Shown here: piece by piece, positions 1-64,000 of the stretch
Layout of the letters: every line of letters starts with the position of its first letter
Numbering within the stretch: the stretch's first letter is position 1
Assembly (NCBI GenBank): GCA_027493955.1
Contig: JAOSJT010000001.1
Coordinates: 124,001 to 188,000 of the forward strand
Direction: 5' to 3'
Source: Bacteroidia bacterium
Lineage (GTDB): Bacteria > Bacteroidota > Ignavibacteria > SZUA-365
Length of the DNA: 64,000 nucleotides
Notes under the pieces: model-generated
What the model was told of the DNA's origin: nothing
What the model saw: the letters and a program-made list of their open reading frames with translations, nothing else
Database searches by the model: none
Translations under genes and position numbers: made by a program

Positions 1-57
1 GTTGTCAAGAACAAGTCTAAATACGCTTTACCGCGTCAAGACGAGCGGGGAGATTTC

Positions 58-483
58 TCAGGTGTCGAGGCGGAAGAGACGACGCGCACGGTTCAGCACG
101 CGCTGTGTCCCCGTGCCCAGAATGATCCCGGTGGAGAGCAAAGCGCCGACGGTGTTCGCGATCATGTCGTAGGGATCGAGCATACGGGATGTGGCGACAT
201 CCTGATACACCTCGCTGAGTATACCGAAAGCGACGGTGGCGGCGAACGAGGCAAAAAGCGCTTTCGCAGGGGAGGAAAATCGTGGCAGCGGAAGCTCCAG
301 CGCAAGCCAGAGCAGGGCTTGCTGAACACCGAAAAGCAGAATATGCGCTATCTTGTCCGGCTGCCAGATCCGGACGACAGGGAAGGACGTCCCCGGGAGC
401 GACAGCAGGGTCATGATGAACAGGAACCAGACGACGGCGGGGAGAGCGGTACGCAAGCGAGCGCGTCGTTCATCCTGTGACAT
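58..483 (-). CDS. VanZ-like membrane protein
   Basis: A 141-residue protein with about four hydrophobic segments (roughly residues 15-32, 45-64, 73-94 and 104-124). It carries the VanZ-like pattern: a DKIAHILLF stretch after the first helix, then SEVYQ and an R..D..D..AN..G motif (RMLDPYDMIANTVG) before the last helix. VanZ-like proteins are small integral membrane proteins. The founding member affects teicoplanin resistance, but most chromosomal members have no known role. Its start overlaps the end of the upstream NAD(P)HX repair gene by 14 bases, so the two are probably co-transcribed and translationally coupled. No resistance genes lie nearby, so a resistance role should not be assumed. 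The family call is fairly sure and the function is unknown. Confidence 0.8.
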   Translation of the reverse strand: MSQDERRARLRTALPAVVWFLFIMTLLSLPGTSFPVVRIWQPDKIAHILLFGVQQALLWLALELPLPRFSSPAKALFASFAATVAFGILSEVYQDVATSRMLDPYDMIANTVGALLSTGIILGTGTQRVLNRARRLFRLDT

Positions 484-2044
484 GCGGAGAAAAATCCTTC
501 AGAATCGACGCAAAGGAGGAAAGCAGATCCGTCGCGATCAGACCGTATTCCCCAACCCGATCTCTTGCGTGATCTCCCGCCTGACCGTGGAGATACACCC
601 CCGCGCTGGCAGCGTGCTCCGATGAACAACCCTGAGCGCGGAATCCGGCTATGATACCGCTCAGCACGTCTCCCGCGCCGGCGGTCGCCATACCGGGGTT
701 GCCGGTGGGATTGATAAAGACGTTTCCGTCTCTGCTGGCGATAACTGTCGGAGCGCCTTTGAGTACCAGTGTCACACCGAACTCCACCGCGAAGGTCTGC
801 GACAAACTTATGCGTTTGGTCTCGATCTCCTCCTTGGATTGCGAGACAAGACGTGAAAATTCTCCCACATGCGGTGTCAGAATAACCTCCGCGTTGGTTT
901 TTTGCAGCAGGTTGAGATGACCACCGAGCGCGTACAAAGCATCTGCGTCCAGCAACAGCGGTGCGGATGCGTGTTCGACAATGCGGCGGACCAGATTCTG
1001 CGTTTCGTACTGTCGGGAAATTCCGGGACCGATTACAGTGATACTTGCGCTGTTGATACGCTCGAGTATTTTGTCGAAATCCTTGAGACTGAGCGTTCCT
1101 TCATCGGTCTCATTCAGGGGAACCGTCATGACTTCCGTGAGCTTGATCTCGAAAATCGAATTCAGGCTGGCCGGTACTCCGAGATGCACGATCCCCGCTC
1201 CGCTCCGCAACGCCGCTTCGGAGGCCAGGACGGCCGCACCGGTCAGTCCGACGGATCCGGCGAGGACGAAGACGTTCCCCATCTGGTATTTGTGGACGTC
1301 GAATGCGCGTCGGGGCAGCATAGCGATGACGTCGCGACTTTCGAGGAGGAATGCGCTCGCGGCGCTGCGCAGCACAGCCGCGTCCGGCAGCCCGATGTCA
1401 ACCACGCGGACCTTCCCGGCATGCGCGCGGCCTTTGCGAAGAAGTACCCCGCGCTTGTAGGCACCCATGGTGGCAGTGCACCCGGCGCGCACGGCACAGC
1501 CGAGAACATCCCCTGTATCGGCACTGATTCCTGTGGGTACATCGATGGACAGAACAGGAACCGGCGAGGAATTGATGACCTCGACAACCTCCGCGAGTTC
1601 TCCCGTAAGGGGCGAGGCAAGACCAGTACCGAGCATGGCGTCTACGAGCAGGGCGGGTCCTTGCCGGAGGAGATCCGCGAGTTGGGCGCTGCCTCGGAAA
1701 AGGGATACATGCAGGGTATCGCTGCTGCTCTCCATGCGCCGGAGAATGTCGAGATTCGTGCGAGCGTCTCCCAGAATACTCTCATCCGGAGCCAGTGTCA
1801 ATACATCCACGTGAACGCCGCGGTTGTGCAGATGACGGGCGATCGCGAAGCCGTCCCCTCCGTTGTTGCCTTTCCCGCATACGATCAGAACGCGTTTCCC
1901 GGAGAGAGGCCCGAATTCCGCTTCGGCCACATCTGCCGAACCGCGGGCGGCATTTTCCATGAGTACAACACCAGGAATGCCAAATTCCTCGATACCTGTC
2001 TGATCGCAGGCGCGTATCTCATCAGAAGTGAAAACGGGCAGCAT
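470..2044 (-). CDS. nnr: Bifunctional NAD(P)HX epimerase / ADP-dependent NAD(P)HX dehydratase
   Basis: A 524-residue fusion that repairs hydrated NADH and NADPH. The N-terminal YjeF-N epimerase domain (about residues 1-220) contains the nucleotide-binding loop GKGNNGGDG at residues 57-65. The C-terminal ribokinase-like dehydratase domain (about 230-515) contains GPGIS and the GAGDVLSG motif starting near residue 456. Length and domain order match the usual bacterial fused enzyme. The ATG at 2044 begins MLPVFTSDEIRACD, which fits the family start. It lies 228 bases downstream of nuoN. A repair enzyme for damaged NAD(P)H next to complex I genes makes metabolic sense, but shared transcription is inference. 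The upstream gap holds a short ATCGT repeat array. Confidence 0.93.
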   Translation of the reverse strand: MLPVFTSDEIRACDQTGIEEFGIPGVVLMENAARGSADVAEAEFGPLSGKRVLIVCGKGNNGGDGFAIARHLHNRGVHVDVLTLAPDESILGDARTNLDILRRMESSSDTLHVSLFRGSAQLADLLRQGPALLVDAMLGTGLASPLTGELAEVVEVINSSPVPVLSIDVPTGISADTGDVLGCAVRAGCTATMGAYKRGVLLRKGRAHAGKVRVVDIGLPDAAVLRSAASAFLLESRDVIAMLPRRAFDVHKYQMGNVFVLAGSVGLTGAAVLASEAALRSGAGIVHLGVPASLNSIFEIKLTEVMTVPLNETDEGTLSLKDFDKILERINSASITVIGPGISRQYETQNLVRRIVEHASAPLLLDADALYALGGHLNLLQKTNAEVILTPHVGEFSRLVSQSKEEIETKRISLSQTFAVEFGVTLVLKGAPTVIASRDGNVFINPTGNPGMATAGAGDVLSGIIAGFRAQGCSSEHAASAGVYLHGQAGDHARDRVGEYGLIATDLLSSFASILKDFSPHVTG

Positions 2045-2046
2045 TT

Positions 2047-2088
2047 ACGATTTTCGATTAAACGATGTACGATATACGATTTGACGAT
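2047..2088. repeat. ACGAT/ATCGT mini-array upstream of nnr
   Basis: Five ACGAT units and one TCGAT unit lie in 42 bases (2047, 2054, 2062, 2069, 2076, 2084), spaced 7-8 bases. The array ends three bases before the nnr start codon on the minus strand. It is much more AT-rich than the flanking genes. It may be an intergenic repeat family or a leader element; the function is unknown. Confidence 0.6.
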
Positions 2089-2248
2089 TAGGAGGGAGGC
2101 CGAAGCTATGTATGTTGATGGCTCTTGTGTCGATATATGCGAGCGAAGGTGGGAGAGAGTGATGCAGCATACAAAACAGCGGTCCCGCCTGGCATCTCTC
2201 ATGATTTCGCTCCAGGGCTCGGGCAGGAACTGCAATCTCCGTGCTCTG

Positions 2249-2276
2249 CTCTCCGCGCTCAGCTCTCCGCGCTCAG
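2249..2276. repeat. 14-bp perfect tandem duplication at the nuoN 3' end
   Basis: CTCTCCGCGCTCAG occurs twice head to tail (2249-2262 and 2263-2276), preceded by a degenerate third copy around 2236-2248. The second copy includes the nuoN stop codon (2273-2275), so the duplication lies in the 3' end and downstream region of nuoN. It is probably a replication-slippage product. Confidence 0.7.
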
Positions 2277-3697
2277 AACAATCCGTTCATCCAGGCCAGT
2301 ACGACGGCGGGGAAGAGGCCAATGAGAAAAATGGCAGCGGTGGAAAGAATGAGCGCCGACGTGCCGGCACCCGTCGCATCCACTGCGGATTGCGCCTCGC
2401 CTTCCTGGAAAAACATCACGACGGTCACGCGCAAATAGTAATACACCGATATCATGCTGGTAATGACGCCGACAATGGTCAGCCAGGTATAGCCGCCCTC
2501 TATCGCCGCGACGAAAATGTAGTATTTACCGAAAAAGCCGGCCAGGGGCGGTAGTCCTACCAGAGAGAACATGAACACCGCCATGAGCACAGCCAGCATC
2601 GGACTGCGTTTGAACAGTCCACGGAAATCCTCGATCTCGGTTCCACGCTGCTCTGAATTCTCAATGATGGAAATGATGCCGAAGGCGCCAATATTGGTAA
2701 AGGTATAGGAAATCAGATAGAAGAGCACACCAGCGATGCTCATATCGGCTCCAACGGTGATACCGATCAGCATATAGCCCGCGTGAGCGATGCTCGAATA
2801 CGCCAGCATGCGTTTGACATTGCTCTGCGAAATTGCAACCAGGTTACCGACGATCATGGATGCCACGGACAATACCGCAAGAACAGTGTTCATGCTGCTT
2901 CCGGTAAAGTCGAAAGTCGCGGTGAAAACCAGCAGCAGGGAGGAAAACGCGGCGGCCTTCGCGCCGGTAGACATGAATGCCGTGACCATGGTGGGTGAGC
3001 CTTCGTATACGTCCGGAACCCACATGTGAAAAGGGACAGAGCCGACTTTAAACGCGAAGCCGACAAGGAGCAGACCGGCCCCTGTCAGAAACAGGGGCTC
3101 GGTCTTGTATGCGGTTATGTTCTGTGCAATCTCCAGAATGTTCGTGCTTCCCGTGCTGCCGTACATCAGGGCAATGCCATACAGGAAGAATCCCGATGCA
3201 AAGGAACCGAGCAGGAAGTACTTCAGCGCGGCTTCGTTCGATTTGTGCATCCGGCGGGTGGCGCCCGCAAGTACGTACAGGCTGATGGACATCAGTTCCA
3301 GTCCGATGAACGTCACCACGAGATCGATGCCCGCGGCGAACGTCATCATGCCGGCTACCGCGAAGAGAATCAAATGGAAGAACTCTCCGAAGTTGGCACC
3401 GATTTTCGCGATGTACTCTCTCGAAAGGAGTATCGTTAGTCCCGCTGCGGTCAGGAACAGTATGGCTGTCACGCTCGCGAAGCCGCCCGTCAACACCGAG
3501 CCTCCGAAGGCGGTACCGTTGTCGGGATACAGCAGTATCGCGAAAACAATGTTCACCGCTATACCGAGCAGCGAAACCCAATACTCCGCGGCGAGCGGAT
3601 TCTTTTTCAGCGCGTTGATCAGCACGACGATGAGCGAAAGCGCGACCATGCCGGCGATCGGCCCTGTGCGAATGGTGTCGTTAATCAGTTGTTCCAT
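2273..3697 (-). CDS. nuoN: NADH-quinone oxidoreductase subunit N
   Basis: A 474-residue polytopic protein (about 14 membrane helices) of the Mrp-antiporter-like complex I subunits. It is one of three antiporter-type channels thought to pump protons in the membrane arm. Visible family marks are GLELMSISLYVLAG (conserved channel Glu), FKVGSVPFHMWVPDVYEGSP (conserved Lys and quinone oxidoreductase signature) and STGAKAAAF (second Lys). Length is normal. It is the last nuo gene of the cluster and is separated from nuoM by an NhaD-type antiporter gene, with a 33-base gap to that gene. Its 3' end runs into a 14-bp tandem repeat. The call is secure. Confidence 0.96.
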   Translation of the reverse strand: MEQLINDTIRTGPIAGMVALSLIVVLINALKKNPLAAEYWVSLLGIAVNIVFAILLYPDNGTAFGGSVLTGGFASVTAILFLTAAGLTILLSREYIAKIGANFGEFFHLILFAVAGMMTFAAGIDLVVTFIGLELMSISLYVLAGATRRMHKSNEAALKYFLLGSFASGFFLYGIALMYGSTGSTNILEIAQNITAYKTEPLFLTGAGLLLVGFAFKVGSVPFHMWVPDVYEGSPTMVTAFMSTGAKAAAFSSLLLVFTATFDFTGSSMNTVLAVLSVASMIVGNLVAISQSNVKRMLAYSSIAHAGYMLIGITVGADMSIAGVLFYLISYTFTNIGAFGIISIIENSEQRGTEIEDFRGLFKRSPMLAVLMAVFMFSLVGLPPLAGFFGKYYIFVAAIEGGYTWLTIVGVITSMISVYYYLRVTVVMFFQEGEAQSAVDATGAGTSALILSTAAIFLIGLFPAVVLAWMNGLF

Positions 3698-3730
3698 TGT
3701 ACCTGTCGGATGCGTCGAATGCGATTGCGG

Positions 3731-5260
3731 TCAATTGAAATACAGCAGCCACACCAGGAAAAAGATGGGCAGAAGTATGGGAATGGCAAAGCGGAACAGA
3801 TAGCCGAAAAAGCTCGGCATTTTGGCGCCCGCCTGCTCGGCGATGGACTTCACCATGAAGTTCGGCGCGTTGCCGATATACGTCATTGCGCCGAAAAACA
3901 CGGCGGCAACGCTGATCGCGACGACGTAAATGTCGTGCAGTCCGATCAGAATGGAGACGTTGATATCATCGAGCGGGACATTGCCGGACGCGACCATGTC
4001 ACCATGGTACCGCACCAGCACCTCCACCGTCGTGCGCACCTCCTGCGAGTACTGCGCGAAATTCGGGGCGTTCAGCGCGCCATTCGCGATCACCTCCTGC
4101 ACCTGCGTTACCAGCTCGGGTCGCACGAGCAGGCCGATCTCCGCGCTAAGGAAATTCAGATACGTCGGGGCGTTGTCGAGGAAGGAAGACAACGCTCCAG
4201 TGCCCCAATAGAACTGTCCTGCGCTGGAGATGCCGAGCGATGCCGCATTCAACTCCAACCAGTCCAATGCGGGCACCATAGTCGCAAAAAGCCCGAGGAA
4301 CAGGAAGCCTACTTCCTTGATCGGGAAGAAATTGAAATCGTTGGCCCGATGAATATCGCGCTTCGTCGTAAAATACGATGCGGCGGCAGCGATAATCATG
4401 ATCGCCTCACGCACGAACGGAGGATCCTGGATGAAGACGGCGATGAGGATCAGGAGAAGGAAGCCGATATTGTGCATGCCCTGCAGTTTCGTCTCGTCGC
4501 CGGCCTCGTTCTGTCTGGCGCGGACATCAACCGGTACCTTCTTGTAGTAGTATGTGTCGATAGCAATGAAGACCGCAAGAACGATGCCGATCGTCAGAAG
4601 CCATATCATCCACACATTCTCCATCACCCAGAAGAAGGGGATACCCTTCAGATACCCCAGAAACAGAGGGGGATCGCCGATGGGCGTGAGCGCACCGCCG
4701 ATATTGCTGACGATGAAAATGAAGAAAATGATGTGGTAGGCGTGCAGACGCGATTTGTTGTTCCGCATGAACGGCCGGATCAGAATCATCGATGCGCCGG
4801 TCGTACCTACCAGATTCGAAAGCACAGCGCCGATCAGCAGCAACACTGTGTTCTTCACCGGTGACGCATAGCCCTTGAGGTTGATGTGCATTCCGCCTGC
4901 GACGACGAAAAGCGAACCTACGAGACAGATGAAGCTGAAATACTCGATCCCCGAATGCAGCATGCGCACCGGGTTGTGGAGGAAAAAGACGTAATAGACT
5001 ATGGTGATCAACCCGAGGCCGATCGCCACATGAGGGAAGTAGTGCTCCCACCAATGCTTGTTGATGAACGGCATCAGAGCGATGGCGAGCAGCAACACGA
5101 CAAAGGGGATGATCATGAGAGGATTGGGCTCAATTACATGCGAGACGCCTTCCGACGCGAACGCCGGAAGTGTCGTCAGCATGAGAGCCGCGAGTGCGCC
5201 GAGGCACACTTTGACTGCGTAAGCCAGGGTTTTCAACGAAATACTCCTGTTGAACATCAC
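3731..5260 (-). CDS. nhaD: NhaD-type Na+/H+ antiporter inside the nuo cluster
   Basis: A 509-residue membrane protein of the ion-transporter superfamily that includes NhaD and arsenite/citrate carriers. The N terminus has a cleavable-looking signal (LGALAALMLTTLPAFASEG), followed by many helices. NhaD-like stretches include SNIGGALTPIGDPPLFLGYL and YIGNAPNFMVKSIAEQAG. The start overlaps the nuoM stop by four bases (ATGA), and nuoN follows after 33 bases, so it is almost certainly co-transcribed with complex I. NhaD proteins exchange cytoplasmic Na+ for external H+. Placement between two pumping subunits suggests coupling of respiration to sodium balance, but a physical association with complex I is only inference. 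Substrate assignment is from family resemblance. Confidence 0.88.
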   Translation of the reverse strand: MMFNRSISLKTLAYAVKVCLGALAALMLTTLPAFASEGVSHVIEPNPLMIIPFVVLLLAIALMPFINKHWWEHYFPHVAIGLGLITIVYYVFFLHNPVRMLHSGIEYFSFICLVGSLFVVAGGMHINLKGYASPVKNTVLLLIGAVLSNLVGTTGASMILIRPFMRNNKSRLHAYHIIFFIFIVSNIGGALTPIGDPPLFLGYLKGIPFFWVMENVWMIWLLTIGIVLAVFIAIDTYYYKKVPVDVRARQNEAGDETKLQGMHNIGFLLLILIAVFIQDPPFVREAIMIIAAAASYFTTKRDIHRANDFNFFPIKEVGFLFLGLFATMVPALDWLELNAASLGISSAGQFYWGTGALSSFLDNAPTYLNFLSAEIGLLVRPELVTQVQEVIANGALNAPNFAQYSQEVRTTVEVLVRYHGDMVASGNVPLDDINVSILIGLHDIYVVAISVAAVFFGAMTYIGNAPNFMVKSIAEQAGAKMPSFFGYLFRFAIPILLPIFFLVWLLYFN

Positions 5261-6801
5261 GGTTGTTTGGGTGCAGTCTCCGTCATCGTTGCACCGCTCC
5301 GTACGTGTTCCAGTTTGTCGACCACTCGTTGCATGGTCGGCTCGGACTTGGACAGAAATGTTGACGGGTACACGCCGATCCAGAAAATGAAGAGGATGAT
5401 CGGTAGAAGAAGGCCGATCTCACGTTTGCTCAGATCGGGCAGAGACTCGTTTTCCGGATTTCTCGAAACGCCGAACACCACCCTCTGATACATCCACAGC
5501 ATGTACACCGCCGCGAGCACAACGCCGGTCGAGGCGAACACAACATACCAGATGGATCCCAGCACGCCGGAGTTGAAAGAGCCGAGGAGAATCAGAAATT
5601 CTCCGACAAACCCGTTCGTGCCCGGCAAGCCGATGGACGAAAGTGTCACGATGAGAAAGAAGGTTGAAAATACCGGAATGGAGCGAGCCAGTCCGCCAAA
5701 ATCCTCGATCATGCGCGTATGCCGACGATCATAAATCATACCCACGATGAGGAAGAGCGCCCCTGTCGACAATCCGTGATTGATCATCTGAATGAGTCCG
5801 CCCTGCAAACCGGCAGTGGTCATACCGAACAACCCGAGCAGGATGAAACCCATGTGACTCACGGAACTGTAGGCGACGAGTTTCTTCACGTCCTTCTGTA
5901 CCATCGATACAAGCGCGCCGTAAATGATTCCGACAACACCGAGAACCGAAAGGAGCGATGCGAATTCTATCGAAGACTGCGGGAAGAGCTGAAGATTGAA
6001 ACGGATGAGGCCGTATGTGCCCATCTTGAGCAAAACGCCTGCGAGTATGACCGATCCTCCCGTTGGTGCCTGAACGTGCGCATCAGGCAGCCAGGTGTGC
6101 AGCGGGAAGGCCGGTACCTTGATAAGGAAACTCAGTGCAAACGCCGCGAACATCCACTGCTGGATCTGCAAGGGTACCGTGGGTGCGATCTCGAACAGCT
6201 CAACGATATTCGTCGTGAATACACCGCCCGGCATTGTCGACGCGTAATACCCGAGCCAGATGATCGCGATCAGCATGAGCAGTGATCCGACCATCGTGTA
6301 AATGAAGAATTTCACCGTCGCATATATGCGATCCTTGCCGCCCCAGATACCGATGATGAAGTACATCGGGATCAGTATCAGTTCCCAGAACACATAGAAA
6401 AGAAATGTGTCCAGCGCCACGAACACGCCGATCATCGCCGTCTCGAGCAGCAGCATCATAGCGATGTACAGCGCGATGTTTTTTTGTATCGATGTCCACG
6501 AGGAAAGCAGAACGATGGGGGTGAGGAAGGTCGTAAGCAAGACCAGCAGCATGGACAGTCCGTCAACACCCACGTGATAACTCACGTTCAGCGAAGGTAT
6601 CCAGAGGACGCGCTCGACGAACTGCATGCCGGGATTGCCGGCGTCGTAGCCGAAGTACAACGGAAGCGACAGCGCGAATACCACGAGAGAGGAGAGTAGC
6701 CCTGCCCATCGCGCGCCTTCGGCGCTACGGCGGAACAACAGGACGATGGCGGCTCCGATCAGCGGGAGGAAAAGCAGGTAGGTCAGCAGGTGTGGGATCA
6801 T
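5257..6801 (-). CDS. nuoM: NADH-quinone oxidoreductase subunit M
   Basis: A 514-residue antiporter-like complex I subunit with about 14 membrane helices. It has the conserved channel glutamate in FYVFWELILIPMYFIIGIWG, the signature LPDAHVQAPTGGSVILAG, the following conserved Lys (LLKMGTYG), and SVSHMGFILLG. It begins 10 bases after the nuoL stop and ends with a 4-base overlap into the NhaD-type gene. The gene order L-M-(nhaD)-N keeps the usual nuo order apart from the insertion. Length is normal for NuoM. The call is secure. Confidence 0.96.
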   Translation of the reverse strand: MIPHLLTYLLFLPLIGAAIVLLFRRSAEGARWAGLLSSLVVFALSLPLYFGYDAGNPGMQFVERVLWIPSLNVSYHVGVDGLSMLLVLLTTFLTPIVLLSSWTSIQKNIALYIAMMLLLETAMIGVFVALDTFLFYVFWELILIPMYFIIGIWGGKDRIYATVKFFIYTMVGSLLMLIAIIWLGYYASTMPGGVFTTNIVELFEIAPTVPLQIQQWMFAAFALSFLIKVPAFPLHTWLPDAHVQAPTGGSVILAGVLLKMGTYGLIRFNLQLFPQSSIEFASLLSVLGVVGIIYGALVSMVQKDVKKLVAYSSVSHMGFILLGLFGMTTAGLQGGLIQMINHGLSTGALFLIVGMIYDRRHTRMIEDFGGLARSIPVFSTFFLIVTLSSIGLPGTNGFVGEFLILLGSFNSGVLGSIWYVVFASTGVVLAAVYMLWMYQRVVFGVSRNPENESLPDLSKREIGLLLPIILFIFWIGVYPSTFLSKSEPTMQRVVDKLEHVRSGATMTETAPKQP

Positions 6802-6811
6802 CGCGATTCCG

Positions 6812-8746
6812 TCAGCTCAATATGATCAATCCAAGGACAACCGCGATTCCAAGAACCACGAGCATGGCATATTGCTGTACCACGCCGGTCTGGATAACGC
6901 GAAGGGCGGAACTGCCCGCAGCCGTGAGTTTCCCGAGGCCATTGACAATTCCGTCAATGATGCGTACGTCGAATACACGGAAGAGGAGAGACTCGGATGT
7001 TTTCACCATCGGCTTGACAACCGTGGTATCGTAGGCCTCGTCCACAAAATATTTGTTTGCCAGAAGCTTGTACAGTCCGCCGGCTTTCATGAGCTTTGTG
7101 TCGGCGTTGGGATCCTTCAGGAACATGCTGCGACCAAGCCAGAAGCCCGTGATGCCGATAAGCACGCTGATACCCATGAGGGCGTACTCGAGCGCGTGGT
7201 CATGATGCTCGGCCAGGCGCATCGTTGCCTCGGCCTGCGAGAAAACAGGGTGAAGCCATTGATGAATGGCATTGCCTCCGCCCAACACCGCCGGAACACC
7301 GACGAAACCGCCGACAACAGCCAGCGCGGCCAACACGATCAGCGGAATGGTCATCGTCGCGGGCGATTCGTGCGGATGTTTGTCGTGCCCCCAGCGCGCT
7401 TCGCCCTCAAAGGTCAGGGTTACCATGCGGAACATGTAGAATGCCGTCATAAGGGCTGCGGCCGCACCGAGCAGCCAAAGCACGGCGGAACCATCGGCGA
7501 AAGCCTTCCACAGGATTTCATCCTTCGAGAAAAAGCCCGACAACGGGGGGAAGCCGGCGATGGCGAAACTGGAAATCAGAAAGGTCCAGTATGTGCGCGG
7601 CATGATTTTTTTCAGACCACCCATGCGGCGGATGTCCTGCTCTTCGTGCAGGGCATGGATGACCGAGCCAGATCCAAGGAACAGGCATGCCTTGAAAAAG
7701 GCATGGGTCATCACATGGAAAATGGCTGCTGTAAACGCTCCCACGCCCAGTGCCAGGAACATATATCCCAACTGGCTGACGGTGGAATATGCGAGCACTT
7801 TCTTGATGTCGTTCTGCGCGATACCGATGGAAGCGGCCATGATGGCCGTCACAGCGCCGACGATTGCCACGATCATCATCGCATCGGGCGCCAGGGCATA
7901 TAACGCGGAATTACGCGCAACCATGTACACTCCTGCGGTGACCATGGTCGCGGCATGAATGAGAGCGGAAACCGGTGTCGGACCCGCCATCGCATCGGGA
8001 AGCCAGACGAAGAGGGGAATCTGTGCGCTCTTGCCGGTCGCGCCGATGAAGAGCAGCAATGTGATCCAAAACATCGTGCTGTCGCCGGGCGCCAATGCGC
8101 CTGCCTCGCCCATGACTTCGCGGAAGGTCAGTGTGCCGAATTCCCGGAAAATCAGAAACATGCCGAGCATGAAGGCAAAGTCACCGATACGGTTGACCCA
8201 AAACGCCTTGTTCGCCGCGTCACCCGTCCACGTGATGCTGGTGCCGGGAAATTTCCTGTCGTACCAAAAGCCGATCAGCAGGTACGAGCACAGTCCCACG
8301 CCTTCCCATCCAAGAAACATGAGAAGGAAATTGTCCGCCAAAACCAGGTTCAGCATCGCGAAAATGAACAGGTTCAGGTAGGTGAAGAAGCGCCAGAACC
8401 CGCGGTCGCCATGCATGTAGCCGATGGAATATACGTGGATGAGGAAGCCCACACCGGTCACCACCAGCGTCATGAGTATGGACAGCTGATCCACCTGATA
8501 GGCGGCGGAAACCTTGAATGACCCTACCGCCAGCCACGTGAACAGTGTCACGACATGGCTGCGCTCCTCCGGCGCCGCGCCCAGCATTTCGATGAATATC
8601 AGCGCTGCGACGACGAAGGACAAACCCACGGCGGCGCTGCCGATGGCTCCGACGAGAGATTCGCTCCTGATTTTCCTCCCGAACAGCCCGTTAATGAGCA
8701 GGCCGATCAGCGGGAAGAGGACAATGAACCCGGCGTATTGATGCAT
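6812..8746 (-). CDS. nuoL: NADH-quinone oxidoreductase subunit L
   Basis: A 644-residue protein, the largest antiporter-like subunit, at the distal tip of the complex I membrane arm. It shows the conserved FLGWEGVGLCSYLLIGFWY segment with the channel Glu, the signature WLPDAMAGPTPVSALIHAAT, STVSQLGYMFLALG, and a long C-terminal region (about residues 480-644). That region should carry the lateral helix typical of NuoL. The start at 8746 (MHQYAGFIVLFPLIG) matches the family N terminus, although the Shine-Dalgarno site is weak. It lies between nuoK (52 bases upstream) and nuoM (10 bases downstream). The call is secure. Confidence 0.96.
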   Translation of the reverse strand: MHQYAGFIVLFPLIGLLINGLFGRKIRSESLVGAIGSAAVGLSFVVAALIFIEMLGAAPEERSHVVTLFTWLAVGSFKVSAAYQVDQLSILMTLVVTGVGFLIHVYSIGYMHGDRGFWRFFTYLNLFIFAMLNLVLADNFLLMFLGWEGVGLCSYLLIGFWYDRKFPGTSITWTGDAANKAFWVNRIGDFAFMLGMFLIFREFGTLTFREVMGEAGALAPGDSTMFWITLLLFIGATGKSAQIPLFVWLPDAMAGPTPVSALIHAATMVTAGVYMVARNSALYALAPDAMMIVAIVGAVTAIMAASIGIAQNDIKKVLAYSTVSQLGYMFLALGVGAFTAAIFHVMTHAFFKACLFLGSGSVIHALHEEQDIRRMGGLKKIMPRTYWTFLISSFAIAGFPPLSGFFSKDEILWKAFADGSAVLWLLGAAAALMTAFYMFRMVTLTFEGEARWGHDKHPHESPATMTIPLIVLAALAVVGGFVGVPAVLGGGNAIHQWLHPVFSQAEATMRLAEHHDHALEYALMGISVLIGITGFWLGRSMFLKDPNADTKLMKAGGLYKLLANKYFVDEAYDTTVVKPMVKTSESLLFRVFDVRIIDGIVNGLGKLTAAGSSALRVIQTGVVQQYAMLVVLGIAVVLGLIILS

Positions 8747-8798
8747 GGAAAATGATGGACGTTAAACAGTGACTGTGTGATGCCGAAGCGGTGCTCTG

Positions 8799-9101
8799 TC
8801 ACCACTTTAAGAGATTGACGTCGTTGATGCTGACGGTTTGCTTATTCCTGAACAGCGCGATCACGATCGCGAGACCAACCGCGGCCTCGGCGGCGGCGAC
8901 GGCCATGACGAAGAAAACGAAAATCTGACCTGCCGCATCGCCAAGGAAGGCGCTGAATGAAACGAAGGTCAGATTCACCGAGTTGAGCATCAGCTCGATG
9001 CACATGAATATGATGATGGCGTTTCTGCGCGTCAATACCCCGACCACGCCGGTCGTGAACATGATGGCGCTGACAATGAGATAAAAATGAATCGGTACCA
9101 T
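8799..9101 (-). CDS. nuoK: NADH-quinone oxidoreductase subunit K
   Basis: A 100-residue protein with three membrane helices, the standard NuoK length. The two membrane glutamates needed for proton transfer are visible in [15 protein letters not shown] (second helix) and [17 protein letters not shown] (third helix). It ends in NDVNLLKW, a common NuoK tail. An AAGGAG site lies upstream of the ATG but about 13 bases away, which is a wide spacing. It lies between nuoJ and nuoL in the usual order. Confidence 0.96.
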
Positions 9102-9122
9102 GTAACGGTCGTTTCTCCTTCG

Positions 9123-9644
9123 TCAGGGGAATTGCTTCTTCGCGAGTACCACTGCTCCGATCATTGCCGCAAGCAACAGCACGGAAGTGATTTCCACAAC
9201 AAACACGTATTCGGTGAACAGAACCCCGCCGATGTGCTCAACGGTACCAATGACCGATGCTTGCGGGGACTGCGCAGTCATGGCGTCGAGCGTGCTTCCG
9301 CCTTTCCATAACAACACCTGCAGTATCAGCAGTAAAGTCACGGACGCCAGCGCAACGCCGATAAATTGCGAGGCTTTGAGATGCTCACGTAACGGCGCGT
9401 CACTCTGCAGATTGAGCAGCATGATGACGAACAACACCAGCACCATGATCGCGCCGGCATAGACGAGTATCTGTATCACGGCAACAAATTGCGCGTGCAG
9501 CGTCAGATACATCCCCGCGAGCGCGATGAAATTGAGTATGAGAAAGAGCGCACTGTTGACCGGATTCGCCCTTGTGATCATCAAAATCCCGGACAAAACC
9601 GCGGTTACTGCCAGGACAAGGAAAAAAATCATTTCGGAAGACAC
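9123..9644 (-). CDS. nuoJ: NADH-quinone oxidoreductase subunit J
   Basis: A membrane subunit of complex I with five expected helices. FALAGMYLTL-type segments precede the conserved AQFVAVIQILVYAGAIMVLV, whose helix contains the pi-bulge in known structures. The reading frame is open back to 9674, but I prefer the GTG at 9644 because GGAGAAAGT sits directly before it. An ATG twelve bases further in (9632) is the other option. This is the first gene of the local nuo run: nuoA to nuoI are not in the window and the upstream neighbour encodes an unrelated folate enzyme. The complex I genes are therefore split between loci in this genome. Confidence 0.93.
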   Translation of the reverse strand: MSSEMIFFLVLAVTAVLSGILMITRANPVNSALFLILNFIALAGMYLTLHAQFVAVIQILVYAGAIMVLVLFVIMLLNLQSDAPLREHLKASQFIGVALASVTLLLILQVLLWKGGSTLDAMTAQSPQASVIGTVEHIGGVLFTEYVFVVEITSVLLLAAMIGAVVLAKKQFP

Positions 9645-9871
9645 ACTTTCTCCGGGAGAATAGAGGTTCGGCACTAATCATGGCAATATAGCCCGAGGGG
9701 GCCTTTCATACAAACCGCAACGTCGTTGCGCGTGCGTCCATTACCGAAGTCCGGACAAGAAAGCGCAGTGTTGATCGCCATGAGCGGTGCCGGGGGTCGC
9801 CTTCGGACAGGCCCCGTATGCGAACGTGAAGCGCAAGCCTCACTGACGGAAGCGGCCTGCGTGTCTGCCTG

Positions 9872-10705
9872 CTACGACGGCTGTGGTTCGTAGGCAAGCC
9901 ATTGTGTGCGCAAATCCACGAGCAGCTCTTCGGGAAGCGCTTTTACCTCTACGCGGTTGATCGAATGCACCGGGAAGGGACCGAGTAGCGAATTGCTCAA
10001 CAGTATGGCGGATTTGAGCAGCCGCTCCGGCGTCACAACACCCGTTGCCACATTCGCTCCCTTGCCGCGCAAAATTTCGATGAGGATGTCCCGGGAAATG
10101 CTCGGCAAAGCATCCGGAGTCTCGGGCACGATCCAACGGCCCCGATAGAACAGCAACAGCGCTGCGATGCTGGTTTCAGCCACGTTCCCGTTGCGATCGA
10201 GCAGCACCATGTCGTCGAAGCCGTGTAGCCGCGCCGAGTGCAACGCCATTCGCGCAGCGAGGTAGCTGCTGCTTTTATGCACGGTGAGCGGGCCGCCCTG
10301 CACACGTCCGTCGAGCCCCAGTCTCCAGGGCATGGAAAGAGCCGGCCTCAGGTAGGGCTCGGCGGTAATGAACAAGGTAGGACGTCGCACCGGCTGATAC
10401 GCAGTGATGTCCCCGGGAGTAGCGAGTATTTTCACGCGCACCTGTCCGTGATCAAGACTGTTCTTCTTCAGCACCGAGGTGATGCCCGTCCGCAACTCAT
10501 CGTCGCTTTCCACGATGGGAATTCCCAGTTTCTCCGCCGATCCGCGTAAGCGCGCGAGGTGACGCCCGAGTACGCGGGGAGTTCCGTCTATGCACAGGAG
10601 CGTTTCGAAAAGTCCGGCGCCGAACTGAAAGCCCGCGTCGAAGACGGAGATGGTCGCATCGTGCAAGTGCACGAGTGAGCCGTTGAGGTAGACTATTCCT
10701 CGCAT
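9872..10705 (-). CDS. pabC: Aminodeoxychorismate lyase-like class IV aminotransferase
   Basis: A 277-residue PLP enzyme of fold type IV. It would split 4-amino-4-deoxychorismate into 4-aminobenzoate and pyruvate in folate synthesis. VFDAGFQFGAGLFETL is the family N-terminal pattern. TVHKSSSYLAAR provides the PLP lysine, and NVAETSIAALLLF holds the cofactor-phosphate glutamate region. The start overlaps the pabB end by 13 bases, and pabA lies upstream, so the three form one coupled unit. Class IV enzymes include branched-chain and D-amino acid aminotransferases that look alike in sequence; the pabA-pabB neighbourhood is the main reason for choosing PabC. Confidence 0.85.
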   Translation of the reverse strand: MRGIVYLNGSLVHLHDATISVFDAGFQFGAGLFETLLCIDGTPRVLGRHLARLRGSAEKLGIPIVESDDELRTGITSVLKKNSLDHGQVRVKILATPGDITAYQPVRRPTLFITAEPYLRPALSMPWRLGLDGRVQGGPLTVHKSSSYLAARMALHSARLHGFDDMVLLDRNGNVAETSIAALLLFYRGRWIVPETPDALPSISRDILIEILRGKGANVATGVVTPERLLKSAILLSNSLLGPFPVHSINRVEVKALPEELLVDLRTQWLAYEPQPS

Positions 10706-12093
10706 CTATCGTCCAGTGTTCGTGAAATATCGATTCCAAGAAATTTGAAAAACGTCCCTCCCTTGTGCAACGTTTCAAGATACTCCGCTTCGGGATCCGA
10801 GTCGTAGACGATGCCCCCGCCCAGTGAGAGGTGACAGACGCCGTGACGCAGTATCGCCGTGCGTATCGCAATGTTGAAATCACACCGGCCGCCCGCGGCA
10901 ATATAGCCGATGGCACCGGTGTACACATGCCGTGTCGAAGACTCGAGCTCCGCGACAATCTCCATTGCCCGGATTTTCGGACATCCGGTAATGGATCCAC
11001 CGGGAAAAAGGGCGCGGAACACCTCTCCGACCCTTGTGCCGGGCGTCAGCCGGCCCTCGACCACGGAAACGAGATGCTGCACATTCGCATAGCGCTCGAG
11101 TCGCTTGTGCGCCGTCACCTTCACACTTCCCGTGGCACAGATGCGACCCAGATCATTGCGCTCAAGATCAACGATCATGGAAAGTTCAGCATCATCCTTC
11201 GGGTTGCTAACAAGATCCTGTGCCAGGGCTTCGTCCTCTTCCGGTGTCGCGCCCCGCGGCCGCGTCCCCTTGATCGGGCGCGTTTCAATTCGTCCGTCGT
11301 CGAGGAAGAAGAATCGCTCCATGGAGGTGCAGAGAATGTCGTGCTCCGGCGCATGTATCCATGCAGCGAAGGGAGATGGGTTCGCCTCAACCAGCTTTTT
11401 CCAGAGTGTTCGCGCGTCGCCGGTCAGGCGAATATGAAAGCGCTGCGCGAGATTCACCTGATATACATCCCCGTCGTGAATGTGCTTCCGGACGGTCTCG
11501 GCCTTGTGGAGATATGCACGCTCGGTCCAGTCCGCGAAGGTCACAGACGTGTCGTGCAATGGCGTATCGGGAACGAAGGGAATCTCATCGATGCGCTTCC
11601 CCTCGTCGTCGCACCAGATGAAACGGCGGGATTCGATTGTGCCGCCGGCGTGTTCATACACAAGAGTGCGGGAGGGAAGAAGGAAAAGCAGATCCGGCAA
11701 GCTGAGTTCGTCATGCGCGTGGACGCGCATGTCGTCGAGCAGTACCGCCGCTTCGTAGGCGACATATCCGCCAAGCAGCGGGGCATCCTTCCAAGCGTGC
11801 GGAGCAGCGGGCAGCAGCGATGCCAGCTCCTGGAGCACATCGAAAGGATGCGCTTCGAAGTGCGTTACCTGCAGACCGATCTGCAAACGGCACTGCATCG
11901 CTTTTGCGGTGAACAACACGACCGGACGCAGCATTGCCATGGAGTGCACGCTCAGGTCGTGCGCTCCTCCGCTGGCCAGAACGACTTCGTATCCGCCTCC
12001 GGCCGCCGCCTGACTGCGCGCAAGAAATTCCTGTACGTCGGTGCAGGGAGTGACGGAGGATTCGGTACAGCGGAACGTGAGTGATGGTATCAT
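10693..12093 (-). CDS. pabB: Aminodeoxychorismate synthase component I
   Basis: A 466-residue chorismate-utilising enzyme that aminates chorismate with ammonia delivered by the PabA subunit. The C-terminal chorismate-binding domain is complete: SMERFFFLDDGRIETRPIKG, then GTRPRG, DLERNDLGR, GGSITGCPKIRAMEIV and YTGAIGYIAAGGRCDFNIAI. The PIKGT lysine is the one used by PabB-type enzymes. The N-terminal domain (about residues 1-180) is divergent. A four-base overlap with pabA and a 13-base overlap with pabC support an operon. Anthranilate synthase component I is the alternative, but no trp genes are nearby and pabC follows, so PabB is preferred. Confidence 0.9.
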   Translation of the reverse strand: MIPSLTFRCTESSVTPCTDVQEFLARSQAAAGGGYEVVLASGGAHDLSVHSMAMLRPVVLFTAKAMQCRLQIGLQVTHFEAHPFDVLQELASLLPAAPHAWKDAPLLGGYVAYEAAVLLDDMRVHAHDELSLPDLLFLLPSRTLVYEHAGGTIESRRFIWCDDEGKRIDEIPFVPDTPLHDTSVTFADWTERAYLHKAETVRKHIHDGDVYQVNLAQRFHIRLTGDARTLWKKLVEANPSPFAAWIHAPEHDILCTSMERFFFLDDGRIETRPIKGTRPRGATPEEDEALAQDLVSNPKDDAELSMIVDLERNDLGRICATGSVKVTAHKRLERYANVQHLVSVVEGRLTPGTRVGEVFRALFPGGSITGCPKIRAMEIVAELESSTRHVYTGAIGYIAAGGRCDFNIAIRTAILRHGVCHLSLGGGIVYDSDPEAEYLETLHKGGTFFKFLGIDISRTLDDRCEE

Positions 12094-12677
12094 CGGTGTC
12101 GTTTCCCCTTCTCCCGCTCAACGAGAGCGAGAAAATTTCCGGCCATGGTATCGCCGTGTTGTGTAAGGAAGGATTCCGGATGAAACTGCACACCGTGGAT
12201 CTCGAACGAGCGATGCCGCAGGGCCATGACGGTGCCGTCGCTGCCCCATGCCTGCTCGACGAGTTCGTCGCCTTTGCGGCGTATGGCAAGCGAGTGATAG
12301 CGGGCGGCGCGAAAGGGGCTCGGTACACCGAAAAACACACCGCTGCCATCGTGATGCACCTCGTCCGTTTTTCCGTGTACCGGGAAGGGAGCATGAACTG
12401 TCTCACCACCATAGACCTCATTGATCAATTGCATACCGAGGCATACACCCAGCACGGGAAGGACGCCGCTCCAATGCAGCAGTGCCTCGCGGCTTACGCC
12501 CGTCTCATCCGGACGGCCGGGGCCGGGGGAAATAAGCAAGGCGTCCGGACGCAACATCACCAACTCCTCCAGAGACACGCTGTTTCGACGTACCACCACG
12601 TCTGCACCGCCCGAGCTGAGGAGTTGCGCGAGGTTGTGCGTGAAAGAGTCGAAATTATCTATGAGCAGAAGTCGCAT
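12090..12677 (-). CDS. pabA: Aminodeoxychorismate/anthranilate synthase glutamine amidotransferase
   Basis: A class I glutamine amidotransferase of about 195 residues that releases ammonia for the PabB subunit. It begins MRLLLIDNFDSFTHNLAQLL, the standard PabA/TrpG N terminus. It has the nucleophile motif GVCLGMQLINEVYGG, the oxyanion segment LISPGPGRPDETG and the His-Glu pair in QFHPESFLTQHG. The frame is open upstream to a TTG at 12704, but the ATG at 12677 matches the family start. There is no clear Shine-Dalgarno site. It is the first gene of the pab unit, overlapping pabB by four bases. It could also serve anthranilate synthase, as PabA does in some bacteria. Confidence 0.9.
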   Translation of the reverse strand: MRLLLIDNFDSFTHNLAQLLSSGGADVVVRRNSVSLEELVMLRPDALLISPGPGRPDETGVSREALLHWSGVLPVLGVCLGMQLINEVYGGETVHAPFPVHGKTDEVHHDGSGVFFGVPSPFRAARYHSLAIRRKGDELVEQAWGSDGTVMALRHRSFEIHGVQFHPESFLTQHGDTMAGNFLALVEREKGKRHR

Positions 12678-12830
12678 CAGGTAAAAATAGTCAGCGGCGC
12701 GCAATACCCATAACGAGCAGGCTGGGGTCGCGTCTCATGCGCCGTCGGCATCGCGGCAGGGTACAGCAGAGTGATGTGGCCCTTGAAGAAATGCCCGTGA
12801 GCGGTGACGCACACCCGGTTTGAGCCAAGG

Positions 12831-12866
12831 TATACAAAAAACGCCCTCCGAGGGGGGAGGGCGTTT
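12831..12866 (-). terminator. Rho-independent terminator after the first gdhA
   Basis: An 11-bp perfect stem (AAACGCCCTCC at 12839-12849 with GGAGGGCGTTT at 12856-12866) with a six-base loop. On the minus strand the stem is followed by a T tract (TTTTTTGTATA). It lies 26 bases past the stop codon of the glutamate dehydrogenase gene at 12892. Confidence 0.9.
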
Positions 12867-12891
12867 GAAGGAAGCCAGAGGTGTGTAGAGA

Positions 12892-14708
<1,817 letters not shown>

Positions 14709-17700
14709 ATGAAACGCCAGCGAATAAAAAGCGACGAACTCCGCGATCTTATCGTTGATTCCGGTTTTGCCAATAAGGATGTCAGTCCGCAGGACCTGGA
14801 CTTCAAGGATCTGATGCGCTTCCGTGTCAACAATATCCTGCTCGTGTCGAGTCGCTACGACTTCTATACGCTCGTGGATGACGGACAGCTGACAGAGGCC
14901 ATCTTCAGCGAGTATCTGGAACTGAACCTGCATTACGCACCATCCATTACCCGCGTCTACTCCGGTGAGGCCGCGCTCGATGCGCTCGACAACAGCCGCT
15001 TCGATCTGGTCATCACGATGATGCGCCTCGGCGATATGCGACTCAAGGATTTTGTCGCCGCACTCAAGGCACAGCACCCCGATCTGCCCGTAGCCCTGCT
15101 GGGCTATCAGAGCAGGGAACTGCAAATCCTGATCAGCCAGGGCGCGGTGGACAAATTCGACCGCGTGTTCATATGGTCCGGCGACAGAAAGCTCTTCCTC
15201 GCCATTATCAAGTTGCTGGAGGACCTGGTCAACGCGCGCACCGATTGCATGGAGTTCGGCGTTCGCGCGATTCTGCTCGTCGAAGATTCGCCGCAATTCT
15301 ATTCGTCGTATCTGCCACTGATTTATACCGAGCTCATCAAGCAGGGGCAGATGCTTATCGAGGAGGGGAAGAATTTCGCGGAAAAGCTGCTACGTCAGCG
15401 CGCCCGGCCGAAGATTCTTCACGCGATCAATTTCGAGGAGGCATGGCGCTATTTCCACAAGTACCGGCACGAGCTGCTCGGCATCATCACCGATATCAAA
15501 TTTCCGATCAACGGTGTGGAGGATGAAAAAGCGGGCCTCAAGTTTATTCAGCGCGTCCGCGTGAAAAGTCCGGAACTTCCGGTTCTCGTGCAGTCATCCA
15601 GGGAGGATTTGCGGGAAGAAATCGCCATTCTGAATGCCGCCTTCTCGAATAAAAACTCCCGTATTCTGCTGCAGGAAGTGCGGGAGTTCATGCTGAACAA
15701 CTTCGGCTTCGGCGATTTCATTTTCCGCATGCCCGATGGGACTGAGCTGGACCGCGCCCGGACGCTGCGGCAACTGCGGCAGAAGATGCGCATCATGCCG
15801 GAAGAGTCCATCCGGTATCACGCTTCACGAGACCATTTCAGCAATTGGCTTATGGCCAGGACGCGATTCCGGCTCGCACAGGAGATCAAACCGGTCAAAA
15901 TCACGGAGTTCAAAACCACAGAGGAACTGCGACAGTACATCCTCACCAAGATCGACGAACTGGTGTTGCACGATGAGAGGGGACTGATAGCGGATTTCTC
16001 GCACGAGGAAGTCGATTCCCGATCTACCTTCCTGCGCATCGGCCGTGGCTCACTCGGTGGCAAGGCGCGTGGTCTGGCTTTCATCGATACGATTCTGAAG
16101 AATTATCTGCATCCATCGTATTTCCCGACCATGCGCATCAAAATTCCGCGATCCGTGATTCTCTGCACGGAGGTGTTCGCGCAATTCATGGAAGCGAACC
16201 AGCTGCTGCCGCAGGTGGTGCAGAACATATCCGATGAGGAGATTGTGGACTTGTTCATGCAGGCGCGTTTCCCGCAGAGCGTCGAGGAGGATTTGCGTGC
16301 CATCGTGCTGCGCAACACCCAACCCCTCGCGGTGCGTTCTTCCAGTCTGTTGGAAGATACACTCTATCAGCCCTTTGCGGGTATATACGCCACAGTGATG
16401 CTTCCCAACAGCAATGACGATCCGTACATCCGCTTCAAGGAACTCGAGCAGGCAATCAAATACGTCTATGCGTCCACCTACCTTCGCGGAGCCAAGAATT
16501 ACATCGAGGCGACGGGGCATCGTCTCGAAGAAGAGCAGATGGCCGTCATCATTCAGGAAATGGTCGGCAGAAAATACGACAACTACTATTACCCGCATTA
16601 TTCCGGCGTGGCGCGTTCGTACAATTACTATCCCTTCGGAGACGCACGGCAGGCGGACGGCATCGTGAATCTCGCCGTGGGACTGGGCAAGACCATTGTC
16701 GAGGGGGGCGTCAGTACGCAGTTCTGTCCCGTGTTCCCGACAATTCAACCGCAGTTCGCGACGCGAAAGGATTACTATGCCAATTCGCAGAAAAAATTCT
16801 ATGCAGTGGATTTGAACGCCGAGCCGTTGAAGCAGAAGCCCAGTGAAGACGAAAATCTCGCACTGCTCGACCTCAAGATCGCCGAGCAGCATGGGACGCT
16901 CGACTACGCGGCGTCCACCTACTGTACCGAGGACGACACGCTGTATGAGGGCACCTTCAGAAAAGGCCTGCGCGTCACGAATTTTGCCCCGATTCTGCAA
17001 TCCGAATTTATTCCTCTCGCAAAAATTCTGCGTCTCCTGATGCACTTGTGCGAGACGGCGATGAACTGCCCTGTCGAGATTGAGTTCGCAGGCACGTTGG
17101 GTGAGAGTTTCGACGACATTGCGGAATTCGATTTCCTCCAGGTACGCCCCATGGTGAAGGAAGAGGGCAGTGTGGATCTCGACGAGGCGCATATCGCCGC
17201 CTCGGACGTTCTGCTGTGGAGCGATAAGGTGCTGGGGAACGGCGTGTATCGTCTGCGGGATATCGTGTATGTGAAGCCGGACTCCTTCGAGAGCGCAAGA
17301 ACGCAGGAGATGGCGAATGAGATCGCCGAAATCAACAAAGGATTGGTTGCGGAGCATACACCCTATCTGCTCATAGGGCCTGGTCGCTGGGGTTCAGCCG
17401 ATCCCTGGCTCGGGATTCCCGTTCGATTCACCAGCATCGCCGGCGCTCACGCGGTGGTGGAAACTTCTCTGCCCAACATGCTGCCCGACCCTTCGCAGGG
17501 CTCGCATTTCTTCCAGAATCTCACGTCCTTCCACATCGCGTACTTCACGACAAGGCACTATAACGAGAAACACACTATCGACTGGGACTGGCTGAACGCG
17601 CAAGAAGGGGTGACGGAAACGCAGTGGATACGTCATGTCCGTCTGCCCGAAGATCTGGAAATTCGCGTGGACGGACAGACCGGACACGGCGTCATTCTGA

Positions 17701-17726
17701 AGCGGCTGCAGGTCGTGGAGGACTGA
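14709..17726 (+). CDS. Double-receiver protein with PEP synthase-type ATP-binding domain
   Basis: A 1005-residue cytoplasmic protein. Residues about 37-165 resemble a receiver domain, but the strand that should carry the phosphorylated Asp reads LVITMM with Thr at position 103. Residues about 185-335 form a second receiver with VEDS (192-195) and a candidate acceptor Asp262 in IITDIKFP. Residues about 440-820 are a PEP synthase/PPDK ATP-binding domain: GRGSLGGKARGLAF near 445, AVRSSSLLEDTLYQPFAGIY near 541, and LQVRPMV near 811. I find neither the phosphohistidine swivel domain (a TSH-type motif) nor the PEP-binding barrel. The C terminus contains LLIGPGRWGSADPWLG. It is unlikely to make PEP. 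A phosphotransfer or regulatory role tied to the neighbouring glutamate dehydrogenases is inference. Confidence 0.85.
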   Translation: MKRQRIKSDELRDLIVDSGFANKDVSPQDLDFKDLMRFRVNNILLVSSRYDFYTLVDDGQLTEAIFSEYLELNLHYAPSITRVYSGEAALDALDNSRFDLVITMMRLGDMRLKDFVAALKAQHPDLPVALLGYQSRELQILISQGAVDKFDRVFIWSGDRKLFLAIIKLLEDLVNARTDCMEFGVRAILLVEDSPQFYSSYLPLIYTELIKQGQMLIEEGKNFAEKLLRQRARPKILHAINFEEAWRYFHKYRHELLGIITDIKFPINGVEDEKAGLKFIQRVRVKSPELPVLVQSSREDLREEIAILNAAFSNKNSRILLQEVREFMLNNFGFGDFIFRMPDGTELDRARTLRQLRQKMRIMPEESIRYHASRDHFSNWLMARTRFRLAQEIKPVKITEFKTTEELRQYILTKIDELVLHDERGLIADFSHEEVDSRSTFLRIGRGSLGGKARGLAFIDTILKNYLHPSYFPTMRIKIPRSVILCTEVFAQFMEANQLLPQVVQNISDEEIVDLFMQARFPQSVEEDLRAIVLRNTQPLAVRSSSLLEDTLYQPFAGIYATVMLPNSNDDPYIRFKELEQAIKYVYASTYLRGAKNYIEATGHRLEEEQMAVIIQEMVGRKYDNYYYPHYSGVARSYNYYPFGDARQADGIVNLAVGLGKTIVEGGVSTQFCPVFPTIQPQFATRKDYYANSQKKFYAVDLNAEPLKQKPSEDENLALLDLKIAEQHGTLDYAASTYCTEDDTLYEGTFRKGLRVTNFAPILQSEFIPLAKILRLLMHLCETAMNCPVEIEFAGTLGESFDDIAEFDFLQVRPMVKEEGSVDLDEAHIAASDVLLWSDKVLGNGVYRLRDIVYVKPDSFESARTQEMANEIAEINKGLVAEHTPYLLIGPGRWGSADPWLGIPVRFTSIAGAHAVVETSLPNMLPDPSQGSHFFQNLTSFHIAYFTTRHYNEKHTIDWDWLNAQEGVTETQWIRHVRLPEDLEIRVDGQTGHGVILKRLQVVED

Positions 17727-17837
17727 CACGCGCCCGGTACAGCAGGACGCGGTGCTGTACACACCCTGTGCCGGGACAGACGCGCCGGGCCTTTGGTGCG
17801 TCACCGAAGCGATTCAATGGTATCGGTGGAATACAAC

Positions 17838-17865
17838 AACAGCGCCCGGTTACCCGGGCGCTGTT
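17838..17865. terminator. Candidate bidirectional terminator
   Basis: A 12-bp perfect inverted repeat (AACAGCGCCCGG at 17838-17849, CCGGGCGCTGTT at 17854-17865) with a four-base loop lies between two convergent genes. The T tracts on both sides are short (TTT on plus, TTGTTGTATT on minus), so it may be weak. Confidence 0.6.
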
Positions 17866-17884
17866 TCCTGATCGAACTTCGGTG

Positions 17885-19225
17885 TTATACGATGCCTTGT
17901 GCCATCATCGCGTCGGCGACTTTGACGAAGCCAGCGATATTGGCGCCGGCGACGTAGTTACCGGGAGCGCCGTAATTGCTTGCGGCGTCGAGGCAGGATT
18001 GGTGGATATTCGTCATGATGCGGTGCAGATGCGTATCCACTTCCTCGCGCGACCAGCTCATTCGAATGGAGTTCTGCGTCATTTCGAGGCCTGATGTCGC
18101 AACACCGCCGGCGTTCGCGGCCTTGGCGGGTCCGTAGAGAATCTTGTGGTCGATGAATAATTTCATCGCTTCGGGAGTGGAGGGCATATTCGCGCCTTCG
18201 CACACGCAGATGCAGCCGTTGTCCAGCAACGTCTGGGCGTCCTTGCCGTCGAGCTCGTTCTGTGTGGCACAGGGCAGCGCGACGTCGCACTTCACTTCCC
18301 ACGGGCGTTTGCCGGCCACGAATTCGCAACCGAAGCGCTCGGCGTAGGGTTCGACGATGTCCTGATTGCTTGCGCGCAGCTCGAGCATGTACTCGATCTT
18401 TTCGCCCGAGATCCCTGCCGGATCGAACACGTAGCCGTCGGGACCGGAGAGGGTCACAACCTTACCGCCGAGTTCGGTGACTTTGATCGCCGCGCCCCAT
18501 GCCACGTTGCCGAAGCCGGAAAGAGCGACCGTCTTGCCCTCGAAGCTCTGTCCCTTGGTCTTGAGCATTTCCTGCGCGAAATAGGTGACGCCGAAGCCCG
18601 TGGCTTCCGGACGGATCAGCGATCCGCCCCAGGTAAGGCCCTTGCCTGTGAGCACGCCGTCGAATGAGTTGCGAAGCTTTTTGTATTGACCGAACATGAA
18701 GCCGATCTCCTGGCCGCCGACGCCGATGTCGCCCGCGGGCACGTCGGTATTGGGACCGATATGGCGGAACAACTCGCTCATATAGCTCTGACAGAAGCGC
18801 ATGATTTCATTCTTCGACTTGAATTTCGGATCGAAGTCGGAGCCGCCCTTACCGCCGCCCATCGGAAGCGTCGTGAGACTGTTTTTGAAAATCTGCTCGA
18901 AGCCCAGGAATTTGAGAATGCTCAGCGTCACGCTGGGGTGGAAGCGGAGACCACCCTTGTACGGACCGATGGCGCTGTTGAACTCGACGCGATATCCGCG
19001 GTTGACCCGTACTTCGCCGTTATCCGCCACCCAGGGGACGCGGAACATGATGGTCCTCTCGGGTTCGACGATGCGTTCGAGAATTTTCGCCTTGCGGTAC
19101 TCCGGGTGCTTGTCCAGCACCGGCATGAGAGTTTCGACAACTTCTTCCACTGCCTGGTGGAACTCGGCCTCTCCAGGATTCTTGGCCTTGACTTCCTGCA
19201 TGAAGTCGTTCAGTGCGCTTGACAT
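17885..19225 (-). CDS. gdhA: Glutamate dehydrogenase, NAD-type cofactor loop
   Basis: A 446-residue paralogue of the dehydrogenase at 12892, with the same catalytic motifs ([32 protein letters not shown]). It differs in the nucleotide fold: LSGFGNVAWGAA, and a loop reading VTLSGPDGYVFDP. As I recall, the same SGPDGY loop occurs in the NAD-dependent enzyme of Clostridium symbiosum, so this copy may be catabolic. The frame is open upstream to 19255, but the ATG at 19225 has GAAGGAAG five bases before it and matches the paralogue start (MSSALNDFMQEVKAKNP). It converges on the receiver/PEP-synthase-like gene. The enzyme call is secure; cofactor preference needs assay. Confidence 0.95.
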   Translation of the reverse strand: MSSALNDFMQEVKAKNPGEAEFHQAVEEVVETLMPVLDKHPEYRKAKILERIVEPERTIMFRVPWVADNGEVRVNRGYRVEFNSAIGPYKGGLRFHPSVTLSILKFLGFEQIFKNSLTTLPMGGGKGGSDFDPKFKSKNEIMRFCQSYMSELFRHIGPNTDVPAGDIGVGGQEIGFMFGQYKKLRNSFDGVLTGKGLTWGGSLIRPEATGFGVTYFAQEMLKTKGQSFEGKTVALSGFGNVAWGAAIKVTELGGKVVTLSGPDGYVFDPAGISGEKIEYMLELRASNQDIVEPYAERFGCEFVAGKRPWEVKCDVALPCATQNELDGKDAQTLLDNGCICVCEGANMPSTPEAMKLFIDHKILYGPAKAANAGGVATSGLEMTQNSIRMSWSREEVDTHLHRIMTNIHQSCLDAASNYGAPGNYVAGANIAGFVKVADAMMAQGIV

Positions 19226-19479
19226 CGAAGCTTCCTTCAAAAGAATGATGAACAAAAAAAAGAACGAACCAGCATGGTTAAGATACGGCTTTCTGATCTC
19301 GAAAAAAAGATTTCAAGGGCATTTTGAGAAAAAAATCACGAGCGACGCCGTGATATTTCTCACGTATCGGTAAATCTTGGCATAAATGGGAAAACCCGAA
19401 GGCCGGGTGTCGAAAAAGGTCGCTAGAAATCACTAATTGCCGCGAAATCGTTTGAAAAATGATGGAATACCCATCATCC

Positions 19480-20220
19480 CTACATGCCGAGTGCGGACGC
19501 TTGTTTGACGCAGGTGAGCAGGGCACCACAGCGTTTGAGGCTGTCGAGAATGGTTTCGTATTCCACTACGCTTCCCTGGGCTCTGGCGTTGTCGAGAATC
19601 TCTTTCTTGACCACCTTGGCGAAGGCGGCGGGTGATATATGTGCTTTACCTTGAGTCACAAGGGTACTGAAAACACCATCGTCGTAGAGAAACCAAATAT
19701 TGAATCCCTCGAGAATATCGCTGCTCAACGCGGCGGTGGAAACGATGGAATCCGCGGTCGCGCGTGTGAGACCATGCTCATGCATCAGGTACTTCAGGCT
19801 CAAGCCGTAATGCGTTTCTCCCGTTCGCACCCGGTGCGGGCTGGGAAGGTCGGCGAGGAGCTCTTCCACCTCCGCCCGATGCTCGGTGATCATCTCCTGA
19901 AGCTCGAAAACACGCTCCAGCAGGCCCCGGCATGAAGCGTCATGTTCTTCCTCCATGTGATGCTTGAGCACCAGCAGGGCGTCGTCCGACAGCCCCCGAT
20001 CGGGATCCAGTGTGAGCGTCAGCCTGCGTTCCGCTGGTACGGAACGGTTGTAGCTGTGGAGCATATCCCGAATCTCGGCCTGCTTGACGGAGATCGAGAA
20101 CAGGTACTGTTCTGTTTTCTGAGCGGTATTCCGGAATTCCTCGCTGTCGAGCCGATGCAGGCCGCAGGAGGAAAGTGTGAAAATCGCAATAAAAATGCAG
20201 ACAGTAACAATCGCTTTCAT
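19480..20220 (-). CDS. Predicted lipoprotein with LysM-like stretch
   Basis: A 246-residue protein with a lipoprotein signal peptide (IVTVCIFIAIFTLSSC, lipobox LSSC, Cys19). The mature part is helical and charged (about residues 30-120). It is followed by VRTGETHYGLSLKYLMHEHG, which resembles the start of a LysM peptidoglycan-binding domain, then an LYDDGVFSTLVTQGK segment. I do not recognise the family as a whole. Its start overlaps the upstream Nudix gene stop by four bases, so the two are coupled. Role unknown; it is probably envelope-anchored. Confidence 0.75.
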   Translation of the reverse strand: MKAIVTVCIFIAIFTLSSCGLHRLDSEEFRNTAQKTEQYLFSISVKQAEIRDMLHSYNRSVPAERRLTLTLDPDRGLSDDALLVLKHHMEEEHDASCRGLLERVFELQEMITEHRAEVEELLADLPSPHRVRTGETHYGLSLKYLMHEHGLTRATADSIVSTAALSSDILEGFNIWFLYDDGVFSTLVTQGKAHISPAAFAKVVKKEILDNARAQGSVVEYETILDSLKRCGALLTCVKQASALGM

Positions 20221-20879
20221 GCAATTCCTGGCTTGTGGGACATTGATGGCATCACAAGATCAGAACGCTGCAGAAAAAGCTGTGCGAAGGCGGACACGAC
20301 CAGAGCGTGAGAGATCGATCCATTCAGAATCAAAGAGGGTACGGCCGTGAGGGGCACGTGGCGGATGCGCAGTTCCTCAAGATCATCGGGGCGCTGGGCG
20401 GCGGCGGGCCAGGCGTCATACGCCACGAAGGAATGGCAGGTATTGTTGAGTATTGCCGGATTCGGATGCACAAAGCCCAACGGCTCAATATGGGTTGAAT
20501 CATACCCGCATTCCTCGAGCATCTCGCGTCTGGCGGCTGCCAGTGTGCTCTCGTCCTCCGGATCCACAATACCGCCTGGAATTTCGAGTGTGATGTCCTG
20601 CGTCCCGTGGCGAAACTGCTCCACCATCACGACCTCACCCGCGACGGTGATGGGAATAATGTTGCACCACGCGTCCGCGGTGAGGACGTAGAAATCGCCA
20701 CGGCGATGCCTGTTGCTCCGCTGATGCCGTTCGATAGTAAAAATGCGGCACGCGAATTCCGTTGAGGATTCGAGGGTGTTCCACTGCAGTTCCGACAGGG
20801 TATCGCTCCGGTTGGGCCCGGAATTCCGGACTTCTCCATCTGCGAACGGCGTTGCATGTGGTGTGGCGGTACTGTCCAT
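20217..20879 (-). CDS. Nudix hydrolase, ADP-ribose pyrophosphatase-like
   Basis: A 220-residue Nudix protein. The Nudix box reads GGIVDPEDESTLAAARREML followed by EECGY. It keeps the glycine, the acidic pair and REMLEECG, with one extra residue compared with the textbook spacing. The preceding EQFRHGTQDITLEIPGG is typical of ADP-ribose and related nucleoside-diphosphate-sugar hydrolases (YQFR...EIPAG pattern). About 55 residues precede the domain and may be partly untranslated leader; an internal start is possible. It is coupled by a four-base overlap to the lipoprotein gene. Substrate is not determinable from sequence. Confidence 0.88.
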   Translation of the reverse strand: MDSTATPHATPFADGEVRNSGPNRSDTLSELQWNTLESSTEFACRIFTIERHQRSNRHRRGDFYVLTADAWCNIIPITVAGEVVMVEQFRHGTQDITLEIPGGIVDPEDESTLAAARREMLEECGYDSTHIEPLGFVHPNPAILNNTCHSFVAYDAWPAAAQRPDDLEELRIRHVPLTAVPSLILNGSISHALVVSAFAQLFLQRSDLVMPSMSHKPGIA

Positions 20880-21048
20880 GAGTGTTCACTGTTTCGTCAC
20901 GCACGGGCGTGAAACAGAAATTTGCGGAAAAATCACAGGAAATGCAACGCGCCGCAACAATGCGGCATGTAGTGCGCATCTCGTCTCCGGAGGACGGTCG
21001 GAGCTTCCGGCGGGTTGGACAGGGGGCCGGGACGTCCATGTGGCCGTC

Positions 21049-21726
21049 TCAGAGCTCTATCGTCTCTCCGTACTGCATCACGCGGGCATGCAGACCGGCT
21101 GCGTGTACGCCTGTTTGGAACGCTTCCGGATCGGCTTCTATCACTGGAAACGTATTGTAGTGCATCGGGATGGCGAGTCCGGGGCGGACGAATTCCACCG
21201 CGGCCACCGCATCTTCCACCCCCATGGTGAAATTATCTCCGATGGGAGCCAGCATGCAGTCGATACTGTTGCGCTCGCCAATGAGCTTCATGTCGAGGAA
21301 AAGACCCGTGTCGCCGGTATGGTAGACGGTTTTACCGCCCATGGAAATGAGCACCCCGGCGGGCTCACCCATGTACATACCCTCAGGCGATGATGAGCCA
21401 TGGTGGGCGATCGTGAACTTGACGCGGCCAAAAGGGAAGATCCGCGCGCCGCCGATGTGCATATTGTGCGCTCTGGCGCCGTGCGACGCCACATAATTCG
21501 CGAGTTCGTTGACGGCGATGATCATTGCATCGCAGCGTTTCGCGAGCGCCAGACCGTCGCCGAGATGATCGCCGTGACCGTGTGTGAGTACGATGAAATC
21601 CGCATGGACCTCGTCCGCTGCGACGGGGGAGGTTGGATTACCGGTGAGGAAGGGATCGATCAGCACTTTGTGCGAGCCGTCATCGAGCATGAATGATGAA
21701 TGGCTGAAGTAGGTGAGTGAGAGCAT
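21049..21726 (-). CDS. UPF0173-type metal-dependent hydrolase
   Basis: A 225-residue metallo-beta-lactamase-fold protein. It begins MLSLTYFSHSSFMLDDG and carries the metal site THGHGDHLGD with further ligands in YHTGDTGLFLDMKLIGE and PMHYNTFPVIEADPEAF. These are marks of the UPF0173 (YtkL-like) family, whose substrate is unknown. I chose the ATG at 21726 rather than the longer frame to 21774 because GGAGG lies four bases upstream and the family N terminus starts there. It is a single gene between a 170-bp and a 190-bp gap. Confidence 0.9.
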   Translation of the reverse strand: MLSLTYFSHSSFMLDDGSHKVLIDPFLTGNPTSPVAADEVHADFIVLTHGHGDHLGDGLALAKRCDAMIIAVNELANYVASHGARAHNMHIGGARIFPFGRVKFTIAHHGSSSPEGMYMGEPAGVLISMGGKTVYHTGDTGLFLDMKLIGERNSIDCMLAPIGDNFTMGVEDAVAAVEFVRPGLAIPMHYNTFPVIEADPEAFQTGVHAAGLHARVMQYGETIEL

Positions 21727-21916
21727 ACATCCTCCAGTGAATCGGATACGGGAAATATACGGGGCTTCGCACATTTCCTAAAGCGGAATCCTTCTCCTCC
21801 GCACACCCGCACGGCACCCTTCCGGCGGCCGACAGCACAGACCGGGACTTGCGCGCCCCACGCACGTTCGTTGCTTGCGCCGTCGCGGGCTCACGACGAC
21901 GCCATTCTCGAAAGAG

Positions 21917-21942
21917 GACGGCGCGAGTGTACCCGCGCCGTC
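21917..21942 (-). terminator. Candidate terminator after the first Asp-box T9SS gene
   Basis: GACGGCGCG (21917-21925) pairs perfectly with CGCGCCGTC (21934-21942) around an eight-base loop, 23 bases past the stop codon at 21965. The minus-strand downstream T tract is short (TTT), so strength is uncertain. Confidence 0.55.
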
Positions 21943-21964
21943 GCTTTGAAAACCGGTGGCTGTG

Positions 21965-24013
21965 TTATTTGCTGAGCATCATTTTCTGCGCCATGCTCCT
22001 GTTCCCGCTCTCGAGACGGTAGATGTACACGCCGCCGGGGAGTGAACGAGTGTCGAAGTTCACCGTATGTGTGCCGGCCGTCAACTGTGCATCCACCAGT
22101 GTGGCGACCTGCTGACCGAGCAGGTTGAACACGCGAAGCGTGGTCTGCCCGGCGGACGAAAGCGTGAAGTGGATTTTCGTGGACGGATTGAACGGATTCG
22201 GATAGTTCTGCGCGAGATGAAAACTGCCGGGGGTGGGATCGAGCAACTCGACATCAAGAATGACGGGGACCCGGAGATTTTGAACAAACCAGACAGTTTG
22301 ATCCGAAAATACGGCGTCGTCATCCCTCCGCTCGCCGACTCCAAATTCCGGGGTTAACACAAAGCACTGACCGTCGACGCTGGCGTATTTCGCAATTTTT
22401 GTGAACTTCGCACCGAAGGTGGCATCCTCTTCAAAGAGACTGAGAAAATCACCGGTATAGCGCATGACGCTGTCCATTTCGAGAGTATTCGCGCTTGCAT
22501 CGGCGAAGTTCCAGGGATGGTGATAGGGGTGTATACCGCGACTGTCCACGTGGCGCCCGTTCACATACACCTGGGCGAGAGTATCCTGAAACAGCGTTGG
22601 TGTACCGGCGACGACACTTACGCGCCAGGAGTAGAACGGGGAAATCCACTTTGCGAAGAGCTTGTCCCCAGCCCAGGTCCGCGCCCATTTGGGTTCGCAA
22701 TGAATCCGGTAGGGCTCAGCGCTACTGGATGCGGATGTGAAGGCAACCCGGTTGATGCGTATCCTCCGCGCGGGTCCGATAGGGATAATACGCCAGCCCT
22801 GTTCCATTTCCACGACTTCGCAAGCAAACGTACTGTCCCCGCTGTTGAGCGCGATCGTGGTGTCCGTCGGCCGATCCAGGCCGAAGGGATTGAAATCCGA
22901 CGAGAGTATGGTGAGGAAGTGCGGTTTGTTCTCCTTGCTGACGATCATGTCAAAATCCACAGACATTTTACAGTCTGCGTTCAGCGGTTGCGGCGTATTC
23001 GGGATTTCAGATGGCTTGATCCGTTGCAGATCTCCCCAGGTGCGTCCCTTATCGGTCGACACGCGCCAGGCGATTTCATGTCTGTCGTCGACCTGCAACG
23101 CCTGGTCCGGTTCGTATTCGAAGGCGAGCTGAAAGGCGACAACGAACGTACTTCCGTCAGGCGAGATGTCGAAGCGAAGCTGAGAAGCGAAAAAACCGTC
23201 CGGGACGATGTCGGCGGACCAACACGGTGTGCTGAGATCAGCGGCCCATGATGCACCTCCGTCGGTCGATTTGAAGAAGTAGAACTCTCCCGTGCTGGCT
23301 CCGTTTGCGGGATCTACCGCGAGAGCCATCGTGTACAGATCGCCGGTGGACTGATCGAGCACCGACGTGTACGGCAGGTCCCAGCTCGGGGGAGGAGCCG
23401 GGAACTGCGCATACAACGGATTCATGTTGTTGCGCTGATTTGAGACCCCGTGCACGCGCCATGCGAGAGTCCCGTCACCATTTTGACTGATCTGTCCCCA
23501 AAGAGAGGCGAACGTTGTACTTCCATCGCTTTTGGGCACACAGGATATCGTCGGATACCTCGGCTGGTTCGTGCTGGACACATTATCTCCGATGGCGCTC
23601 CAGCTCTGTCCGCCGTCATCGGAATATCTGATGTACAGCGTATTGCCATCGGATTCACCGACGGAGGCGCGATCATTTCCGCGAAAGATGACCGCAACGC
23701 GATTATTCCGCGGATCGTAGGTGATCTGACTTTGCGTTTCGGCCATCATTCCATAAATATTTGCCATTTTACCAACTTCGAACAGACTGCTGCGCTGAAG
23801 CAGCTGTGTCGTGAGTTGGTCCACGATGACACGATTGGTCGGAGCTGTGTTTTCCCGGCCCGTTGGCCTTGGCTGAAAGAGCGACGGGAGGGCACGCTGC
23901 GTTTCATCACCCTGCAGAACAGAAGTGTTTTCCGGCGCGCGGACGGTAGTCTGCTGCGCCTCCGCCAGACCGACGAGTGTTGTCAGAACGGCAAACAGGA
24001 ACAGTTTCTTCAT
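21965..24013 (-). CDS. Secreted Asp-box (BNR) protein with T9SS sorting domain, copy 1
   Basis: A 682-residue secreted protein with signal peptide MKKLFLFAVLTTLVGLAEAQ. The body contains sialidase-type Asp boxes: YSDDGGQSWSAIG, KSTDGGASWAADL and VSTDKGRTWGDLQ, so a beta-propeller is expected. No catalytic sialidase residues are evident to me. The last 83 residues (about 600-682) are a type A T9SS sorting domain with QNYPNPFNPSTKIHF, LRVFNLLGQQVATL and PGGVYIYRLESG. A GGAG site precedes the ATG. It is a tandem paralogue of the gene at 24506 and shares its leader region. Probably displayed on the outer surface or released; substrate unknown. Confidence 0.88.
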   Translation of the reverse strand: MKKLFLFAVLTTLVGLAEAQQTTVRAPENTSVLQGDETQRALPSLFQPRPTGRENTAPTNRVIVDQLTTQLLQRSSLFEVGKMANIYGMMAETQSQITYDPRNNRVAVIFRGNDRASVGESDGNTLYIRYSDDGGQSWSAIGDNVSSTNQPRYPTISCVPKSDGSTTFASLWGQISQNGDGTLAWRVHGVSNQRNNMNPLYAQFPAPPPSWDLPYTSVLDQSTGDLYTMALAVDPANGASTGEFYFFKSTDGGASWAADLSTPCWSADIVPDGFFASQLRFDISPDGSTFVVAFQLAFEYEPDQALQVDDRHEIAWRVSTDKGRTWGDLQRIKPSEIPNTPQPLNADCKMSVDFDMIVSKENKPHFLTILSSDFNPFGLDRPTDTTIALNSGDSTFACEVVEMEQGWRIIPIGPARRIRINRVAFTSASSSAEPYRIHCEPKWARTWAGDKLFAKWISPFYSWRVSVVAGTPTLFQDTLAQVYVNGRHVDSRGIHPYHHPWNFADASANTLEMDSVMRYTGDFLSLFEEDATFGAKFTKIAKYASVDGQCFVLTPEFGVGERRDDDAVFSDQTVWFVQNLRVPVILDVELLDPTPGSFHLAQNYPNPFNPSTKIHFTLSSAGQTTLRVFNLLGQQVATLVDAQLTAGTHTVNFDTRSLPGGVYIYRLESGNRSMAQKMMLSK

Positions 24014-24090
24014 GAGTTACTCCGGGATTTGAGGTGTTTCCTGCAACAGTGTAGGTGCTATCCTGTCAAAAATCATCGTTTTGGCATGTC

Positions 24091-24105
24091 GGGCAAGGCA
24101 ATTCG
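24091..24105 (-). promoter_or_regulatory. Conserved leader element of copy 1
   Basis: The 15-mer GGGCAAGGCAATTCG lies about 78-92 bases upstream of the copy 1 start. The same 15-mer lies at about the same distance upstream of copy 2 (near 26631). It was either duplicated with the gene or retained as a regulatory site. Confidence 0.5.
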
Positions 24106-24450
24106 TAATGCATTACCGGTGCCCGTCCCGGCGATGTGGTGTACGCCTGAGGGCTCCGGCTGCGTGTGCCCATCCGTCAGTCTCAGGTTGAGACCGGTCC
24201 ATCTCGTATGTGACTTCACAGCGCCGGCGAAGCTCGTCATGCTGATGAGACGGAAAGTACATGCACAAAGGCGTATCGCCATCCCTGTGATGCGTGCAGT
24301 GGCTCCGTACTCCGTAATTCGTCATGACGCCGTTTCCCGGCATGGGGTTGCGCTGTTCTCGCGCCTGTGATCAAAGGGCGCGTGTTCCCGGTACGGGTGA
24401 CTGTCTGCAAAGGATGCTGTGCGAGATGTGGGCGTTCTCCCACGCCCCCC

Positions 24451-24481
24451 AAAAAAAAACGGCGCGGGAAAACCCGCGCCG
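24451..24481 (-). terminator. Strong terminator after copy 2
   Basis: CGGCGCGGG (24460-24468) pairs perfectly with CCCGCGCCG (24473-24481) around an AAAA loop. On the minus strand the stem is followed by nine T (24459-24451). It starts 25 bases past the stop codon at 24506. Confidence 0.93.
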
Positions 24482-24505
24482 CAGCACTGGAAACCAGTGG
24501 TTGGA

Positions 24506-26551
24506 TTACTTGCTGAGCATCATCTTCTGGGACATGCTCAAATTCCCGCTCTCGAGGCGGTACATGTACACGCCGCTGGGGAGCGAGCGGGCGTCGAAGC
24601 TCACCGTATGCGTACCAGCCGTCAGCTGCGCATCCACGAGTGTGGCGACCTGCTGACCGAGCACGTTGAACACGCGCAATGTGGTCTGTGCGGCCGTCGG
24701 AATCGTGAAGTTGATTTGCGTGGACGGATTGAACGGATTCGGATAGTTCTGCTCGAGACTGAAGCTGCCGGGAGTGGCATCGAGCTGTTCGACATCCACC
24801 ATGATATTGGGGATTTGCGCGCCCTGCAGGAACCAGATGGTCTGATCGGAGAACAGAGCATCGTCGTCGCGGCGTTCGCCGACACCGAATTCCGGCGAGA
24901 TGACGAACACATCGCCATTATCGCTGGCGTATTTCGCGACCTTGGTGAACTTGGCACCGAAGGCACCGTCTTCCTCGAAGAGGCCGAGGAGATCACCCGA
25001 GAAACGCATGGTGCTGTCCATGTCGTAGGTGTTGTTGTCGGGTTCCACGAAATCCCACTTGTGCATATAGGGATTGCCGATCGTTCTGCTGTCCACGTGG
25101 CGGCCGTTGACATACACCTGCGCCAGAGTATCGGGGAACAACGTCGGCTGGCCGGCCACAACGCCGATGCGCCAGGTCAGATACGGGGAGATCCACTTCG
25201 CGAAAATCTTGTCGCCGTTCCAGGTGCGCGCCCATTTCGGCTCGTTGCGGATCACGTACGGCGTGGATGTCGTGGAAGCGGCGGTAAAGGAGATTCGGTC
25301 GATACGCAGACGGCGCGCGGGACCGATCGGAAGGATGCGCCATCCCTGGCCATCCATTTCGGTGATTTCGCACACAAAAGTGCTGTCCGTGCTGTTCAGG
25401 GCGATGGTCGAATCCGTCGGGCGGTCGAGACCGAAGGGATTCACGTCCGCGGACAGGACGGTGAGGAAGTGCGGCTTGTTGTCCTTGCCGATAGTCATGT
25501 CGAAGTCCCAGGACATATTGCACTGGAAGTCGAAGGGCTGCGGCTTGTTCTGAATCGCGGAAGGCTTCACGCGCTGCAAGTCACCCCAGGTTTGACCCAT
25601 GTTGGTGGAAACACGCCAGGCGACTTCGTGATTGGCATCAACGAGGAATGCGCGGCCGGGTTCGCTCTCGATGATGAGCGAGAACGCCATGATCATCGTG
25701 CTGCCATCGGGAGAGATGTCCAGACGGAGGTTGGAATCGAAATACCCGCTCGGGATGAGGTCCTCGGTGTACACCGGGCTCGACAGGTCGGCAGTCCAGC
25801 TGGCGCCGCGGTCGGTGGACTTGAGCAGATACAGTTCGCCGGTGCTGGCGCCGTTGGCGGGATCGAGGGCGAGGGCGATCGAGTACAGATCACCGGTCTG
25901 CTGATTCATCACCGGTTCCCAGGGAATCGACCAGAGGGGAGGAGTGGGGAAGGGCGAATACAGCGGATTGCTGTTGCCGAAGCCGGCTTTCATGCTACCG
26001 ACGGCGCCGAAGCCCGAGTTACCGTCGTTATATTGCGTCGTTTGCGCCCAGTACGCCGCAACCGAGGTGCTGCCGTCGTTCTCGGGAACGAGTGCGAGGT
26101 TCGGGTAGCGCGGCTGTGTGGTATTCGCGATGTTGTCGCCCTTGTCTGCCCAGGTCGCGCCGCCATCAGAGGAGTAACGGATGAACAGGGTGTTACCGTC
26201 GCTGGTACCGCGGTCATTGCCACGGAAAATCACCGCAACGCGGTTGCTCTTCGGGTCGAAGGCGATCTGCTGACGGGTATCGCCCATCATGCCGTAGATA
26301 TTGGCCATCTTGCCGATTTCATAGAGATTGGTCCTGAATGCGGTTTTCTTCAGGCTCGTGCTTTTCTTCGCGGCGCGGGGAAGGAGGTTCTCCGCGGCGG
26401 GGAGGAACTCACGGAAAATGGAAGGACCTTCAACCGATTCGCTCTGCAGCAGCTGCGGCTGCACGCGCTCCGGCGCACGGACGGTGGTCTGCTGCGCCTG
26501 TGCCAGTCCGACAAGAGAGGTCAGAAGGGCAAGCAGAAACAGTTTCTTCAT
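24506..26551 (-). CDS. Secreted Asp-box (BNR) protein with T9SS sorting domain, copy 2
   Basis: A 681-residue paralogue of the protein at 21965 with the same architecture: signal peptide MKKLFLLALLTSLVGLAQAQ, Asp boxes YSSDGGATWADKG, KSTDRGASWTADL and VSTNMGQTWGDLQ, and a C-terminal T9SS domain with QNYPNPFNPSTQINF, LRVFNVLGQQVATL and PSGVYMYRLESG. The frame runs open to 26641, but the ATG at 26551 has a GGAG site six bases upstream and starts the signal peptide. The two copies align over essentially their whole length, so a tandem duplication is clear. Surface or extracellular; ligand unknown. Confidence 0.9.
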   Translation of the reverse strand: MKKLFLLALLTSLVGLAQAQQTTVRAPERVQPQLLQSESVEGPSIFREFLPAAENLLPRAAKKSTSLKKTAFRTNLYEIGKMANIYGMMGDTRQQIAFDPKSNRVAVIFRGNDRGTSDGNTLFIRYSSDGGATWADKGDNIANTTQPRYPNLALVPENDGSTSVAAYWAQTTQYNDGNSGFGAVGSMKAGFGNSNPLYSPFPTPPLWSIPWEPVMNQQTGDLYSIALALDPANGASTGELYLLKSTDRGASWTADLSSPVYTEDLIPSGYFDSNLRLDISPDGSTMIMAFSLIIESEPGRAFLVDANHEVAWRVSTNMGQTWGDLQRVKPSAIQNKPQPFDFQCNMSWDFDMTIGKDNKPHFLTVLSADVNPFGLDRPTDSTIALNSTDSTFVCEITEMDGQGWRILPIGPARRLRIDRISFTAASTTSTPYVIRNEPKWARTWNGDKIFAKWISPYLTWRIGVVAGQPTLFPDTLAQVYVNGRHVDSRTIGNPYMHKWDFVEPDNNTYDMDSTMRFSGDLLGLFEEDGAFGAKFTKVAKYASDNGDVFVISPEFGVGERRDDDALFSDQTIWFLQGAQIPNIMVDVEQLDATPGSFSLEQNYPNPFNPSTQINFTIPTAAQTTLRVFNVLGQQVATLVDAQLTAGTHTVSFDARSLPSGVYMYRLESGNLSMSQKMMLSK

Positions 26552-26601
26552 TAGTAACTCCGGGATTGTGTGTGATAAACCTGGAAATATGCTGGTATCG
26601 T

Positions 26602-26646
26602 TGTGCCAATGAGCATGGTTTTGTGCCAAAGGGCAAGGCAATTCGC
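26602..26646 (-). promoter_or_regulatory. Leader repeats upstream of copy 2
   Basis: TTGTGCCAA occurs twice, near 26602 and 26622, about two helical turns apart. It is followed by the GGGCAAGGCAATTCG element shared with copy 1. Together these lie 50-95 bases before the copy 2 start. This is a plausible operator or promoter region; no recognised promoter sequence was identified. Confidence 0.4.
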
Positions 26647-26704
26647 GATGGGTTCCTTGCGCGGGACCGGATCCGGAAATATCCGTTTTCGGGCTGTGGC
26701 TTGT

Positions 26705-26728
26705 GATGTTCGCATTGCCGCGAACATC
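26705..26728. other. Perfect 9-bp stem-loop between SPOR gene and copy 2
   Basis: GATGTTCGC (26705-26713) pairs with GCGAACATC (26720-26728) around ATTGCC. It lies about 90 bases past the SPOR gene stop on the minus strand, with no T tract. It could be an RNA-stability element or an operator. Confidence 0.45.
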
Positions 26729-26816
26729 GGTAGCTCAAAATCTACGTAATTCGTTTGTAAAACCCTAACTTTTTGCGCCTCATATCGGCTGGGGGCGGAT
26801 TTTCGACCTGCTTTCC

Positions 26817-28073
26817 CTATTTCTGGGACAAATCTACGGTGTACGCCTCGTTGCCGTACGTGACATTGATCAATTTCGTGTATTTATCTGCGTCCGTGCG
26901 AGTGTTGAACGGACCGACAAGTACGCGATACCATGTCGCCCGACCTATCGTCGCGCGGGTGATGAAAGCGGGGTACCCTTGTTCCACCATTTTGCGTGCT
27001 TCGACGCGCGCTACATCCACGCTGCGCAAGGAGGAGACCTGAACGGCATAGCCGCTCAACGGTTCGTCCACAATGCCGAAATCTTTTCTCCAGCGTGCGA
27101 TGTCGTCATTCGCGTTCGCCGTTTCCCTGGAAGCCTCTCGGCGCATGCGGGCAGGTCGTCCGGTGCCGGGCTCTGCGGCGGCTACGGGCACCGATTCCGT
27201 CAATCGTACACTGTCGAGAAATGCATCCGCCGGAACCAGCCCGGGGTGAGCTGCCGCGGCGGCAAAAGCGGCCTCGGGGCTTTCATACGGACCAAGGCGG
27301 ACGCGGTAGAAGGTCCCACCGCGTCTGGACAGGGCTTCGCCTTCCACGGCCACATCGAGCCCGGCGGCGCGTAATTTTTCAGCCTCCTGATCGGCTTTCA
27401 TCAATTCTTTCCACGACGATACCTGAAGAAAATAATCCCAGGAACGCAATTCGGTGTCGTCGGCCGGGCTGGCCGCATCCTGATCTGCTGGCGGGGTGGA
27501 GACGGCAGCGACTTCCGTCGGTTTGCTCTTGAAAAAGCCGGCTATGGCATCCTTCAGCGGAGGATACGGATTGACATGCCAGATGAGCGCGATAAGGACG
27601 AGCAGCACAACAACGCCGCCGATGATGATGATGGGCCAGGAAGTGCCGCCTCGCGTGGTATGTGACGATGCTGTCATCTCTGCGTTCTCCTCGCTGTTCT
27701 CCGCTTCGTACGTCGATGGATGTGCAACCGCGGGATCGGACTCTTCCGCGACCTCCGCAGTCTCGATGGGATGTTGAACAGGTTCCGTGGTGAGATGAGA
27801 AAAATCGCGTTTGGGGTATTTATCGAGAATGCTGGTCGGCGCTTTGCCCCCGTCGGCTTGAGGGGGCGCGCCCGGCGACGAAGACGGCTGCCCGTGCGAT
27901 GCATGCGCGGGTTTTGAAGGAATGCTGGTAAGCTCGTACGGAAGCTCACCCTGCCGGGCATCATCGGCAGAAACCGGCCGCGCGGGGCCGGTTTCATTGC
28001 GTGTCGGAGCGGTCGACGGGCGCTCGGTTTTGGTGCCGCCGCTCTTGCCTTTCGCGAAATTGAATTCAGGCAC
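26817..28073 (-). CDS. Membrane-anchored protein with two SPOR domains
   Basis: A 418-residue type II membrane protein. A long, Pro/Ser/Glu-rich cytoplasmic region (1-145) contains SILDKYPKRDFSHL. One transmembrane helix follows at about 146-166 (WPIIIIGGVVVLLVLIALIW). Two SPOR domains then lie in the periplasm: about 208-275 (WDYFLQVSSWKELMKADQEA, FYRVRLGPYESPEAA) and about 338-415 (GYAVQVSSLRSVDVARVEA, WYRVLVGPFNTRTDA). SPOR domains bind denuded glycan strands at division sites, so a role in division or peptidoglycan handling is likely. It follows a TPR protein gene by 36 bases on the same strand. Confidence 0.88.
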   Translation of the reverse strand: MPEFNFAKGKSGGTKTERPSTAPTRNETGPARPVSADDARQGELPYELTSIPSKPAHASHGQPSSSPGAPPQADGGKAPTSILDKYPKRDFSHLTTEPVQHPIETAEVAEESDPAVAHPSTYEAENSEENAEMTASSHTTRGGTSWPIIIIGGVVVLLVLIALIWHVNPYPPLKDAIAGFFKSKPTEVAAVSTPPADQDAASPADDTELRSWDYFLQVSSWKELMKADQEAEKLRAAGLDVAVEGEALSRRGGTFYRVRLGPYESPEAAFAAAAAHPGLVPADAFLDSVRLTESVPVAAAEPGTGRPARMRREASRETANANDDIARWRKDFGIVDEPLSGYAVQVSSLRSVDVARVEARKMVEQGYPAFITRATIGRATWYRVLVGPFNTRTDADKYTKLINVTYGNEAYTVDLSQK

Positions 28074-28109
28074 GAGATGTTGCCTCTCGCTTCGTGAACG
28101 AAAAAAACG

Positions 28110-29258
28110 TTACCGACGCCGCTTGGGAACGGTAATATTCTTGATATTGCCGTTGACCTTGTTCTTGTAATACGTCGACTCGGCGCCGAGCTCAAGGTAA
28201 CGGTTATAAGCCGCCAAGGCCTTTTGCAGATCGTTCAGTCGCAGATAGGTGTCGCCGAGAATGCGAAATGTCTTGTTATGCGTCGGGTCGAATGCGGCCG
28301 CAAGCAGAAGCGTCGATTCGGCATCGGCGTACTTGCCGTCGTGCAACAGGAATTCTCCGAGACGGACGCGTGCGAAAGTCATGAAGGGATTGACTTCGAG
28401 TGCTTCGCGCAATCCGACAATACCATCGATGCGTGTCTCTTCGCGGTTCAGCTTTGTGCGGGCCGATTTCGCTTTCGCATCGGCCTCCTGGATCTTGTCA
28501 TAGCCGACCGAATCATACACACCGTAGCGCAAATGATTGGGAAGGAAGTCCAGTGTGAGGATATACTGGTCGACCATGTTCTTCGAGGTGGCCGCACCGC
28601 CACCTGTTTCGTGTACGCTGTAACGGACAAGCAGCTCCTTGACCTTGTCGAAGTTGCTGTCGGTCCACGCTGCGTCCACTTTCTCGGCGACGAACTTTCC
28701 GTCACGCTGCCCCGCGGTTTCCGTCCATGAAGTGAGCACGATCACGGCGGTCTGCGTGTACCAGAGGATGGAACCCTTGGTCTCGTTCGCACCGTTGGGG
28801 AGCGTGTATTCGCTCTGCAGGTACATTTGCACGCCTTTGTCGAGCGTGATGATGGGACGGATCATGGTCTTGCCGGCCGGGAGGGCCAGGAGATCCATGA
28901 GCTGATATTTCCCTCCGCCGGCAGGTGTTATGACCAGGGTCACGTTACAACCCGCATTATCGGGGCCGGTATGGTACAACAGCCACATCTCCTCCTTTCC
29001 ATCGCCGTCGTAATCCGCCTGAAAACCGGTGAGCGTGCCGGTCGGCTTTTCCGCGAGACAAACGTCCTGCGGCGAAATGGTCTCACCGGAGGCGGATATG
29101 ATATCGACGAGAGCCGTCGCGGGCAGAGTCACCTTGGCGTAGGCATCCTCGGCTTCGCAGGCGTGCTGCATGCCAAAGGCGAATTGCTGCGCGCTGAGCT
29201 TTGACACGGACAGCAGCAAAAAGGCGAAGAGCAGAAGGGAGGTTGCGCGTGTTTTCAT
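28110..29258 (-). CDS. Secreted TPR-repeat protein
   Basis: A 382-residue protein with a signal peptide (TSLLLFAFLLLSVSKLSAQ). The middle part (about 25-260) is mostly beta and unrecognised, with GFQADYDGDGKEEMWLL resembling an EF-hand-like FG-GAP calcium loop. The C-terminal third has at least three TPR-like helical pairs (GLREALEVNPFMTFARVRLG, YADAESTLLLAAAFDPTHNK, LQKALAAYNRYLELG). I chose the ATG at 29258 over the longer frame to 29327 because it opens directly onto the signal peptide. It is probably in an operon with the SPOR gene. Likely periplasmic; function unknown. Confidence 0.8.
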   Translation of the reverse strand: MKTRATSLLLFAFLLLSVSKLSAQQFAFGMQHACEAEDAYAKVTLPATALVDIISASGETISPQDVCLAEKPTGTLTGFQADYDGDGKEEMWLLYHTGPDNAGCNVTLVITPAGGGKYQLMDLLALPAGKTMIRPIITLDKGVQMYLQSEYTLPNGANETKGSILWYTQTAVIVLTSWTETAGQRDGKFVAEKVDAAWTDSNFDKVKELLVRYSVHETGGGAATSKNMVDQYILTLDFLPNHLRYGVYDSVGYDKIQEADAKAKSARTKLNREETRIDGIVGLREALEVNPFMTFARVRLGEFLLHDGKYADAESTLLLAAAFDPTHNKTFRILGDTYLRLNDLQKALAAYNRYLELGAESTYYKNKVNGNIKNITVPKRRR

Positions 29259-29516
29259 GAGCTTCGGAGATGGATATGAGTAATGTATATACCAAATCAA
29301 AATACGGAGACCTGCGGCCAAGTGCAAGAAAGTCTGTGAATACTCGGCACATTCCCCTTATAGCGCCGCGCGCGCAGGGTTGTTCCGAAAAGGATTTGCC
29401 GATCTTGTCGCATTTCATAATTTTTCCGGAAGAATTCCGTACACGGAAATCCGTCTTCCTGTGCCCGGCCTTCCAGAGGCGGATCACAGCCAAGCAGTAC
29501 CACAGTCGAGGCCACC

Positions 29517-30881
29517 ATGTCTTTCTCATCACGCAACCCGGCGACGGGCGAAATTCTTGAGCGCTTCGATGCTCATACGCCGGCGCACATCGAAGAACGC
29601 ATACACATCGCTGCACATACACAACAAAGCTGGAAGCACGTGCCTTTCGGGGAACGGAGCGCGCTGATGTACAGAGCGGCGGCGGCGCTCGAGAGCGGAC
29701 GAGAGGAGTACGCAAGAACGATCAGTCTCGAGATGGGGAAACCCGTCACCCAGGCCAGAGCCGAGATAGAGAAATGCGCCTGGGTGTGTCGCTTCTACGC
29801 TGACGAGGCGGAGCGCATGCTCACGAAGGAGCGTCTGGAATCCGACGGCAGCGAAAGCTATGTGCGCTTCGATCCGCTGGGTGTGGTCCTCGCGGTCATG
29901 CCGTGGAATTTCCCGTTCTGGCAGGTCTTCCGTTTCGCCGCGCCCGCGCTGATGGCGGGCAACACCGCATTGCTCAAGCATGCCTCCAACGTTCCGCGCT
30001 GTGCGCTGCATATCGAAAAGGTATTCTCGGAGGCCGGCTTTCCGGATGGGTGCTTCTCGACGCTGCTGATACCTGCCGACGCGGTGCAAGGCGTCATTGA
30101 CCATCCCGAGGTGGCGGCGGTCACGCTCACCGGCTCCGAGTATGCCGGCAGCCAGGTGGCGTCCAAGGCGGGCGCGCGTCTGAAAAAGAGCGTCCTCGAG
30201 CTTGGCGGCAGCGATCCCTTCATCGTTCTCGCTGATGCCGATGTGCAGCGGGCCGCGAAAACCGCCGCCGCCGCACGCATGTTGAATACCGGACAGAGTT
30301 GTATCGCGGCCAAGCGCTTCATTGTCGAAGCGCCGGTATACGAGCGCTTCCTGTCGGAATTCGTATCCGCGGTCGCCGGCATGCGCGTCGGCGATCCTCT
30401 GGACGATGCGACGGAGATCGGTTCCATGGCCCGCGAAGATTTGCTGCTCGAACTGGATGTGCAAGTGCGCCGCTCCGTGGAAATGGGAGCACGCATTTTG
30501 CTCGGCGGACAGCGGCTGGACCGCCCCGGCGCATTCTACGCACCCACTGTGATGGACCAGCTGACGCCGGAGATGCCCGTGCTGTCGGAGGAGACCTTCG
30601 GACCGGTCGCGGCTGTCATCGCTGTGGACGACGTTGATGCCGCGGTGGCCGCGGCCAACGCCACGGAATTCGGTCTCGGTGCCAGCGTGTGGACCGAAGA
30701 CCGCGTGCGGGCGACGGATATGGCGCGACGGATCGACGCCGGCTGCGTGTTCATCAACGGCATGGTGAAATCCGATCCCCGGCTGCCCTTCGGGGGCGTC
30801 AAGAAGAGCGGCTACGGGCGTGAACTTTCGCAATACGGTATTCGCGAATTCGTGAACATCAAGACGGTCTGGATTGGCTGA
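29517..30881 (+). CDS. NAD(P)-dependent aldehyde dehydrogenase, succinate-semialdehyde type
   Basis: A 454-residue member of the aldehyde dehydrogenase superfamily, closest in pattern to succinate-semialdehyde dehydrogenases of the Sad/GabD kind (it begins SSRNPATGEILERF). Visible motifs are PWNFPFWQVFRFAAPALMAG, the glutamate motif LELGGSDPFIVL, the nucleophile motif NTGQSCIAAKRF and EETFGPVAAV. Near the end is PFGGVKKSGYGRELSQYG. All catalytic residues are present. It is one of few plus-strand genes in the left half. Succinate semialdehyde oxidation would link to glutamate/GABA metabolism, but the substrate is inferred from family resemblance. Confidence 0.88.
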   Translation: MSFSSRNPATGEILERFDAHTPAHIEERIHIAAHTQQSWKHVPFGERSALMYRAAAALESGREEYARTISLEMGKPVTQARAEIEKCAWVCRFYADEAERMLTKERLESDGSESYVRFDPLGVVLAVMPWNFPFWQVFRFAAPALMAGNTALLKHASNVPRCALHIEKVFSEAGFPDGCFSTLLIPADAVQGVIDHPEVAAVTLTGSEYAGSQVASKAGARLKKSVLELGGSDPFIVLADADVQRAAKTAAAARMLNTGQSCIAAKRFIVEAPVYERFLSEFVSAVAGMRVGDPLDDATEIGSMAREDLLLELDVQVRRSVEMGARILLGGQRLDRPGAFYAPTVMDQLTPEMPVLSEETFGPVAAVIAVDDVDAAVAAANATEFGLGASVWTEDRVRATDMARRIDAGCVFINGMVKSDPRLPFGGVKKSGYGRELSQYGIREFVNIKTVWIG

Positions 30882-30896
30882 TCGTGCGGCCTGCGT

Positions 30897-30970
30897 CCGG
30901 GTGAGGTTCGCGATACCCCATGCGGCGTTCTGCGGCGGAGGCCTCTCCGCCGTCTACCGCCCACACCCGG
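30897..30970. other. Nested inverted repeats after the aldehyde dehydrogenase gene
   Basis: An inner stem CGGCGGAG/CTCCGCCG (30933-30952, loop GCCT) lies inside an outer pair CCGGGTG (30897-30903) and CACCCGG (30964-30970). There is no T tract. It could be a structured 3' end or a weak terminator before the next gene. Confidence 0.4.
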
Positions 30971-31012
30971 AAGAAGCCATCATAACACGTGGAACAGTCG
31001 AGGAACAGAAAC

Positions 31013-31513
31013 ATGGATACAGCACAACCTCGGGATGCGATGGGGCAGAGCAAGGGCGACGGAGACGTGTCGGACCGTCGCCGCCGCTTTTACGCTCGTC
31101 TGTTCGTTATCGTCATGGTGTCGGTGCTCCCTCTCACCGCACTGGCACTGTGGCTGCTGACTTTCCTCAATTTTTGGAAAGTCAATGTGGACGCAATGGG
31201 GCTGCTGGCAATCTCCGTTGGAATTCTGGGGATTCTGGTCTTCTTCATGTTCCTCTACAAGTATCAGATCATCATGAACGGTGATCACCGCGCACGCGTT
31301 CTGGCTCTCACGTTGCATGGCGTTATAACGCTCACGCTGTTTCTTGGATGTATCTGGTTGGCTTTCGATTCCCCCTGGTCCCTGACGAAGCTTTGGGGCG
31401 ATTACGACATGCTCAGCGTGGGCAAACCCTGGATCATCTCCATCCTCGTTGTCGGGAGTATCTCGCTGCTCGGCAGTTTGTTTGATCTGGTGCGGAAACG
31501 TCTGTCGGAATGA
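31013..31513 (+). CDS. Four-helix membrane protein of unknown function
   Basis: A 166-residue protein with a charged N terminus and four hydrophobic helices: LFVIVMVSVLPLTALALWLL, AISVGILGILVFFMFLYKY, ALTLHGVITLTLFLGCIWLA and IISILVVGSISLLGSLFDLV. It ends in a basic RKRLSE tail. I do not recognise the family. The frame opens at a GTG at 30989, but the ATG at 31013 has GAGG nine bases upstream and is preferred. It is convergent with the UDP-GlcNAc 2-epimerase gene. Inner membrane; role unknown. Confidence 0.7.
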   Translation: MDTAQPRDAMGQSKGDGDVSDRRRRFYARLFVIVMVSVLPLTALALWLLTFLNFWKVNVDAMGLLAISVGILGILVFFMFLYKYQIIMNGDHRARVLALTLHGVITLTLFLGCIWLAFDSPWSLTKLWGDYDMLSVGKPWIISILVVGSISLLGSLFDLVRKRLSE

Positions 31514-31561
31514 ACGCCGTTGAGCGTTCACGCCTTTCGGCGGGTGCCGGAGACCGGAAGG

Positions 31562-32656
31562 TCAGCAAGGAATATATTCCAGCATCGCACGGACAATCCG
31601 TTCCGCCGCATGGCCGTCACCGAAGATGGCGGGGTGTTCGGTGGGCCGCGGTGCCTCGACGGCGGCGCGAATCGCATGGGCGTCCGCACCGGTGAGGCTG
31701 CACCAACCGTTCTCGACAAGCTCATACCAAGCGGTGGAATCATCGAGACAGATGGACGGAACACCGCAAAAATACGCTTCGCGGGTGAGTCCGCCAGAAT
31801 CGGTGAGGACACAGCGCGCGTTGCGTGTGAGCGCGAGGGAGGTTGCGTGGGAGACGGGCTCGATGATACGCAATGCTCCCTGCGGGGCGGTCAGGCCATA
31901 GGCCCGAAGCCGTTCGCTGCTGCGAGGATGCAGCGGTAGTATCACGGCTGCATCCAACCCGGCGAGTGTCTCCAGAAGTGAAGCGAAACGTCCCGCGTCG
32001 TCCGTATTCACGGCGCGGTGCAGAGTCGCGTAATAATAGCCTTCTTTGCCGATACCCAGGCGTCGCAGCTCGGCGGCATCATTCACCTTGCCGGCTTGGA
32101 GGCGCAGATACAGATCGTACATGATGTCGCCTGTCAGGATCGCTTCTCCGCAGCAGCCCTCGCTCAGACATTGTGTGCGCCCCTGTTCCGTTGCGCAAAG
32201 CAGCAGCGCTGCGGTGTGGTCGATAAGGACGCGGTTGCTCTCCTCCGGGGAGGCTGCGGGATGGACGCGGCTGCCGTCCGTGCAGCGGCTGCGCTCGCCG
32301 GCTTCGACGTGCATGACCGGAACGCCGTGCTTGACCGCGGCCAGCGACGCCGCGAGCGCGCTGTCGGTATCGCCAAAACAGAGCAGCGCATCGGGACGTG
32401 CATCGTCGATTATAGTGTCGAGACGCTCGAGGTAGTGCGCAAGACGGGGGAGGCCGTCCAACGGGCCGGATGCAAGCACATGCGCGGGTTGCGGCAAGCC
32501 ATACTCCTCGATGAAGTCGCGGGAGAGGGCTGTGCTGTAATGTTGTCCGGTGTCAACCAGCACGATGTGCAGGCGTTCGTCGAGATGCGGCAGCAGAGCC
32601 GCGAACTTGATGTACTGCGGGCGCGTGCCGATGACGGTGAGTATCGTGGGTATCAC
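31562..32656 (-). CDS. wecB: UDP-N-acetylglucosamine 2-epimerase, non-hydrolysing
   Basis: A 364-residue GT-B-fold epimerase converting UDP-GlcNAc to UDP-ManNAc for surface polysaccharides. It carries TVIGTRPQYIKFAALLPHL, VDTGQHYS, VMHVEAGERSR, LHRAVNTDDAGRF and CVLTDSGGLTREAYFCGVP. The usual HRxEN segment here reads HRAVN, a departure worth noting. Length is normal. It is 17 bases downstream of a small DUF3052-like gene and in line with purD and a glycosyltransferase gene, which fits a mixed housekeeping/polysaccharide run. The family call is firm; the exact sugar is inferred. Confidence 0.87.
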   Translation of the reverse strand: MIPTILTVIGTRPQYIKFAALLPHLDERLHIVLVDTGQHYSTALSRDFIEEYGLPQPAHVLASGPLDGLPRLAHYLERLDTIIDDARPDALLCFGDTDSALAASLAAVKHGVPVMHVEAGERSRCTDGSRVHPAASPEESNRVLIDHTAALLLCATEQGRTQCLSEGCCGEAILTGDIMYDLYLRLQAGKVNDAAELRRLGIGKEGYYYATLHRAVNTDDAGRFASLLETLAGLDAAVILPLHPRSSERLRAYGLTAPQGALRIIEPVSHATSLALTRNARCVLTDSGGLTREAYFCGVPSICLDDSTAWYELVENGWCSLTGADAHAIRAAVEAPRPTEHPAIFGDGHAAERIVRAMLEYIPC

Positions 32657-32673
32657 GACGCGGGTCCCGGTGT

Positions 32674-33060
32674 TCAGAGCGTGAAGCGCACGGATGTCAG
32701 CTCGTCGTTCACGGACGCGAGTTTCGTATGCCGGAGCCCGAGTTCTTTCACGATGTGTATCATTTCTTCGAGACTGCCGTCGAAGTTGTATTTCTCACGG
32801 TACTCGTCCTTTGGATACAGCACCCAGATGGCGCCGTCGGGATCGATGGCCGGCCGCAATCTCCGGGCTTTCTGCTTCCACTCCGCGGCGGAGGTGGGTG
32901 CCACGAAGGCGAGATCGCAGACGCCCTGCCGGACCAGTTTTGTATCCTCGGTGAAGGGGAGCACCAGGTTTTGCAGCCAGGGCGGATCTTTTTCGATACG
33001 GATTTTCAGCCAGGGCATGATGCCCCATTTTTCGCCGAGAGTTTTGACTGGTCGTCCCAT
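32674..33060 (-). CDS. DUF3052-like small protein
   Basis: A 128-residue soluble protein. The pattern DLAFVAPTSAAEWKQKARRL followed by DGAIWVLYPK and an ending in ...SVRFTL resembles DUF3052 proteins, which share a (L)F.P....GG.lWV..PK core and a C-terminal alpha-beta element. No catalytic residues are known. It lies between purD (11 bases upstream) and wecB (17 bases downstream) and is likely co-transcribed. The family call is from memory of the pattern and only moderately sure. Confidence 0.65.
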   Translation of the reverse strand: MGRPVKTLGEKWGIMPWLKIRIEKDPPWLQNLVLPFTEDTKLVRQGVCDLAFVAPTSAAEWKQKARRLRPAIDPDGAIWVLYPKDEYREKYNFDGSLEEMIHIVKELGLRHTKLASVNDELTSVRFTL

Positions 33061-33071
33061 GAGATACAGCT

Positions 33072-34370
33072 TCAGGGTTGGTGGAATGTGGATAACGCTT
33101 TTTTGCCGATATCGGTGCGGTAGTAAGCGCCGTCGAAACGGATACGGTTCACGGCATTGTAGGCGATGCGAATTGTTGTCGCGAAGTCCTTATCCTCACC
33201 GAGCGCCGTGACGCCGAATACGCGTCCCCCGGCGGTGACGATGTTTTTTCCCTGCATTGCGGTGCCGCTATGGAAGACCACAACGCCTTCCGCCGCCTCA
33301 TCGATGCTGTCGAGTCCGGCTATGGCCTTGCCCGTCTGATAGGCATCAGGGTAGCCATTGGAAGCGATCACGACGCAGACCGCGTTCGCGTCGTGCAGGG
33401 GTACGCGATTGAGTTGCAGGTTGTCCATGGCGATGTCGTGCAGCAAGGAGGCCAGGTCGTAATCGAGCAGCGGGAGCACGACTTGCGTTTCAGGATCGCC
33501 GAAGCGGCAGTTATACTCCAGAACCTTCGGACCCTCGTCGGTGAGCATCAGGCCGACGAAGAGCACGCCGTTGAACGGTATACCATCGGCGCGCATACCG
33601 TCGATGGTGGGTTTGATGATACGGATTTTGATGTCTGCAAGTATCTCGGTGGGGACCCAGGGCGTCGGGGCGAAGGCGCCCATGCCGCCGGTATTTTTTC
33701 CAAGATCATTATCCAGAATGCGCTTATGATCCTGGGCCGGAGCAAGCGTCACGAAGCGGTTTCCGTCGGTCAGCGCGAACACCGAGGCCTCGATGCCGGT
33801 GAGGAATTCCTCGATCACGAGCGTGGTACCCGCCGCACCGAACGCACTGCCGGAAAGCATTTCACGCGCGGTAAGCAGGGCCTCATCGAAGGCCTGCGCG
33901 ATAACGACGCCCTTACCGGCGGCCAGGCCGTCCGCCTTGAGCACGAGCGGGTACTTCGCGTGGCGGAGGTATTCTCTGACGGCTTCCTCATCTCCTGTCC
34001 GGAACACTTCGTATGCGGCCGTGGGGATGCGGTGGCGCTTCATAAAGTCCTTCGCGAAGGCCTTGCTCGTCTCGAGCTGCGCCGCAGCCGCGGTGGGACC
34101 GAAAATACGCATTCCCTCGGCACGAAACGCGTCGACGATTCCCTCAGCCAAAGGCGCTTCAGGTCCGACTACTGTCAGATCGATATTCTGCTTTTTGGTG
34201 AAAGCGAGGAGTTGCGGTACATCGGTTGCCTTGATCGGAATGTTTGTGCCGAGCGCGGCGGTACCCGCATTGCCGGGTGCGCAGTACAGCGCGGTCACGA
34301 GTTTACTGTGCGAAAGCTTCCAGCAGATGGCGTGTTCACGACCGCCGCTGCCCACGACGAGGATGTTCAT
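33072..34370 (-). CDS. purD: Phosphoribosylamine-glycine ligase
   Basis: A 432-residue ATP-grasp enzyme making glycinamide ribonucleotide in purine synthesis. It begins MNILVVGSGGREHAICWKL, the PurD N-terminal signature, followed by VGPEAPLAEGIVDAFR, LVLKADGLAAGKGVVIA, the NTGGMGAFAPTP motif and EYNCRFGDPETQVVLP. Length and all motifs are normal. It overlaps the glycosyltransferase gene stop by four bases. Other pur genes are not in the window, but guaB lies 3 kb upstream on the same strand. Confidence 0.97.
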   Translation of the reverse strand: MNILVVGSGGREHAICWKLSHSKLVTALYCAPGNAGTAALGTNIPIKATDVPQLLAFTKKQNIDLTVVGPEAPLAEGIVDAFRAEGMRIFGPTAAAAQLETSKAFAKDFMKRHRIPTAAYEVFRTGDEEAVREYLRHAKYPLVLKADGLAAGKGVVIAQAFDEALLTAREMLSGSAFGAAGTTLVIEEFLTGIEASVFALTDGNRFVTLAPAQDHKRILDNDLGKNTGGMGAFAPTPWVPTEILADIKIRIIKPTIDGMRADGIPFNGVLFVGLMLTDEGPKVLEYNCRFGDPETQVVLPLLDYDLASLLHDIAMDNLQLNRVPLHDANAVCVVIASNGYPDAYQTGKAIAGLDSIDEAAEGVVVFHSGTAMQGKNIVTAGGRVFGVTALGEDKDFATTIRIAYNAVNRIRFDGAYYRTDIGKKALSTFHQP

Positions 34371-35755
34371 GTCGATGTGGTTTTGCTGATGGATGATACC
34401 GTATTCCCGGCGGTGGCGGCCTCGCTCGCCCGTCTTGTGTGGACGGTGTGCTGCCCGGCGTCGGTGTCGACCACCGAGAGCAGGGTTTTGGCGAGAGCTC
34501 CGGTTAAAATATTTCTGTCGAACTGTGAGACGAAAGAGTACGACGGTACTGGCAATCTATGGCTTTTGTGGAGCTGGTACAAGGCGTACATCTGACTCGC
34601 AATGGCCTCCACGTCGTCCGGAGCCGTAAAAAAAGCTGCTCCACATTTTTCCAGGACCTGCCGCGCGGCCCCTTCGGGTATGGTGGCGAGAATCGGCTTC
34701 ATCGCACCGAGGTACTCAAAGAGCTTGCCGGTCGACATCATTCCCTCGCCTTTGCCGCGTCCGATGAGCAGCCAGAGCACGTCCGCGTTCACCAGCTCCT
34801 GAACCGTGTCGCGGTGCGCGAGATAGCCGCGGGTGATCACCTGTTTCTCCAACCCCATGCGGCGGACCATGGCGGCGTCCACCTCGCGTGCGCTGCCCAC
34901 GAGGTGCAGTTCTACCGTCCCGCGTGTTTCAGGATGGCGCTCGCCGAGCAGGGCAAGTGCACGGAACAGGGTTTCAGGACTGCGGTTGTAATAAAATGTC
35001 CCCGCGTGAAGAATCCGGAGCTTCCCGTCTGTTTTGCGCGTGCGCTCCAGACCAGTGAAGTCGTCCTGATCGTAGCCGTGCGGGATGATGCGGATATCGT
35101 TGTGCGATACCAGATCATAGCGCCGGACCATCTGCTCCTTGATGGGCCGGTTGATGGTGATGATGGCTGCGGCGGCCCGAAGCACACGCTGCTCGAGGCG
35201 CATATGCAGGGCGCGATGCAGCGGTGTTGCATAGAAGTGCAGGGGATTGTCCACCCAGGCGTCACGATAATCCACCACCAGAGGCAGCCCCGTGCGCTTG
35301 CGCAGCTCTTCTCCGATCAGGAAGTCGGTGTAGGGTGGAGCGGTGGCGAAAATGACGTCTATACCATCCCGCTCGATGATGCGCAGGCCCTCGGCCACGG
35401 CTTTGCGTTTCCAGCCGATTTTATTGTCCGGTACGAGCAGGGTCTGGCTTATTTTTCCGAACAGACTCAACGTCGCCGCGCGCGGCATCTGTACGACATT
35501 TTTCCTGCGCAGCAGGTGCAGCGGATCGAGCGAACGTGTCCGGTGGATCTGGACCGGAAGATCCGTCAGTTCGTCCAGCAAGGCGGCATCTTTCGCGAAA
35601 TAAGCCCGATCTTCGACTGTCAGCACCGAAGGATGCCAGCCGTGCTGCGGAAGATATTTCACGAACTTAGATGTCCGTTGCACACCGCTCAGCCCGAGGG
35701 GCGGGAAGTAATAGGCGATCACGAGGACGCGATGTGTGCGGAGCGTTTCGGTCAC
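34367..35755 (-). CDS. Glycosyltransferase, GT-B fold (family 4-like)
   Basis: A 462-residue GT-B glycosyltransferase. The N-terminal half starts RVLVIAYYFPPLGLSGVQRT, the usual acceptor-side pattern (YYFPP..G..R). The C-terminal half has KLRILHAGTFYYNRSPETLF, VITRGYLAHRDTVQELVNAD and KLFEYLGAMKPILATIPEGA with the donor-binding EYLG region. Nucleotide-sugar donor and acceptor are unknown. The start overlaps nothing upstream, and the stop overlaps purD by four bases. Together with wecB it suggests a modest polysaccharide function at this locus. Cytoplasmic or membrane-associated. Confidence 0.87.
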   Translation of the reverse strand: MTETLRTHRVLVIAYYFPPLGLSGVQRTSKFVKYLPQHGWHPSVLTVEDRAYFAKDAALLDELTDLPVQIHRTRSLDPLHLLRRKNVVQMPRAATLSLFGKISQTLLVPDNKIGWKRKAVAEGLRIIERDGIDVIFATAPPYTDFLIGEELRKRTGLPLVVDYRDAWVDNPLHFYATPLHRALHMRLEQRVLRAAAAIITINRPIKEQMVRRYDLVSHNDIRIIPHGYDQDDFTGLERTRKTDGKLRILHAGTFYYNRSPETLFRALALLGERHPETRGTVELHLVGSAREVDAAMVRRMGLEKQVITRGYLAHRDTVQELVNADVLWLLIGRGKGEGMMSTGKLFEYLGAMKPILATIPEGAARQVLEKCGAAFFTAPDDVEAIASQMYALYQLHKSHRLPVPSYSFVSQFDRNILTGALAKTLLSVVDTDAGQHTVHTRRASEAATAGNTVSSISKTTST

Positions 35756-35756
35756 G

Positions 35757-36863
35757 TCACAGCTCCATCAATTCGCGGGGGAAGCGTGTGATGCTTTCGG
35801 ACCCCTCGCGCTGTACCAGTACATCATCCTCGATGCGGATACCGAACTCGCCCGGGAAATACACACCCGGTTCGATAGTAACAATCTGCCCGGCTTCGAG
35901 GAGACGCTCGCTGCGCGACGAAAGCACCGGTGTCTCGTGCACGTCGAGTCCCAGGCCGTGACCGAGGGCATGCCCGAAATACGTATCCATTCCGGATTCC
36001 GCGAGACCTTCGCGCGTCAGTGCGTCCAGGGTGCGCGCCGCTACTCCCTCCCGTACAGCGTCCCTGGCGGCTTGCTGGACTCTCTGCAGCTGATCGTAGG
36101 CAGCACGGAAGCGTTTTGACGCGCGTCCCAGGATGAAGGTGCGCGTGATATCGCTGCAGTAGCCTTTCACCTTGCAGCCGATATCCATCAGAATCGGCTG
36201 GCCGCGTTTGAGGCGATGCGGACCGGGAGTGCCATGCACAAGCGACGTACGTGGGCCGAAAAGCACGATGGGGTCGAAGGCGTCACCGTCTGCCCCGGCT
36301 TCGCGAAGGCGATAGCTGATGCGCGCGGCTATGCTCTGTTCGCTCACACCGGGACGCAGGTCGGAGAGAATATCGCGAAGCACGGTCTCGACCACATCCA
36401 CCGCATTGCGGAGCGACGCGAGTTCGAGCGGCGATTTCTTCTCACGCAGCGATTCCACGATGCCGGTGAGCGGATGCAGCGCGCTTCCCTTGAAGGTTTT
36501 CTTGAGCGTGCCATGGAGGGCGACACTGACATCCTCCGCCTCGAAACACAGCGCTTCGGCTCCCTTCAGCGCACCGACGCGCAGCAATGCGTCGGACAGA
36601 CGCTCCTGACCGGCGATAAGCAGCGTTGCTTCACGCACCTCGTCGCCGGCCTGTTCTTCGTAGCGGCTGTCCGTCACCAGCAGGGCGGAGTGCCGCTTCA
36701 CGAGCAGCCATCCGTTGCTTCCGGTGAAGCCGCTGAGGTAACGCACATTCGTCCGCTTCGTCACGAGCAGGGCATCGCAGCCGCGCTCACGGAGGGAGGC
36801 GCGAAGTCCTCGAAGGCGACCAGCGATTTCCGGAGAGCGGAGTATCTTGCGCTTGGGCGTCAC
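35757..36863 (-). CDS. Xaa-Pro aminopeptidase (M24 family)
   Basis: A 368-residue creatinase-fold metallopeptidase. The N-terminal domain (about 1-130) contains KRTNVRYLSGFTGSNGWLLV. The C-terminal pita-bread domain holds the five metal ligands: Asp in PILMDIGCK, Asp in YCSDITRTF, His in GHALGHGLGLDVHE, Glu in VTIEPGVY and Glu in IRIEDDV. Length is normal for PepQ/PepP-type enzymes. It follows a 148-bp gap containing three DnaA boxes; the glycosyltransferase gene follows after one base. Substrate is peptides with proline in the second position, by family. Confidence 0.93.
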   Translation of the reverse strand: MTPKRKILRSPEIAGRLRGLRASLRERGCDALLVTKRTNVRYLSGFTGSNGWLLVKRHSALLVTDSRYEEQAGDEVREATLLIAGQERLSDALLRVGALKGAEALCFEAEDVSVALHGTLKKTFKGSALHPLTGIVESLREKKSPLELASLRNAVDVVETVLRDILSDLRPGVSEQSIAARISYRLREAGADGDAFDPIVLFGPRTSLVHGTPGPHRLKRGQPILMDIGCKVKGYCSDITRTFILGRASKRFRAAYDQLQRVQQAARDAVREGVAARTLDALTREGLAESGMDTYFGHALGHGLGLDVHETPVLSSRSERLLEAGQIVTIEPGVYFPGEFGIRIEDDVLVQREGSESITRFPRELMEL

Positions 36864-36878
36864 GAACGGGTCCGTGAA

Positions 36879-37003
36879 TGTGGATAATTACGTCGAATCT
36901 GTGGATAACTATGCCAGTCTGTCGAAAATGGGCCTGAAATCGTTGATTTCTCAGCTCTTTTCGGTGAGAGATCTGGCGCTTGGTCCGGCAGGATTGTGGA
37001 TAA
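36879..37003. promoter_or_regulatory. Cluster of three perfect DnaA boxes
   Basis: TGTGGATAA, the exact complement of the DnaA box TTATCCACA, occurs at 36879-36887, 36900-36908 and 36995-37003, all in the same orientation. The first two are 21 bases apart (two helical turns). The whole set lies in the 148-bp gap between guaB and the M24 peptidase gene. Two one-mismatch boxes (TTATCCACG near 37923, TTATCCACC near 38229) lie inside guaB. Confidence 0.75.
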
Positions 37004-37011
37004 CTCCAGAC

Positions 37012-38484
37012 TCAGTTACTGCCCGCCTGATAGTTCGGAGCTTCCTTCGTGATGAAAACGTCGTGCGGGTGGTTCTCCTTGAGCCCCGCGGCCGTCACCT
37101 GGATGAATTCGGTTTTGCTCTTCAGGTCCGCAATAGTCGCGACACCGCAATACCCCATGGAGGCACGCAATCCGCCGAGCAGTTGATAGACGGTTTCTTC
37201 GAGGAGTCCACGATACGACACCATGCCCTCAATGCCTTCAGGAACCAGTTTTTTTATATCGTCTTCCACATCCTGGAAATATCTGTCCTTGCTCCCTTCC
37301 TTCATCGCGCCTAAGGAACCCATGCCGCGATACACTTTGTAGCGGCGGCCTTCATAGAGGATTTTTTCACCGGGACTCTCTTCCAGACCTGCGAACATTC
37401 CGCCGATCATGACAGAATCCGCGCCGGCCGCGATGGCCTTGGGCACGTCGCCCGTTTGCTTGACGCCTCCATCCGCGATAATGGGAACGCCATACTTGAC
37501 GGCAGCTTCGGCGCAATCCATGATGGCGGTGATCTGGGGTACGCCCACGCCGGTGACGACGCGCGTCGTGCAAATACTGCCGGGTCCGATACCCACTTTC
37601 ACCGCATCGGCGCCGGCTTTGATCAGGTCCTCCGTCGCGGAACCGGTACCCACGTTTCCGGCGATGAGCTGCAGATCCGGGAAGCGTTTCTTGACTTTCT
37701 TTACCATCTCCAGCACCCCCGCCGAGTGTCCGTGCGCCGTATCGACGATCACCACATCCACCGCGGCGTCCACAAGCGCCTGCACGCGATCCAGGGTATC
37801 GGCGGCGATGCCCACCGCGGCGCCGGCACGCAGGCGTCCGAGCGAATCCTTGCACGCGTTGGGATGGTGCTTCTTTTTCATGATGTCCTTGAACGTGAGC
37901 AGGCCTCGCAGACGCCCTTTTTTATCCACGACCGGAAGTTTCTCGATGCGATGCATCTGGAGGATGGATTCCGCTTCTTCCAGGGTGGTGCCGAGCGGGG
38001 CTGTGACGAGGTTGTCGCGCGTCATGATGTCGTACACCAGCATGGAGCGGTTGGGCTCGAAGCGCAGGTCGCGGTTGGTGAGAATGCCGAGAAGCCGCTC
38101 CTCCTCGTCCACGATAGGGATGCCGGAAATTTTATAGCGCTCCATCAGCTCATGCGCGTCGGCGACGGTTTTGTCAGGACGCAGGGTGATGGGATTGACG
38201 ATCATGCCGCTCTCCGAGCGTTTGACCTTATCCACCTCTTCCGCCTGCCTGCGGATGCTCATGTTTTTGTGGATGATGCCGATACCGCCCTCTCTGGCCA
38301 GGGCGATGCCCATGTCGGACTCGGTGACGGTGTCCATGGCCGCGCTGAGCAAGGGTATGTTCAGCTCGATGGTGCGCGTCAATTTGGAACGGACATCCGC
38401 TTCACGCGGGAGGATGGAGGATTTTCGCGGGACGAGCAGAACGTCGTCGAACGTAAGGCCGAGGCGGATCTTTTTCTGCGGCAT
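37012..38484 (-). CDS. guaB: Inosine-5'-monophosphate dehydrogenase
   Basis: A 490-residue enzyme making XMP from IMP with NAD, the first step to GMP. The N terminus [20 protein letters not shown] is diagnostic. Two CBS domains lie at about 95-205 ([40 protein letters not shown]). The barrel has [14 protein letters not shown] and the catalytic Cys loop [20 protein letters not shown]; the flap region holds [18 protein letters not shown]. Length is normal. It lies 26 bases after glutaryl-CoA dehydrogenase on the same strand and before the DnaA-box gap. Confidence 0.97.
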
Positions 38485-38510
38485 GGAAAAGTGTGGTGAT
38501 GAGTGAATAA

Positions 38511-39674
38511 TTAGCTGTATGCCGGCAGGCCGGTGATTTCGTGTCCGAGAATGAGCGTGTGAATGTCGTGTGTACCTTCGTACGTGTACACAGACTCGAG
38601 GTTGTTCATGTGCCGCATCACGGGATACTCGTCGAGAATGCCGTTGGCGCCGAGGACGTCGCGCGCCATGCGCGCAATTTCCAGCGCGGCATGGACGTTG
38701 TTGCGCTTGGCCATGGAAACATGGCCGAAGGTCATGGTATTGCTATCCTTCATTCTTCCGAGATGCAGCGCGAGCAGGCGTCCCTTGGTGATTTCAGTCA
38801 ACATCGCAACGAGCTTCTGCTGGACAAGCTGGAAGGAGCCGATGGGACGGTCGAACTGTTTGCGTGTGACGGCGTAGCTGACCGCGGTGTCGTAGCACGC
38901 CATAGCCGCACCCATTGCACCCCAGGCAATACCGTAGCGTGCCTGCGTCAGGCAGGACAGCGGCGCCTTGAGTCCGGCGGCCTCCGGCAGAATGTTGCTT
39001 TCGGGGATTCTGCAGTCCTGGAAGACGAGTTCCGAGGTCACGGATGCCTTGAGTGAATGTTTACCGCGCATTTCCGGGGCGGTGAAGCCGGGCGTATTCT
39101 TCTCCACGAGGAAGCCGCGTATCTCTCCGTCGAGCTTGGCCCACACCACCGCAACATCCGCGATGGTCCCGTTGGTGATCCACATTTTTGCGCCGTTGAG
39201 AACGAATTCCTTGCCGTCGCGTACGGCTTTCGTCTCCATGCCGCCGGGGTCGGAGCCATGATCCGGTTCCGTGAGTCCGAAGCAACCGATGGCATCCGCA
39301 GTGGCGAGCCGTGGCAGCCAGTGCTGGCGTTGCTCCTCTGTTCCATAGCGGTATATGGGATACATGACCAGACTGCTTTGTACGCTGGCGAAACTGCGGA
39401 CACCGCTGTCGCCGCGTTCGAGTTCCTGCATCATCAGGCCGTACATGACGTTGTTGGCGCCCGCACAGCCGTATTGCTCGGGGAGCGTCGCGCCGAAGAT
39501 GCCGAGTTCGGCCATGCGCTTTGCGAGATGCAAGGGGAAGCGATGCTCGCGGTTCGCTTCCTCGATGATCGGAAGCACCTCTTTCGCGACGAAATTGCGA
39601 ACGGTATCGCGGACGAGGAGTTCTTCTTCGGTGAGCAGTGCGTCGATGTTGTAGAAATCGGGGGTGGTGTGCAT
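38511..39674 (-). CDS. gcdH: Glutaryl-CoA dehydrogenase-like acyl-CoA dehydrogenase
   Basis: A 387-residue flavoprotein that would oxidise and decarboxylate glutaryl-CoA to crotonyl-CoA in lysine/tryptophan breakdown. Markers are [19 protein letters not shown] (FAD/substrate loop), [20 protein letters not shown] and [13 protein letters not shown], whose Glu is the catalytic base of this subfamily. The ARYGIAWG segment is typical of GCDH rather than short-chain dehydrogenases. It opens the minus-strand run; upstream is a 472-bp gap to a divergent T9SS gene. Substrate is inferred from subfamily motifs. Confidence 0.88.
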
Positions 39675-40146
39675 GGGACTATCCGGACGTGTGACCAGTG
39701 GGAAGGGACATGCTCAGCGTATATCCTCTAATATTACGCAGATCGGCGTCGAAAAACAACCGCCACAGAAGGCAGGATCGGCTAACAGCCAGGATCGGCG
39801 CGGTCGTCGTATCCCTCTCCGCCGTTGCGGCCGGAACGAAATCACGCCGCGTCGTTTTCGCGGGACACGTAGGAGGCGCAGCGTACCTTGTGCGCGATGT
39901 GGTGCACGTCTCCGTGCCGTCAGTCTCTGTAGTGTCACATGGCGGGAGTGCCATGATCATGTCGGGGTGCGGGTATCCGGACAGTCGGCTGCATGCACGG
40001 AGTGTTTCGTGCCGCCCTCGCACGGCACGCGTACGACATTCACTCGCGGCGATGACGCAACCTGCAACATCGTGATTCGTATTCCCATATCTGTGCAAGT
40101 TTTTGTACTTTTTCATATTCATTTCCAACAACGCCAGGAGGATTTC
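39675..40146. other. Divergent intergenic region, 472 bp
   Basis: The point where coding direction changes for the rest of the window. No gene is supported; the open frames here lack Shine-Dalgarno sites and sensible products. It contains a repeated element: CAGGATCGGC at 39773-39782 and 39790-39799, with CAGATCGGC at 39739. It should hold promoters for gcdH and the T9SS gene at 40147. Confidence 0.55.
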
Positions 40147-41223
40147 ATGCGTTTGTTTCAACATGTCTTGCTTGCTCTCGTACTCACGGTGTGTTTTGCG
40201 GGAGGTTCGCAGGCACAATTGCAATTTACCCGTGCCGACGCCGAGCCGATGATGCAGAATGGGACCGCGACGACGTTTGACGCAACCAACGCGCCCGGGA
40301 GCACATTCAACCTGGGAAGCAAGGGCAGCGGTAATACATGGGATTTCACCGTGTATCAGTACTCATCAGATCAATACGAGCGTGTGTATGTCGATCCCTC
40401 CCTCACTCCGTATTCGGATATGTTCGAAGGCGCGACGCATGCCATGTACTTCGATGCCACGTCAGAATCGTACTCCTATTTTCTGCTCAACGATGCCGGA
40501 CTCTATTCACTCGGTGTGGCAACCGAGGTGCAGGGCATGCCCTACATCATGGCCTACAAGCCGCCTATGCCGCAATTTCTTTTTCCGATGCAGCTCGGCA
40601 GCAAATGGACCTACACCGGCGATCCTGTCGTTCCGCTCGAAGGTATGACGCAGGAAACGGTCATGACCGTTGAGGCAATTTCCTCCGGCACACTGAAGAC
40701 GCCTCGGGGCTCGTACGAGGCTTTGTGCATCAAAAACGTGACCAAGCTGACCGTCCGTTTTGAAATCGGCGGACAGGTGTTGTCCGAGGGCTACACCACG
40801 AACACGGATTACATGTTCATGACGAAGAACGGCGTCGCCGCCACGCTCGCTGTAGACAGTGCCGATTCGGACAGCATGACTCCGATGCTGCTGGAAGCCG
40901 GCTACTCGGTGGACGGAAATGTCAACGCGGTTGAGGATTTCGCTTCCGTCCGGCCATTCGCGCTTCGGTCGGTGTGGCCCAATCCCGCGCAGAGCGGCAG
41001 TACCTTGAATGTGGGCTGGACGCAGGAACGCGGCGCCAACATGCGCATCGCGTTGTACGATATGCTCGGTCGCGAGCTCCGGCCGGTATTCGACGGTTAT
41101 GCCCCATCGGGCAGCCACGCACTGACCATCCCGACGAACGATCTTCCCGCCGGACTGTACATGCTTCGCGGTCAGTCCGCAGGCATGAACAGCGCGATGC
41201 AGCGCATCATGATCGTTCGCTGA
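40147..41223 (+). CDS. Secreted protein with T9SS sorting domain
   Basis: A 358-residue secreted protein. An AGGAGG site five bases before the ATG at 40147 and the signal peptide MRLFQHVLLALVLTVCFAGG fix the start; the same frame is open far upstream to 39664 but without support. The body (about 25-270) is beta-rich and unrecognised, with FPMQLGSKWTYTGDPVVPLE. The last 80 residues are a T9SS type A domain: SVWPNPAQSGSTLNVGW, MRIALYDMLGRELRPVF and LPAGLYMLRGQS. Exported through the outer membrane; role unknown. Confidence 0.85.
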   Translation: MRLFQHVLLALVLTVCFAGGSQAQLQFTRADAEPMMQNGTATTFDATNAPGSTFNLGSKGSGNTWDFTVYQYSSDQYERVYVDPSLTPYSDMFEGATHAMYFDATSESYSYFLLNDAGLYSLGVATEVQGMPYIMAYKPPMPQFLFPMQLGSKWTYTGDPVVPLEGMTQETVMTVEAISSGTLKTPRGSYEALCIKNVTKLTVRFEIGGQVLSEGYTTNTDYMFMTKNGVAATLAVDSADSDSMTPMLLEAGYSVDGNVNAVEDFASVRPFALRSVWPNPAQSGSTLNVGWTQERGANMRIALYDMLGRELRPVFDGYAPSGSHALTIPTNDLPAGLYMLRGQSAGMNSAMQRIMIVR

Positions 41224-41241
41224 CGATTTACCCCGGGCTCT

Positions 41242-41292
41242 TTTCCGCGCGGTCTTGCTTCACGCACAAAACAGAGTTGGACCGCGCGGAAA
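41242..41292. other. 13-bp perfect inverted repeat with 25-base loop
   Basis: TTTCCGCGCGGTC (41242-41254) pairs with GACCGCGCGGAAA (41280-41292) in the gap between two plus-strand genes. The arms extend imperfectly into GCTC/GAGC. There is no T tract. It may be a terminator of the upstream gene, an attenuator, or a protein site, since each arm contains the palindrome CCGCGCGG. Confidence 0.55.
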
Positions 41293-41398
41293 TCAGAGCT
41301 GGTTATAGCGCAAGGATCGCGTTCTCGACAGCGATCTCTTGTACGGTGTTTCGGCCAGAAGGTCTCTTTACTACACCTCACCATGATCGGCTTATCCC

Positions 41399-44300
41399 AT
41401 GATGCTTGCCGGATCCCTCCGTTTCACAGCTGCCTTTCTCCTCTGTTGCCGTATCGGAGTCGCCGCGCCGTCTGTCACCTTTGCTGACAGCGGTGAAGGC
41501 GGCTTTCGCATTGAGCAGTACCGCGACAGCCATGAAATTTTTCTGCTTCGCGATCTCACCCGCACTCACCAGCATGACGCCGCACCCTTCGCGGCCACCA
41601 CGATGCTGAACGGTGTGCGTGTCTTCTTTTCTCCGCAGGGCCTGCATTTCGTCCGTTACACCGCGGCGCATGCAACGGCGGCGGACGAACGCGTGAACCG
41701 CGCAACGGAAATTTTTAGCGGGTGGATGACGCACCGGGTCGATTTGCGTCTTGTCGGGAGTGCGCCGGCCTCCGTCGAGACCATCGGTCGCGCAGATGCG
41801 CACAGGTGGGTCTACACACACGCGGCTCCGTATACGGACGGCAACGCCTGGCAGGGACTTCGTTACCGCAACGTCTGGCCCGGCATCGATTTGGAGTGCC
41901 TCGCGACCCAAGACGGTATAAAGTACCAGTTTATCGTGCATCCCGGGGCGGATGCTCGTTTGGTACGTCTCCGGATGGATGGTGCGAACGGCACCTCTCT
42001 GCTTGGTGACGGCACGTTACGCCATGACTGCGGCGCGTGGAGCATCAGCGATGCGGCACCCGTAGCATTTGTTCAGGGAGCGGAGGCCGATCGCATACCG
42101 GCGCGCTGGAAGCGGGCAGGCAAGGATTTGCGTTTCGACATCGGTGCGGTACCCACCGGGAAGACGCTTGTGATAGATCCTTTTTTGCAATGGAGCACTT
42201 TCATGGGCGGCTCGCTTTCCGACTATGCGAGAGATGTGGCGGTGGGAGCGGACGGCTCCACCTATGTTTGCGGCTACACGGCGAGCACGGATTTCCCGGT
42301 CTCTCCCGGGGTGATGCAGTCCGCTTTCAGCGGGAGTTTCGATCTCTTCATCACGAAGTTTTCCCGTGAACGGAGACGTGTTTGGACGACCTTCTTCGGG
42401 GGATCGGGCGCCGAGGAAAATCCGCAGATAGCGCTGTCGCCCGGTGGCGATATCGTTGTTGGAGGTTCCACCTCCAGCGTGGATTTGCCCATCGGTACAG
42501 GCACAGCGCAACAGCGGAATGGTGGTCGCTACGACGTGTTCGTGCTCGCGCTCGATGCCGACGGGCGTCGCAAGTGGGTTAGCTACCTCGGCGGGAGCTA
42601 TACGGACGAACTGGGTGGACTCGCCGTGGATGCGCAAGGACGGATCTGTCTTGCCGGTGCGACCTACAGCACCAATTTCCCGGTAACCCCTGATGCCTGG
42701 CAGACCAGCAACGCGGGTGATTTCGATATGTTCGTCGCACGTTTTACCGCTGGCGGAGCGCTCGACTGGGCCACGTACATCGGCGGATGGAGCATGGACA
42801 TCGCGACGGATATCGCGGTCAATGCATCCGGGGACATGTTCATTTCCGGGAGGAGCGAGAGCACCAATCTTCCCGCGGTCGGCGACAGCTTCCAACCGCA
42901 GTACGGTGGTGGTACCTTCGATGGTCTGTATTATCACATCGACGGACGACTTCGCAGAGTCATCCGCGGCAGTTATCTGGGTGGTGAAGGCGAGGATTGC
43001 GCCGAGCGTATTGCTGTCCGAAAAGACGGGAGTATTGTCATCGCGGGATATACGGAGAGTCAGCGCTTCCCGGTGAAGGGAAATCTTTCGCCGAAGAAGG
43101 GTGGTGCGATAGATGGTTTCGTCGCGGTGCTCGAAGGAAAGGGAGACCTCCGCTGGTCCGCGGTATTCGGCGGCGCGGACCTGGACAGAGTCGGTTGCCT
43201 GGATGTGGACGCGAATGGAAACATTTTCCTCGCCGGGGTCACCGCGAGCAAGGATTTTCCTCTGGCGGGAATTCCTGATCAAAAGGAAAAAGGCATGGGC
43301 TTCGACGCGTTCGTGATGCGGCTCGGCAGCAACGGCGCATATCTCTGGGGAAGTTTTGCGGGTGCCGAAGGGCATGACATCGCGCATGGCATCGCCGCGG
43401 ACGCAAAAGGGAACGTGGTTGTCGTGGGCGGAACAGAGAGCCGCGGATTCAAGACCGCAGGAAATCTCTTTCAGGCCGATCGCAAAGGACTGACGGACGC
43501 ATTCATCCTGCGGCTGATCTTTGATGAACCGCTCGCAAGCGCGGGACCCGACACGACAATCTGCGCAGGAAGTTCCGTCGTTTTGGGTGGAGATATCGGC
43601 GGAGGACTGCCGCCGTATCGGTTCCTGTGGGAGCCCTCGTCCGGATTGAACAAAAGTAACGAACAGCGACCGACCGCGACGCCTTCGCACACGACAACGT
43701 ACGTCCTGAGCGTCACAGACGCCGAAGGCGCGGTAACGCGCGACACCGCCGTCGTGACCGTGGTAGCATTGCCCGTGGCGAAGGCGGGTCCTCCGCAAGC
43801 CGTCTGTCCCGGCTATTCGGCGACTCTGGGCGGAAGCGCTTCGGGCGGCAGTCCTCCGTACCGGTTTTCCTGGGCTCCGGCGGATGGTCTGCAGAGTCCC
43901 GGCACGGCAGTCACCACGGCTACGCCGCGTCGAAGCACCTGGTACACACTGACAGTCACCGATGCACGGGGCTGTACTTCGAGTGATTCCGTATTGGTGA
44001 CCGTGCATCCTCCGCTGACCGTCGACGCAGGCGGAGACCGCGAGGCATGCGCAAACACGCCATCCCTTCTGCAGGCCGAAGCCAGGGGCGGCACCCCGCC
44101 GTTCCGCTACGCCTGGTCGCCTTCCGCGATTATGGAGAATCCATCCGCGCGCGAAACGCGATTTACCCCACGCGGGAATATCGCTGTAAGTGTGCTGGTG
44201 ACGGATGCCAATGGCTGCGTTACCGGCGATACAATACGCATCATCGCGCATCAGCCGCCCGTGGTTGACGCCGGTGACGCTGTGTCGCTTTGTGCGGGTG

Positions 44301-47131
44301 AAAAAACCGTGCTCAAGCCCCGGAGCAGCGGCGGCAAGCCACCGTACAGCTACAGGTGGTCTCCGGCTGAAGGACTCAGCTCACCGACTATCGCAGCACC
44401 ACAGGCCTCGCCAATGGTCACGACGCGCTACGTACTGACGGTGACCGACGCGAACGGCTGCTCCACTGCGGATTCCCTGTTGGTCGCGGTACATCCGCAA
44501 CCCGGTCTGAACATGGTCGCTGATGCCATTTCCTGTACCGGTGTGCCCGTGCGCATCGGAGCAGAGGCGGCGAACGGAACACCTCCGTACCGCTATCAGT
44601 GGTCCCCGGTCACGGGACTGGACAATCCCTCGGCAGCCATGCCCCTCGCTTCGCCGTCACGCAGCACGACCTACGCTGTTACCGTCACGGACGCGAATGG
44701 TTGCCGTACAGGCGGCACGGTGCGTGTCACCGTGCAGCCGAAGCCGGTGCTGAAAGTCAGTGGCGGTGTCACGCTTTGCAGAGGTGCCTCGACGCAACTG
44801 ACCGCGAGCGTACGCGGTGGGACAGCACCGTACACCTATCTGTGGAAGCCGGAGGCGGGGCTTTCTTCCGCCACTTTGCCATCGCCCGTTGCAGCCCCGT
44901 TGCTGTCCACAACATATCGCGTGACCGTTACCGATGCGGCTGGCTGTGTCGTGGAAGAGCAAATTTCGGTGGCGGTCGCGGATGTCCCGACCGTGAATGC
45001 GGGAAAGGACGTTTCTCTCTGCTCCGGCGCTGAAGTTGAACTCAACGCGAACGTCACCGGCGGACGTCCACCATATCGATTTGTATGGAGTCCGGCCACC
45101 GGGCTCAGTTCGACACGCACGCTCAATCCGCGCGTCGCCGTCAATCGCACGACATCGTATATGCTCACCGTCACGGACGCGTCGGGCTGCACCGTGAGCG
45201 ACTCGGTGACGGTGTTCAGTACGGTCGCGCCGAGAGTGCAGGCAGGGCCCGATGCCACGATCTGTGCCGGCTCCATCGTACAGCTTACATCTGCCGTCAC
45301 GGGAGGAACGCCGCCGTTTTCCTGGAAATGGTCACCGGCGTTCGGCCTCAGCAATGCGTCCATTGCAGCACCTACGGCCAGCCCCACGTCCTCAACGCAA
45401 TATACCGTGACTGTAACGGACGCACTGGGCTGCACCGCCGCAGATCAGGTGGTCGTTACGGTGCATCCTCCTCCCGCACTGTCTTTACCGAAGGAACTGA
45501 CGATTTGCAGAGGGCAGTCGAAGCGCATCGAACTCGGTGTCAGCGGAGGCAGCAGACCGTACCGCTACGAATGGGTACCGCGAGAAGGACTCAGCGATGC
45601 CTCGGCGGCATCACCCGTCGCCAATCCTGTACAAACCACCACGTATTCCGTGACGGTGACCGATGCACACGGGTGCAAAAGCACGGCGATGATTGTCGTC
45701 ATTGTACAGCCGTGTAACAAGGCGGATGCCGGGATGGATCAGGACATGTGCGTCGGCGCGGCGGTGCGTCTCGGTACAACTTCGCCGGACAGCAGCGACA
45801 AAGCGCAGTTTACCTGGACGCCTGTAACCGGGCTCGACAATCCTCTGTCGCCCGCTCCCATGGCCGCGCCGCTGGCAACGACCCGGTATATACTGCAGGT
45901 AGGCAATTCCTTTGGTTGTGTGGCGCGCGACACGGTGCTGGTACGAGTACGGGAGGTCCCCCGGATACAGGTCACGCCGGATCTGACGGTGTGCAACGGC
46001 GGCAGTGCACGGCTTGCTGTGCAGGTGAAAGGCGGGAAGGCACCGTATCGCTTTACCTGGTCGCCGCAAAGCGGACTTTCGCGTACGGTGGAGGCGCGTA
46101 CGGAAGCGCGGCCGGTAGCCACGACACGCTATACCGTAACCGTGACCGATGCCGAAGGATGTTCGAGTCGCGACTCCGTGCTCGTCACCGTCGCTCCCCC
46201 GTTGGCAATGTCGCATGATAGATCCGTGCTCCTGTGCGAGGGAGAGGGGATCACGATTGGAGCACGCGTCACGGGAGGTACGCCTCCCTTCAATTTTTTT
46301 TGGAGTCCTCCGGAAGGTCTGGATAGCCGGACCGTCGCCAGCCCTCTCGCGTCGCCCCGGCGCAGTCTGAAATACACCGTTACTGTGACCGACGCATCCG
46401 GCTGCCAGCTCATCGACACGGTGATGGTAACGGTCCTGAAGGTGCCACGTGTCGACATCACTGCCTCCGGAGCCACCGACATCTGTGAGGGACGGTCTGT
46501 GCGTCTGAACGCGCCTGTTGGATTTACGCGGTACCGATGGTCGAATGGTAGCGAAGGACCGGAAATACTGGTGGGCGAGCCGGGGGAGTACTTCGTGAGT
46601 GTCTGGAACGAGGCCGGATGCGAAGGTCGCAGCGCGCCGATTATCGTGCGGGTGTTTCAGCCGCCTACACCCGAAATTACCGCTCTGGGTCCATTGCGAT
46701 TCTGTGAAGGAGATAGCGTCGTGCTCGACGCGGGCGCGGGTTTCAGGAGCTACCGATGGATCGGGGGGGGGAGCGGCCGCCGCCTCACCGCACGAAGTGC
46801 CGGTGAATACCGCGTGACAGTGGCAGGACCGGGAGATTGCGAAGAGACGTCGGAGGCCGTCCGTGTACAGATAGATCCGGCCCCTGTGGCCAGAATTTCG
46901 TCGCAGGGCGACACGTTGATCGCGAGCGATGCGGAAAGCTTTCAATGGCGGAGGGATGGAAAAGTGATCGCCGGTGCGACGGCGCGTTGGTACATTCCGA
47001 CACGCGCAGGGAACTACACGGTCTTGGTCACGAACGAGCGCGGTTGTTCCGTCGTCAGTCCGGCGATGCGTTGGCGTCCCGGCACAAAAGTGGGTTCGCC
47101 GGTACGCCGGAACGCAGGCAGCCGCCGATAG
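41399..47131 (+). CDS. Giant surface protein: SBBP propeller plus 12 PKD-like repeats
   Basis: A 1910-residue secreted protein with signal peptide SLRFTAAFLLCCRIGVAAPS. Residues about 30-260 form an N-terminal domain often found before SBBP repeats. Residues about 260-710 are beta-propeller SBBP repeats with recurring YLGGSYTDELGGLAVDAQGR-like units and D-x-NG turns. Residues 715-1686 are twelve PKD-like repeats averaging exactly 81 residues, each with an N-terminal C.G, a GG.PPYRY.WSP..GL core and a YTVTVTDA.GC end. Three shorter Ig-like units follow to the C terminus. No T9SS type A or B sorting domain is recognisable at the end (GSPVRRNAGSRR), so the export and anchoring route is unclear. 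Likely an adhesin or cell-surface scaffold. Confidence 0.85.
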   Translation: MMLAGSLRFTAAFLLCCRIGVAAPSVTFADSGEGGFRIEQYRDSHEIFLLRDLTRTHQHDAAPFAATTMLNGVRVFFSPQGLHFVRYTAAHATAADERVNRATEIFSGWMTHRVDLRLVGSAPASVETIGRADAHRWVYTHAAPYTDGNAWQGLRYRNVWPGIDLECLATQDGIKYQFIVHPGADARLVRLRMDGANGTSLLGDGTLRHDCGAWSISDAAPVAFVQGAEADRIPARWKRAGKDLRFDIGAVPTGKTLVIDPFLQWSTFMGGSLSDYARDVAVGADGSTYVCGYTASTDFPVSPGVMQSAFSGSFDLFITKFSRERRRVWTTFFGGSGAEENPQIALSPGGDIVVGGSTSSVDLPIGTGTAQQRNGGRYDVFVLALDADGRRKWVSYLGGSYTDELGGLAVDAQGRICLAGATYSTNFPVTPDAWQTSNAGDFDMFVARFTAGGALDWATYIGGWSMDIATDIAVNASGDMFISGRSESTNLPAVGDSFQPQYGGGTFDGLYYHIDGRLRRVIRGSYLGGEGEDCAERIAVRKDGSIVIAGYTESQRFPVKGNLSPKKGGAIDGFVAVLEGKGDLRWSAVFGGADLDRVGCLDVDANGNIFLAGVTASKDFPLAGIPDQKEKGMGFDAFVMRLGSNGAYLWGSFAGAEGHDIAHGIAADAKGNVVVVGGTESRGFKTAGNLFQADRKGLTDAFILRLIFDEPLASAGPDTTICAGSSVVLGGDIGGGLPPYRFLWEPSSGLNKSNEQRPTATPSHTTTYVLSVTDAEGAVTRDTAVVTVVALPVAKAGPPQAVCPGYSATLGGSASGGSPPYRFSWAPADGLQSPGTAVTTATPRRSTWYTLTVTDARGCTSSDSVLVTVHPPLTVDAGGDREACANTPSLLQAEARGGTPPFRYAWSPSAIMENPSARETRFTPRGNIAVSVLVTDANGCVTGDTIRIIAHQPPVVDAGDAVSLCAGEKTVLKPRSSGGKPPYSYRWSPAEGLSSPTIAAPQASPMVTTRYVLTVTDANGCSTADSLLVAVHPQPGLNMVADAISCTGVPVRIGAEAANGTPPYRYQWSPVTGLDNPSAAMPLASPSRSTTYAVTVTDANGCRTGGTVRVTVQPKPVLKVSGGVTLCRGASTQLTASVRGGTAPYTYLWKPEAGLSSATLPSPVAAPLLSTTYRVTVTDAAGCVVEEQISVAVADVPTVNAGKDVSLCSGAEVELNANVTGGRPPYRFVWSPATGLSSTRTLNPRVAVNRTTSYMLTVTDASGCTVSDSVTVFSTVAPRVQAGPDATICAGSIVQLTSAVTGGTPPFSWKWSPAFGLSNASIAAPTASPTSSTQYTVTVTDALGCTAADQVVVTVHPPPALSLPKELTICRGQSKRIELGVSGGSRPYRYEWVPREGLSDASAASPVANPVQTTTYSVTVTDAHGCKSTAMIVVIVQPCNKADAGMDQDMCVGAAVRLGTTSPDSSDKAQFTWTPVTGLDNPLSPAPMAAPLATTRYILQVGNSFGCVARDTVLVRVREVPRIQVTPDLTVCNGGSARLAVQVKGGKAPYRFTWSPQSGLSRTVEARTEARPVATTRYTVTVTDAEGCSSRDSVLVTVAPPLAMSHDRSVLLCEGEGITIGARVTGGTPPFNFFWSPPEGLDSRTVASPLASPRRSLKYTVTVTDASGCQLIDTVMVTVLKVPRVDITASGATDICEGRSVRLNAPVGFTRYRWSNGSEGPEILVGEPGEYFVSVWNEAGCEGRSAPIIVRVFQPPTPEITALGPLRFCEGDSVVLDAGAGFRSYRWIGGGSGRRLTARSAGEYRVTVAGPGDCEETSEAVRVQIDPAPVARISSQGDTLIASDAESFQWRRDGKVIAGATARWYIPTRAGNYTVLVTNERGCSVVSPAMRWRPGTKVGSPVRRNAGSRR
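43541..46456 (+). repeat. Twelve 243-bp (81-residue) coding repeats
   Basis: The region encodes twelve consecutive PKD-like units of 79-83 residues, together exactly 2916 bases. DNA identity between units is low and protein identity is moderate, so this is an old array kept by selection rather than recent slippage. Each unit has paired cysteines (C near residue 8 and C near residue 66) that could form a disulphide. Confidence 0.8.
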
Positions 47132-47252
47132 GACCGATGCATCACGATCTTCGCGCTTGCTCCGTCTCAGCATTCATCCATACGGAGTTTTTCCTTCGCG
47201 GAGAAGTTGCTACATTAGAACACACGCACCTACACCAGTACGGAACGACAGA

Positions 47253-49295
47253 ATGATGTTTCGATCTGCACGGCTTTCGTATTTTTTCAGGACGGCGACA
47301 ATACTGTTCCTCGTCGCTCTTCTCGTGACAGCCTCACAGGTGTTTGCGCAGAGCGCCGACGAGGTTGATACTACCGGACTGCGGTACGGCGGATTCATCA
47401 ATTATTCGCTGAACATGCACTCCGCCGATTTCCAGAAACTTCCTGGAATCCCGAACTGCTGCCCGCGCTTCGAGACCGGAGACGGCGGAGGCTTCGCGAT
47501 CGGTGGTATGGTGGAATGGCCCTTCGCCGACAGCTTCGCCATACTCTTCCGGCTCGGCTATCACGACTACAGCGCCTTGCTGACCGACAGGGAGAACATT
47601 CTCGTCAATGTCAACGGTGAAGCCGTCCCCGGTGTGTTCGAACACAGCATCGATGCCTCGCTTGCCGCACTGATTTTCGAACCGCTTGTGGCATGGAAGC
47701 TCTTCGGTGCATTTTCACTGCTCGCCGGACCCAATCTCGGCTACGTTCTGACGAAAAGCTTTGAACAGGCAGAGACAATCGTTGAGCCGTCGGATGTCGG
47801 TGTGTTTTTCAACGAACAGCGGAGGACACGCAACGAGTTCTCCGGCGACATTCCCGACGCAGGTACCCTGACCGCTTCTTTCCTCGCTGGTGCGCGCTAC
47901 GAAGTTCCGCTCAATGAAAGCCGGACGCTCATGGCGGCTCCGGAAGTGCTGTACTCCATCGGCCTCCTGTCCGTCGCGGATGGACTGAACTGGTACTCGA
48001 ATTCCCTGCGTCTGGGTGTCGGCGTGTTGTATCGACCGGAAAGCGGTACACCGGAGGAGAAGCCGCTCCCGCCACCACCACCTCCGCCACCACCGCCGCC
48101 GGCTCCCCCCGCGCTGAGCGCAGATATCAATGCTGTCGCGCTTGCAGCCGATGGTTCTGAGCAGCCCATCGCCACGATTCGTGTCGAGGAATTTATTTCC
48201 ACGGAAATGCGTCCGCTGCTGCATTACGTGTTTTTCGACGAGAATAGCGCGCAGCTTCCCGAGCGCTACGAGCGCCTGACCCCGGCGCGAGCGGCTTCCT
48301 TCGATGTACTTTCCGTCAAGGACCGCGACATCCTCGGCACCTATCACAACATTCTCAATATCATCGGGCGGCGCCTGACGCAATACCCTGAGGCGACGCT
48401 GCAATTGACGGGCACGAATACCGATGCCGGAGTCGAGGCGGGGAATCTGCAACTGTCTCGCGGCCGCGCCGATGCTGTGAAGGAGTATCTCCTCTCTGCC
48501 TGGAACATCGCTTCGGAGCGCATCACGGTCGATGCACGAGGCCTTCCGGAAAAACCATCGAATGTGTCGGATCCTGACGGCATCGAGGAGAACCGCCGCG
48601 TGGAAATCGTCTCCACCGACCCGCGTATACTCGATCCCGTGGTGATCGACGATACTTTGCGCACCGTCAATCCGCCTGTCATTCTGTACAAGCCCGAGGT
48701 CGAAAGCCAGGCCGGCGTCACTTCCTGGCTGGTGTCCGTTCGTCAGGATGGAACCGTGCTCAAGAGTTTCGATGGACGAGGGGACGTCCCGCGCGTATTG
48801 GAATGGCAGGTCGAACGCGAGCGCAACAGCATTCCCCGCGGCAGCGCATCGCTCACCTATCGCATCGATGTCACCGATGCCGCCGCGCAGCAGGCCTCCT
48901 CGCCGCTGCGATCGCTGCCGATAGAGCAGCTCACCGTGCAGAAAAAGCGGCGCGAGCGACTCGGCGACAAGGAAATCGATCGTTACAATTTGATTCTCTT
49001 CGAATTCAATTCCGAAGAATTGGGCGACAGAAACAGACGCATCGCCGGTATGATCAAGCCGCGTATCGCCGCAAATGCGACGGTGAGCATCACGGGCTAC
49101 ACCGACCGTATCGGAGAACTGAGCGTCAATGAACCACTTTCTCTGGGGCGCGCACGATCTGCGGCGCTGGCGCTGGGTCAGCCATTGGAAAAGGCCACCG
49201 GTCTCGGTGAAACGAATATGTATACAAATGATCTGCCGGAAGGACGCTTCTATTGTCGCACGGTGAGCATTGTCGTGGAAACTCCGGTCGAATAA
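47253..49295 (+). CDS. Outer-membrane protein with two OmpA-like domains
   Basis: A 680-residue envelope protein with signal peptide ATILFLVALLVTASQVFAQ. Residues about 25-260 look like an outer-membrane beta-barrel. A run of proline (PPPPPPPPPPPAPP, about residue 272) follows. The first OmpA-like peptidoglycan-binding domain is at about 320-450 (LTGTNTDAGVEAGNLQLSRG, RADAVKEYLL, EENRRVEIV). The second is at the C terminus, about 580-680 (FEFNSEELGDRNRRIAGMIK, SITGYTDRIGELSVN, LSLGRARSAALAL). The start at 47253 is chosen because the frame upstream lacks a signal. Likely links outer membrane to peptidoglycan. Confidence 0.85.
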   Translation: MMFRSARLSYFFRTATILFLVALLVTASQVFAQSADEVDTTGLRYGGFINYSLNMHSADFQKLPGIPNCCPRFETGDGGGFAIGGMVEWPFADSFAILFRLGYHDYSALLTDRENILVNVNGEAVPGVFEHSIDASLAALIFEPLVAWKLFGAFSLLAGPNLGYVLTKSFEQAETIVEPSDVGVFFNEQRRTRNEFSGDIPDAGTLTASFLAGARYEVPLNESRTLMAAPEVLYSIGLLSVADGLNWYSNSLRLGVGVLYRPESGTPEEKPLPPPPPPPPPPPAPPALSADINAVALAADGSEQPIATIRVEEFISTEMRPLLHYVFFDENSAQLPERYERLTPARAASFDVLSVKDRDILGTYHNILNIIGRRLTQYPEATLQLTGTNTDAGVEAGNLQLSRGRADAVKEYLLSAWNIASERITVDARGLPEKPSNVSDPDGIEENRRVEIVSTDPRILDPVVIDDTLRTVNPPVILYKPEVESQAGVTSWLVSVRQDGTVLKSFDGRGDVPRVLEWQVERERNSIPRGSASLTYRIDVTDAAAQQASSPLRSLPIEQLTVQKKRRERLGDKEIDRYNLILFEFNSEELGDRNRRIAGMIKPRIAANATVSITGYTDRIGELSVNEPLSLGRARSAALALGQPLEKATGLGETNMYTNDLPEGRFYCRTVSIVVETPVE

Positions 49296-49333
49296 CACAG
49301 TCGAGCCAGACACGAAAAGAAAGTCAGGATTGT

Positions 49334-50083
49334 ATGCATCAGGTATTCCGTTCGGACGATGACCTCTGTCAGTTTTGCGGCGCGGAACGTGTGCCGGGAA
49401 TCGAGGACATTGATGTGTTGTGCAGTATCTGTGAATCGCCGCTCACCGGAGCTTCGGTGTGCACTGCGGGACATGCCATATGTCCCGACTGCAAAGCTCT
49501 TTCGGCGGTGGAAGTTATCGAGCGCTACTGCCGCACGACGAGAGAGCGCGACCCGCAAGCTATCGTCGAGATTCTGATGGGACATTCCGCAGTGCGACTG
49601 CAGGGCGCGGATCATCATTTCCTCGTACCCGCGGCGCTCATAGCGGCGTACGCGAACTCCACGGAGGACGCGACGGACCGCGCCCTCCGTCTTCACGAGG
49701 CGAGGATTCTCGCCGAATGCGCACATGAAGGTCAATGCGGCAGCAGCGGTCGCTGCGGAGCCGCAACGGGAAGCGGGATTTTTTTCCAGGTGTTTGCGCG
49801 GACGTCCGAGTTCGCGGATTTTGAGAAGCAATGGAGCACGCGCGCTGTGTCGAGAACACTCGAGCGTATTGGAGACGACGCGCGACATCGTTGCTGCAAA
49901 ATGGATACGTCACTCGCCGTGCTCGAGGCCGCGCAATTTCTCTTCGAAACCACCGGTGTCCGTATCGGCGTGCAGACGCACAGGGCTTGTGGACTGTCCA
50001 AACTCAATCAGGAGTGCCTCGCGACAAGCTGCCCGTTTTACAACAATCCGCTCAGGGAATTGGGCCTGGACGGCGTCGCCTGA
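49334..50083 (+). CDS. DUF5714-type cysteine-rich protein
   Basis: A 249-residue soluble protein. Four N-terminal CxxC-like pairs (CQFC, CSIC, CTAGHAICPDC) suggest a zinc site. They are followed by RLQGADHHFLVPAALIAAYA, then a glycine/cysteine cluster GQCGSSGRCGAATGSGIFFQ, RCCKMDTSLAVLEAAQFLFE and a closing CLATSCPFY. This order matches DUF5714 proteins, often annotated near methyltransferase-like or radical-SAM genes in anaerobes; the function is unknown. The ATG at 49334 is preferred over an upstream in-frame start at 49253 that would overlap the OmpA gene. The numerous cysteines suggest metal or cluster binding. Confidence 0.75.
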   Translation: MHQVFRSDDDLCQFCGAERVPGIEDIDVLCSICESPLTGASVCTAGHAICPDCKALSAVEVIERYCRTTRERDPQAIVEILMGHSAVRLQGADHHFLVPAALIAAYANSTEDATDRALRLHEARILAECAHEGQCGSSGRCGAATGSGIFFQVFARTSEFADFEKQWSTRAVSRTLERIGDDARHRCCKMDTSLAVLEAAQFLFETTGVRIGVQTHRACGLSKLNQECLATSCPFYNNPLRELGLDGVA

Positions 50084-50206
50084 ATATGCGCCGGGGTGGT
50101 GAACACTGATGGTGCGAATTTCCTGACCGCATCACTTTTTCCGGCCTTCCTTTTTGACTCGATACTTTTCGGACTGTTTTGCATTGTACCTCCTGTATTC
50201 TTGTCC

Positions 50207-50212
50207 AGGAGG
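50207..50212 (+). promoter_or_regulatory. Ribosome binding site of a 49-residue gene
   Basis: A perfect AGGAGG five bases before the ATG at 50218. It is the main reason to accept the very short downstream frame as a gene. Confidence 0.75.
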
Positions 50213-50217
50213 CAATC

Positions 50218-50367
50218 ATGGCTATCGTCGTCGCATCCCTTTTTCTGCTGCTGTGCGCGGCCTTTCTTACCCTGGCGCTTGGAATCTGCCGCCTTTCGGG
50301 TGAGGCCGAACAGACCTACTACGATGTACTTTCCAACCGTGAGGGGAGGGGCACACCGGCCTCCTGA
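50218..50367 (+). CDS. Small single-helix membrane protein
   Basis: A 49-residue protein with one strongly hydrophobic helix (IVVASLFLLLCAAFLTLALG) and a polar C terminus (ICRLSGEAEQTYYDVLSNRE and onward). An ideal Shine-Dalgarno site precedes the ATG. Its 3' end overlaps the convergent DUF72 gene by 49 bases, so the last 16 codons are constrained by both genes. I do not recognise it; size and layout fit small accessory subunits of membrane complexes. Fairly likely to be real. Confidence 0.6.
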   Translation: MAIVVASLFLLLCAAFLTLALGICRLSGEAEQTYYDVLSNREGRGTPAS

Positions 50368-51227
50368 AGCGCCGCCCGCAGCAGAGTCATGAAGCGCTCG
50401 ATGGTCAGCGGTGCACACCCTTCGTAATGGTTGTTGACGTTCACAATGACGTCAACGCCATCCCCGAGTAACGTCGCGACACGTTCTGCGATTCCCCGCA
50501 ATTCCTCGTCACGCGTTTCGATCAATCGACTCCACACACCGCCGCTTTTTTCCTCCATCCCCTTTCTGTCCGGTCCGTGCAGACGGATCACCGTCTTCCT
50601 CCCGGTGTAGCCATGTGCGCGGAGGACCTCCCGAATATCCGGCATGTAATACCCTTGCAGGAATACATGCTGCGCTCCCGCGTCCGTGAGCAGATCGAAA
50701 TACTGTCGCGACAGATAATTCGGATTCCTCGTCTCGATACCGATGGGAATGCTCTCGTCATAGTGTTCGAGAAAGGACGCCAGCTTCTCCAGAAATTGAT
50801 CCCGCCCCTGCATTTTCTGCCGGTTCAGATATTCGAATTGCAGCATGACGCACGCGGTGCGCGGCAGCAGCGGTGCGACGGATTCGAGAAAACGATTGAA
50901 AAGAGAGACAGAAAGAAAGTGATCGTTTGCCCCGAGAGGCGCCTGTTTCGATTTCGCATAGAAATGCGTGAGCGTCACACTGTTGGGCGCCTTGATCGTG
51001 AACCGGAAATCATCGGGAACAGCCTGGGCATAGGAGCGGACGGTGCGCTCATCCGGCATGGCAATCTTCCCCGGACCGTGCAGCGACCAAAACCATTGAT
51101 CAATTTCCACTGTGTCGAATTTCCGCGCATATTCGGCGAGAAAATCTATCCCTTTGTCCGATGAATACACGACACCTTTCCATTCACCGTATTTCCAACT
51201 GCATGTTCCTATTCTGAAATCCGCCAT
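50319..51227 (-). CDS. DUF72 domain protein
   Basis: A 302-residue TIM-barrel-like protein of the DUF72 (YecE) family. It begins MADFRIGTCSWKYGEWKGVV and carries KFDTVEIDQWFWSL, FRFTIKAPNSVTLTHF, RTACVMLQFEYLNRQK and a C-terminal VNVNNHYEGCAPLTIERF segment, all typical. Function is unknown in this family. The frame is open to 51296, but the family N terminus begins at the ATG at 51227 with an AGAG-type site upstream. Convergent with the small membrane gene and divergent from the sigma-54 activator gene. Confidence 0.88.
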   Translation of the reverse strand: MADFRIGTCSWKYGEWKGVVYSSDKGIDFLAEYARKFDTVEIDQWFWSLHGPGKIAMPDERTVRSYAQAVPDDFRFTIKAPNSVTLTHFYAKSKQAPLGANDHFLSVSLFNRFLESVAPLLPRTACVMLQFEYLNRQKMQGRDQFLEKLASFLEHYDESIPIGIETRNPNYLSRQYFDLLTDAGAQHVFLQGYYMPDIREVLRAHGYTGRKTVIRLHGPDRKGMEEKSGGVWSRLIETRDEELRGIAERVATLLGDGVDVIVNVNNHYEGCAPLTIERFMTLLRAALQEAGVPLPSRLESTS

Positions 51228-51446
51228 AATCATCTCTGCTTGTGACTCAATCAATGTACATCTCGCGCGCGAAATGGGAAATCTGTGCTTCGGCATGTTT
51301 TCAGGACGACGAAGGAGGGAGACTACACCATGTCGCCTCGTCTGTTATCCGTCCGGGTGATCCGCTGCCGCAAGGGTGGCACCTCTGAGAGTCGCTTGGT
51401 ATATTGCGTGAGGCACTTACACATTCCAGCGGAGGAGATCGCAGGT

Positions 51447-52841
51447 ATGTCCGAACAGTATCGCGTCTGCATCGTGGATGATGATCTCGCCACACGGCGC
51501 CTGATGGAACTCACCATCGGCCGCGCATGGGGACACGAGGTCCGCGTGTTCGAAAGCGGCATCCGCTTTCTTGAGGCGTTCCCCGACGACCCCGGCATCG
51601 TGTTGCTCGACATCATGATGAGCGGAATGACCGGCGTGGACGTGCTGCGTCATATCAAGGAGCGCTCGCCGTCGACACCGGTGATCATGCTGTCCGCTCA
51701 AGGGAATATCAATGTCGCCGTCGAGACCATGAAGCTCGGTGCCGAGGACTATTTTACGAAACCGGTGGACTTCAACCGACTCCGCTTTGCGCTGGAGAAA
51801 GCAGTACGTCTTCAGCAGCTGGAGCACCGGGTGCGGCAGTTGCAGGAAGCGGTGGAAGGAGAAGCCAGTTTTGAGGGCATCATAGGAGCGGATGGAGCCA
51901 TGCGCAATGTCCTGCGCCTTGCCGACAAGGCGCGGCACAGCGATATCACGGTGCTGATCGAAGGGGAGAGCGGTACCGGCAAGGAACTGATCGCCCGCGC
52001 GATTCACTTCAACGGCAAGCGCCGGGAGCAGCCTTTCGTGGTGCTCAACTGCGCGGCAATACCAAGGGATCTGCTCGAGAGCGAGCTTTTCGGGCATGAA
52101 CGCGGCGCATTCACCGGAGCAGTGGACAGAAAGCCCGGCAAGTTCGAGCTTGCGCATCAAGGGACCATTTTTCTTGATGAAATCGGGGAGATGGACCTCG
52201 CCCTGCAGGCGAAGTTGCTGCGCGTCCTGCAGCAGCAGGAGTTCGAACGTGTGGGCGGCACCGAAACGGTACGGGTGAATGTACGCGTGATATCGGCAAC
52301 CAACAGGGAACTCGCGCGCATGGTGGCGGACGGCCTGTTCCGTGAAGATCTGTACTACCGTTTGTGCACTTTTCCCGTCAAGCTTCCCCCGCTGCGTGAG
52401 CGACCGGCGGACATCCTTCTGCTTGCGGAACACTTCCTTGGCGTCTTCGCGAGGAAAGAGGGGAGAGACGGCCTCCTCTTCTCACGGCTTGCGGTCGAAC
52501 GCATGACATCCTATCACTGGCCGGGGAATATCCGCGAGTTGCAGGCACGCATTGAACGGGCGGTGTTACTCAGCGAAGGACAAGAAATCCCCGAGTCCCT
52601 GTTTCCGATTCCAACCACGCTGCCCCCCCCGCATCCGCCCGAAGTCATGCCGCCCATCGAAACCGTTCCTGACGGGTCCGCTCCCATCATCCCGCTGGAG
52701 GAACTGAAGAAACAGGCTCTGCTCAACGCACTGCATACCACAGGCTGGAACATCAAGGAAGCCGCCACACTGCTGGGCATCGGGCGCACCACCGCGTATC
52801 GCATGATGGACGAATATGGGATACACGCGAAGGAAACCTAG
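51447..52841 (+). CDS. NtrC-family sigma-54 response regulator
   Basis: A 464-residue regulator in three parts. The receiver (about 1-120) has VCIVDDD, the acceptor Asp in [13 protein letters not shown], and YFTKPV. The AAA+ domain (about 145-370) has the Walker [15 protein letters not shown], the sigma-54 contact loop GAFTGA, Walker [13 protein letters not shown] and the arginine-finger region [19 protein letters not shown]. The C-terminal Fis-type helix-turn-helix is [20 protein letters not shown]. The start at 51447 is where the receiver begins; the frame upstream is not family-like. No histidine kinase is adjacent, so its partner and targets are unknown. It must act with RpoN. Confidence 0.94.
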
Positions 52842-53260
52842 CGTTTTGCGCACAATACTGGGTGAACCCGCTGCGGAAATAGTGCATATTGAAGCGCGGG
52901 TCCAACGACACTGCCGGCCGGCGCGTCGTTCCAGCCTTGGTGCGGTGTGTCGGCAACCTGAAGGGTATGCAATGCTAACCACTGGCTAGTGGGATAGCTG
53001 ATAGGCATGAATTGGACCGGCAAGTCACTCCTGAGGGCCGCTCAGAGCGTCGATCGTCAACAATTCGCCGACGAAGCAGACGGTCTTCGGGGGCGCAGCT
53101 CGTGCGGCACCGATTTTCTCCGTTTCTTCACACGGAGCCCGGAGGTGTGTAACTTTTTCTCGTTTCAAGGTATCTTATACTATTGGCATCCGCGCACCTT
53201 CCCGGTCCCTTCCGGCCATTGCAGCTCAACAGCGCCCATCACATTCATTTCAGGTGTTCC
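52842..53260. other. Intergenic region, 419 bp
   Basis: No gene is supported. A frame at 53007-53264 lacks a ribosome binding site and reads into the next gene's start region. A TATACT hexamer at 53176-53181, 80 bases before the lipoprotein start, is the only promoter-like element I see, and its -35 partner is unclear. Confidence 0.5.
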
Positions 53261-55501
53261 ATGACACGATTGATTCCGTTGTTCACGGCTCTTTTCCTCC
53301 TGACGCTGGTCATTTCTTGTTCGGATGACGCAGCCACTCCACCGCAGGATACCGTAAGTTTCGCGGGAACGGTGCGCGATGGCGCAAACGGTACACCAAT
53401 GCAAGGTGCAGAGATTGTTGCCCTGCGGCACGACAATGGCGCTGAAGTCGCGCGGACCGTCTCCGATGTGGATGGTTCCTTCACGTTTCCGAAGGTTCCG
53501 AGAACCGCCCTTGACGTACTCGTGCAAAAAGCCGGATACAGCGCCCGGCGGGTCGAGAATGTCGATCCCACCGAGCAGCTCGATCCCGAGCACACTGGTC
53601 TGAATGTGCGCATGGCTCCCTCGTCCAAGGAATGCTGCGATGGCGTGCTCACTCTTACCGTGACCGATGCGAACAATGCCGGTATTCCCCAGGCCAAGGT
53701 GCAGATAAAGAAGAACGGCAATCTGATTGACGATCCCCGGACCGATGCCAACGGTGTCGTCGTCGTGGACAACCTGTGCCCCGGTAATTACAGCATTCGC
53801 ATTTCCCGCGATGGCTACCGTGTGTACGAAGCCGCATTCGTGATCAACGAAAGCTGCGAGCCGGTAAATCATACCGCTGTGCTCGAAGCCATGCAGGTTT
53901 GCTGTACCGGTGTGTTGACGCTGACCGTCAAAAAGGCGCTCGGCGCGGGGATACCAGGTGCCACCGTTCATCTCTGGAAAGGCGGAGGCATTATTGCGAC
54001 CAAGAGCACCGACGCCAATGGCGTCGCGATGTTCGATTCCCTCTGCACCGGATCGTATGGCATCAATGTCGAAAAACAGGGCTATGAAAGTCGTGAGCTG
54101 ACATTCACCATCGGGGAGAATTGCGCTCCCGTGGAGAAATTCCTTGTTCTCGAAGCGCCCGCTTGCTGTGATGGTGAATTCACCATGACCGTGCGCGACA
54201 ACAACAACAATCCCATTGAGGGAGCAAAAGTTGTTGTGAAAAAGAATGGGGTAGTGAAAGGCGAGGCGCTCACGAATGCGTCCGGTGTCGTCGTCATTGG
54301 CAATCTCTGCGAAGGTGGGTATACCTACCGCGTCAGTAAGGAGGGCTGGACGGTGCGTGAAGGCGAATTCGCCATCAACAGCTCCTGCGATCCCGTTACA
54401 CGCGACGTGACCATGGAGCAGACGCAACAGGTGTGCTGCAGCGGTGTGCTCACCCTGACGGTGAAGGATGTCAACGGCAATCCCATTCAGGGTGCGAAAG
54501 TGTTGATCAAAAAGAACGGTGTACCGATCAGCGATCCGCTTACCAACGCCTCCGGTGTGATTACCGTGGACGGTCTCTGCGCGGGTGAATACACCTACCG
54601 CATTTCCAAAGATGGCTGGCAGGTAATCGAGGGCAGCTTCGCCATCAACACGAATTGTGATCCTGTCACCTTGCTCAAAACCATGGAACAGACGCAGCAG
54701 GTGTGCTGCAGCGGTGTACTCACCCTGACGGTGAAGGATGTCAACGGCAATCCCATTCAGGGCGCGAAAGTACTCGTCAAAAAGGGTGGCGTCGCTGTCG
54801 AAGATCCTCTCACCAATGCCGCCGGCACGATAGTGATTGATGGTCTGTGCGCCGGGGAATACACCTATCGCATCTCCAAAGAGGGCTGGCAGGTAATCGA
54901 GGGCAGCTTCGTCATCAACACGAATTGTGACCCCGTCACTGTGCTTAAGACCATGGAACCGACGCAGCAGGTGTGCTGCAGCGGTGTTTTCACACTGACG
55001 GTAAAGGACGCCAACGGCAATCCCATTCAAGGTGCCAAAGTGTATCTCAAAAAATCCGGATCTGTGGTTGCCGATCCGCTGACCAATGCCAACGGACAAG
55101 TGGTCGTCAGCAATCTCTGTGCCGGTGCGTATACCTGGAAAATCGTGAAGGATGGTTTTGCCGTCAACGAGGGCAGCTTCGCCATCAATGAGCAATGCGA
55201 TCCTGTGGTTCGCGAGGCGACCCTGATCTCCGATACACCCTGCTGCACAGGCGTGCTTACCGTGACGGTAAAGGACGGCTCGAACAATCCCGTCGCCGGT
55301 GCGGCCGTACGACTCTGGAAAAACAGCATCCTGCAAACCACCATCCAGACCGACTCGAACGGTGTTGCTGTCATTTCGGACCTTTGCAAAGGCTCCTACG
55401 GTGTGGATGTCGCAAAAACAGGATACCAGACCCGGGAGTTCACGTTCAGCATCAATGCAAGCTGCGATCCGTTCAACAAGATTGTGGAACTCATTCCCTG
55501 A
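53261..55501 (+). CDS. Lipoprotein with seven four-cysteine Ig-like repeats
   Basis: A 746-residue lipoprotein (signal LFTALFLLTLVISC). Residues about 30-120 form a carboxypeptidase-regulatory-like domain (VSFAGTVRDGANGTPMQGAE). From residue 125 to the end run seven repeats of 86-90 residues. Each starts with a CC pair (residues 125, 214, 302, 392, 482, 572, 661), then GVLTLTVKD.NGNPIQGAKV, then LC.G.Y, and a fourth Cys in the IN..CDP end. The fold is that of prealbumin-like/Cna-B beta-sandwiches. Each unit could hold two disulphides. Repeats 4, 5 and 6 are near-identical in DNA with a 270-base period. Outer-surface stalk is a reasonable guess; ligand unknown. Confidence 0.85.
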   Translation: MTRLIPLFTALFLLTLVISCSDDAATPPQDTVSFAGTVRDGANGTPMQGAEIVALRHDNGAEVARTVSDVDGSFTFPKVPRTALDVLVQKAGYSARRVENVDPTEQLDPEHTGLNVRMAPSSKECCDGVLTLTVTDANNAGIPQAKVQIKKNGNLIDDPRTDANGVVVVDNLCPGNYSIRISRDGYRVYEAAFVINESCEPVNHTAVLEAMQVCCTGVLTLTVKKALGAGIPGATVHLWKGGGIIATKSTDANGVAMFDSLCTGSYGINVEKQGYESRELTFTIGENCAPVEKFLVLEAPACCDGEFTMTVRDNNNNPIEGAKVVVKKNGVVKGEALTNASGVVVIGNLCEGGYTYRVSKEGWTVREGEFAINSSCDPVTRDVTMEQTQQVCCSGVLTLTVKDVNGNPIQGAKVLIKKNGVPISDPLTNASGVITVDGLCAGEYTYRISKDGWQVIEGSFAINTNCDPVTLLKTMEQTQQVCCSGVLTLTVKDVNGNPIQGAKVLVKKGGVAVEDPLTNAAGTIVIDGLCAGEYTYRISKEGWQVIEGSFVINTNCDPVTVLKTMEPTQQVCCSGVFTLTVKDANGNPIQGAKVYLKKSGSVVADPLTNANGQVVVSNLCAGAYTWKIVKDGFAVNEGSFAINEQCDPVVREATLISDTPCCTGVLTVTVKDGSNNPVAGAAVRLWKNSILQTTIQTDSNGVAVISDLCKGSYGVDVAKTGYQTREFTFSINASCDPFNKIVELIP
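53630..55500 (+). repeat. Seven tandem coding repeats, the central three near-identical
   Basis: Units start at 53633, 53900, 54164, 54434, 54704, 54974 and 55241, spacing 264-270 bases. Units 4-6 share long identical runs such as those beginning GTGTGCTGCAGCGGTGT at 54431, 54701 and 54971. This shows recent expansion by recombination in the middle of the array, with older flanking units. Confidence 0.9.
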
Positions 55502-55922
55502 GGCGAATGCCGCAGGTACTCCCTCAAAAAGGCCGCGATAGCGGTCTTTTTTTTTCCTTCCACTCGTAACGCGCCCACGGGTCGCCTCGTCCGGCGATAT
55601 TCCACGCGCAAAGGGACGGTTTTCGTGCGAAATACGGATTTTCTGCCGATAATGGGTAATTCCTATCGACAGATGCCGTGCAATCGTGATTTTTTTATGT
55701 CTATGGCGATAAAAAGAGAAAAAAAATTGGATATGACGAGTCCGAATAACAAATCATCGGGAGAATTTGGAAATATTGTTCAGATATTGCACACATCCGG
55801 CGTCTAATCGAGAAAAATTTCTTGAAAGTCTTGCTCAAGTGCTTACGGCTTCATAATTTGAAGAAGAAAATCTCTATCTCTGAGATTATGCTCAACCACA
55901 GTGAGTTACAGAGAGGTACTGG
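55502..55922. other. Intergenic region before the hydrogenase operon, 421 bp
   Basis: It begins with the terminator of the lipoprotein gene and ends with the hox leader. The middle is AT-rich. A 60-codon frame at 55625-55807 has no ribosome binding site and I do not accept it. The last 100 bases should hold the hox promoter. A palindrome ATCTCTGAGAT lies at 55876-55886, 37 bases before the hoxF start, and GAGAGG lies six bases before that ATG. Confidence 0.55.
55526..55555 (+). terminator. Terminator after the repeat lipoprotein
   Basis: AAAGGCCGC (55528-55536) pairs with GCGGTCTTT (55541-55549; one G-T pair) around GATA. It is followed by a run of T to 55555, 25 bases past the stop codon. 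A classical intrinsic terminator. Confidence 0.93.
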
Positions 55923-57740
55923 ATGTCAGAAAACTTCGAATCGGTCATCACGACCATCTGTGAAGGATTCGGAAACGACAAAACCCGCATGATGGATATC
56001 GTGCGCGAGGTGCAGGAAACCCTCGGTTGTGTTTCCGATGAAGCGATGGAACTGATCGCCGCGCGTGTCAACACGCATCGCGTCGAAGTGGAAAGCGTTG
56101 TATCCTTCTACGCTTTCCTCAGCAAGGAAAAGAAGGGAAAAGTGGTCATACGGCTGTGCGACGATATCGTCGATCGCATGTCGGGATATGACCGCGTTCG
56201 TCAGGCGTTTTGCGATGCACTGGGTATCGGTGTGGGCGAAACGACGGAAGACGGAATGTTCACACTCGAAACCACGCCGTGCATGGGTATGTGCGACCAG
56301 GCACCCGCCGCCCTGATCAACGAAGAGGTCTTCACTGATCTGACGCGCGACGCCGCGACGCAGATGGTGGAGCAGCTTCGGAACGGGGTCAAACCCGAGC
56401 GCCTGCACCGCCGCCTGGGCGACGGCAACAACTCCCATCCGCTGGTGGGTGCTGCCGTCATCAACAATATTCGTAAACGCGGCGAGGTGATTTTCGCTCC
56501 GCTCGATTGCGGTACGGCACTCAAGAAAGCCGTGGCGATGAGTCCCAACGAAGTGATACGCGTCATCAAAACCGCTCGTCTGCGCGGGCGCGGCGGCGCG
56601 GGTTTCCCGACAGGTATGAAATGGGATTTCACGCGAGCGGCCGAGGGTGACAAGAAATTTGTCGTATGCAATGCCGATGAGGGCGAACCCGGCACATTCA
56701 AGGATCGGGTGATTCTCACGGAGCGGTCCGAACTGCTTATCGAAGGAATGGTGATCGCCGGTTACGCGATCGGCGCGCAGCAGGGCATCATTTACCTGCG
56801 CGGCGAGTACGCCTATATGCGTCCTTTCCTCGAGGATATGCTGCAGAAGGCGCGTAACGTCGGTATGCTCGGCGAAGACATCGAAGGCAAAAAGGGCTTC
56901 CATTTCGATATCCGAATTCAGATGGGCGCAGGCGCCTATGTGTGCGGCGAAGAGACCTCGTTGCTCAGTTCCTGCGAAGGTCTCCGTGGAGATCCCAAGA
57001 ATCGTCCGCCGTTCCCGGCACAGAAGGGCTATCTCGGCTATCCAACCTCGGTAAACAATGTCGAGACCTTCTGCTGTGTCGCGCGTATCCTCGACAAGGG
57101 TGCGGGCTGGTTCTCCGAAATCGGATCCAAGGGCAGCACCGGCACCAAGCTGTTGAGCATCTCGGGTGATTGCAGCCGTTCGGGTGTGTATGAGGTGCCC
57201 TTCGGCGTGAGCATGAAAGAGGTACTGGAAATGGCCGGCGCCGCCGATGCCATCGCGGTACAGGTGGGTGGTCCGAGCGGTCAGATGATTGCTCCGGACA
57301 TGTTCCATCGCGTCATCTGCTACGATGATCTCGCAACGGGCGGTGCTCTGACAGTATTCGGTCCCGGCCGCAATCTGCTGGAAGTCGCACACTACTACAT
57401 GGAATTCTTCAATGAAGAAAGCTGCGGTTATTGCACGCCCTGCCGCGTCGGCAACGTGCTGTTGCAGGAGCGTCTCGAAAAGATTATGCAAGGTCTTGGC
57501 GAACCCTCAGACCTGACCTATCTCGAGGAACTCGGAAGCAGCGTCAAATCCACAAGCCGTTGCGGACTCGGACAAACCTCCCCGAATCCCATCCTGACAA
57601 CGCTGAAGAATTTCAGGCCGCTGTACGAAGCACTCGTCAAGGAAAATCCGGACGGATTCCAGTCGAACTTCGATATTCATCAGGCGCTCACCGAATCCTC
57701 GGCGATCGCGGGCCGGCCGTCCATGCACTTTGCCGAATAA
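55923..57740 (+). CDS. hoxF: NAD-reducing hydrogenase diaphorase large subunit (HoxE-HoxF type)
   Basis: A 605-residue flavin and iron-sulphur subunit that passes electrons between the hydrogenase module and NAD. Residues 1-165 are a NuoE-like thioredoxin-fold domain, the rest NuoF-like: FMN loop GRGGAGFPTGMKW near 222, NADEGEPGTFKDR, GAGAYVCGEETSLLSSCEG, and the 4Fe-4S motif ESCGYCTPCRVGN near 500. In the NuoE-like part only three of four cluster cysteines remain: Cys79, Cys120 and Cys124; the partner expected about five residues after Cys79 is absent (LCDDIVDRM). As I recall, HoxF of Cupriavidus necator also departs from the full motif here. First gene of the hox operon, with GAGAGG before the ATG. 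Confidence 0.93.
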   Translation: MSENFESVITTICEGFGNDKTRMMDIVREVQETLGCVSDEAMELIAARVNTHRVEVESVVSFYAFLSKEKKGKVVIRLCDDIVDRMSGYDRVRQAFCDALGIGVGETTEDGMFTLETTPCMGMCDQAPAALINEEVFTDLTRDAATQMVEQLRNGVKPERLHRRLGDGNNSHPLVGAAVINNIRKRGEVIFAPLDCGTALKKAVAMSPNEVIRVIKTARLRGRGGAGFPTGMKWDFTRAAEGDKKFVVCNADEGEPGTFKDRVILTERSELLIEGMVIAGYAIGAQQGIIYLRGEYAYMRPFLEDMLQKARNVGMLGEDIEGKKGFHFDIRIQMGAGAYVCGEETSLLSSCEGLRGDPKNRPPFPAQKGYLGYPTSVNNVETFCCVARILDKGAGWFSEIGSKGSTGTKLLSISGDCSRSGVYEVPFGVSMKEVLEMAGAADAIAVQVGGPSGQMIAPDMFHRVICYDDLATGGALTVFGPGRNLLEVAHYYMEFFNEESCGYCTPCRVGNVLLQERLEKIMQGLGEPSDLTYLEELGSSVKSTSRCGLGQTSPNPILTTLKNFRPLYEALVKENPDGFQSNFDIHQALTESSAIAGRPSMHFAE

Positions 57741-57767
57741 TTCACCAGACGACAACGGAATACCGAC

Positions 57768-58925
57768 ATGAACGATACTCTCATCACATTCGAAATTGAC
57801 GGCGTCGAGGTGAAGGGCACGGCGGGGCAGACCATTCTTCAGGCTGCCGATCAGGCCGGCATTTACATCCCTCGCCTCTGCGCGTTCGACGGACTCGAGC
57901 CCTTCGGCAGTTGCCGTGTGTGCACCGTCAAGGTGAACGGCCGCTTCCAGGCCGCCTGCACGCAACCCATCGCGGAAAACGCCGTGGTGGAAAACGACAC
58001 GCCCGAATTGCTCGAATTCCGACGCAACATCATTGACATGCTTTTCGTGGAGGGCAATCACTTCTGCATGTTCTGCGAAAAGAGCGGTAACTGCGAGCTG
58101 CAGGCCATGGCCTACCGCTTCGGCATCACCGCGCCCAAGTACCCGTATATGTTCCCGGCCGACCGCAAGATCGACGCCTCGCATCCGGACATTTTTCTGG
58201 ATCACAACCGCTGCATCCTTTGTGCACGCTGTATCCGCGCGTCGAAAGATCTCGACGGAAAGAATGTGTTCCAGTTCGTCGGACGCGGCAAGCACAAGCA
58301 CATCGCGGTCAACGCGCGCGCCCGCTTGTCCGATACCGACATCGACGTCACCGATAAGGCCGTGTCGTCGTGCCCCGTCGGAGCGATTCTGACCAAGCAC
58401 GTCGGCTACGCGATCCCGGTCGGACAGCGTAAATACGATCAGCAGCCGATCGGCATTGACATCGAATTCAAAAACCGGTTCAGGCGTAGGAGCACACCAT
58501 GTCAAAACCAAAAGTTGCAACAACCTCCCTCGCCGGCTGCTTCGGCTGCCACATGTCCATTCTCGACATTGACGATCGCATTCTCGAGCTGGTGGAAATC
58601 ATCGATTTCGACAAATCGCCCATCAACGACATCAAGGAATTCACGGGCGAGGTGCTCGTGGGTATCGTCGAAGGCGGTTGCGCGAACGAAGAAAACGTGC
58701 GTGTGCTGCAGGATTTCCGCAAGCACTGCAAAATCCTCATCTCGCTCGGCGACTGCGCCATCAACGGCGGCCTGCCCGCTATGCGCAACACCATTCCGCT
58801 CATCGAATGCCTCGAGGAAGCCTATCTCAACGGTCCCTCCGTCCACAATCCTTCGGGCCGCATTCCGAACGATCCGGAAATTCCTTTGCTGCTCAACAAG
58901 GTGTATCCCTGCCATGAGGTGGTAA
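57768..58925 (+). CDS. hoxU: NAD-reducing hydrogenase subunit HoxU, stop codon lost
   Basis: The first 238 codons (to about 58480) are a complete HoxU: 2Fe-2S ferredoxin domain with Cys38, Cys49, Cys52 and Cys64; the His98/Cys100/Cys103/Cys109 cluster (EGNHFCMFCEKSGNCELQ); and a 4Fe-4S set from CILCARC (149-155) to Cys202 (SSCPVGAIL). It ends VGQRKYDQQPIGIDIEFKN, where known HoxU proteins stop. The frame then continues 427 bases into hoxY and encodes a basic, Ser/Arg-rich tail typical of out-of-frame reading. One extra base in the A run at 58471-58475 would restore a TAG just before hoxY. Its product conducts electrons between HoxY and HoxF. The core call is firm; the tail is almost surely not real. 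Confidence 0.85.
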   Translation: MNDTLITFEIDGVEVKGTAGQTILQAADQAGIYIPRLCAFDGLEPFGSCRVCTVKVNGRFQAACTQPIAENAVVENDTPELLEFRRNIIDMLFVEGNHFCMFCEKSGNCELQAMAYRFGITAPKYPYMFPADRKIDASHPDIFLDHNRCILCARCIRASKDLDGKNVFQFVGRGKHKHIAVNARARLSDTDIDVTDKAVSSCPVGAILTKHVGYAIPVGQRKYDQQPIGIDIEFKNRFRRRSTPCQNQKLQQPPSPAASAATCPFSTLTIAFSSWWKSSISTNRPSTTSRNSRARCSWVSSKAVARTKKTCVCCRISASTAKSSSRSATAPSTAACPLCATPFRSSNASRKPISTVPPSTILRAAFRTIRKFLCCSTRCIPAMRW

Positions 58926-59044
58926 AAATTGACTACCACCTTCCGGGCTGTCCGCCCTCGGCGGAAACGATCTGGCAGACGCTGGTGGCCTTGTTGACCA
59001 ACAAGCCGCTGGATCTGCCCTACGAGCTGATCAAGTACGATTAA
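58499..59044 (+). CDS. hoxY: NAD-reducing hydrogenase small subunit
   Basis: A 181-residue small subunit of a group 3 [NiFe] hydrogenase, holding the proximal 4Fe-4S cluster. Cluster cysteines are visible in LAGCFGCHMS (Cys14, Cys17), the GDCAINGGLPAMRN segment and HLPGCPPSAETIW. The short length without the extra C-terminal cluster domain is normal for HoxY. A GGAG site seven bases before the ATG supports the start at 58499. Its reading frame is intact; the neighbouring hoxU frame overruns it. No twin-arginine signal, so cytoplasmic. Confidence 0.95.
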   Translation: MSKPKVATTSLAGCFGCHMSILDIDDRILELVEIIDFDKSPINDIKEFTGEVLVGIVEGGCANEENVRVLQDFRKHCKILISLGDCAINGGLPAMRNTIPLIECLEEAYLNGPSVHNPSGRIPNDPEIPLLLNKVYPCHEVVKIDYHLPGCPPSAETIWQTLVALLTNKPLDLPYELIKYD

Positions 59045-59074
59045 CCGGACAGAACGGAAAAAGGAGTAGATATC

Positions 59075-60523
59075 GTGAATACCACTGATAATTTGAAACG
59101 AGTCGTCATCGAACCTGTGACCCGCGTCGAGGGACACGGCAAGGTGACCATTCTCCTCGACGAGGAGAACAAGGTGAAGCAGGCACGCCTGCACATCGTC
59201 GAGTTCCGCGGCTTCGAGCGCTTCATCCAGGGGCGTCCCTACTGGGAAGCACCGGTGCTCGTGCAGCGTCTCTGCGGCATCTGTCCGGTGAGTCATCACC
59301 TCGCGGCGGCCAAGGCCATGGATCAAATCGTGGGCGTGGACACGCTCACCCCGACAGCCGAGAAAATGCGCCGTCTCATGCATTACGGCCAGATGTTCCA
59401 GTCGCACTCGCTGCATTTCTTCCATCTCGCCTCACCCGATCTGCTGTTCGGCTTCGGCTCCGACGTGGCCAACCGTCACGTGATCGGCGTCGCCGCCAAG
59501 CACAAGGACCTCGCGGTGCAGGGCGTGATGATGCGCAAGTACGGCCAGGAAATCATCAAGGCAACCGCCGGCAAAAAAATCCATGGCACCGGCGCTATCC
59601 CCGGCGGCGTGAACAAGAACCTCTCCATCGAAGAGCGCGATGTCTTTTTGAAAGACATCGACCAGATGATGGAATGGGGTCGCGGCGCGCTGAAAATCGC
59701 GAAGGACTACACCGTCGAAAATCTCGCGGAAGTCGCACCTTTCGGATCCTTCGACAGCAACCATCTCTCGCTCATCCGCGAGGACGGCGCGATGGATCTG
59801 TACCACGGCAATCTCCGCGCCATCGACGCGCAGGGGAACAAGATTTTCGATCAGGTGCAGTACAACAACTACCTCGATTACATCGTCGAGGAAGTGCGTG
59901 ACTGGTCGTACATGAAATTCCCCTTCATCAAGTCCATCGGTCCGGAAAACGGTTGGTACCGCGTGGGTCCGCTCGCGCGCGTCAACGCCTGCGATTTCAT
60001 AGACACACCGGAAGCCGAAGCCGCACGCAAGGAATTCATGGCGGTGACCGACGGCAAGCCCAACAATCTCACGATGGCGTATCACTGGGCGCGCATGATC
60101 GAGACCCTGCATTCCATCGAGAAAATCCGCGACCTGCTGCTCGATCCCGACTTGCAGGGCACGGACCTCGTGCTTCGCGGCGACCGTCGTGAAGAGGGCG
60201 TTGGTCTGATCGAAGCGCCGCGCGGCACGCTGTTCCACCATTACAAGGTGAACGAGAACGACCAGGTGACCATGGCGAACCTCATCGTTTCGACGACGAG
60301 CAACAATATGCCGATGAACACGGCCGTCGAGAAAGTCGCCATGGACCATCTTTCGGGAAAACCGGAAATCACTGAAGGTCTCCTGAATCACATCGAAGTG
60401 GCCATCCGCGCCTACGATCCATGTCTGTCCTGCGCCACTCATGCGCTGGGCCGCATGCCGCTCGTCGTGCGGCTGGTGGACCACAACGGTAACGAGGTCG
60501 CCAGGAAGAGCACCACGGAATGA
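59075..60523 (+). CDS. hoxH: NAD-reducing [NiFe] hydrogenase large subunit
   Basis: A 482-residue catalytic subunit of a soluble bidirectional hydrogenase (group 3d-like). The Ni-Fe ligands are all present: RLCGICPVSHH (Cys67, Cys70) and DPCLSCATH (Cys450, Cys453). A 26-residue C-terminal extension (ALGRMPLVVRLVDHNGNEVA and onward) follows His456 and would be removed by the HoxW protease during maturation. It starts with GTG at 59075; AAGGAG lies eight bases upstream. The stop overlaps hoxW by four bases. No hyp genes for metal insertion are in the window, so they must be elsewhere. Confidence 0.96.
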   Translation: MNTTDNLKRVVIEPVTRVEGHGKVTILLDEENKVKQARLHIVEFRGFERFIQGRPYWEAPVLVQRLCGICPVSHHLAAAKAMDQIVGVDTLTPTAEKMRRLMHYGQMFQSHSLHFFHLASPDLLFGFGSDVANRHVIGVAAKHKDLAVQGVMMRKYGQEIIKATAGKKIHGTGAIPGGVNKNLSIEERDVFLKDIDQMMEWGRGALKIAKDYTVENLAEVAPFGSFDSNHLSLIREDGAMDLYHGNLRAIDAQGNKIFDQVQYNNYLDYIVEEVRDWSYMKFPFIKSIGPENGWYRVGPLARVNACDFIDTPEAEAARKEFMAVTDGKPNNLTMAYHWARMIETLHSIEKIRDLLLDPDLQGTDLVLRGDRREEGVGLIEAPRGTLFHHYKVNENDQVTMANLIVSTTSNNMPMNTAVEKVAMDHLSGKPEITEGLLNHIEVAIRAYDPCLSCATHALGRMPLVVRLVDHNGNEVARKSTTE

Positions 60524-61005
60524 GCCAGGCGCCCCGCATATTGCTCATTGGTTACGGCAATCCGGGCCGTCTCGACGACGGCTTGGGACCTGCCGTAGCC
60601 GCTGCCGCCGAAGCATGGAAGCTCACGCACGTCACTGTGGATTCGGACTATCAGCTCACGGTGGAAGACGCGGCCGACATCGCCGCGCACGACATCGTGG
60701 TGCTGGCGGATGCATCGGTGAACGGGCGCGAGCCCTTTTATGTGGAGCCGGTGGTACCAGTGCCCGCGCAAAGCTTTTCGAGCCACAGCGTGGAGCCGGG
60801 ACCCTTGCTGCACATGGCCCGCTCGCTGTTTGACGGGCACACGCGCGGCTACATTCTGGGCATACGGGGTTACGAGTTCAACGAGTTCGGAGAGCGGCTG
60901 TCGCCACGCGCGCAGGACAATCTCCGCCAGGCGCTTGACTTCCTCCGCCTCGCGCTCGACGATCCGCGCTTGTTCGACCTTCCCTCTCCCGGGGAGACGA
61001 ACTGA
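60520..61005 (+). CDS. hoxW: Hydrogenase maturation protease
   Basis: A 161-residue endopeptidase of the HybD/HoxW family that trims the C-terminal tail of the large subunit after nickel insertion. It begins RILLIGYGNPGRLDDGLGPA, the family GNP..DDG motif, and has VVLADASVNG in the metal-binding region and SHSVEPGPLLHMARSLF around the conserved His. The ATGA overlap with hoxH couples its translation to its substrate. Length is normal. Confidence 0.92.
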   Translation: MSQAPRILLIGYGNPGRLDDGLGPAVAAAAEAWKLTHVTVDSDYQLTVEDAADIAAHDIVVLADASVNGREPFYVEPVVPVPAQSFSSHSVEPGPLLHMARSLFDGHTRGYILGIRGYEFNEFGERLSPRAQDNLRQALDFLRLALDDPRLFDLPSPGETN

Positions 61006-61061
61006 GCGGGTGCTGAGCGCATCATTGCGAAACATGAAGAATCATCTATATGGAGACAACA

Positions 61062-61436
61062 ATGAAGGACGGTAAACACGTGATCCTGTACCTCGACGAC
61101 GATCAGGACATGCTCGACGCCGTGCGCATGATACTCGAAGCCAACGGCTACGAGATGGCAGAGGCGCACAGCGGCGAGGAAGGCCTGCGGGTGTACAAGG
61201 AAAGCAAACCCGATTTTCTCCTCGTCGACCTGATGATGGAAGAAGTGGATGCCGGCACCGTTTTCGCCAAGGAGCTCAAGCTGCTCGGCAATCAGGTTCC
61301 CGTCTTCCTCCTCAGTTCCGTGGGCGACAGCCTCGACGACAACACCGACTATAAGGCCCTCGGCCTCGACGGCGTGTTCCAGAAACCCGTGCATCCCAAG
61401 ACGCTGCTGTCGATACTGAAAAAGAAACTCGGCTGA
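61062..61436 (+). CDS. Stand-alone response-regulator receiver
   Basis: A 124-residue receiver without an output domain. It shows the acidic cluster YLDDDQD (Asp12-14), the acceptor Asp56 in FLLVDLMM, SSVGDS around the conserved Ser/Thr position and Lys108 in FQKPVHP. The ATG at 61062 has GGAG seven bases upstream; the ATG at 61050 in the same frame lacks one. It lies 56 bases after hoxW on the same strand, so it may be part of the hydrogenase operon. CheY-like single receivers act on partner proteins; the partner is unknown. The last third of the gene is duplicated after hicB. Confidence 0.9.
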   Translation: MKDGKHVILYLDDDQDMLDAVRMILEANGYEMAEAHSGEEGLRVYKESKPDFLLVDLMMEEVDAGTVFAKELKLLGNQVPVFLLSSVGDSLDDNTDYKALGLDGVFQKPVHPKTLLSILKKKLG

Positions 61437-61534
61437 CGTACCCCTGCGCCCGGCGCGGCCCCGTCAAGGGTGCGCCCGGCGATGCAGACAGACGTAACGC
61501 GCGGCGATCCGGAAGGGTCGTCGCGCGTGTGTGT
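61339..61534 (+). repeat. 196-bp direct repeat, copy A
   Basis: Covers the last third of the receiver gene, its stop codon and the hairpin after it. By my ungapped hand alignment it matches 62342-62537 with about 25 mismatches (about 87% identity), offset exactly 1003 bases. Confidence 0.9.
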
Positions 61535-61838
61535 TTATAGTTACCGTGAACGAAGCGATGAGCTCTGCGACTGAGGTGAGGGTGCATGGCTTGCTTATGC
61601 TTTGCTGTTTTAGTTCTCTGGCTCCTTACATTTCTTCGATCGAGCCTGTTACGTCGCGGAGGTGCATTGTTTAAATTATTGAAATGGCTTCGTACCTTAC
61701 CGGTAAGTGCATTGCTTTTCTAAGGTGGGGGTTGCATCAGGAGCTATTCATCTGAAAAAGCCAAGGAAGTGCAGTCGAATCGGCAATAAAGTTCCCGCGC
61801 ATTTGCAAAATGTAAACTGAAGTATCCGCTCACCACAT
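61437..61838. other. Intergenic region before hicAB, 402 bp
   Basis: It holds the receiver terminator (to 61534) and then about 300 bases of more AT-rich DNA with no supported gene. Composition differs from the flanking hox genes, fitting an inserted segment. It should hold the hicAB promoter; no clear promoter consensus or HicB operator was identified. Confidence 0.5.
61499..61526 (+). terminator. Hairpin after the receiver gene, copy A
   Basis: GCGCGGCGATCC (61499-61510) pairs with GGGTCGTCGCGC (61515-61526; two G-T pairs) around GGAA, followed by GTGTGTTTATAG. A plausible terminator of the hox/receiver transcript. Copy B keeps the structure. Confidence 0.65.
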
Positions 61839-62042
61839 ATGGCACAGAAAATCAGACAGCTGATCACGGCGCTCACTCAAGCAGGCTTCATTGAAATTCA
61901 GGGCGGGGGCAAGGGTTCGCATCGTAAATTCACTCATGTGAAATATTCGGGTGCGGTAACACTCAGCGGTCGACCCGGGGATGACGCAAAACCATATCAG
62001 GAAAGACAAATTCAGTTGGCAATCATGGAGGTTCAGAAATGA
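61839..62042 (+). CDS. hicA: HicA-family toxin
   Basis: A 67-residue HicA mRNA interferase. The pattern RQLITALTQAGFIEIQGGGK then GSHRKFTH contains the double-stranded-RNA-binding fold and the conserved His of the G-S-H motif, followed by TLSGRPGDDAKPYQERQI. HicA cleaves mRNA and is neutralised by HicB. The gene overlaps hicB by four bases (ATGA), toxin first, the usual hicAB order. It sits between the two copies of a 196-bp repeat, suggesting acquisition by insertion. Confidence 0.93.
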   Translation: MAQKIRQLITALTQAGFIEIQGGGKGSHRKFTHVKYSGAVTLSGRPGDDAKPYQERQIQLAIMEVQK

Positions 62043-62260
62043 AAACCAGCGATACATATCACAAATGGGTTGAATGGAGCGAAGAAGATCAGGCATACCT
62101 CGGGAAATGCCCGGATCTGATGACCGGTATTCACGGAGAGGATGCGCTCGAGGTATATCGTGATCTGTGCGCCGTCGTCGAGGATATCATTGCGCATTTC
62201 GAGTCCGAAGGCCGACCGCTACCTCCACCGCGCGTGCGTCCAATGCGTGAGGTTGCCTGA
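62039..62260 (+). CDS. hicB: HicB-family antitoxin
   Basis: A 73-residue HicB antitoxin. It has the partial RNase H-like core WVEWSEEDQAYLGKCPDL, then GIHGEDALEVYRDLCAVVED. It is short, ending PLPPPRVRPMREVA without a clear C-terminal DNA-binding domain, so autoregulation would need a different mode. It overlaps hicA by four bases and is the only other gene in the inserted segment. Confidence 0.92.
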   Translation: MKTSDTYHKWVEWSEEDQAYLGKCPDLMTGIHGEDALEVYRDLCAVVEDIIAHFESEGRPLPPPRVRPMREVA

Positions 62261-62343
62261 AGTTCCGCCCGGTTCGCTGCAACAGGGGCCCGCATCACCG
62301 TATAGGGAACTGTGATGTTCACCGGGGTCCCTTCCGCATTCAC

Positions 62344-62439
62344 AACACCGACTATCAGGTCTTCGTTCTCGACGGCGTGTTCCGGAAACCCGTGCATCCG
62401 AAAACGCTGCTGTCGATACTGAAAAAGAAACCCGGCTGA
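62344..62439 (+). pseudogene. Receiver gene remnant (3' end only)
   Basis: The frame encodes NTDYQVFVLDGVFRKPVHPK and onward to a TGA at 62437, closely matching the C terminus of the receiver at 61062 (NTDYKALGLDGVFQKPVHPK). There is no in-frame start and no preceding receiver core, so it is a fragment left by duplication. Confidence 0.85.
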
Positions 62440-62501
62440 CGTACTCACGCGCGAGGCGCCGCCCCGACAGGGACGCGCCCCGCGCCGCAGACAGAAGTAA
62501 C

Positions 62502-62529
62502 GCGCGGCGATCCGAAAGGGTCGCCGCGC
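62502..62529 (+). terminator. Hairpin, copy B
   Basis: GCGCGGCGATCC (62502-62513) pairs with GGGTCGCCGCGC (62518-62529) around GAAA, followed by GTGTGTTTCTG. Here one of the G-T pairs of copy A is a G-C pair, so pairing is preserved or improved. It could terminate hicAB transcription. Confidence 0.65.
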
Positions 62530-62537
62530 GTGTGTTT

Positions 62538-62844
62538 CTGATGTACTACATCGGTTCGCGGGGGTAACAAGCCCGGGGGAGCGAAGAAATTGAAAAACGA
62601 ATATTCCTGAACCGCAAAGGCATGTCGATACAGTATGCACGGGTTCAGCTCCGTCGCGGCACATCGGCTTGTCTTGGCCAGGTGGCAGCGAGATACCGAC
62701 TGGCGCGGCTTACCATACGGCGCTCGACACGCGGCGGACCTATTGACAAGAGCGTTTTTTTTATATTGGTCAAAGAGATGCGTTTATTGCCGTTAAGACT
62801 CAGCCGTCCATCACGTACGACACCGTCAGCATAGGAGGACTCTT
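62538..62844. other. Intergenic region, 307 bp
   Basis: No gene is supported. TTGACA at 62744-62749 followed by a run of eight T and TATATT resembles a promoter, but the spacing is too short for a standard sigma-70 site. It ends at the ribosome binding site of the last T9SS gene. Confidence 0.5.
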
Positions 62845-62889
62845 ATGATCCGTACAACCGCCATCGCGATGTTCCGGGCCTTGCTGTAA
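62833..62889 (+). other. Ribosome binding site and frameshifted signal peptide of the last T9SS gene
   Basis: AGGAGG (62833-62838) lies six bases before an ATG at 62845 that encodes MIRTTAIAMFRALL and then a TAA at 62887. The downstream T9SS gene lies one frame away. Read across the shift, a signal peptide would continue into LAVTQCMIGQVQGDY. This marks the true start of the following gene in an unbroken version. Confidence 0.75.
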
Positions 62890-62897
62890 CGCAGTGC

Positions 62898-63950
62898 ATG
62901 ATCGGGCAAGTACAGGGAGATTACTTGTATCAAATAGGCGACTCTGTTCGTGTGCTGGAACTTCGGGATGAGAGTGGAACACACCAGGCCCACTATGTCA
63001 GAGCGACGCAGTATTTTCCGCAAGTTGCGGTAGTGACCGATCTGGGTGAGGTGAATATTCGCGGACAGCAGGGCGACACGCTGGAACTTCCCTTCGATTT
63101 TCACGAAACATATATGGCACTTACTCCGGAATATCGGGTGTATGATACCAACACCGTGAATTTCGCCCTTCCGATGTACACGAAGCAATTCCGGTTTGAA
63201 TCGGGAGACACCTTATACTACGTATTCTCCCCGAGCTATCGTTTCCCCCGCTTTAACGCTACAGGTGGTGAACGGACATTCGAAGAGGACTCCGCTAATT
63301 TTTGTGTACCCGACAGTGTTTTGTATTATGTGGATCTCATAGACGCGTATACATTAGAACCTGTTGTATCGATTGATTCCATCCTCTTCGTCCCGGTGTT
63401 TTCGATAGACAGCATGCTTATCGCGATCAAGGGACTTCAGTACGATGCGACAATTATCGAGCGCATGGAGAGGTCCTTTCTTCCCGGGCCGCAGCATACA
63501 GCAGGATCAGACTATCGATTGCGGCTGCGGCCGATTCATATGCCACAACTCGTGGGGAATTACGACAACAGGGTGCTCTATGGAAGATATTTCTGGAGCA
63601 ACAGGTTGTCGGCTGCACTCAGAGATTGGGCCAGGGCCAATCCGAAAAGCACTGACCCAGGGGTGGTCCGCTCATCCAGACAGGAGCGAGCACTGCATAT
63701 CGTTCCAAATCAGCTCACACGCGCAAAGAATGGAATTCTTCAAGTGAGCGGCGACTGGGATATTGCCGCGCCGGTGTACGTTACGGTGCACGACGCGCTC
63801 GGAAAGATCGTGTACGGTACGAGGATGATGAGCGAACCTTCCGGCTCATTTCTCCTGACGCTCGAAACAGAAAAATTGGCGGGAGGAAAGTACTTCGTGA
63901 AAGCATCACAAGGTACTTCGATTTTTGTTGGTTCCGTCACCATATTCTAG
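62898..63950 (+). CDS. T9SS cargo protein, signal peptide out of frame
   Basis: A 350-codon open frame encoding a secreted-type protein. The body (about 1-265) is beta-rich and unrecognised, with PFDFHETYMALTPEYRVYDT. The last 75 residues are a T9SS type A domain (VYVTVHDALGKIVYGTRMMS, LAGGKYFVKASQGTSIF). The frame's own first ATG has no ribosome binding site and no signal peptide. An ideal AGGAGG-ATG start at 62845 encodes a signal peptide one frame off, so a one-base loss between about 62865 and 62889 has broken the gene, or the sequence has an error there. As written, the product would not be exported. Confidence 0.75.
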   Translation: MIGQVQGDYLYQIGDSVRVLELRDESGTHQAHYVRATQYFPQVAVVTDLGEVNIRGQQGDTLELPFDFHETYMALTPEYRVYDTNTVNFALPMYTKQFRFESGDTLYYVFSPSYRFPRFNATGGERTFEEDSANFCVPDSVLYYVDLIDAYTLEPVVSIDSILFVPVFSIDSMLIAIKGLQYDATIIERMERSFLPGPQHTAGSDYRLRLRPIHMPQLVGNYDNRVLYGRYFWSNRLSAALRDWARANPKSTDPGVVRSSRQERALHIVPNQLTRAKNGILQVSGDWDIAAPVYVTVHDALGKIVYGTRMMSEPSGSFLLTLETEKLAGGKYFVKASQGTSIFVGSVTIF

Positions 63951-63960
63951 CGGGGGCACA

Positions 63961-64000
63961 ATGAGAGCTGGATACCTCTTGATCGCAATGGTGGCATGTA
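63961..64000 (+). CDS. Start of a truncated gene at the window edge
   Basis: An ATG at 63961, 10 bases after the preceding stop and with GGGGG before it, opens a frame running off the window (MRAGYLLIAMVAC). The 13 visible residues look like the start of a signal peptide, ending at a Cys that could be a lipobox. Nothing more can be said. Confidence 0.5.
   Translation, partial: MRAGYLLIAMVAC

Follow-up and report, generated by a model that had tools for sequence, protein, structure and literature searches.

What does a protein do that carries two receiver domains in front of the ATP-binding domain of a PEP synthase, and whose gene lies between two genes for glutamate dehydrogenase (GDH)? GDH joins carbon and nitrogen metabolism and is a main route of ammonia assimilation in gut Bacteroidota. 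The gene lies in a stretch of 64,000 nucleotides, the whole of which is referred to here as the window. An earlier note, drawn from the letters of this DNA, had proposed a signalling or phosphotransfer device linked to carbon/nitrogen balance, able to bind ATP and devoid of a phosphohistidine domain. The window protein is no odd, isolated fusion. It is a member of a large and apparently unstudied family paired with GDH, which includes the unnamed Bacteroidota proteins that public records call only 'PEP/pyruvate-binding domain-containing protein' and for which no NCBIfam model reaches its cut-off. A search of the open-licence literature found no paper on the family and no described function.

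The reading frame starts with ATG and encodes 1005 amino acids, in which Pfam recognises two stretches of Response_reg, DUF5752 (348-419) and PPDK_N (448-818). At E values up to 10 neither PEP-utilizers (PF00391) nor any barrel family was matched; the PEP/pyruvate-binding barrel (PF02896) is absent, and the chain ends about 190 residues past the ATP-grasp domain. All NCBIfam matches, to PEP synthases, PigC, response regulators and rifampin phosphotransferase (RPH; model NF041857, 22 bits against a cut-off of 999), fall far under cut-off. The AF2 model has a mean pLDDT of 84.3. Both neighbouring GDH genes named in the earlier note are real, and they are listed with the other features in the table.

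Features of the gene and its flanking genes, in positions of the window
Feature	Position	Strand	Basis or remark
gdhA copy 1, divergent to the gene	12892..14235	-	NADP-type glutamate dehydrogenase by Pfam/NCBIfam
Whole gene, 1005 aa	14709..17726	+	pseudo-receiver, receiver, helical linker, PPDK_N ATP-grasp, divergent swivelling/His domain (last by fold)
REC1, pseudo-receiver, about residues 40-160, Thr103 at acceptor site	14826..15188	+	Pfam 55-139; full beta-alpha fold in model
REC2, canonical receiver, residues 184-337	15258..15719	+	acceptor Asp262 codon 15492-15494; structural matches, invariant residues
Linker, residues 348-419, mostly helical in model	15750..15965	+	weak DUF5752, 23.0 bits against a cut-off of 23
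ATP-grasp, PPDK/PEP-synthase type (PPDK_N), residues 448-818	16050..17162	+	K452, R543, E790, E792, Q811 intact
Putative divergent swivelling (phosphohistidine-like) domain, about residues 833-1000	17205..17708	+	GxGRWGS, SxG[STA]HFF; fold and conservation
His933 codon, candidate phosphorylated histidine	17505..17507	+	95/95; helix begins there
gdhA copy 2, convergent with the gene	17885..19255	-	75% identical to copy 1

Conservation was read from an alignment (A2) of tblastn segments covering more than 920 residues of the query. Such segments numbered 98; four with an in-frame stop were left out (the focal copies in loci L040, L083, L089 and L108), and the other 94 together with the window protein make up the 95 aligned sequences. 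L037 and an interrupted second copy in L048 fell under the length limit, and a version without L067 (A3) has 94 rows. The scan of named genomes relied on two peptide patterns, one of which includes the His motif discussed below; it yielded 573 confirmed relatives, the best 80 of which were used.

The two receivers, with Thr103 and Asp262 at their acceptor sites as the earlier note had them, are both present by Pfam and both show receiver-type secondary structure in the model. The second (REC2) carries the residues of a response regulator (E192, D193, D262, S296 and K315), with E192, D262 and K315 invariant in all 95 sequences and D193 present in 87 (asparagine in 8), and in a structure search its model resembles Spo0F, DivK and others at Z scores of about 14. 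The first (REC1) departs from a receiver at the positions tested (47, 48 and 103). Since the acidic pair is absent and column 103 never holds an aspartate (T 55, S 16, I 7, A 6, V 5, L 2, E 2, C 1, F 1), REC1 is a pseudo-receiver in all 95. No conserved kinase neighbour appears among the commonest neighbour clusters of the best 80 of the 573 relatives.

The ATP-grasp domain is intact, as had been claimed: PPDK_N (PF01326) is matched with an E value of 6.5e-41 (141 bits against a cut-off of 27), and K452, R454, R543, E549, D550, E790, E792 and Q811 are identical in 95 of 95 sequences, with column 813 occupied by R in 83 and K in 12. The nucleotide-site residues K452 (in LGGK), R543 (in VRSS), E790 and E792 (in EIEFA) and Q811 (in LQxRP) presumably correspond to the catalytic residues of PPDK. 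In a multiple alignment with the PPDK of the same genome the LGGK, IEF and LQxR motifs fall in register, although this alignment worked only partly, an insertion in PPDK misaligning the Arg543 region and the histidines standing about two columns apart; a profile of the family core gave no usable alignment to that PPDK as a single sequence. The best structural match of the ATP domain is RPH (5hv1, Z 26.6). PEP synthase (2ols, Z 26.4) aligns over residues 443-1000 of the model and PPDK (1dik, Z 18.1) over residues 433-1003.

Behind the ATP-grasp domain follows a region of strong conservation. Folded alone, residues 818-1005 give a confident model (pLDDT 88.8, pTM 0.89), whose top solved structure is PPDK 377-512 (5jvn), at a modest Z of 7.4 with an rmsd of 3.6 over 124 aligned residues. 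Other PPDKs and RPH 756-867 (5fbu, Z 6.9, also modest) follow, and the five best rows are all His domains of PPDK and RPH (Z 6.9-7.4). Lower rows include the C-terminal domain of Staphylococcus aureus pyruvate kinase (3t05, Z 6.8) and the N-terminal part of PTS enzyme I (2eza, Z 5.5). These scores come from a second-look aligner that re-ranks Foldseek's own 1000 chains, and a Z of 7.4 lies inside its caution range; with Foldseek alone nothing fell below E 0.001, the best value being 0.014 for an LD-carboxypeptidase. The top rows form one superfamily, which includes proteins with a phosphorylated His domain. In the model the elements run strand-strand-helix-strand-(helix)-strand-loop-helix, with the last helix beginning at His933; PPDK presents its catalytic histidine in such an order, and His933 would stand at the start of the corresponding helix. 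The stretch is marked by the motifs GxGRWGS, LGxxV and SxG[STA]HFF, and G892, R893, G902, E918, S929, G931, H933, F934, F935 and N937 are invariant in 95 of 95 sequences, His933 lying within the last of these motifs. The exact scan pattern that includes this motif is missing from 18 of the 95, all of which still have a histidine at column 933, and all 14 sequences of a further alignment (A1), none of them from the pattern scan, have His933.

The canonical PF00391 motif GGxTSHxA is not present in this domain, hhalign gave no signal against 30 canonical PEP-utilizers domains, and a profile search of the sequences of solved structures returned only chance matches. With no sequence signal, the domain has either diverged extremely or converged on this fold; divergence is favoured because the domain sits directly behind the ATP-grasp domain, as it does in PPDK. 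With modest confidence, then, residues about 833-1000 may be regarded as a divergent phosphohistidine-type domain by fold. The earlier note was right that the barrel and the canonical His motif are missing; its view that a phosphohistidine domain is missing as well appears mistaken, the structure prediction it had proposed as a check having turned up a cryptic one, at modest scores. Whatever the phosphate acceptor may be, the C-terminal domain of this family has no matching model in the Pfam or NCBIfam releases used here.

The family takes three architectures. Long members have the double receiver; short members, of about 585 amino acids, start at the ATP-grasp domain and contain only that and the C-terminal domain; a third type has a different N-terminus (GAF-like by eye, with no Pfam match) and a C-terminal nucleotidyltransferase domain, found as NTP_transf_2 in four of the five members scanned with Pfam. 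GRWGS and G[ST]HFF are kept in all nine members aligned across the architectures with the genome's own PPDK. The ATP-grasp and C-terminal domains are common to all three and therefore form the core, and the front ends are exchangeable, as would be expected for a regulated enzyme.

Pairing with GDH was counted in an even sample of 296 genomes of the phylum, at most two candidates being scored per genome. A core member occurs in 49 of these; the other 25 of 74 matching genomes match through the receiver alone. Among the 73 rows that cover the ATP-grasp core (27 receiver-only rows were left out, and GDH rows were taken only from member-bearing genomes), at least 60 have a GDH gene no more than 3 kb away, and in 54 of those 60 it is directly upstream and on the same strand. 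This holds for at least 44 of 51 long members, at least 9 of 11 short ones and at least 7 of 11 of the nucleotidyltransferase type, the last assigned by low identity in this count. By a rough estimate of ours, chance adjacency would be below 1% per gene. The partner of long members is mostly a family I GdhA, with 60-75% identity to that of the window; short and third-type members pair with a GDH of 33-36% identity, of the archaeal type where scanned. GDH was present in 270 of the 296 genomes against 49 with a member, and GDH thus does not need the protein everywhere, many genomes having the enzyme and no member.

Among the best 80 of the 573 named relatives GDH is by far the commonest neighbour. 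It lies within 1.5 kb at 49 of the 80 loci, and at 39 of the 54 with at least 1.5 kb of sequence on both sides; at 15 of these 54 GDH is absent within 1.5 kb, and at 14 within 3.5 kb. The GDH-paired loci come from records with titles such as Bacteroidetes, Ignavibacteria, Gemmatimonadota, Calditrichaceae, KSB1, Acidobacteria, Planctomycetota, Deltaproteobacteria, Bdellovibrionales, Delongbacteria and Aegiribacteria, these titles being labels as deposited, mostly of metagenome-assembled genomes. Members paired with GDH occur in many phyla and in all three architectures, and their GDHs belong to two families. The neighbours in relatives are therefore not random, and both the link to carbon/nitrogen balance and the signalling or phosphotransfer role put forward in the earlier note come out well supported by them. 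The next commonest neighbour family after GDH is found at 10 of the 80 loci; it and its partner resemble subunits of 2-oxoacid:ferredoxin oxidoreductase, one judged by eye and the other by Pfam POR domains. Some loci that have no GDH carry such oxidoreductase-like subunits or glutamate-synthase-like genes.

The window's own genome encodes, besides the 1005-residue protein, a paralog of 60% identity and a distant relative of 30% identity. It has exactly three ELFV/GDH genes, each adjoining a member: two GdhA beside the gene in the window and one archaeal-type GDH beside the paralog; the third member stands alone, with no GDH. Of 12 genomes from the window's taxonomic family, 7 hold three GDHs and three members on a single contig, within about 15 kb. 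Two more keep five of the six genes side by side, contig ends interrupt the cluster in another two, and in the window's own genome it is split in three places. The paralog remained next to the archaeal-type GDH after this split, which is why all three ELFV/GDH genes still adjoin a member. A separate His-domain partner, which the earlier note had suggested looking for, was sought in this genome and rejected: its three PEP-utilizers domains all lie within larger proteins, namely a complete PPDK of 944 residues, a protein of 627 residues with the size of PTS enzyme I and a PPDK_N protein of 1397 residues, and the candidate domain is instead found in the window protein itself.

How might such a protein act on its neighbour? 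PPDK and PEP synthase share with it a homologous ATP-grasp domain followed at once by a domain of the same fold type, with a histidine at the same helix start; the window protein differs from both in having no PEP/pyruvate barrel and no GGxTSHxA motif, in its receiver front end and in its pairing with GDH. RPH of Listeria, to which the ATP domain is structurally most similar and whose His domain is among the matches of the C-terminal domain, is not known to have a PEP barrel and carries a large drug-binding domain between its ATP and His domains. In the window protein, by comparison, the ATP-grasp ends near residue 820 and the next domain begins near 833, leaving no rifampin-binding domain between them. 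With neither a PEP barrel nor a drug-binding domain, the acceptor would be expected to be a partner protein; and given a conserved partner in GDH and an ATP-grasp domain that would feed a swivelling His-type domain, no substrate domain being present, a phosphotransferase acting on GDH is the simplest reading. We put at about even the chance that the protein regulates GDH as a dedicated ATP-dependent phosphotransferase gated by a signal. The family probably switches GDH activity. Its domain make-up, invariant residues and dedicated pairing with GDH are observed; catalysis and the phosphate acceptor we infer as follows. Judging from its intact homologous residues, the ATP-grasp domain would bind ATP and hand a phosphate to His933. 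The C-terminal domain, by analogy of fold with PPDK, PEP synthase and RPH, would then swivel away with the phosphohistidine. The phosphate might be passed to a partner, most likely the neighbouring GDH itself, whose activity would be switched, and this is the least certain step. Asp262 of REC2 and the pseudo-receiver REC1 could turn the reaction up or down, where other members do without receivers or have a nucleotidyltransferase instead.

The main rival, in our view rather unlikely, is that the protein phosphorylates by way of His933 a small molecule of the 2-oxoglutarate/glutamate/ammonia node and leaves GDH unmodified. The characterised relatives, PPDK, PEP synthase, rifampin phosphotransferase and prodigiosin ligase, are all known to act on small molecules, and the loci that carry oxidoreductase-like or glutamate-synthase-like genes in place of GDH would fit such an activity. 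The architecture speaks against it, there being no acceptor-binding domain besides the receivers and short members consisting of the ATP-grasp and C-terminal domains only, and a protein partner is the better match for the tight pairing seen in two families of GDH. Less probable still would be a non-catalytic partner that binds GDH, a large allosteric enzyme, and controls it allosterically, the ATP-grasp and C-terminal domains sensing nucleotide or energy state and the receivers adding a signal. Such a regulator would account for a C-terminal domain with neither the canonical GGxTSH motif nor a sequence signal; the invariance of the ATP-site residues and of His933 in 95 of 95 sequences exceeds what nucleotide sensing needs. 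That the protein is an ordinary degraded PEP synthase, beside gdhA by an accident of its lineage, agrees with the public annotation and is otherwise very improbable: the nucleotide-site residues are retained, a complete PPDK is encoded elsewhere in the genome, and a neighbourhood kept over many phyla in several strand arrangements already contradicts it.

The phosphotransferase reading has a fuller form, possible but less likely than not, in which the family is a new kind of covalent regulator in central nitrogen metabolism: a histidine-relay protein kinase built from PEP-synthase parts would phosphorylate GDH in many phyla and in three sensor formats, would play for GDH the part that GlnE and GlnD have for glutamine synthetase and PII, and would explain an old trans-acting requirement for GDH activity in Bacteroides. 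Nucleotidyltransferases of the GlnE/GlnD type regulate ammonia assimilation. The likeness to them is one of analogy only, covalent control at the same metabolic node, and although a C-terminal NTP_transf_2 domain occurs in distant members of the family, it is missing from the window protein, whose fold and chemistry differ. If this reading is true, a GDH regulator common to many phyla would be a missing layer of control, the dikinase machinery would have been re-used for signalling, and the old Bacteroides observation would become a testable hypothesis about one gene.

Two older reports supply the history. Reversible inactivation of GDH in B. fragilis was reportedly described in 1987, and in the work of 1996 by Baggio and Morrison a 3-kb segment downstream is said to have restored enzyme activity in Escherichia coli in trans, with transcription unchanged. 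By its title, the latter study concerns trans-acting gene(s) near Bacteroides thetaiotaomicron gdhA that affect GDH activity (Baggio and Morrison, 1996, J Bacteriol 178:7212, as referenced in PMC4539542). The trans-acting gene may be a homologue of the window gene, which it resembles in lying near gdhA, in its effect on GDH activity and, by the reported length of the segment, in size. The B. thetaiotaomicron GDHs are presumably BT_1970 and BT_1973, with BT_1971 within the same numbered neighbourhood. BT_1971 is given as a catalase in two papers (PMC12596196, PMC4595636). Among named Bacteroidales, the homologue of Parabacteroides distasonis is 40% identical over 98% of the protein and adjoins gdhA. 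There and in Phocaeicola massiliensis, much as in the window, one gdhA is divergent to the gene and a second lies on its 3' side, in these two with other genes between; the distance from the gene to the 3' end of this second gdhA is about 3.5-4 kb in both records, and so the segment of 1996 need not be this gene. At locus L157 the gene is convergent with a gdhA and about 0.3 kb downstream of it.

Three glutamate dehydrogenases (GDHs) and three core proteins, that is, members sharing the ATP-grasp and C-terminal domains, lie within a cluster of about 15 kb on a single contig in G297, G298, G300, G301, G303, G304 and G305, genomes of the window's family. The cluster is broken up at three places in the window's own genome, where the paralog of the gene under study still stands beside its GDH.

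Long members, which carry receivers, are paired in tandem at L077, L084, L091, L098, L100, L102, L104, L106, L108, L109, L111 and L113, and the second copy of most such pairs bears the variant motif SxGSHFFHN. Subunits resembling 2-oxoacid:ferredoxin oxidoreductase occur near the family gene at L084, L103, L104, L108, L111, L114 and other loci, several of which lack an adjacent GDH, and at further loci of the family (L073, L076) ferredoxin-NADP reductase/GltD-like genes are present. Distant relatives at L003, L035, L043 and L083 join the same core to a nucleotidyltransferase domain (NTP_transf_2) at the C-terminus, and these fusions often adjoin the other, archaeal-like kind of GDH. The own genome also encodes a PPDK_N/PEP-utilizers protein distinct from both PPDK and PTS enzyme I.

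Other features of the window and its genome (sequence C1)
Feature	Location	Strand	Remark
NADH dehydrogenase subunits (NuoK/NuoJ-like) and PabC-PabB-PabA-like set	window 8799-12704	-	by eye; beside gdhA copy 1
NTP_transf_2-fused distant relative	L003:520-3699		C1, about 1.89 Mb
PPDK_N/PEP-utilizers protein, frame of 1397 aa	C1, about 3.18 Mb		

Two records deposited as plasmids, L034 (NZ_OY725790.1) and L125 (OY726056.1), may be mislabelled chromosome fragments, since both carry chromosomal-looking genes (ruvC, valine-tRNA ligase and gdhA in the former, gdhA in the latter). The focal copies at L040, L083, L089 and L108 contain an in-frame stop within the matched stretch, which may reflect assembly error or decay.

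Follow-up and report, generated by a model that had tools for sequence, protein, structure and literature searches.

A helically phased array of three DnaA boxes between guaB and pepP is a conserved, candidate extra-origin DnaA site in a family of Ignavibacteria

We identified an array of three DnaA boxes in the gap between guaB and pepP of an Ignavibacteria genome, conserved in all 12 examined genomes of the family to which the genome belongs. As predicted from its sequence and conservation, this site very probably captures the initiator DnaA or places a neighbouring gene under DnaA control, and is not the replication origin. The reading that we prefer, to which we give a probability of roughly 0.5, is that of an extra-origin DnaA-box cluster on which a DnaA oligomer would titrate or adjust DnaA. 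Chromosomal control of DnaA from outside oriC has been worked out in Escherichia coli and partly in Bacillus and Streptomyces, and we found no description of such a site for Ignavibacteria in the literature searched. A single, precisely spaced, family-wide site offers a simple target for separating titration from nucleotide-state control in this class, and phylogenetic footprinting is able to find such sites in mostly uncultured bacteria.

Results

The analysed stretch of DNA, here called the window, comprises 64,000 nucleotides (bases 124001-188000) of a single 5,237,942-bp contig. Upstream of the boxes lies guaB, which encodes IMP dehydrogenase (37012..38484, minus strand; Pfam PF00478 plus CBS domains), and downstream lies pepP, which encodes an M24 family metallopeptidase (35757..36863, minus strand; Creatinase_N and Peptidase_M24 domains, Pfam PF00557 and PF01321). 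The first-pass annotation of this DNA, made from the letters alone, had pointed out three perfect boxes in one orientation, two of them 21 bases apart, in a 148-bp gap. Both observations are exact: the consensus TGTGGATAA occurs at 36879-36887, 36900-36908 and 36995-37003, and 148 bp separate the pepP start at 36863 from the guaB stop at 37012. All three boxes are on the minus strand, where box 1 (36879..36887) reads TTATCCACA and lies closest to the pepP start. Box 2 (36900..36908) is 21 bp, or two helical turns, from box 1, across a 12-bp gap (36888..36899). Box 3 (36995..37003) is 116 bp, or about 11 turns, from box 1 and 8 nt past the guaB stop. A possible weak box with two mismatches, TGTCGAAAA, is found on the same strand at 36920..36928, 41 bp from box 1.

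Only 41 perfect DnaA boxes are present in the 5.24-Mb genome, and a triple of them within 116 bp is expected by chance about 1.7e-5 times per genome. The guaB-pepP cluster is the sole such perfect-box cluster, and boxes 1 and 2 are the only same-orientation pair in the genome separated by at most 30 bp. One-mismatch boxes inside guaB, also mentioned in the first-pass annotation, are indeed present (37922, 38228 and 38268), but their positions are mostly lost in relatives, and we treated them as chance or coding matches rather than as part of the site. A fourth perfect TGTGGATAA lies close to the 3' end of purD (window 33087-33095), 3.8 kb from the cluster. On the other side of guaB, the window encodes a 1910-aa protein (41399-47131) with beta-propeller (SBBP), SprB and PKD/Ig-type repeats, which is probably a surface or secreted protein.

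For comparison across relatives, guaB and its surroundings were taken from 40 genomes, and the loci were fetched for the best 30 of these matches. Three direct boxes are present at guaB in all 12 genomes of the family, which represent five genera with the source genome counted. Box 1 is identical in 12/12, box 2 in 11/12 (one mismatch in G002) and box 3 in 9/12 (one mismatch each in G006, G007 and G011), so that only four of 324 box positions are substituted. Every family genome places box 2 at 21 bp from box 1. The distance from box 1 to box 3 is less uniform: ten genomes have 115 or 116 bp (11 turns), G001 has 147 bp (14.0 turns) and G004 has 150 bp (14.3 turns). In 11 of the 12, the spacing approximates an integral number of helical turns. 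Box 3 invariably starts 6-9 nt past the guaB stop. Ungapped identity is 0.37 over the first 60 bp of the spacer, 0.30 over its last 40 bp and 0.30 in the flank before box 1; after gapped alignment, spacer identity is at the level of shuffled spacers, and spacer and flank are near saturation. Because the boxes were kept in 12/12 genomes while the surrounding DNA changed almost completely, the three-box site is very probably a real conserved element, and its footprint predicts that it is functional.

The pair geometry is also confined to this location. When 391 genomes of the class were scanned, the exact 21-bp pair was found in 11 family genomes, as one copy per genome and always at guaB; the twelfth family genome carries the guaB pair with one mismatch in one box. 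Nine further class genomes contain the exact pair, none of them at guaB. Outside the family, the three-box site is absent, and guaB and pepP mostly abut there.

The array may extend beyond the three perfect boxes. Across the 12 family genomes, mean pairwise identity in the conserved 12-bp gap is 0.518 against 0.254 for shuffled sequence, and at +10/+11 from box 1 a degenerate, in-phase, box-like signal gives a mean of 4.4-4.5 matches to the box against 2.4, although the signal is poor in the source genome's own copy and the shuffle results are only indicative because the sequences are related and non-independent. Among 155 offsets in these genomes, the best mean matches to a direct box, after the perfect-box positions themselves, are at +41, +11 and +10, the first of which coincides with the possible weak box described above. 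These weak signals are in helical phase, with those at +10/+11 one turn along from box 1 and that at +41 about two turns past box 2, and this pattern suggests an array of phased strong and weak DnaA sites. An IHF consensus with at most one mismatch was found in only one of the 12 family spacers, with those of G001 and G004 searched at full length. The genome contains three HU/IHF-family matches, and both of the two examined fall below the IHF cut-offs.

The history of the gap was reconstructed from the neighbouring genes. An acyl-CoA dehydrogenase gene, guaB and pepP are adjacent in much of the class. Measured from the guaB stop to the first conserved peptidase residue, the distance is 22-53 nt in most relatives outside the order, where the genes almost abut, 134 nt in two genomes of the same order but outside the family, which have no strong boxes, and 176-230 nt in the family, where the boxes lie inside. 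We therefore conclude that the widening of the gap dates to the order, and the gain or fixation of the box array to the family. Within the family, the internal geometry of the array is kept while its pepP side drifts.

This location is also where a DnaA-controlled transcription switch could be expected, a reading that we regard as a real possibility at somewhat below even odds. The first-pass annotation had named DnaA control of the peptidase gene, alongside a DnaA-titration site, as alternatives to an origin. On this reading, box 3, once occupied by DnaA, would block read-through from guaB, and DnaA on boxes 1 and 2 would repress or activate a distinct promoter of pepP; the peptidase, or the synthesis of guanine nucleotides, would in this way be coupled to the replication cycle. 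The boxes fill the space from the guaB stop to the pepP start in all family genomes, and such a stop-to-start location favours transcription control; since the site abuts the 5' region of pepP, its position would suit a purely regulatory role equally well. Given how closely guaB and pepP adjoin in most relatives outside the order, an independent point of control may be a gain of this family, and DnaA is a known transcription regulator and roadblock in E. coli (PMC11317965). However, a scan of the window's guaB-pepP gap found no promoter-like or terminator-like site, and the family spacers contain no conserved promoter-like block; by eye, a terminator hairpin is suggested in the spacers of some relatives only. 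Nor is the pair geometry common to a set of genes, as it occurs once per genome. The first-pass annotation had appealed to DnaA control of gua genes in E. coli, which is a weak precedent because ChIP-seq in that species shows DnaA not bound within guaB (PMC11317965). For their part, the unique geometry in each genome and the rigid spacing favour a cluster that titrates or adjusts DnaA, and the sequence by itself is compatible with both readings.

It is improbable that the boxes are the 9-mer of another protein, act through RNA or clustered by chance: DnaA binding is deduced from sequence, yet the conserved unit is the exact consensus DnaA box, the genome's DnaA carries the usual GGRDHTTIIHACRTIE motif, the near whole-turn spacing is as for DNA binding, and the low chance expectation together with conservation in 12 genomes opposes coincidence.

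The first-pass annotation had put forward the cluster as a replication origin, on the basis of a short intergenic gap that holds three perfect boxes and has a local switch of gene strand nearby. The sole Bac_DnaA family match in the genome is dnaA at 3,568,024-3,569,445, so the guaB site lies 1.83 Mb away, 70% of the half-chromosome toward the point opposite dnaA. GC skew, sampled in 63 stretches of 20 kb over the genome, takes mostly negative values between about 1 and 3.5 Mb and mostly positive ones from 3.58 Mb around the chromosome to about 0.7 Mb. In the stretches starting at 3.54, 3.56, 3.58 and 3.60 Mb, it is -0.057, -0.002, +0.039 and +0.044, placing the sign change at dnaA. The skew minimum that had been proposed as a check near 37 kb is absent: within the window, cumulative skew climbs through the guaB site, and the sign changes at 3.56-3.58 Mb instead. 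The strand switch near 39.7 kb is visible, but its value as an origin indicator is lost, because such switches are common in this genome, where the plus-strand coding fraction ranges from 0 to 0.96 between 20-kb samples along the chromosome. The spacer, correctly described earlier as not very AT-rich, has about 51% G+C in the source genome and 36-55% across the family, and thus offers no AT-rich unwinding region.

A set of boxes resembling an origin flanks dnaA instead. Upstream of the gene, most relatives in the family carry a pair of boxes spaced by about 11 bp and a further box immediately ahead of the dnaA start; past the stop, a box follows at about +15 to +30, with one or two more near +215/+223, and in the source genome an AT-rich stretch follows the downstream set. 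These dnaA-flanking boxes (G000:C1:3567779-3569673), which are conserved in the family, are likely a bipartite oriC, the clear origin elsewhere that the first-pass annotation had itself named as grounds for abandoning its idea. A dnaA-linked oriC agrees with the prediction for Melioribacter roseus, also of the Ignavibacteria, whose oriC is flanked by dnaA and dnaN (PMC3534657). In relatives, guaB and dnaA sit on different contigs. Given the skew, the position of dnaA and the conserved boxes linked to it, we rejected the origin reading, whose probability we put close to nil.

Discussion

Our preferred reading, the extra-origin DnaA-box cluster, is supported by a perfect-box cluster that is unique in the genome, by the conservation of the boxes, their whole-turn spacing, the weak signals at +10/+11 and +41, and an oriC that lies elsewhere. 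It is also supported by the acquisition of the array in a gap that opened between two genes once almost contiguous, and by the occurrence of the same box layout at unrelated genes in other lineages. Counting against it, known titration clusters in Bacillus and Streptomyces are near oriC (PMC4585315) and the guaB site is far from it, and the sequences that yield the weak-box signal are related and not independent, with little of this signal seen at +10/+11 in the source genome. On the proposed mechanism, DnaA molecules on boxes 1 and 2 would face the same side of the helix, the weak in-phase sites between and beside these boxes would be filled as well, and a loop of about nine turns would bring in DnaA bound to box 3. 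Such an oligomer would remove free initiator or alter its nucleotide state. This effect would recur whenever a replication fork copies the site, about 70% along the chromosome arm and thus late in each round, and the time of the next initiation would be tuned in this way. An effect on pepP transcription may go along with titration. No match to Hda above the curated cut-off was found in the genome, which makes it likely that DnaA is restrained in some other way.

Several known arrangements of DnaA boxes bear comparison with this site. Six DnaA-box clusters (DBCs), described as oriC-proximal, are known in Bacillus subtilis (Okumura et al. 2012; reviewed in PMC5295017 and PMC13220808). The guaB site resembles them as a DnaA-box cluster outside oriC, in a lineage where Hda was not detected, and differs in being one perfect-box cluster at 1.83 Mb rather than six near the origin, with a role that is predicted. 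Like a DBC, it gathers several consensus boxes outside oriC beyond chance: three perfect boxes lie within 125 bp, far from dnaA and conserved in 12 genomes. E. coli datA comprises five boxes and depends on an IHF site that separates boxes 2 and 3 (PMC4585315). The guaB site shares with datA the character of an extra-origin cluster of sites for the same protein whose spacer must loop or bend, but its strong boxes number three, and its spacer has no conserved match to the IHF consensus and thus no IHF site of the kind that lies between the essential boxes of datA. E. coli DARS1 and DARS2 likewise have a three-box core at an extra-origin site. However, boxes I and II of that core are opposed, as a DARS requires (PMC8682772), whereas the guaB boxes are all direct in 12/12 family genomes, and we rejected this assignment. 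Paired, same-orientation boxes close to gene starts are also found at regulated E. coli promoters, where double boxes are separated by 2-3 bp (PMC11317965) and not by 12 bp as at the guaB site. Boxes 11 bp apart from start to start, leaving a 2-bp gap, are present upstream of dnaA in relatives. In function, these classes are defined by DnaA binding and earlier initiation upon deletion (DBCs), by hydrolysis of the ATP carried by DnaA (datA) and by release of ADP from DnaA (DARS). By its layout, the guaB site is to be placed, as a sequence-based assignment, with the extra-origin DnaA-box clusters.

A more specific version, which we consider unlikely, is that the site is a newly built element like datA or DARS, with all-direct, helically phased strong and weak boxes and a looped third box, which would alter the nucleotide bound to DnaA in a lineage with no detectable Hda, the same layout having been evolved by unrelated phyla at different genes.

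We scanned about 85,000 species genomes for this layout, defined as a 21-bp direct pair with a third box 70-100 bp further on, and obtained 116 loci. One group of 19 loci holds most of the dnaA-linked origins, and others are lineage-specific. A set of 16 loci, mostly from Anaerolineales-type Chloroflexi, has a direct-box cluster that adjoins an rmlD-like gene in those checked (L156:5881-5995, L205:3101-3278). In the three Anaerolineales genomes checked there is no perfect box near dnaA, and skew is flat along one contig. The cluster there may be an extra-origin site or the origin itself: the latter is suggested by a dnaA without nearby boxes, and this together with the flat skew is why we do not call it extra-origin.

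Another 22 loci come from Glycomycetaceae and carry direct boxes, for the most part at 0, 21, 42, 102 and 123 (for example, L114:4718-4849, L094, L109, L157 and L202). This array is probably an extra-origin cluster like those reported near oriC in Streptomyces and Bacillus (PMC4585315). At the one locus checked, it falls inside the frame that encodes an AAA_10 ATPase-like protein. In two Glycomycetaceae genomes, dnaA is about 215-235 kb from the array, if the large contig carrying dnaA is the same as that of the array.
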